Virus record (IMG/VR): IMGVR_UViG_3300037585_005648
Span: 1-23,890 of that record
From: a virus
Direction: 5' to 3' (one strand)
DNA: 23,890 nucleotides
Part shown: positions 1 through 23,890 of the stretch, one piece after another
Numbering within the stretch: the stretch's first letter is position 1
How the letters are laid out: every line of letters starts with the position of its first letter
The notes under the pieces: generated by a model
What the model was told of the DNA's origin: nothing
Database searches by the model: none
Seen by the model: the letters and a program-made list of their open reading frames with translations, nothing else
Made by a program: the position numbers and the translations under genes

Positions 1-2
1 TT

Positions 3-329
3 AAGGGTAAAAATTTCTCGGGACTATTATCAGATATTTATACCAATGCAAAAAAGAAAGAACTACAAATAAACAGTTTGATCAAGGATTTACAGCCTAT
101 GATTAAGAATATCGGAGATGCAACAGTAATTGTACCCCTAATAGCTGAGTATATGGACATAAGTGTAAAGAATGATGACCACCTTATAAAAATGGCAGCA
201 ATAGTCCAAAGAGCTATGTCAAGAACTGCTAGCGATACCGCCAGTGGGGCATTATTAACTGATGAGGAGAAACGTCAGCTACTTGATACAGTTAAACAAA
301 TGGAAGACGAGGCTACTACCAATGGCTAG
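3..329 (+). CDS. conserved small protein upstream of the baseplate spike, 5' partial
   Basis: This is the 3' part of a gene whose start lies before the window. The frame is open from base 3 to the TAG at 327-329, giving about 108 visible residues. The product is soluble, charged and mostly helical, with no signal peptide or membrane segment. Visible blocks are SGLLSDIYTNAKKKELQ, GDATVIVPLIAEYMDISVKNDD and a C-terminal acidic helix ending EDEATTNG. A TTG at 78 could serve as a start, but the open frame and protein-like sequence before it make a longer gene more likely. The stop overlaps the next start by eight bases (ATGGCTAG), which suggests translational coupling to the spike gene. From recall, similar small proteins sit beside baseplate genes in marine T4-like phages. 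No function can be assigned. Confidence 0.75.
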   Translation, partial: KGKNFSGLLSDIYTNAKKKELQINSLIKDLQPMIKNIGDATVIVPLIAEYMDISVKNDDHLIKMAAIVQRAMSRTASDTASGALLTDEEKRQLLDTVKQMEDEATTNG

Positions 330-1365
330 ACAATTTTCTGCTACATCTAGAGCCGCTCCAACTATACAACCTGAAAGAGTTGGTAAAACTACATTCCCTG
401 TCGAAGTAATGGAGGTAATGTTAAGTGAAAGTCATCCTGAATATAAAGGTGATATGGCGCTTGGGGCTATCCGGGGTAGGAGGTATGACACAGAAAAAGG
501 CGTATCTGTTGAAGACCTACCCTGGTATAATCCAATAGATCCTACAGATCTAAAAATACCTTTAATTGGTGAAGCAGTTTTACTAGTGGAGGCGCCAGAA
601 GCAGGGATCCTACATAGCAAAGTTTCTAGAGCTCTTTATTACACTTCCACAATAGGGCTTTTTGGAAGCATTAGTAATAATGCAGTACCGGGACTTGCAG
701 CCCCATTAGAATATAACTCATTAATCTCATTTACAGGGAACATGGGTCCACAGGAAGAGTCCGGGATAGGAGACTACGCCCCCCAAACATTTATTCCTCC
801 TCTTATTGTATTCGAAGGAGATCGGATAATCCAAGGCCGTTGGGGAAATGCTATCCGATTTAGCAACACATCAAATGGCTCGGATGACCAAACATTCTGG
901 AATAATTCTACAGGTGATGGCGACCCGATAACAATAATCTCCAATGGTGTTGATGACCAAACAGGGCTTACTAGAACTGAAGATCTAAACGACGGCTCGT
1001 CAAATTTGATTCTATCATCGACGCAACAAATCGAAATAGAAGCTTCTAATAAATTACCTATGGGGTATCAAAAACTAAACCAGTACGCTGGAAGCCAAAT
1101 AGTGCTATCATCAGATAAGATAATTCTAAACTCTATGGAGGACAATGTAGTAATATCTGGTAAGAAAGGAGTATCGATATCAACTCCAGAATGGAAAGCT
1201 GATATAAGCGACCTTTGTGATATTCTTTTAACTGTTGTCGAAGAGTTTCATGCCTTTTCAACAGCCACAAAACCTGCTGTAACTGGAGTAGGTCCAACAG
1301 GCCCAACACCTTCTGCTGGCAAAATGACGGAAATACTAACCAAAATAAAAACCCTCCAACAATAA
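322..1365 (+). CDS. baseplate central spike / hub-like protein (OB-fold plus beta-helix candidate)
   Basis: A 347-residue structural protein, probably part of the baseplate hub or membrane-puncturing spike. I chose the ATG at 322 (MARQFSATSRA) over the ATG at 262, because 262 would bury the gene 68 nt inside its neighbour and add 20 unlikely residues. Residues about 30-95 (VEVMEVML, GAIRGRRYD, PTDLKIPLIGEAVLLVEAP) look like the OB-fold start of gpV/gp5/VgrG-type spikes. A middle GRWGNAIRFSN block follows. Residues about 235-300 show alternating short strands (SNLILSS, IEIEAS, QIVLSSDKIILNS, NVVISGKKGVSI), as in the C-terminal beta-helix of such spikes. No lysozyme domain is visible, unlike T4 gp5. 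It lies three genes before gp25, as expected for a baseplate cluster. The spike assignment is inference from pattern and position. Confidence 0.6.
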   Translation: MARQFSATSRAAPTIQPERVGKTTFPVEVMEVMLSESHPEYKGDMALGAIRGRRYDTEKGVSVEDLPWYNPIDPTDLKIPLIGEAVLLVEAPEAGILHSKVSRALYYTSTIGLFGSISNNAVPGLAAPLEYNSLISFTGNMGPQEESGIGDYAPQTFIPPLIVFEGDRIIQGRWGNAIRFSNTSNGSDDQTFWNNSTGDGDPITIISNGVDDQTGLTRTEDLNDGSSNLILSSTQQIEIEASNKLPMGYQKLNQYAGSQIVLSSDKIILNSMEDNVVISGKKGVSISTPEWKADISDLCDILLTVVEEFHAFSTATKPAVTGVGPTGPTPSAGKMTEILTKIKTLQQ

Positions 1366-1366
1366 T

Positions 1367-1573
1367 ATGGCCTTATCAAAATCAATCCTAAAAGCGTCGC
1401 TTAAAAGTGCTCTTCTTGCAGAGACTCCAGACCCAACACTAGCACAAAAACAGTCAGCAGAAAGAATAGCTGAAAAAATGGCAGATGCAGTAAACAAATT
1501 TGTTAGATCTGCAACAGTTGTCACCGTAGGAAATGCAACAACTCAGACCTCAGCGCCAGGAGGAATTACCTAA
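1367..1573 (+). CDS. small conserved baseplate-region protein
   Basis: A 68-residue protein starting MALSKSILKASLKSALL, one base after the spike gene's TAA. The first 50 residues are amphipathic helix (AERIAEKMADAVNKFVRSA), followed by a short Thr/Gly-rich tail ending SAPGGIT. There are no cysteines, signal peptide or membrane segment. I recall similar 'MALSK..LK..L' proteins with Gly/Thr-rich tails next to baseplate genes in marine myophages, where they are hypothetical. Tight linkage between spike and gp25 suggests a minor baseplate component or assembly factor, but the sequence does not show which. It probably closes the first transcription segment, since a promoter-like TATTTATA follows its stop. 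Confidence 0.65.
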   Translation: MALSKSILKASLKSALLAETPDPTLAQKQSAERIAEKMADAVNKFVRSATVVTVGNATTQTSAPGGIT

Positions 1574-1581
1574 TAACTTTA

Positions 1582-1589
1582 TATTTATA
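1582..1589 (+). promoter_or_regulatory. TATTTATA motif, candidate late-promoter element
   Basis: TATTTATA lies in the 35-nt gap between the 68-residue gene and the 111-residue gene, ending 19 nt before the ATG at 1609, with AGGAA (1595-1599) between. The same octamer recurs in three other gaps of this window. Promoter function is inferred from position and recurrence only. Confidence 0.4.
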
Positions 1590-1608
1590 GCTATAGGAAC
1601 CTATTTAC

Positions 1609-1944
1609 ATGAAAAAGAAAGAACTAGTTGAGATCATCAGACTTGTAGTTAAGTCTGAGGTTAAAAAGGCTGTTAAGTCGGCCCTCACAGAAGTAAAAAA
1701 ACAATCCGAAGCCCCAATATCCCTAAATGAAGCTTTGAGTCAAACTCAAGAAGCTGGAGATTGGAAATCAATGGGAACATTTGATAGTAAAGATGCTAGA
1801 GCCTCATTTGCAGCAATGCAAGGTGGTGGTGCTAATCCTGGGATGAACGCCCTACTAGCAAACCCAGCAGTACAAAAAGATGAATCATTAGAAAAGGCAT
1901 TTACTAGGGATTATTCCCAATTGGTAAAGGCTATGAAGAAATAA
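1609..1944 (+). CDS. hypothetical protein with basic N-terminal helix
   Basis: A 111-residue protein of unknown function. The first 35 residues form a strongly charged helix rich in Lys and Glu (KKKELVEIIRLVVKSEVKKAVK), able to form a coiled coil or bind a partner. The middle (DWKSMGTFDSKDARASF) and the GGGANPGM loop are probably flexible, and a short C-terminal helix ends SQLVKAMKK. AGGAA at 1595-1599 is a plausible ribosome site about 9 nt before the ATG. It sits directly upstream of gp25 and downstream of a candidate promoter, so it may be expressed with the baseplate wedge genes. Nothing in it indicates an enzyme. Small Lys-rich helical proteins of this kind could be assembly factors, but that is a guess. 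Confidence 0.65.
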   Translation: MKKKELVEIIRLVVKSEVKKAVKSALTEVKKQSEAPISLNEALSQTQEAGDWKSMGTFDSKDARASFAAMQGGGANPGMNALLANPAVQKDESLEKAFTRDYSQLVKAMKK

Positions 1945-1948
1945 GTAA

Positions 1949-2455
1949 TTGGCTAGACAGGAACATAGATATAACCCCTTAGATTTCGAACCTGATGTTG
2001 CTATCGGGATTGGTCTTCCAATGACCCCTGCTGATGGAGGTAAATATCCAACTCCTCTTTTAGCATACCAAGGATCTAGCTCGATGGCGACTTCAGATCA
2101 GGAACTTGGATCCGATAGATTCACAGGTGGGGTATTCAATTCCACATACACAACCACAGATCAAGTCAAAGCCAATATAAGGAATCTTGTACTAACTAAT
2201 CCGGGAGAAAGATTTTATCATCCAACTTTCGGTATAGGAGTCCAAGGTCTATTATTTGAAAACATAACCCCTGGGGTCATATCTAAGGTCTATGATGCAA
2301 TTGAGAATCAAATACAAATATGGCTACCATATGTAACAATCAAGAATATAGATATTAATTCAGATCGTATAGATAGTAATGAGCTTAGAATTAAAATTGA
2401 CTATATCATATTTGAAAACGAAACCGATCTGCAAACTGTAGTTGTATTTACATAG
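1949..2455 (+). CDS. gp25: baseplate wedge protein, GPW/gp25 family
   Basis: A 168-residue homologue of T4 gp25, a small baseplate wedge subunit with a lysozyme-like fold (not an active lysozyme) that joins the wedge core to the tube and sheath start. The family core is clear at residues about 68-110: TTTDQVKANIRNLVLTNPG, then ERFYHPTFGIGVQGLLFEN. The remainder (about 110-168) is the usual helix then strands ending LQTVVVFT. At 168 residues it is longer than T4 gp25 (132) because of an N-terminal extension of about 50 residues rich in Gly, Pro and Ser. The start is a TTG (1949) reading MARQEHRYNPLDF. No ATG is available before residue 26, and the MARQ start echoes the spike gene. No strong ribosome site is visible. 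It precedes gp6, as in T4-like phages. Confidence 0.9.
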   Translation: MARQEHRYNPLDFEPDVAIGIGLPMTPADGGKYPTPLLAYQGSSSMATSDQELGSDRFTGGVFNSTYTTTDQVKANIRNLVLTNPGERFYHPTFGIGVQGLLFENITPGVISKVYDAIENQIQIWLPYVTIKNIDINSDRIDSNELRIKIDYIIFENETDLQTVVVFT

Positions 2456-2465
2456 AGTAACTTGA

Positions 2466-4337
2466 ATGAATAAAAAAGAAGTTAAATATTTAGGAAGAGA
2501 CTTTGGGAGCTTCAGGGAAGGTCTTGTAGATTTCGCAAAGAACTACTTCCCAGACACACATAATGATTTCAATGAAACATCTCCGGGAATGATGTTCATG
2601 GAAATGGGAGCTTATGTTGGGGATGTGCTATCATATTATACAGACTATCAACTAAGAGAAAGTTTACTATCTGCAGCTCAAGAGAGATCAAACATTTTAG
2701 ACATAGCTAATTCTCTTGGCTACAAAGCCAAAGCCACCAGTCCATCACACACTTCATTAAGCGTATACCTATGGGTACCCGCTACAGGATCTGTTGGGAG
2801 TGAAGCTCCGGATATGAGATATGCATTAACCATACCTCAAGGGATGACGGTTTCAGGGGATGAGTCTTCAATAGAATTTACAACCCTAGAGGATGCTAAT
2901 TTTGCAGACACAGGATCTGCCAATACTACTGTCTCGGTGTATAGTTTGGACGGAGGTAATCCTGATGCATTTCTAATAAAAACTAAAGTGAAAGCTATTT
3001 CTGGCACAAGTGTAACTGAGACTTATACCATAACAGAAAGAAAGAAATTTGACAAGTTCAAACTGGCAGCTAATGATGTCATAGCTATTGAATCTGTTAC
3101 TGACGCTGATGGCAATACTTGGTATGAAGTTCCCTACCTAGCACAGGATACAATATTCGAACAGGTGGCCAATAAATCTTCGGTAGACCCAACAACATCC
3201 GAAGAGGCAGATGTAGCACCATACCTGCTAAAGCTACGTCGCACAGCCAGACGATTCACAACCCGAATTAATAAAGATAATTATACGGAGGTGAATTTCG
3301 GAGCGGGGGTCTCAACATCACCTGACGACTTGATAGTACCAAATCCCTCGACTATTGGAAATGTATTGGAGATAGGAAATGCCGCCCAATTAGATGTGTC
3401 TTTTGACCCAGCCAACATGATGCACACTCGTGCTTATGGTCAAGCTCCATCATCAGCTTTAACTATAAAATATTTGAAAGGTGGAGGCCTTGGTTCAAAC
3501 GTTGTCTCTGGTGCAATTTCTAAAGTGGTGTCCAACACCATAAATCTAGATGAAGATGGTCTTGTTGCCGAAACAGTTGCTCTGGTAAAAGCTTCCATAG
3601 CAGTAACAAACGAAGAACCAGCTACAGGAGGACGCTCAGCAGAAACAAACGAAGAGATCCGCCAAAATGCTCTTGGTGCATATGCTTCTCAAAATCGCTC
3701 AGTCACAAAAGAGGATTATATTTCTAGGGTCTATGCTATGCCTCCCAAGTATGGTTCCATAGCAAAAGCATATGTAGCACCTGACGATAGAATAAACAAT
3801 AACTCAGAAACCCCAGTCGGACCTGGGGATGCAAACCCCCTTGCATTAAATATGTATGTACTAAGCTATGACAACCTAAATAATTTGGCTACTACAAACC
3901 TTACGACTAAAAAGAATCTTCAAACATACTTAAGCCAATATAGGATATTAACTGATGGTATTAACATTAGAAATGGATTTCCAATTAACATCGGCATTGA
4001 TTTTGAGATCGTAGTTCTTCCAAGCTTTAATGGTAAGGAGGTATTGGCTCAAACAATTGATATGATAAAAAAGTATTTTGATATTGATAAGTGGCAATTC
4101 AACCAACCTATAATGATTGGGGACTTGGTAGCTAAAATGAGTGTGGTAGAGGGAGTCCAGGCAGTGTCTAAGATTGACATTAAAAATAACGCTAGTATCG
4201 ATTCTGGATATTCTGGCAACTCATATAACATAGAAACAGCCACGATAAATAATGTAGTCTACCCTTCCCAAGATCCATGCATATTCGAAGTCAAATATCC
4301 AGACAAAGACATACGTGGTAAAATTGTAGGATTCTAA
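2466..4337 (+). CDS. gp6: baseplate wedge subunit, gp6 / baseplate J family
   Basis: A 623-residue homologue of T4 gp6 (660 residues), which dimerises to form the continuous inner ring of the baseplate and links the wedges. The N-terminus is diagnostic: YLGRDFGSFREGLVDFAKNY, then FNETSPGMMFMEMGAYVGDVLSYY and a helix ending AAQERSNILDIANSLGY (residues about 8-90). The middle is a beta-rich domain. Residues about 382-425 (ATGGRSAETNEEIRQNALG, RSVTKEDYISRV) are the baseplate J-like core that packs in the wedge. The C-terminal domain (about 500-623) carries KYFDIDKWQFNQPIMIGDL. It begins ten nt after gp25 and ends three nt before the next gene, so these are almost certainly one operon. The length and full set of blocks indicate an intact gene. 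Confidence 0.92.
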   Translation: MNKKEVKYLGRDFGSFREGLVDFAKNYFPDTHNDFNETSPGMMFMEMGAYVGDVLSYYTDYQLRESLLSAAQERSNILDIANSLGYKAKATSPSHTSLSVYLWVPATGSVGSEAPDMRYALTIPQGMTVSGDESSIEFTTLEDANFADTGSANTTVSVYSLDGGNPDAFLIKTKVKAISGTSVTETYTITERKKFDKFKLAANDVIAIESVTDADGNTWYEVPYLAQDTIFEQVANKSSVDPTTSEEADVAPYLLKLRRTARRFTTRINKDNYTEVNFGAGVSTSPDDLIVPNPSTIGNVLEIGNAAQLDVSFDPANMMHTRAYGQAPSSALTIKYLKGGGLGSNVVSGAISKVVSNTINLDEDGLVAETVALVKASIAVTNEEPATGGRSAETNEEIRQNALGAYASQNRSVTKEDYISRVYAMPPKYGSIAKAYVAPDDRINNNSETPVGPGDANPLALNMYVLSYDNLNNLATTNLTTKKNLQTYLSQYRILTDGINIRNGFPINIGIDFEIVVLPSFNGKEVLAQTIDMIKKYFDIDKWQFNQPIMIGDLVAKMSVVEGVQAVSKIDIKNNASIDSGYSGNSYNIETATINNVVYPSQDPCIFEVKYPDKDIRGKIVGF

Positions 4338-4340
4338 ATT

Positions 4341-5372
4341 ATGATATATTCAATCTTCCCAAAGCACACTGCAACCGTATACTCTCGTTACCCTACGATG
4401 AACACATCAAAGGATGAAATCTTAGAGCTTCGCAAAACTGTATCTAGTTCTGAAGTGGTTGGCACATTCAATACAAAAATTTTACTAGACTTTGATCTAA
4501 CTGAGCATAGTGCATCGAACTCTGCATCGGGAATAACCCCAACTAAGTATTCCCTAACCATGTATACTGCGCACGCTAATACACCTATAGATTCATTCAC
4601 TTATCAAATATCAGACGTTTCAGACCATTGGGGGCCTGGACTTGGAAGATCCACTCACAATCCAATAACCTCCGAAGGGGTTTCTTGGTCACACCCTTCA
4701 TCGTCAATATCATCGTGGCCGAGCCCGGCATACCCAACAGAAGGAGACGAGTCACTCAACGTGTCGGGGACTTTTAAAACGGATCTAACGGCCGACGTTA
4801 CTGGATTGGTAAATTCAATAAAATTCTCTGCTGTTACAGACAAAGGGATAATGTTATCGAGAACTGACGCCGAAGAAGCAGATGGTAATAAATATGGATA
4901 TGTGAATTTCTATTCTACAGAAACATCAACCATCTATAAGCCTCGTTTAGGGGTTCATTATGATGACTCTGACCATACTACAGGATCGTTAACTGCATTG
5001 GATCTAACTGCAGAGTACTATGTATACCAAGCCAATAACCCCGGCACATATAAAATAGATTCAACCCCTAAATTTAGATTCATAGGTCGAGAAAAATACC
5101 CCGCTGCAACATACACATCGTCGACACCGGCTATTGTAGAATACCTTCCAACATCAAGTTACTATTCTTTAGTGGATGTTCGTACAGGAGAAACGGTAGT
5201 TCCATTTGACACAACATATACCAAAATCAGTTGCGATGCAACAGGGAACTTTGCCAATCTTAAGTTGAGTGGTCTATACCCAGACAGACTATATCAATTT
5301 CACATCAGAGTAGATCATAGTGGAACAAAAGACTATCACATCCTAGATGATATGTTTAGAGTGTACGAATAA
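4341..5372 (+). CDS. two-domain beta-sandwich tail structural protein (DNRLRE-like N-terminal half)
   Basis: A 343-residue beta-rich protein with no signal peptide or membrane segment. Residues 1-210 resemble the DNRLRE/CBM-like sandwich: an IFPKHTATVYSRYPTMNTS opening, a central strand TKILLDFDLTE, the SDHWGPGLGR turn, a TADVTGLVNSIKF strand, and the closing NFYSTETSTIYKPRLGVHYDD. Residues about 235-343 form a second domain starting FRFIGREKYPA and ending YHILDDMFRVYE. The likely role is a baseplate-peripheral or decoration protein made between gp6 and the large tail protein. From recall, the same architecture occurs in marine myophages next to gp6. There is no equivalent in T4, where genes 7 and 8 follow gene 6. 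The stop overlaps the next ATG (TAATG), indicating coupling. The exact function is unknown. Confidence 0.7.
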   Translation: MIYSIFPKHTATVYSRYPTMNTSKDEILELRKTVSSSEVVGTFNTKILLDFDLTEHSASNSASGITPTKYSLTMYTAHANTPIDSFTYQISDVSDHWGPGLGRSTHNPITSEGVSWSHPSSSISSWPSPAYPTEGDESLNVSGTFKTDLTADVTGLVNSIKFSAVTDKGIMLSRTDAEEADGNKYGYVNFYSTETSTIYKPRLGVHYDDSDHTTGSLTALDLTAEYYVYQANNPGTYKIDSTPKFRFIGREKYPAATYTSSTPAIVEYLPTSSYYSLVDVRTGETVVPFDTTYTKISCDATGNFANLKLSGLYPDRLYQFHIRVDHSGTKDYHILDDMFRVYE

Positions 5373-6046
5373 TGGCTCATGGAACAGGAAGGGGCGGATG
5401 CTATGATATAGCCCTAGAATATAAAAATCAATCTCCCACCCAAAAGGGTAAAGCTAGACTTTGGGAAGACACAAACGGTGTGTCTACTATTAAGCTTAAT
5501 CAGTGGCAAGGTCTCCATACTTCAAGTATAGGCACACCCGAGTATTACAACCTAATACCCTATTTCGAGGATCTAAATCTTTACCAAAACGATCCGCAAG
5601 GGGGAATCGATTTCCACGTTGTTTTAAAATACCAAACTCAAACCGTCAATCCTCTGAGCCTTCGAATATTAGAAGTGGTTCCAGGCGAACATTCAGTAAA
5701 GCTTGTAGTTGAACGTATAAATGGCAACAGTCCAAACTTTGAAGCATTAGAACCTTTACCATCTATAATTTGCTTTCCTCATCCTCCTGGAGAATCTAGC
5801 GATGACGGAGATTTTTATGATGATGGTTCTATAGAATCTGATGAGAATAGAGCAGGAGACGGTCCAGTTGACGATGGAGTAACTCTAGAATACACAACCG
5901 ACATAAAGGTGCTAGAAGACATACTACCAGGATCCCCATTGATATATGATGGTGACGATTTAACCATCATTATGGATCTAAGACTGATTACATACAAGCC
6001 ATCTGCCTTGGCCGAAATATTGGATCCAACCTTTAAGAGTTACTAA
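5372..6046 (+). CDS. acidic baseplate-region protein, function unknown
   Basis: A 224-residue protein with TAATG overlaps at both ends, so it is translationally coupled to both neighbours. The N-terminus MAHGTGRGGCYDIALEYK is followed by a beta-rich part (residues about 45-130: LIPYFEDLNLYQ, GIDFHVVLKYQTQTVNPLSLR, VKLVVERING). Residues about 143-175 are a highly acidic Gly/Asp/Ser linker (GESSDDGDFYDDGSIESDEN), and the C-terminus returns to strands (DGDDLTIIMDLRLITYKPS). The acidic linker may bind metal ions or act as a flexible hinge. The position between the beta-sandwich protein and the giant tail protein suggests a baseplate or fibre-attachment component. I do not recognise a named family. 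Confidence 0.65.
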   Translation: MAHGTGRGGCYDIALEYKNQSPTQKGKARLWEDTNGVSTIKLNQWQGLHTSSIGTPEYYNLIPYFEDLNLYQNDPQGGIDFHVVLKYQTQTVNPLSLRILEVVPGEHSVKLVVERINGNSPNFEALEPLPSIICFPHPPGESSDDGDFYDDGSIESDENRAGDGPVDDGVTLEYTTDIKVLEDILPGSPLIYDGDDLTIIMDLRLITYKPSALAEILDPTFKSY

Positions 6047-9000
6047 TGAGCATCCCTAAGAAATACGATCTCCCGGAAATTGACAATGTGCTGAGCCGCT
6101 ATGAGACCTCACCTGTAAATTCCGGCAATGGAGCGGGAATATTCTTTAGGTGGCAACTGCTTGTTGGTGGATCTCCCTTTGATAGTTCCAAAATATCTAA
6201 TTACCTGGCTTCTACCGCTGGGAGCTTTAAAGTCGATGGAGATGGAAGACACACCTTAGACTTTAATCTTAAAAATTTACTTGGGTCGAATAAATATAAT
6301 CCAGGCTCATATGCCCTAAGATTGTATACCCACGTAACCCCTCACAACGAGACTTCAACAAGGGCACTAGAATTCTATGTAAAAGCTATATCCTCTAAAA
6401 AGGATGAGATTATACTTGGGGTCCACGACCACCTTACTTTAGATGGAAATACTTCTGAGGTGAGGTACCAATCATCGACTTACCAATCAGCACTTACAAG
6501 CTTTGTTAGTAATATCCTACCATTAGATAATCTGGTATTATCGTTGGCCGATGGCTCTGTTGTTAATATCATATCTAATAAATTGGTGTCTGGAACTGGA
6601 TATAAGACTTTTGAACTCGCTGTAAAATTATCCAAGGGAATTGCCAAGAACATAAAGCCAGGTCAACGTGCCAAGATAGAGATTCAGATAACAGAACCAA
6701 GGGAATGGGATATAATTATTCCTCAACCACCTTATGTCGAAGATCTCAACATAATGGCTCTGCCAGATTTCACGATCAACTCTGCTACATCACAAGGTCC
6801 TCTATCTTCAAAATATGAAACGTGGACATCCCTTCTCGGTTCAAATGAGGATGTTAAAAATAAATTACTAAATGCAACTTTTAGCGGATCAAATGCAACT
6901 TCTGCAGAACTGGGAATCGATTATAGAAAGTATGAGAACTTCGTACACTTCAGTTCTGCTAAAGAACGCCTTGATAATTTCAAATATAAGATCCAATTGA
7001 TAGAGTATTATGATTCTCAATCAGTAGCATTAAGTGCTTCGGCATCTCCAGCAGCAGAAGTAAATAGAGTCCAATTTGTAACTAAGAAAAATGACATCAT
7101 ATCTAAATTTGATGCCTATGAGGACTATCTATATACCGAATCATCATCATATGAAAATGGATCTTATGGTATCTTTAATGCTTCCACTTGGCCAAAAACA
7201 AACTCGTCAATACCATATACTCTAGCCCATTCTACATCATCGGCATTTAAAGAATGGTACGCTACCCAATCAGCAACCGCACTTGACTATGATATAGACA
7301 ATGCATACAACCTAGAAAAAACTATACCTGCTCACGTAAGACTAGATCCTGAAAATGCAAACTACCTGATGTTTGTAAATATGATAGGTCAAAACTTCGA
7401 TCATGTTTACAACTACATTGATCATATGGATATGATTCATGACAGACAAAATGAGCTTCACCTAGGGCTATCTAAAGACTTGGTTTGGGATGTTCTGAAG
7501 TCTCTTGGTTGGCATGGTATCAATGGCTACAACTTCGAAGACCTATGGGCATATAAATTAGGAACTGACGAATCAGGAAGCTATCAAGCAACAGATTCTG
7601 GAAGCACCCAAACATATGTCAATGCTTCGTCAATGCCTACCGAAGACATTACAAAAGAAGTTTGGTCTAGAACTTTAAATAACCTACCGCACCTCATTAG
7701 TACAAAAGGAACTGAAAGATCTGTAAGAGCCTTGGTGAATACTTATGGACTTCCTCCCACAGTTCTACGTATAAAAGAGTATGGTGGAACTCCTAAGGAA
7801 ATGTCAACCAACCAATATATCAAGTATGAGAACTCAGGATACTCTCTTAATTTTGATGGGAACCAATGCATAAAGACCCCATGGAGCAAGTTAGATGCTG
7901 ACGACTATACCCACATACCAACGGATAAAGCCCCTGATACTATTGAGCTTCGCTTTAATACTTCAACACCTCAGAACTCTTTATTAATACACTATGCAGA
8001 TTATTGGGGCATAGAACTAGAGGCTCACCCATCGGCATCAAATGAGAGTTCTGCATACCACAATCATGGGAGGCTATGGCTTGGGGTAGAAAGCGGCTCT
8101 GGTGGGACCTGGACCGCTACGTCTTCTGCTTATCACCCGCTGTTCGATAATGATTGGTGGAACATTCAGTTTGGGATCTCTGGGCAAGTATTTAGTCTAG
8201 ATTTAAAAAAATCTGCTGACCACTCTAATGGTCGTATAACCCACGAAGAAAAAATAGCATGGACCCATGATGGACGTTCAGATACCAACATATGGAACAG
8301 GACAGCATCTCCTCACAGTCTTGCCCTAGGTAATCACCACCCCTCTTTCGGAGCTACTTATAAATGGACAATGGCTTCAGGCTCTACAGTTGCTGCAGGT
8401 ACCCTTGGAGGCTACACTGGAAGCATGCAGGAGTTAAGATACTGGGCATCCCCATCTAATCCAAGACTAAGCGATGCCGCATTTGATAATCACGTTCTTT
8501 CACCACTATCTATTGAGGGCAATACCTACACATCATCATATACTGACCTAGTAGCCAGATGGCCAATGGGTGCAACAGGAGTGACTGCTAGTTTAAATAG
8601 CGTAACTCTGCCATCAAAGCATCCAAATCAAAATATATCTACAGCATCTTTTGATCACGCAACACCAACGATGATATTATCAGGATCTGGATATACTGGC
8701 ACTTCGGCAGACTGGCAATACGAAGAGGAGACATTCTACACAGTGGTTCCCGAAATTATTGGCACAAGAGCAGTCTCAGATAAAATCAGAATTGTCGATT
8801 CAACATATTCTGGAAGTCTTTATAGGAATAGCTCAGTGGTATCTAGCTCAACAGAACTATCGGCACCTGACTCACCACTTCTTGGAGTATTCTTTTCTCC
8901 TAATGATGATATAGATCTCGACATATCTCACACAATTGGTGGCGCGAAGTTCGACGACTTTGTTGGTAATCCAAGGGATGCATATCGAACCTCATATAAG

Positions 9001-9741
9001 GAATTGGGCCATATCCGAAATCATTATTGGCAGAAATATTTAGCTGCCCCTTCATTCACAGCTTACCTTAAGGTTCTAAAGTATTTTGATACTTCGTTAT
9101 TCCTACAGCTCGAATCGCTACTTCCAGCAAGGGCCAATAAACAAACCGGGCTATTGATCAAACCAAATCTTCTGGAAAGACCTACAATAGCAAGGGTGTC
9201 TGAATCTTTCGCAGATCTTACATATGAACAAGTAGAAGGTGTAGACATAACCCTCTACTCATTCAGCACATGGACTCCAGAGCCTCTAATTACCGCCACT
9301 GCTAAAACCTATATCATTAATGGTCGGGACACAAAGGCGAGTGCGACCACTAACTTACCTAATAGCTTTGACGATTCATTAGCTACTTCTTATGGGATTA
9401 GTAACATAGCTTCTGTTGATGTGCCAATTTATGACCGCTCAACAGTAAGTAAACGTTACAGAACTCAGGCAACGGATGGCACAGACACTTCGGTGTCAGT
9501 TCAAGAATTCGTTCCAGCAGGAATTGCCAATCAAAGATATGCAGGATCCAAATATGGAAAGGTGGGTGGATCAATAGGTGGGATTATAAACTTAATAAAT
9601 GATCCATCAGTTACTGGTAAGGGTTTATTCGACGCAAGTACAAATATAAAATGTGCAATTGAGGTAGTAGAAACAAATCCAATAGAATTAACAACAACTC
9701 AAGGGCCACTAACGGCTCTGGGCGATATACAAATTAGATAA
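6046..9741 (+). CDS. large baseplate/tail protein with embedded lectin-like (LamG) domain
   Basis: A 1231-residue structural protein, the largest here, in the place T4 gene 7 occupies after gene 6; I see no clear sequence match to gp7. Residues 1-230 are beta-rich. Residues about 300-330 contain YENFVHFSSAKERLDNFKYK. Residues about 433-580 are helical (NYLMFVNMIGQNFDHVYNYI, then LSKDLVWDVLKSLGWHG) and include TKGTERSVRALVNTYGLPP, whose KGT-SVRAL pattern recalls gpI-type tail proteins. Residues about 600-845 look like a concanavalin-type jelly roll (SLNFDG, DTIELRFNTS, NDWWNIQFGISG, YTGSMQELRYW). Residues about 945-1050 carry DDFVGNPRDAYRTSYKEL, LKYFDTSLFLQLESLLPAR and TGLLIKPNLLER. The lectin domain suggests glycan contact at the host surface. 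Family and fold are inferred by eye. Confidence 0.75.
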   Translation: MSIPKKYDLPEIDNVLSRYETSPVNSGNGAGIFFRWQLLVGGSPFDSSKISNYLASTAGSFKVDGDGRHTLDFNLKNLLGSNKYNPGSYALRLYTHVTPHNETSTRALEFYVKAISSKKDEIILGVHDHLTLDGNTSEVRYQSSTYQSALTSFVSNILPLDNLVLSLADGSVVNIISNKLVSGTGYKTFELAVKLSKGIAKNIKPGQRAKIEIQITEPREWDIIIPQPPYVEDLNIMALPDFTINSATSQGPLSSKYETWTSLLGSNEDVKNKLLNATFSGSNATSAELGIDYRKYENFVHFSSAKERLDNFKYKIQLIEYYDSQSVALSASASPAAEVNRVQFVTKKNDIISKFDAYEDYLYTESSSYENGSYGIFNASTWPKTNSSIPYTLAHSTSSAFKEWYATQSATALDYDIDNAYNLEKTIPAHVRLDPENANYLMFVNMIGQNFDHVYNYIDHMDMIHDRQNELHLGLSKDLVWDVLKSLGWHGINGYNFEDLWAYKLGTDESGSYQATDSGSTQTYVNASSMPTEDITKEVWSRTLNNLPHLISTKGTERSVRALVNTYGLPPTVLRIKEYGGTPKEMSTNQYIKYENSGYSLNFDGNQCIKTPWSKLDADDYTHIPTDKAPDTIELRFNTSTPQNSLLIHYADYWGIELEAHPSASNESSAYHNHGRLWLGVESGSGGTWTATSSAYHPLFDNDWWNIQFGISGQVFSLDLKKSADHSNGRITHEEKIAWTHDGRSDTNIWNRTASPHSLALGNHHPSFGATYKWTMASGSTVAAGTLGGYTGSMQELRYWASPSNPRLSDAAFDNHVLSPLSIEGNTYTSSYTDLVARWPMGATGVTASLNSVTLPSKHPNQNISTASFDHATPTMILSGSGYTGTSADWQYEEETFYTVVPEIIGTRAVSDKIRIVDSTYSGSLYRNSSVVSSSTELSAPDSPLLGVFFSPNDDIDLDISHTIGGAKFDDFVGNPRDAYRTSYKELGHIRNHYWQKYLAAPSFTAYLKVLKYFDTSLFLQLESLLPARANKQTGLLIKPNLLERPTIARVSESFADLTYEQVEGVDITLYSFSTWTPEPLITATAKTYIINGRDTKASATTNLPNSFDDSLATSYGISNIASVDVPIYDRSTVSKRYRTQATDGTDTSVSVQEFVPAGIANQRYAGSKYGKVGGSIGGIINLINDPSVTGKGLFDASTNIKCAIEVVETNPIELTTTQGPLTALGDIQIR

Positions 9742-9754
9742 TCAATATTCAAGA

Positions 9755-9762
9755 TATTTATA
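9755..9762 (+). promoter_or_regulatory. TATTTATA motif, candidate late-promoter element
   Basis: GATATTTATAT lies in the 39-nt gap after the 1231-residue gene. The octamer ends 18 nt before the ATG at 9781, almost the same spacing as the copy at 1582 (19 nt), leaving room for a short leader with a strong ribosome site. Function is inferred from position and recurrence. Confidence 0.45.
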
Positions 9763-9770
9763 TATACCAA

Positions 9771-9776
9771 AGGAGA
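9771..9776 (+). promoter_or_regulatory. strong Shine-Dalgarno AGGAGA
   Basis: AGGAGA, within AAAGGAGATATA, lies four bases before the ATG at 9781. It is the best ribosome site in the window and fixes that start. It suggests an abundant product. Confidence 0.7.
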
Positions 9777-9780
9777 TATA

Positions 9781-10431
9781 ATGGGATATTTAGACAAATC
9801 AACAATTACCGTCGATGCTATATTGACAAAAAGAGGCCGTGAAAAACTTGCAGCGGGAACATTCGACATCACCAAATTTGCACTAGCAGACGATGAAGTC
9901 GATTACACATTATGGGATGAAAACCATGGAAAAGGAACAAATTACTATGGCCAAGCAATTGAAAATATGCCTATGGTAGAAGCAGTGCCTGACCAATCTA
10001 AAGTTATGAGATACAAGCTTATGACTCTATCAAAGAATATCCAAAAGATGCCATATTTACAACTCAACCCAGGGAATGAAACGATCTCACTCTCATCTTG
10101 GAATGCTCAGACTTCTATTACCGCTGTAACAACTGTAGGAGTAGGCGGTACCGGCGGTCAAATGGACGACAGCTACACAGCTATTGTATCTGACGGTACT
10201 CTTGTTACTCTAATAACTGCAGATGGGGATGTTAGTACTACTGAGGGTGGTTCAATATCTGGTCAATTCCATCTAGCAGGGGGATCTACTGATATAGTAT
10301 TTAAGGGCAACAACCTTTCAACAACAACCACCAAGACTACAACTATAACAATAATCGGGAACATATCGGGTATAACCCAAACTGTCACAATAAGTGTACC
10401 TTTTGACAACACATCTACAGGAGTGGCTTAA
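9781..10431 (+). CDS. conserved structural protein with Thr-rich Ig-like C-terminus
   Basis: A 216-residue protein opening with the strongly conserved MGYLDKSTITVDAILTKRG, then REKLAAGTFDITKFALADDEVDYTLWD and a YYGQAIENMPMVEAVPD block (residues 1-75). I recall this N-terminal family from many marine myophages next to tail genes, always without an assigned function. Residues about 110-210 are a Thr/Gly-rich beta-sandwich (YTAIVSDGTLVTLITADGD, then alternating strands to TQTVTISVPFD) that looks Ig-like and may be an add-on domain. It has its own promoter-like motif and the strongest ribosome site here, so high-level late expression is likely. No enzyme motifs are visible. A structural role at the tail or virion surface is inferred. 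Confidence 0.75.
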   Translation: MGYLDKSTITVDAILTKRGREKLAAGTFDITKFALADDEVDYTLWDENHGKGTNYYGQAIENMPMVEAVPDQSKVMRYKLMTLSKNIQKMPYLQLNPGNETISLSSWNAQTSITAVTTVGVGGTGGQMDDSYTAIVSDGTLVTLITADGDVSTTEGGSISGQFHLAGGSTDIVFKGNNLSTTTTKTTTITIIGNISGITQTVTISVPFDNTSTGVA

Positions 10432-10433
10432 AA

Positions 10434-11540
10434 ATGGCATCAGTAACAACAATATCAAATTTAAACTCCGCATTCATCGATTTTGGAGTGGTACAAGTAG
10501 GAGGGGTACCAGTTCCGAACTCGGGAGACATTCAATCAAACCCAGTAGGTGAAAGAATAAATTCTGCAATGTGGTCAAGTGGAGACACAACCCTAATCGG
10601 CTCGGAAATGCATACCTCATCTCTTCAATTTGCTGCATCTGGGGAATATTATTTGGATGTCTATCGTGCAGACCCCATTGCAGACACAACCCAAGTGCCT
10701 CAATTCTCTGTAGCTTTCGGTGACTTTGATGGTAAAGGCGAATCAAGTTTAGAAGGTCAAACTAGTGGACTTACTCCCACCAAAGCCATCTACTCCCAGT
10801 ATGCTGCTTTACTCGAGGACAAAGCAACCACCGACACAGACTTTAAGTTCGACATATCAGGATCTACAGATTCAATTTATGTCGTCAATATTGGTAGGAA
10901 CCAATTAAAAGAACGTGCAGACTCTGGAAATTGGGAATTAAAAATTTCGGGATCCTTGGGTGTCCACACCTTTGTTGATTCACTTGTTGGCTCCGGTAGC
11001 AATGACCTTGGTGACGGGCCTATTGACATAGTATCTGGCTCTCTTGATGGTACTTTTGCAACTCCAACCGCTTCTGTATATGGTAAGTTTTATCCCAATC
11101 ACGGAGTTATGGTTTTTAATGCTGCAAATGTAGATGCCACAACAGGCACAACACGTCCGACACTTCAGTATCATTATGGGGCTTATTCACCACCATATAC
11201 TCAAAGCACATCAATGTCAAAAGCAGGTCCTCTTGGGCTTTTCAACGCTATTAAGGGAGGGGCACATTTCAAAGCAAGAAACACAGAGCACCTACATTCT
11301 AAAACGTACTTCTGTCGAATACCTTCATATGCTGCAAACCACTCATCTAATCCAACATATACAACAGGCTCAACAGGGACATTCAGACACACCTCAATGG
11401 TAGGCAACCCAAAGACATATATAACAACTGTAGGTCTTTATGACGAAAACAATGACCTACTGGCAGTAGCTAAGCTTAGCAAACCTTTATTGAAGTCATT
11501 TAATAGAGAGGCATTGGTAAGAGTACGATTGGAGTACTAA
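10434..11540 (+). CDS. tail structural protein A of a paralogous pair
   Basis: A 368-residue beta-rich structural protein starting two bases after its neighbour's stop, with AGGAG at 10419-10423 as ribosome site. Residues 1-100 have the form MASVTTISNLNSAFIDFG and YLDVYRADP. Residues about 140-215 carry DSIYVVNIGRNQLKE, NWELKISGSLG and FYPNHGVMVFNAANVD. The C-terminus (about 280-368) has ARNTEHLHSKTYFCRIPS and ITTVGLYDENNDLLAVAKLS. The C-terminal half matches the next gene in motif order (see finding), so the two are probably distant duplicates. They lie between the baseplate genes and the DNA-metabolism island. The likely role is a virion or baseplate surface protein. No named family is recognised with certainty. 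Confidence 0.75.
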   Translation: MASVTTISNLNSAFIDFGVVQVGGVPVPNSGDIQSNPVGERINSAMWSSGDTTLIGSEMHTSSLQFAASGEYYLDVYRADPIADTTQVPQFSVAFGDFDGKGESSLEGQTSGLTPTKAIYSQYAALLEDKATTDTDFKFDISGSTDSIYVVNIGRNQLKERADSGNWELKISGSLGVHTFVDSLVGSGSNDLGDGPIDIVSGSLDGTFATPTASVYGKFYPNHGVMVFNAANVDATTGTTRPTLQYHYGAYSPPYTQSTSMSKAGPLGLFNAIKGGAHFKARNTEHLHSKTYFCRIPSYAANHSSNPTYTTGSTGTFRHTSMVGNPKTYITTVGLYDENNDLLAVAKLSKPLLKSFNREALVRVRLEY

Positions 11541-11546
11541 TAAATC

Positions 11547-12362
11547 ATGTCAGGGGCTTTCAAAACAATAGCTACCAAAAACATAACCCGACACACTGCT
11601 CATAAATCTTATGCAATAAGTATAGTTGGTGCCTCGGGTAGTTTTGATGATCTTGAAGTATTTGTATACACCGGAAAAGAAAACACCGGAGAGTATGGTC
11701 TTGCTGACACTGCAACAACAAATGGCTATAATAAACGAGACATCTATAGTTCCGTAAATACAAATTTCTATAAAATGATACCTGGTCCAATGGGTTTGGG
11801 CGGTGGAGTCCATGGTCATGTAGATCTAACCCATAAAGGATCCCTCCGAACTATTATCGACCCATTACCGGAATCCCAAGTTATTTCGATACCACATCTA
11901 ATGATTGGGGACGGGATCAAACCTGGGAGCGTTCTAATTACTTCTGGATCCTTGAAATATGTTGACGACCTTAATGGCAATCTTATATTAGGCGCAACCA
12001 AGTCCGGCAATGTGTTTTATGAAAATGGCATAATAGTTATCCATACTGCATCTCTTGATTTCCACGACTGCACTCTTAATTTTAAGAACACCCATGTAAT
12101 AGAAGAACATGAGTATATGTGTAACGCTAGTAAGCATGAATTTAATGCAAGCACAAATCACTCTGTGATAGAAACCATGGCGACGGGATCTTCCTCAGCA
12201 GTTATGCATAGTTTTGTTAGTTCTTCTGCATGGAATCCATATGTAACTTCAATTGGTCTATATGATAATGATTATAATCTTCTTGCAGTAGGGAAATTAG
12301 GTCAGGCAATAAAGAAATCAGAAAAATATGACACTTCGTATGTCATTAGGTTTGATACATAA
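11547..12362 (+). CDS. tail structural protein B of a paralogous pair
   Basis: A 271-residue beta-rich protein with start MSGAFKTIATKNITRHTAHK. Key blocks are QVISIPHLMIGDGIKPGSV, GNVFYENGIIVIHTASLD, HEYMCNASKHEFNASTNHSV and VTSIGLYDNDYNLLAVGKLG near the C-terminus. These align in order with blocks of the gene just upstream. It is about 100 residues shorter, and the region before about residue 110 differs. The ISIP-IGDGIKPGS and GLYD-LLAVGKL patterns are, from recall, typical of an unnamed family in marine myophages. There is no signal peptide or membrane helix. It is the last structural gene before the nuclease, primase and recombinase genes. The GGAG at 11531-11534 lies 12 nt before the ATG, a weak ribosome site that overlaps the upstream gene. 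Confidence 0.75.
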   Translation: MSGAFKTIATKNITRHTAHKSYAISIVGASGSFDDLEVFVYTGKENTGEYGLADTATTNGYNKRDIYSSVNTNFYKMIPGPMGLGGGVHGHVDLTHKGSLRTIIDPLPESQVISIPHLMIGDGIKPGSVLITSGSLKYVDDLNGNLILGATKSGNVFYENGIIVIHTASLDFHDCTLNFKNTHVIEEHEYMCNASKHEFNASTNHSVIETMATGSSSAVMHSFVSSSAWNPYVTSIGLYDNDYNLLAVGKLGQAIKKSEKYDTSYVIRFDT

Positions 12363-12368
12363 TAAAGA

Positions 12369-12815
12369 ATGAGTCATTGGAAATACAAAGGCACACCTCT
12401 GTCTGAAGTTCCCAAAGGATTTTTCGGTTTTGTTTATATAATTACCAATAGTAAAAATGGTAAGAAGTATATTGGCCGGAAGTACTTCGGAACCACAAGA
12501 AGAGTTAAAGTGAAGGGCAAGACCCGAAGAAAAGTCGTTAGAAAAGAGTCTGACTGGAGGACTTATGTAGGATCCTCTAAAACTCTTACCTCGGCAATAG
12601 AAAAGTTTGGATACGATAATTTTACTTTTGAAATTCTATTCCTAGGGGAAACAAAAGGCCAAGTCAACTACATGGAAGAAAACATCCAACATAAAGCAAA
12701 TGTGATGATACGGGATGATTATTATAATGATTGTGTAGGTTCTAGGAAGTTCGTCTCTGTTAAGTTTACCGATAGATCAAAAGCATTAATTTTTGAAACA
12801 AACCTCCCGAAATAA
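12369..12815 (+). CDS. GIY-YIG family nuclease
   Basis: A 148-residue protein with a GIY-YIG catalytic core. The first motif is FVYIITNSKNGKKYIGRKYF (residues 21-40: VYI at 22-24, YIG at 34-36). A basic stretch with candidate catalytic Arg44/Arg45 follows, then ESDWRTYVGSS (60-70), a GYDNFTFEIL strand (81-90), YMEENIQ with catalytic Glu103 or Glu104, and YYNDCVGSRKF (118-128). It would cut DNA using one metal ion. There is no separate DNA-binding domain such as I-TevI's, so it is a stand-alone minimal form. It starts seven nt after the structural genes and precedes the primase. From recall, the same small GIY-YIG protein is common as a free-standing gene in T4-like phages. Homing or host-DNA degradation are both possible; no intron boundary is seen. 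Confidence 0.85.
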   Translation: MSHWKYKGTPLSEVPKGFFGFVYIITNSKNGKKYIGRKYFGTTRRVKVKGKTRRKVVRKESDWRTYVGSSKTLTSAIEKFGYDNFTFEILFLGETKGQVNYMEENIQHKANVMIRDDYYNDCVGSRKFVSVKFTDRSKALIFETNLPK

Positions 12816-12852
12816 TTTTTTTTCTCGTAGTTATTTCTTATATTGAGAGGGC
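12816..12852 (+). other. 37-nt leader before primase, with an eight-T run
   Basis: The gap starts with TTTTTTTT (12816-12823) right after the nuclease stop and ends with TATTGAGAGGGC before the primase ATG. The T-run has no GC-rich hairpin before it, so I do not call a terminator. GAGAGG (12845-12850) is a ribosome site with tight two-base spacing. TTATTTCTTATATT (12831-12844) could hold a host- or middle-type -10 box, but no clear -35 is visible. The gap lacks the TATTTATA motif of the structural genes, consistent with a different expression class. Confidence 0.3.
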
Positions 12853-13770
12853 ATGATTAAACAGAAGATAAAGCAGATATTAGAGAGTGTTCTTGGACAT
12901 GGTCATGATAAGAACTATGGAGATGTATGGTTTAATTGTCCGTATTGTCACCACCCAAAACCCAAGCTATCCGTAAATATAATAAATCAGAAATGGCAAT
13001 GTTGGGTCTGTGGTAAGAAGGGTAGAAAGCTTGTAAACATATTAAAATCCCTTCAGGCATCATACCAGAAGATTAAAGATCTGAATAAGTTAGTAGGTGA
13101 GGTGGATGACTTCAAGGTTGAGAAACAGCAGACATTCCTAGCTCTCCCATTAGAATACATTCCAATACTAGAAGGTAATATGAGAAGTCCAGACTTCAGA
13201 AATGCTGTATCATACCTTAAAAAACGAGGCATTGAGAAGTATGATATTCTCAGACATTCAATAGGCTATTGTGAGTCCGGGGAATACGGTGGCATGATAA
13301 TAATACCTAGCTATGATAGTTCAGGTGAACTTAATTACTTTACTGCCAGATCGTTTTATGATACTGATTTCAAACATAAGAATCCAAAGGTGTCAAAGGA
13401 TATTATTGGATATGACTTATTAGTTAATTGGAGTGAGCCTATTAATATTGTAGAAGGACCTTTCGATGCATTGACAGTTGGTGAGAATGCTATTCCTCTA
13501 TTTGGTAAGATGATTCAAAAGGCTCTTAGGTATAAAATCCTACAAAACAGGGTTACAAGAGTTAACTTATTATTAGACGCAGATGCAAGAGTTAAAGCAT
13601 TAGAACATGCAGAATTTCTTATGAACAATAATGTAGAAGTTCATATGGTAGATATGGAAGATTCAGACCCAGCAGATCTAGGTCGTTCCAAAGTTTTAGA
13701 ATTAATATCAAAGTCATCTAAATTGACTTTCGGAAAATTGATGGAATATAAGCTATATGCAAAAGCTTGA
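12853..13770 (+). CDS. gp61: DNA primase, gp61 / DnaG type
   Basis: A 305-residue primase that would make RNA primers for lagging-strand synthesis with a gp41-type helicase (not in this window). An N-terminal zinc ribbon has CPYC (29-32) and CWVCG (50-54), with strands between them as in the DnaG/gp61 zinc-binding domain. The Toprim catalytic core is at about 145-275: IVEGPFDALTVG with Glu201, LLLDADARVKAL with Asp242 and Asp244, and DPADLG (272-277). These are the acidic residues expected to hold metal for primer synthesis. Length is close to T4 gp61 (342). No helicase domain is fused, unlike T7 gp4. It overlaps the next gene by 14 nt, so primase and recombination nuclease are co-translated. 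Primase rather than a topoisomerase-like Toprim protein is favoured by the zinc ribbon. Confidence 0.87.
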   Translation: MIKQKIKQILESVLGHGHDKNYGDVWFNCPYCHHPKPKLSVNIINQKWQCWVCGKKGRKLVNILKSLQASYQKIKDLNKLVGEVDDFKVEKQQTFLALPLEYIPILEGNMRSPDFRNAVSYLKKRGIEKYDILRHSIGYCESGEYGGMIIIPSYDSSGELNYFTARSFYDTDFKHKNPKVSKDIIGYDLLVNWSEPINIVEGPFDALTVGENAIPLFGKMIQKALRYKILQNRVTRVNLLLDADARVKALEHAEFLMNNNVEVHMVDMEDSDPADLGRSKVLELISKSSKLTFGKLMEYKLYAKA

Positions 13771-16700
13771 TATTGGAATTAGCTCGGTAGAGCAAATACT
13801 TCATATTGCAGACATACACATCAGGAATTATAATCGTCATGATGAATATAGAAAAGTATTTAAGGAACTATACAAAGCCGTAGATGATTTACCTAAGAAT
13901 GCCATAGTATACATTGCAGGAGACCTTGTACATAATAAAATAGATATGTCTCCAGAACTTATTGACTTGACATCTGAATTTCTAAGAGAGCTTGCAGATC
14001 GTAGACCAACAGTATTCATTCGTGGTAATCATGATATGAATCTGAATAATAAAAGTCGTATGGATGCTTTAAGACCTATATATGATAGTTTGAAGCACCC
14101 CAATCTCCACTATTTAGATTCAACGGGAGTTTATGAAACCGAAGACTTATATCTTAGTGTATTTGATATTGCTGATGAAGTTGACAATTATGTAAAGGCC
14201 GATGACATACCTGATGACAAACTTAAGGTTGCATTATTTCATGGGGCCGTAGACTCATCTATGACGGACGGAGGGTTCAAAGTAACAAATCTAAACCATG
14301 GAATAGGAATATTCTCAGGCTATGACCTAGTGTTATTAGGAGATATCCATAAACATCAATACCTTGATATTGATAAAAGAGTACATTATCCAGGATCTCT
14401 AGTACAACAGAACTTTGGGGAATCTTATGATAACCATGGCTATACCATCTGGCAGACAAAGGACTTATCTAGTGTTTTCACACACATACATAATGACCAT
14501 GGATTTTATACTATTGATATTGTAGATGGAATACTTCCTAATATTAAAGATATACCAAAGTTTCCAAGACTGAGAATTCGCACAACCAATACTACTGAGG
14601 CCGAACTTAAAAAACTATTAAAGACCATTCGTAGAAAGTCAACTTTCACTGATGCCATGGTTATAAAAATGGATAAGGTAGCAGGGTCTGCTACAAACAA
14701 GACTTCCAAGGCATTAACCAATAATGTAAGGGATGTAGAGTATCAGAATGAGCTTATAGGTGAATACATTGAAAGGAATTTTGCTGCGGATCCATCTATA
14801 ATTGATAGGGTTAAGAATATCAATAGAGGACTCAATACTAGCTTATCCCCAGTAGAAATATCCCGAAATATATTTTGGAAAGCAAAGAACTTTGAGTTCT
14901 CAAACATGTTTAGTTATGGGCCAGATAATACTATTGATTTCAATAAGGCATCTGGATTGATGGGACTATTCGCTGCGAACCATTCTGGTAAGTCTGCCAT
15001 TCTTGATTCTATAGCATTCTGTTTATTTGATAAGTGTAGTAGAACAAAAAAGGCCGAGGACGTTATGAACAACAAATCTTTAAACTTTTATTGTAAGTTT
15101 AATTTTGAAGTTGATGGAGTAGACTTCTTTGTTGAACGAAAAGCAAAACGAGTGAAGTCTGGAAAATCAAATGTTAGAGTTGATGTTAATTTTTGGATGA
15201 TAGGTGAAGATGGAAGTGAGATATCCTTGAATGGAGAACAGAGGCGAGACACGAACAAAAACATCAGAGGCTATGTTGGGACTTATGAAGACTTTGAATT
15301 AACGGCGCTATCAGTTCAGAATAATAATACTGGATTCATAAACAAATCCCAAACTGAGAGGAAAGATCTTCTAGCTCAATTTATGGATATAACTGTATTT
15401 GAAGAAATCTATGGATTAGCTAATGAGGAGATTCGTGATGTCCAAGCATCACTAAGGGAGTTTAAAAAGATGGATTATGATCAACAGTTGCTAGATGCCG
15501 AACTTGCATTAACAAAGTCAACTGAAGAATATAATTCTGCTACGGAAATAGAAGCTACTGTCAAGATAGAATTGGCAGACTTAACTAGAAAAATATTAGA
15601 AGGTTCTAAAAAACTTAGAAAGGCTATTACATGCAATGATATTGATGCTTTAGTTGAAGTATCAAGTAGTTTGGCTGATTCCCTACACAAGGAGAAGGAA
15701 ACCTTGTCAGGTTTAGATAGACAGACTTCGAAGAATAAAAATTCTTATGGTGAGATATGTTCAGATCTAGCAGAAATAGATATCCAGAAGGTTGATTCGA
15801 AAGTTGCAGAATATTATTCGGCGGTATCTACTAAAGATGAAATAGAAACACAATTAACCATACTGATAGCTTCAGCTAAGCAAAAACGCAAACTTGTGGA
15901 TGAATTGGAAAATCATTCTTACGATCCTGAATGTTCATATTGTGTTGATAATCCTTTTGTTAAACAGGCCCAACAAGCTAAAATAGAATTAACAATTGAT
16001 AAAGAGACTGTGGCATCATATGCTAAAGAAATTGAAAAATCGCAAAGTGTTATAGAAGACTTATCGACATATATTGAAGATAAAGCTCGTTATGACACCT
16101 TAAAAGTCCGCCTAGCAGACATTAAAGCTAAACAATCTGACATCAAGGTTTTCAAGTCTAATACAAATCTAAATATCAACAAATTAGAGGCAAAGCAGAA
16201 TAATAATGATTTGGTTATTAGAGAGTATCATGCTAATAAAAGAGACATTGAGCACAACAAATTAATTCAAGCCAATCTATCAGTTTTGGAAAATGATTTG
16301 GATATAGCTACGGCATACTTGGAAGATGCACAATCTTTAGTAAAACAAAAACATACCCAACGAGCACTTGCAGAGACATCAATAGCACAGATAGAAGAAT
16401 CTATCGAGAATGCCAATGATGTTGAAAATAAATTAAAAGCCTATGAATATTATCTAGAGGCAATCAAAAGAGATGGTGTACCATATGAATTAATCTCTGA
16501 GGTACTTCCATTGATACAGGATGAAGTTAATGATATATTAGCACAACTTGTAGAGTTTACAATTGTATTTGAAACAGATGGTAAAAACATCCTGACCTTT
16601 ATAAAATATGATAAAAGCTCATGGCCATTAGAATTAACATCAGGAATGGAGAAGTTCATTTCGTCACTAGCAATAAGGGTTGCTCTGATTAATGTTTCGA

Positions 16701-16909
16701 ATTTACCAAGACCAAACTTCCTGGCAATTGACGAGGGATTTGGCACATTGGATTCTGAAAATCTTAATAGTATGTTTATGTTGTTTGACTACTTAAAATC
16801 TGAATTCTCATTCATTTTAGTTATATCCCACTTAGATGCATTAAGAGATGTGGCGGATAACCTATTTGAAATTAACGTAACCAATGACTTTAGTGAAATC
16901 ACATTTTGA
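13757..16909 (+). CDS. gp47/gp46: fused recombination nuclease: gp47 (SbcD/Mre11) joined to gp46 (SbcC/Rad50)
   Basis: A 1050-residue protein joining both subunits of the end-processing nuclease that are separate in T4 (gp47, 339; gp46, 560). Residues about 13-240 are a calcineurin-type phosphoesterase: HIADIHIRN (Asp19, His21), GDLVHN (55-60), GNHD (90-93), FHG (161-163) and GDIHKH (195-200). Residues about 375-560 are the ATPase N-lobe, with P-loop AANHSGKS (406-413) and a Q-loop in LSVQNNN. A long coiled coil (about 560-900) has a zinc hook CSYC (726-729) in its middle. The C-lobe holds signature LTSGMEKF (960-967), Walker B FLAIDE (988-993), D-loop GTLDSEN and the switch His of SH (1024-1025). 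All motifs needed for metal and ATP binding are present except the first P-loop Gly, replaced by Ala406. It should resect DNA ends for recombination-dependent replication. One open frame, no internal stop. Confidence 0.93.
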   Translation: MQKLDIGISSVEQILHIADIHIRNYNRHDEYRKVFKELYKAVDDLPKNAIVYIAGDLVHNKIDMSPELIDLTSEFLRELADRRPTVFIRGNHDMNLNNKSRMDALRPIYDSLKHPNLHYLDSTGVYETEDLYLSVFDIADEVDNYVKADDIPDDKLKVALFHGAVDSSMTDGGFKVTNLNHGIGIFSGYDLVLLGDIHKHQYLDIDKRVHYPGSLVQQNFGESYDNHGYTIWQTKDLSSVFTHIHNDHGFYTIDIVDGILPNIKDIPKFPRLRIRTTNTTEAELKKLLKTIRRKSTFTDAMVIKMDKVAGSATNKTSKALTNNVRDVEYQNELIGEYIERNFAADPSIIDRVKNINRGLNTSLSPVEISRNIFWKAKNFEFSNMFSYGPDNTIDFNKASGLMGLFAANHSGKSAILDSIAFCLFDKCSRTKKAEDVMNNKSLNFYCKFNFEVDGVDFFVERKAKRVKSGKSNVRVDVNFWMIGEDGSEISLNGEQRRDTNKNIRGYVGTYEDFELTALSVQNNNTGFINKSQTERKDLLAQFMDITVFEEIYGLANEEIRDVQASLREFKKMDYDQQLLDAELALTKSTEEYNSATEIEATVKIELADLTRKILEGSKKLRKAITCNDIDALVEVSSSLADSLHKEKETLSGLDRQTSKNKNSYGEICSDLAEIDIQKVDSKVAEYYSAVSTKDEIETQLTILIASAKQKRKLVDELENHSYDPECSYCVDNPFVKQAQQAKIELTIDKETVASYAKEIEKSQSVIEDLSTYIEDKARYDTLKVRLADIKAKQSDIKVFKSNTNLNINKLEAKQNNNDLVIREYHANKRDIEHNKLIQANLSVLENDLDIATAYLEDAQSLVKQKHTQRALAETSIAQIEESIENANDVENKLKAYEYYLEAIKRDGVPYELISEVLPLIQDEVNDILAQLVEFTIVFETDGKNILTFIKYDKSSWPLELTSGMEKFISSLAIRVALINVSNLPRPNFLAIDEGFGTLDSENLNSMFMLFDYLKSEFSFILVISHLDALRDVADNLFEINVTNDFSEITF

Positions 16910-16913
16910 TTGA

Positions 16914-16921
16914 TATTTATA
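16914..16921 (+). promoter_or_regulatory. TATTTATA motif, candidate late-promoter element
   Basis: TGATATTTATAT lies five bases after the recombinase stop, at the switch from DNA-metabolism genes back to structural genes, where a separate late promoter is expected. The octamer ends 45 nt before the ATG at 16967, a longer leader than at 1582 and 9755. Inferred from position. Confidence 0.45.
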
Positions 16922-16953
16922 TTAGATTCCCCTCACAGGTGGAAGTATATATC

Positions 16954-16958
16954 AGGAG
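16954..16958 (+). promoter_or_regulatory. Shine-Dalgarno AGGAG
   Basis: AGGAG lies eight bases before the ATG at 16967 and fixes that start. TATAAATG overlapping the start codon resembles the T4 late box, but it is too close to the ATG to be a promoter for this gene. Confidence 0.65.
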
Positions 16959-16966
16959 TATTATAA

Positions 16967-18949
16967 ATGCCGTTCATTAAACTGAACCAACCTAAATATT
17001 TATCACAAGGCCAATATTTAATAGCGGACACAGATCCTGATTCAACATATTTCGACGTAAGTGAAGTCCCTGATATTCTAACTGGGGGTAAGAATCTATT
17101 TATGCTCAAGGGTAATAAAAGTTTATTGGCTCCTGGTTCTACAATCGAAATAGAAGTAACAGATCTAAACGGCAGAGTCATTTACCATGAAAATGCTAAT
17201 TATCTAGAGCCTGGTACAAAAAGACGTGCAGTGGCAATTTATGTGTATGAACACACTCCTCAAGGTGGTGGAGTCATAACCATAACAGGAACAGCCCAAA
17301 AAAGACCTAATGGGAAATCCATTTCGTTGGATCTCCAAAAAGCCCCTAATGTGAAATGGCAGAAGAAAATAAATGTATTACCTCAAAATGAAAACACAAC
17401 AAGGGTAATTCTTAATAGAACTCCCGTAGTACAAATAGAGGAAGTTATTAGAGAATACTTAACCCCTACAGGGGGGATTACCTCCGGGGTTGTTACAAAT
17501 GCTTCTTCGAATAGCTTTTTTAGTTTTACTAATGAGGGAGACTTTTTCACATCTCCAGATACTTCATACGGCTATTTACACACTACCGAATCTTACTTCC
17601 TTGGAACGATGCTGGGAGGCCAGGTCAGTATATGGAATATCACTGACGACCAAATGAACTTCAACTCAGATGGGGATACGTTTACCACAAATACCCAAAC
17701 TAATGGGAGCAGTTCCCTGACATTTATAGTATCTCAGGTAATAAATGATAAAAAAGCCAAAGTTACTCCTGCATGGCAAACATCCGTAACTACTACTATA
17801 GCCGATCATTATGAGCCAGGTGGTGGGTTTGTCCAAGGCTACTCTACAATTAATGCTGCTACATATCCTATGGGGTTCGATGAGGGAGCCAATCATTTTC
17901 ATGCGTATCAACAGCCTACAACATGGGTTTCTGAAACTTTAAATTCCCAGTCTTTTGCTAAAATCGATATAGCAGAATTAGATCCTATATGCGGAGATAT
18001 AAAACGACTAGTGGTTTATAAAAGATCCCAAGGTGTCCAACAATGGCATTTTGTTACTGATGTTATATTGGAAAACAAAGAACAACTTGCTAGAGATGAT
18101 GCCCAAGGGTTAAACCAAAACCTAGGAGACTTTTCAACACAAACCGTTTTAGATACATACTGGACCGGATCGTTCGGCGGATATGACGGAACAGCTCCAG
18201 GATCGACGCCCTACATTTTATCAGACCCGTCAGTATTTATTAATGGAGCTGTTATATCTGGCTCGGAAGTACTAGTTGCTGCAACTAGTACAACCGAATC
18301 CCGATTAGATGCCTATGCGGAGTTCAAAATGGAACCATCTGCTGACTGGAATGGTGACGGAGCAAGTACTACTGGAGTTGCTCTTAAAGCAAACACCAGT
18401 TATATTCTATCAATGAAATTAGCCGCACAGGCGGTAAATGATGGAGTTGATAGGCCTATTATTAAAATATTCGCTTCAGGCTCTGCTATTGATTTGCCTA
18501 CTGAAGATTCAACAATGCGTAAGTTTGCAACCATACAAGCAAATTCAGAACTCGTTGCCGGCAAGACTCCAGCACTAAGCATATTAGATGAGACTACTTT
18601 AAACTATAATTTTGATGTTTCAACAGCTGGGGATATGGGAGTCGTCTTTCGAATAGTCTCTGGCCGATGGTGGATATCTGATGTTAGTATAAAGCCTGCA
18701 TCCCAAACTGGATTCACTCCAAATCATACTTCTATAGAGTTCCCAATGGAACAGATTGCACAGCAAAACGATGTTGTAGATTTTAAATTTGAATTGTATG
18801 ATAATATTGGAAACCTAGTCCATACAGAAGCAACCCAATCTTTATTATGGTCTGGCGGTAATGTAGCTATAAATGGGGATAATAATGTTATAGAAGGATC
18901 CTTGATTGTAGGTTCTGGCATAGTGTTTGAAGGAGTGAGTACAGGTTAA
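16967..18949 (+). CDS. large beta-rich tail structural protein preceding the fibre genes
   Basis: A 660-residue protein with no membrane segment. The N-terminal 155 residues (KYLSQGQYLIADTDPD, NLFMLKGNKSLLAPGSTIEI, RAVAIYVYEHTPQGGGVITI, NVKWQKKINVLPQNEN) form a strand-rich domain that I recall at the front of marine myophage tail genes; it probably anchors to the baseplate. Residues about 400-585 look like a galactose-binding-type sandwich (EFKMEPSADWNGDG, TSYILSMKLAAQ, VVFRIVSGRWWISDVSIKPA). The end (about 585-660) has FTPNHTSIEFPMEQI and NVIEGSLIVGSGIVFEG, the latter like the fibre modules downstream. It abuts the S74 fibre gene with no gap. The likely role is a tail or fibre-base adhesin; the carbohydrate-binding idea is an inference from strand pattern only. 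Confidence 0.72.
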   Translation: MPFIKLNQPKYLSQGQYLIADTDPDSTYFDVSEVPDILTGGKNLFMLKGNKSLLAPGSTIEIEVTDLNGRVIYHENANYLEPGTKRRAVAIYVYEHTPQGGGVITITGTAQKRPNGKSISLDLQKAPNVKWQKKINVLPQNENTTRVILNRTPVVQIEEVIREYLTPTGGITSGVVTNASSNSFFSFTNEGDFFTSPDTSYGYLHTTESYFLGTMLGGQVSIWNITDDQMNFNSDGDTFTTNTQTNGSSSLTFIVSQVINDKKAKVTPAWQTSVTTTIADHYEPGGGFVQGYSTINAATYPMGFDEGANHFHAYQQPTTWVSETLNSQSFAKIDIAELDPICGDIKRLVVYKRSQGVQQWHFVTDVILENKEQLARDDAQGLNQNLGDFSTQTVLDTYWTGSFGGYDGTAPGSTPYILSDPSVFINGAVISGSEVLVAATSTTESRLDAYAEFKMEPSADWNGDGASTTGVALKANTSYILSMKLAAQAVNDGVDRPIIKIFASGSAIDLPTEDSTMRKFATIQANSELVAGKTPALSILDETTLNYNFDVSTAGDMGVVFRIVSGRWWISDVSIKPASQTGFTPNHTSIEFPMEQIAQQNDVVDFKFELYDNIGNLVHTEATQSLLWSGGNVAINGDNNVIEGSLIVGSGIVFEGVSTG

Positions 18950-21385
18950 ATGGCTAATATAAGAACAATAGATTATAAGGGGTCCAATTCGGCTTCTGCA
19001 GGAACAGGCCCCAAAGGCTGGATGTTTTGGAGTGGCTCTACAACAGTAAGTGGTCAAACATACTCTGGATTGGGAATGGAGTTAATGGACACCTCAGAAT
19101 CATACCTGAAATTCACAACTGAAGGTGATGGGGATCTTGATATCCGAGCAAAAAAGTTTTTTGTTGGAACTCCTACATCTCAATTTATTTCTGGCTCTGA
19201 TGGAGATATAGAAATATCATCTTCTCTATTTCATTTAGATCCTGCAAATGAAAAGTTAATAATCGGAGCAGGTACCACTATTAATGCATCCCTTTCGGTC
19301 AATAGTTTATTTGTACCCGCAAGTACTACCGACTCAAATGCAAAGGCGTATATATCTTCAAGTGGTGTAGCTAAGTTTGGAGGAGATGCAGCTGGAAACT
19401 ATGACGCAGAATTTTATCCCGCAGGTGATGGCGTTTCAAAAATAGCTGGTTGGGATATTGGGCCATCATTCCTGTCTTCTAGTAATATAATTCTAAGCTC
19501 ATCAGGAACAATCCAAACATCAGACTTCCAGTCATCATTATTCGGAACTGGACAAGGTTGGAAAATCGGATCTGATGGTATAGCAGAATTCGAAGAGGCT
19601 AGAATCAGAGGTACCCTATCAACAGCAGTATTTGAAAAGGATACTATCAGTGCAGTAGGTGGTGCAGTAATTATTGCAAACGCCACTACCATATCCGGTT
19701 CAGAAATAACATCATCGGAAACTACTTTTTCTGTAGCAAGCTCGGCGGGATTTGTTACAGGGGAATATCTAGTTGCAAAAGCAACCTCCTCGACAGGCTT
19801 TACAGAAGAAACATTTAAGATTGAATCAACTGGATCTGGGTTACTAATGGTTTCCCGAAGTGGAGCAATCCCAACAATGTCTTCTGGCCAAGTGCTTGTT
19901 TCAAAAGGAGCTTCTGGGTCTGGGTTTATAATGTTGAATGGGTCGTCAGGAGATCATGCTCCATATATGCAAATGGCAGTGCGAACAGGGTCTGGCATCG
20001 ATGATCTTGAAACGAAAGTGATGTTGGGAAATCTAGGTAGCCTAGCAAGTTCGACAACGTTCGGAGACCTATCAGGACAAACTGGATTATACACAGACAA
20101 TGTTTATTTGAAAGGAGCAATCTCCGCATCTGCTGGGGACATAGCCGGTTGGGGCATTACCACCGGGAGTCTAACTGGGGGTAACATGGAAATATCAGCG
20201 TCTGGTAAAATAACTACCAATACTGATACTAGTAAAACTCGTATTGTCATAGACGGCTCGACAGACCCATCGGAAATAAAATTTTATTCCGGAAGCACAG
20301 CAATGTTTGAGTTTACAACAGGGGTGACAGCATATCCCGAATATACTACAACAGATGCATATGACGCCGGAGTATGCAATAGCCCAGCAGATACCGGAAT
20401 AAGCGGAATTGAGTTACTAAATTCAAATTCAGGCATGATCTATGCTGGATCTGGTAATGACGATGTAAGAATAACTCCGGGTCATATTTACTTAACTGGC
20501 GATGCGACTACTGGAGCCGGCACTTATGGAAGTATCCTTCATGCTAGGAGGCAAATCGGCGGATGTAGAAACAGTAACCTAGACTTGAATTCGAATACAT
20601 CTACTATTAACGCAGAGTATGTAGCAGAAGCAAATGTTAGCGACACCGGCATCAGAGACAGATCAGCCATAAGCGCCACATCTAGATTACACCATGCGTC
20701 AAATAAGGGAACCCCAATTGCCGTTTATGCACACGCATCCACAGCAAATAGTTCGTATGAACCATACTCGTTTTACGGAAATGCCGGGGTCATGTATAAT
20801 AGCGACAAGGTTACATTAGGCTCAGACAGTAGCCCAGGCTCAACCCAACTTCAGGTAAAAATGAACAGAAGTGATGGTGCTGTATGTAATATTGAAAACA
20901 CTAACTCTGGGGCAGATACAAAAGTATTGATTGTCAGACTGAATAAAACAAATCCCGCTTCAACCAACAAGTATATAAATTTCCAACGCTCTGGGGGGAA
21001 CCACACAGGATATATCCAGGGAAATAGCATTAATGACCAAGTAGACTATTCTAATGCTTCGGATAGACGAATGAAGTCCAACATCAGAGATGTTAAATAT
21101 GGTCTTGGGGACTTATTAAAAATTAAAGTTCGGGACTATGAGTTTAATGGTTCTAAACATACATCCACAGGTTTCATAGCCCAGGAGCTTCATGAAGTCT
21201 GGCAAAATGGTGTTGGTAAAACCGATAATGGCACTGACCCATTACCTGCCAGCAATAGCGATGATTTTAATCCCTGGACTATTGACTATGCGAAAATAAC
21301 ACCGCTTCTAGTCAAGTCAGTACAAGATCAGCAAAAAATCATCGATGAATTAACAAAGCGTTTAGAAAAATTGGAGCAAGGGTAA
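18950..21385 (+). CDS. tail fibre with C-terminal S74 intramolecular chaperone
   Basis: An 811-residue host-recognition fibre. The C-terminal domain (about 702-811) is the endosialidase-type chaperone: ASDRRMKSNIRDVKYGLGDL, FIAQELHEVW, and IDYAKITPLLVKSVQDQQ followed by a final coiled coil (IIDELTKRLEKLEQ). It folds the fibre as a trimer and cuts itself off; the catalytic pair Ser704 and Lys709 is present at the usual five-residue spacing. The shaft is Ser/Gly-rich beta structure with two related blocks, KIAGWDIG (about 164) and DIAGWGIT (about 398), each followed by a SSSG/SASG-I-T repeat. A GIAEFEEARIRGTLSTAVFEKD segment (about 210-235) is familiar from phage tail proteins. It starts right after the previous TAA and overlaps the next gene at TAATG. 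Confidence 0.88.
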   Translation: MANIRTIDYKGSNSASAGTGPKGWMFWSGSTTVSGQTYSGLGMELMDTSESYLKFTTEGDGDLDIRAKKFFVGTPTSQFISGSDGDIEISSSLFHLDPANEKLIIGAGTTINASLSVNSLFVPASTTDSNAKAYISSSGVAKFGGDAAGNYDAEFYPAGDGVSKIAGWDIGPSFLSSSNIILSSSGTIQTSDFQSSLFGTGQGWKIGSDGIAEFEEARIRGTLSTAVFEKDTISAVGGAVIIANATTISGSEITSSETTFSVASSAGFVTGEYLVAKATSSTGFTEETFKIESTGSGLLMVSRSGAIPTMSSGQVLVSKGASGSGFIMLNGSSGDHAPYMQMAVRTGSGIDDLETKVMLGNLGSLASSTTFGDLSGQTGLYTDNVYLKGAISASAGDIAGWGITTGSLTGGNMEISASGKITTNTDTSKTRIVIDGSTDPSEIKFYSGSTAMFEFTTGVTAYPEYTTTDAYDAGVCNSPADTGISGIELLNSNSGMIYAGSGNDDVRITPGHIYLTGDATTGAGTYGSILHARRQIGGCRNSNLDLNSNTSTINAEYVAEANVSDTGIRDRSAISATSRLHHASNKGTPIAVYAHASTANSSYEPYSFYGNAGVMYNSDKVTLGSDSSPGSTQLQVKMNRSDGAVCNIENTNSGADTKVLIVRLNKTNPASTNKYINFQRSGGNHTGYIQGNSINDQVDYSNASDRRMKSNIRDVKYGLGDLLKIKVRDYEFNGSKHTSTGFIAQELHEVWQNGVGKTDNGTDPLPASNSDDFNPWTIDYAKITPLLVKSVQDQQKIIDELTKRLEKLEQG

Positions 21386-21768
21386 TGGGATTAATATTAA
21401 CAGAAGGTGACTCTATAAGATTCGTATCTGGTTCAGCAGCAAATTCAGGCAGCTTCACAGGTTCTGCAATATTGGCCAAGTGGGAAATTGATCCCGACGA
21501 TGGCAAAAGCGTGCAACTTAGAATACCATCGGAATCATTCGCAGGCTCGGCAGATCGCATAGCTTTCTATGTATCTTCATCAGGTGAAATCGGAGTCAAT
21601 ACAAAATCCCCGACATCGAAATTCCAAATTTCAGGATCTGGAACAAGCAAACAGGGTGAAACCCACATAACCGAAAATTTAGTTATTGCAGGCGATATAA
21701 CATCATCAGGAACAATAAGTTCCAGTGGGTACCTTTACGTAGCTGGATTAGATGGAGGAACCTTTTAG
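21385..21768 (+). CDS. short fibre-like protein ending DGGTF
   Basis: A 127-residue Ser/Gly-rich beta protein, translationally coupled (TAATG) to the S74 fibre, with GGAG (21373-21376) eight bases before the ATG. The start (MGLILTEGDSIRFVSGSAAN) leads to IAFYVSSSGEIGVNTKSP, a pattern common in fibre shafts just before chaperone or tip domains. The end is one copy of the ITSSGTISSSG repeat followed by YLYVAGLDGGTF. The 248-residue gene further on ends in the same way, so this is a fibre cassette. There is no chaperone domain, so trimer folding would depend on a partner. It may be a fibre segment, an adaptor or an alternative tip; the sequence does not decide. Confidence 0.7.
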   Translation: MGLILTEGDSIRFVSGSAANSGSFTGSAILAKWEIDPDDGKSVQLRIPSESFAGSADRIAFYVSSSGEIGVNTKSPTSKFQISGSGTSKQGETHITENLVIAGDITSSGTISSSGYLYVAGLDGGTF

Positions 21769-21772
21769 GTGA
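21767..21772 (+). promoter_or_regulatory. Shine-Dalgarno AGGTGA overlapping a stop codon
   Basis: AGGTGA, a full match to the anti-SD core, overlaps the TAG of the fibre-like gene and lies nine bases before the ATG at 21782. It supports that start and suggests coupling. Confidence 0.55.
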
Positions 21773-21780
21773 TATTTATA
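21773..21780 (+). promoter_or_regulatory. TATTTATA motif next to a start codon
   Basis: GATATTTATA fills most of the 13-nt gap and ends one base before the ATG at 21782. If it were a -10 element, transcription would start inside the small gene and could serve the next gene (22062) rather than this one. It may instead be a chance match within a ribosome-site spacer. Confidence 0.25.
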
Positions 21781-21781
21781 T

Positions 21782-22081
21782 ATGGCAACTAAAATTAAAT
21801 GGAACGAAGCTAATTTTAAATGGGACTTAAACCCTCATTTATGGAATTTAGCTGAAATAGCAGATATTGTCGATTCTGTAACTAATAATGGCTATGTAGA
21901 CGACACAGAGCTTCACAAGTTAAAGGACGACAAAAAGAAAAAGCTAATCCGTTTGATTATGCATATGAATGGAATTAAAATTTATGATGAAAAAAAAGAA
22001 GTTAAAAATATAACCCATCATACAAAAGAAATAGAATTAATAGCAGAGGAATTAAAAAGACATGTACACATTATACACTGA
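21782..22081 (+). CDS. small conserved protein, function unknown
   Basis: A 99-residue charged protein opening MATKIKWNEANFKWDLNPH, then LWNLAEIADIVDSV, a Lys-rich helix (KLKDDKKKKLIRLIMHMNG) and a C-terminal helix (KEIELIAEELKRHVHIIH). Composition and style differ sharply from the Ser/Gly-rich fibre genes around it. From recall, small proteins with the IKWNEA-FKWD start occur in other marine myophages next to structural genes, function unknown. It overlaps the next gene by 20 nt, so the two are probably co-translated. No DNA-binding or enzyme motif is clear. A tail assembly or fibre-assembly factor is one possibility, given its place between fibre cassettes. Confidence 0.7.
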   Translation: MATKIKWNEANFKWDLNPHLWNLAEIADIVDSVTNNGYVDDTELHKLKDDKKKKLIRLIMHMNGIKIYDEKKEVKNITHHTKEIELIAEELKRHVHIIH

Positions 22082-22625
22082 CAAAATAGAGAAGTTTTCA
22101 GCTAAAATAAAGCTAGAAGGTGCTTCCCTTAAAAAGTCCCAAGCAAGACTTGTAGTAGAATCAGAAGATTTTGATTTGATGTTCAAAGGCACAATATCAT
22201 CGGATGGAGAAGTCGAGATCCCTGTTAAAAGATTAAAAGGGTTACTAGAGGATCGATCTAGCGGAAACATTCGTTTAGAAGTTATCGCCGAGGACACATA
22301 CTTTATCCCATGGGAATCCACCTTCGAAGTGGAAACTTCTAAAAAGGTAACTGTCGAAGTGAAATCCCAAGGTAATAGAAAAATCCTTGAGAATAAGACT
22401 GAAGTCGAGATATTATCTCAAAAACCAACTATTACCGAAAAGCAACACGTACTAAACCTAGTTCGACTTTTGATAAAAGAAGATATCACAGTGGACAATC
22501 TTGTTATCAAGCGCAACAAATTAAATAATATCATAGCAACATATATAAAAGAAAATACTATAGAGGTTTCTCAAAAGCCTCCTGTAATAAACAAAGTCCT
22601 AAAAGTTTTAGAAAAAAGAAAGTAG
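22062..22625 (+). CDS. beta-sandwich plus helical tail protein, function unknown
   Basis: A 187-residue protein in two parts. Residues 1-95 are strand-rich (YTLYTDKIEKFSAKIKLEG, QARLVVESEDFDLMFKGTI, GNIRLEVIAEDTYFIPWES, TFEVETSKKVTVEVK) and look like a small Ig-like or C2-like sandwich. Residues about 110-187 are helical and charged, ending VLKVLEKRK. I recall the same N-terminal pattern (DKIEKFSAKIKLEGA, LRLEV-AEDTYF) in marine myophages, unnamed. It overlaps its upstream neighbour by 20 nt, and seven bases separate it from the next fibre-like gene. Like that neighbour it lacks the fibre composition, so the pair interrupts the fibre cassettes. A role in fibre attachment or folding is possible but not shown. 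Confidence 0.7.
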   Translation: MYTLYTDKIEKFSAKIKLEGASLKKSQARLVVESEDFDLMFKGTISSDGEVEIPVKRLKGLLEDRSSGNIRLEVIAEDTYFIPWESTFEVETSKKVTVEVKSQGNRKILENKTEVEILSQKPTITEKQHVLNLVRLLIKEDITVDNLVIKRNKLNNIIATYIKENTIEVSQKPPVINKVLKVLEKRK

Positions 22626-22632
22626 TTAGCAA

Positions 22633-23379
22633 ATGGCGTTACCAAACCTAAGCGGAAGTAATATACAAGACACTTTTCAAAGAGTGTTGCATACCGATGG
22701 GACTGAATATTTCGACGGCACCGGAAGTGTCGTTTCAATTGTATTGGCAAACACATCGCCATCTTTTGCTAGTATAACAGCATCAGCTGATATAAGCGCA
22801 AGTAGGTGGATAAGGGGCGAACAGCTAAACATAAGTTCAGCTGCAACTTTAGGCTCTGCTAAAGTACTAGGGAATCTCTCTGTAAATGGGGATATAGTAG
22901 AATCTCCTGGAGGTCATGTTAGGCTTGCATCACCTTTGACAGCATCCTCCGAAATAAGCTCAAGCAGCACAATTTCCGCAAGTGCTTTTGTAGGAGACGG
23001 CTCGGGGGTTACAGGAGTAACTGCAGAATGGGATGGAACCCATACAGGTACTGCAACATTTACAGGTGACATAACAGCCTCAGGCGATATAAGTTCAAGT
23101 GGTTATATGTATGCAGATCAAGTATATGCTTCAGCTTTTAAGTCTATAAATGGAAGCCTAATATCATACAGTCCTTCCGGAGCCACTAATATAATAGGTA
23201 ATGATTTAGATGGCCTAAAATTGGATGGAACCTCGACAAATTTGTCTGCAGGACCCATATCAACAGGCGAAACCTTTACTTCCACAAATTACATATCCGC
23301 AACAAATATAACAGCATCAGGAAACATAAGTGCAAGTGGCGACTTATTCTTTAATAACATTGACGGAGGAACGTTCTAA
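22633..23379 (+). CDS. fibre-like protein with ITASG-ISSSG repeats, ending DGGTF
   Basis: A 248-residue Ser/Thr/Gly/Ala-rich protein. The start MALPNLSGSNIQDTFQRVLHTD looks like a short attachment helix; after about residue 45 it is repeats: SITASADISASR, LTASSEISSSSTISAS, ITASGDISSSGYMYADQVY and ITASGNISASGDLFFNNIDGGTF (written here only as blocks). Between repeats are FVGDGSGVTGV and GTHTGTATFTGD, typical of phage fibre shafts. The likely form is an elongated trimeric beta structure. There is no chaperone or receptor-binding tip domain. The last 5 residues match the 127-residue gene. It overlaps the next fibre gene at TAATG, and the GGAGGA encoding the final Gly-Gly is that gene's ribosome site. 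Confidence 0.72.
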   Translation: MALPNLSGSNIQDTFQRVLHTDGTEYFDGTGSVVSIVLANTSPSFASITASADISASRWIRGEQLNISSAATLGSAKVLGNLSVNGDIVESPGGHVRLASPLTASSEISSSSTISASAFVGDGSGVTGVTAEWDGTHTGTATFTGDITASGDISSSGYMYADQVYASAFKSINGSLISYSPSGATNIIGNDLDGLKLDGTSTNLSAGPISTGETFTSTNYISATNITASGNISASGDLFFNNIDGGTF

Positions 23380-23674
23380 TGGCAAACACAATACAACTAA
23401 AAAGAGGAACCGGTAGTTCCGAACCCTCAAGTCTTGCAGAAGGCGAACTAGCAATTAATCTTGATTCAGGAAAACTATTCTATGGATCTGGCTCAAGTGT
23501 ATTGAGTGATTTTAAATTTGATAAATTAACTACAGAGACTCATGTAATTTCATCCTCTGTAACATATATGACGACATCATTTAGTTCAGGCTCAACTGCA
23601 TTTGGAGACACGGCCGATGACACTCATACATTTACAGGGGACATAACATCATCCGGTAATATAAGTGCAAGTGG
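22774..23674 (+). repeat. 32-bp degenerate repeat in fibre genes, five copies here and one at 21697
   Basis: Copies lie at 21697-21728, 22774-22805, 22937-22968 (most degraded), 23071-23102, 23308-23339 and 23643-23674. Each begins ATAACA-C-TC and ends ATAAG-KCAAGTGG or close to it, encoding ITxSGxISxSG. The copies at 23071 and 23643 also share the preceding ACATTTACAGG-GACATAACA. They span three genes, so they are candidate sites for recombination between fibre cassettes. Copies were aligned by eye. Confidence 0.65.
23365..23370 (+). promoter_or_regulatory. Shine-Dalgarno GGAGGA encoded within the DGGTF end
   Basis: GGAGGA codes for the Gly-Gly of the C-terminal DGGTF and lies eight bases before the ATG at 23379, so it serves as ribosome site for the next fibre gene. 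Confidence 0.65.
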
Positions 23675-23890
23675 AAATGGGTATTTTAATGACTTATATG
23701 TTGATGATGCCTTTTTCACTGATGATATTACCATAAATAATGGTAATTACCTATATGGAAAGCTTAATAATGATTCGACCCAAGTAATATTAGGAATAAA
23801 TGCTAGTAATAATACATTAATATCTAGTACCAATACTGATACCCAAATAAGAGGAGCAACTATAGATCTACAAGCGGATGTAACAGCATC
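23379..23890 (+). CDS. tail fibre protein, N-terminal 170 residues (3' partial)
   Basis: The gene starts at the ATG in a TAATG overlap and stays open to the window end (170 codons). The first 40 residues (MANTIQLKRGTGSSEPSSL, AEGELAINLDSGKLFYGSG) are the well-known N-terminal motif of phage tail fibres and tropism proteins, in which 'IQLKRG..P..L..GELAIN....LYYG' forms a short attachment unit. It is followed by Ser/Thr-rich strands, one ITSSGNISASG repeat, and NNGNYLYGKLNNDSTQVILG (about 125-145), which resembles shaft segments before an S74 tip. It probably encodes a full fibre continuing past the window. The missing end prevents any call on a chaperone or receptor-binding domain. Confidence 0.8.
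   Translation, partial: MANTIQLKRGTGSSEPSSLAEGELAINLDSGKLFYGSGSSVLSDFKFDKLTTETHVISSSVTYMTTSFSSGSTAFGDTADDTHTFTGDITSSGNISASGNGYFNDLYVDDAFFTDDITINNGNYLYGKLNNDSTQVILGINASNNTLISSTNTDTQIRGATIDLQADVTA

Follow-up and report, generated by a model that had tools for sequence, protein, structure and literature searches.

This locus raises the question of whether the Mre11-type phosphoesterase (SbcD, gp47) and the Rad50-type ATPase (SbcC, gp46) are genuinely encoded here as one chain, and what such an enzyme would be and do. The DNA analysed, hereafter the window, is a 23,890-nucleotide fragment of a phage genome (positions 1 to 23,890 of IMG/VR record IMGVR_UViG_3300037585_005648), in which an ATG-initiated frame of 1050 codons with no internal stops occupies positions 13757 to 16909 of the plus strand, on which all features given below are located. 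Our preferred reading, held with a probability of about 0.93, is that this gene of a T4-like aquatic phage specifies a one-chain Mre11-Rad50 nuclease (SbcD-SbcC, gp47-gp46) of the Mimivirus R555 type, which would supply 3′ ends for recombination-dependent replication.

The assignment of the frame to a one-chain gp47-gp46 nuclease, first proposed in a sequence-only reading of the window, is supported by Pfam and PHROGs domains of both halves. The Pfam families Metallophos (PF00149; residues 14-199, E 8e-10) and AAA_23 (PF13476; residues 382-613, E 2e-11) were both matched over their cut-offs, SbcC_Walker_B (residues 961-1010, E 0.001) was matched below its curated cut-off, and the PHROGs matches were phrog_100 SbcD (residues 14-339, E 2e-28) and phrog_77 SbcC (residues 239-1048, E 3e-46). 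The phosphoesterase core (residues 14-200; 13796 to 14356), defined by PF00149 and side-by-side comparison of motifs, contains five motifs (D19/H21, G55-D56, G90-N91-H92-D93, H162 and G195-D196-I-H198), in which D19, H21, D56, N91, H92, H162, D196 and H198 are invariant in 49 aligned full-length relatives with a mean column identity of 65%. The N-lobe of the Rad50 head, placed by PF13476 and the model from strand 1 at residue 373 to about residue 544 (14873 to 15388), carries the P-loop (406-413) and Q521, and is followed by modelled coiled-coil arms of approximately 170 residues each (about 546-718 and 733-903; 15392 to 16465), at whose predicted tip lies the zinc-hook CxxC (726-729; nucleotides 15932-15943). 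The C-lobe (16466 to 16906) holds the signature LTSGMEK (959-965), Walker B (988-993, with D992-E993), the D-loop (998-999) and the H-loop residue H1025. Walker A, Q-loop, signature (SGME), Walker B and H-loop were all found to be conserved in the alignment of the 49 relatives, and the P-loop, both zinc-hook cysteines (C726 and C729) and the Walker B and H-loop residues are, like the metal ligands, invariant. The statement that every motif of both enzymes is present was accurate as to positions, but two motifs depart from the classic form: motif V reads GDIH and not GHxH, and the P-loop starts with Ala (A406) instead of Gly, each being invariant in the 49 relatives. Six of the seven metal ligands are unchanged, while the seventh, equivalent to His206 of the Pfu enzyme, is Asp (D196).

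In most T4-like and Twort-like phages, gp46 and gp47 are distinct genes that lie side by side, so that the loss of one stop codon would suffice to create an apparent fusion. It may be asked whether the frame arose by erroneous joining of two neighbouring genes during sequencing or assembly, or whether translation from an internal start yields separate subunits. Scanning viral contigs gave 390 related stretches, the best 80 of which were retained; in every one of these 80 a single frame crosses the joint between the two enzymes, as it also does in Microcystis phage Mel-JY01. A single frame over the full length was present in 74 of the best 80; of the others, five are truncated at the end of the contig and one (L076) has its frame broken within the coiled coil. 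As the same frame is shared by relatives from independent contigs, an assembly error or frameshift was ruled out, and the claim of a single uninterrupted 1050-codon frame holds. With regard to internal initiation, no conserved start codon bearing a Shine-Dalgarno-like site was present between residues 230 and 384 in the 49 relatives; M384, the sole internal ATG that is invariant, falls within the Rad50 domain and is preceded by such a site in none of them, and internal initiation is therefore very unlikely. In addition, the block spanning the joint (residues 361-373) is 13 residues long in 49/49 relatives. We thus regard an artefact of either kind as extremely improbable, and the single-chain enzyme as real. 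The search for the same fused architecture in phage and metagenome proteins, which had been proposed as a check, recovered it in the viral-contig relatives and in several named phages. A plasmid origin was rejected, there being one weak plasmid match only, as was a cellular origin, for which only three matches to genome contigs were obtained. The latter (L103, L104 and L105) are small contigs with fused genes, binned to metagenome-assembled genomes (MAGs) of Candidatus Nitrosopelagicus, Chloroflexi and an unclassified bacterium; they are probably phage contigs, and may provide hints as to hosts.

The region between the two enzymes had been read as a linker of about 130 residues at the position of the Rad50-binding helices of Mre11. 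A bare spacer was rejected on the strength of its conservation and the structure models; rather, the models place the helices themselves in this region, together with a capping domain and a loop. Two AlphaFold models agree on a capping domain at residues 250-304 (14504 to 14668; strands 250-256, 271-277 and 300-304, helix 281-294), which is also indicated by fold matches, on disorder at about residues 306-325 (14672 to 14731) and on two helices at residues 327-341 and 346-361 (14735 to 14839). The pLDDT falls below 50 at the centre of the loop, and the corresponding block (306-326) varies from 19 to 22 residues across the family, while R325, Q330, N331 and N356 are conserved in and around the helices. 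The model of residues 1-375 (pLDDT 86, pTM 0.77) had as its top PDB fold matches 3tho_B, 3qg5_C and 3av0_A, all of which are Mre11 chains from Mre11:Rad50 complexes, and models of the fused protein matched both SbcC/Rad50 and Mre11 folds; the whole-chain model (mean pLDDT 81, pTM 0.46) does not place the nuclease confidently relative to the ATPase. A profile of the nuclease half aligned with split gp47/SbcD proteins nearly to their C-terminus (query to 353-354), although the helix-loop-helix stretch alone gave no significant match in sequence-profile comparison (E about 0.05-0.14), and the identity of the helices is taken from the models and fold matches. Together, the models, the Mre11 fold matches and the near-full profile alignment suggest that the Rad50-binding helices were most likely kept in the fusion, and that the joint proper is confined to approximately 11 residues (362-372; 14840 to 14872). 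This predicted joint agrees with the 9-12 residues proposed for R555 from the Thermotoga maritima complex (PMC3175470). The architecture, as drawn from sequence and models, comprises an intact nuclease core, a capping domain, a Rad50-binding helix-loop-helix, an 11-residue joint, and two ATPase half-domains separated by arms with a zinc hook.

The Asp in motif V and the Ala in the P-loop could change the activity of the enzyme, but a loss of activity is not expected, as metals are commonly liganded by Asp and the general Walker A pattern permits Ala. It could nevertheless be argued that the fusion has left recombination and acts mainly as a tether of DNA ends or a degrader of host DNA, its nuclease having been altered by the His to Asp exchange, since Asp196 is invariant in the clade whereas His occupies this position in the proteins of T4, cyanophages, Twort-like phages and E. 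coli. We consider this very unlikely, given that the remaining metal ligands are all kept, that GDLH also occurs in a T5-like D12 homologue (phiLLS), that Mimivirus R555 has Asp at the equivalent position (PMC3175470), and that fusion phages represented by long contigs retain a gene of the UvsX/RecA family.

The sequence-only reading held that the fusion fixes a 1:1 ratio and places both active sites in cis. The ratio is indeed fixed by the fusion, but split Mre11-Rad50 complexes are already 2:2. The second statement stands only in part, as two heads contribute in trans to the ATPase site of Rad50: in Mre11-Rad50, ATP joins two heads in trans, and hydrolysis opens them so that DNA gets to the nuclease (PMC13402864). 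Fusion guarantees equal amounts and joint inheritance of the two enzymes, and does not on its own bring the composite ATPase site into cis. By extension, two fused chains would associate as a homodimer equivalent to the M2R2 complex of split enzymes, in which each helix-loop-helix would sit on a coiled-coil base, most simply that of its own chain, and two ATPs would be held in trans between the heads. Hydrolysis would open the heads and bring DNA ends to the metal-dependent nuclease site. By analogy with T4, the protein may generate 3′ single-stranded ends on which a UvsX/RecA-like recombinase of the phage would act during repair and recombination-dependent replication; a contribution to the breakdown of host DNA is also possible. 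No biochemistry on this fused phage clade was found in our literature search.

The genomic context was examined for the window and its relatives. A DnaG-type primase gene (12853 to 13770; assigned with PHROGs) overlaps the fusion by 14 nt, and a primase lies directly upstream of the fusion in 77 of the 79 relatives with enough upstream DNA. A gene of the RecA/UvsX family was present in 7/14 records searched, the seven records lacking it all being fragments of less than 100 kb. Mel-JY01, the closest isolate (40% identity to the window protein), has annotated genes for RecA, PolB, a gp41-type helicase and a clamp loader. In a profile search of 12 records, in which the interrupted SbcD half of LR756508 was not scored, the fusion was the sole clear SbcC/SbcD homologue in 11, the exception being the 735-kb phage LR756501, which has another clear SbcC-like gene. 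The occurrence of a single copy alongside RecA/UvsX and other replication genes supports the view that the fused protein would replace the split gp46/gp47 pair, as opposed to being an addition to it, and would act in a T4-type pathway. As the window covers only 23.9 kb of its phage genome, a separate gp46/gp47 might nevertheless lie elsewhere in this particular phage. LR756501 apparently carries both a fused SbcD-SbcC gene and a separate gp46-like gene (LR756501.1, 670999-672753 and 278528-282133).

A number of further observations were made at these loci. In a 484-kb phage (L084; LR756508.1, 6600-7640) the fused gene is interrupted by approximately 0.9 kb just after the motif V sequence GDIHKRQ; this insert contains an ORF whose product has the N-terminal domain of a TnsA-like endonuclease, matched no intron in Rfam, and may possibly represent an unrecognised intron or a mobile insertion at an active-site codon. 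In the window, a GIY-YIG (SegE-like) homing endonuclease is encoded just upstream of the primase (12369-12815), and is probably mobile, since it was present at only 9/74 related loci with enough upstream DNA; its best PHROG match, PHROG 447, is labelled 'NAD synthetase', apparently in error. Downstream of the fusion, a 660-aa protein (16967-18949) without Pfam or PHROG matches accompanies the fused gene in 73/87 loci searched. A 1231-aa protein without a PHROG match is encoded in the baseplate/tail region (6046-9741).

The origin of the fusion was addressed in a tree of 31 proteins, in which split genes were concatenated and from which R555 and the giant-virus proteins were left out. The window family, Mel-JY01, LR756501, pT24, PTm1, PAU and MA9V-1 formed one fused group (support 100/99), which also fell on one side of a branch in trees of the single halves (SH-aLRT 97 and 96), while the fused protein of phage XacN1 grouped with the split pair of phage 121Q (support 100/99). 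The latter placement requires at least two fusions; the deeper order is uncertain owing to many long branches. In a BFVD fold search with the window model, DNA repair proteins of Mimivirus-group giant viruses led the matches, with Tupanvirus first (E 4e-74, 25% identity). One old fusion could have given rise to a lineage common to aquatic tailed phages and giant viruses, in which the Asp ligand, the P-loop Ala and SGME would mark a mechanistically distinct sub-type, but we regard this as doubtful. BFVD also lists a 1009-aa fused protein for Listeria phage LMTA-57 (A0A068CB47), whose relatives usually have split genes; it would be either a further fusion of separate origin or the product of a sequencing error.

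The novelty that had been implied for the fusion does not hold, as the R555-type architecture was described in 2011, when Yoshida, Claverie and Ogata reported that Mimivirus R555, along with twelve further proteins, is an Mre11/Rad50 fusion (PMC3175470). That study noted the GDxxH change and the Asp for Pfu His206 in R555, and argued from metagenomes that the relatives of R555 are for the most part encoded by aquatic phages and that primases occur in their neighbourhood; it drew on short metagenomic reads and called for longer sequences (PMC3175470). The window protein has both domains with Mre11 first, GDxxH, and Asp for Pfu His206, and the gene is a clear, full-length case of an already published kind of fusion that is common in large phages. 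No subsequent publication on this phage clade was found in our literature search. The loci described here supply the longer sequences: the fused genes are full-length, a primase is their fixed neighbour, and the genomes also contain T4-like replication genes. A one-chain Mre11-Rad50 whose halves are linked by a short, fixed joint would, in addition, be convenient for structural work on communication between nuclease and ATPase.

Among known systems, the T4 gp47/gp46, cyanophage and Twort-like pairs comprise the same enzymes and act in the same presumed pathway, but unlike the window protein they consist of two chains with a GHxH motif V and the classic P-loop Gly. ORF305 of Xanthomonas phage XacN1 is a one-chain SbcD-SbcC of 1099 aa which lies outside the window clade and thus represents an independent fusion. 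The one-chain proteins of the phages pT24 and PTm1 (Tenacibaculum), MA9V-1 (Chryseobacterium), PAU (Sphingomonas) and LR756501 belong to a well-supported clade with the window family, but are longer (1202-1326 aa as compared to 1050 aa) and far diverged; that of LR756501 is approximately 26% identical to the window protein and has no primase directly upstream, and PAU has GHIH in motif V in place of GDIH. A further close parallel in design is R555, which shares with the window protein a Mre11-first single chain, GDxxH in motif II, replacement of Pfu His206 by Asp in motif V, a proposed short joint after the helix-loop-helix and aquatic viral relatives that adjoin primases, but which has 1351 aa, a longer coiled coil and a virus of amoebae, and not a tailed phage, as its carrier.
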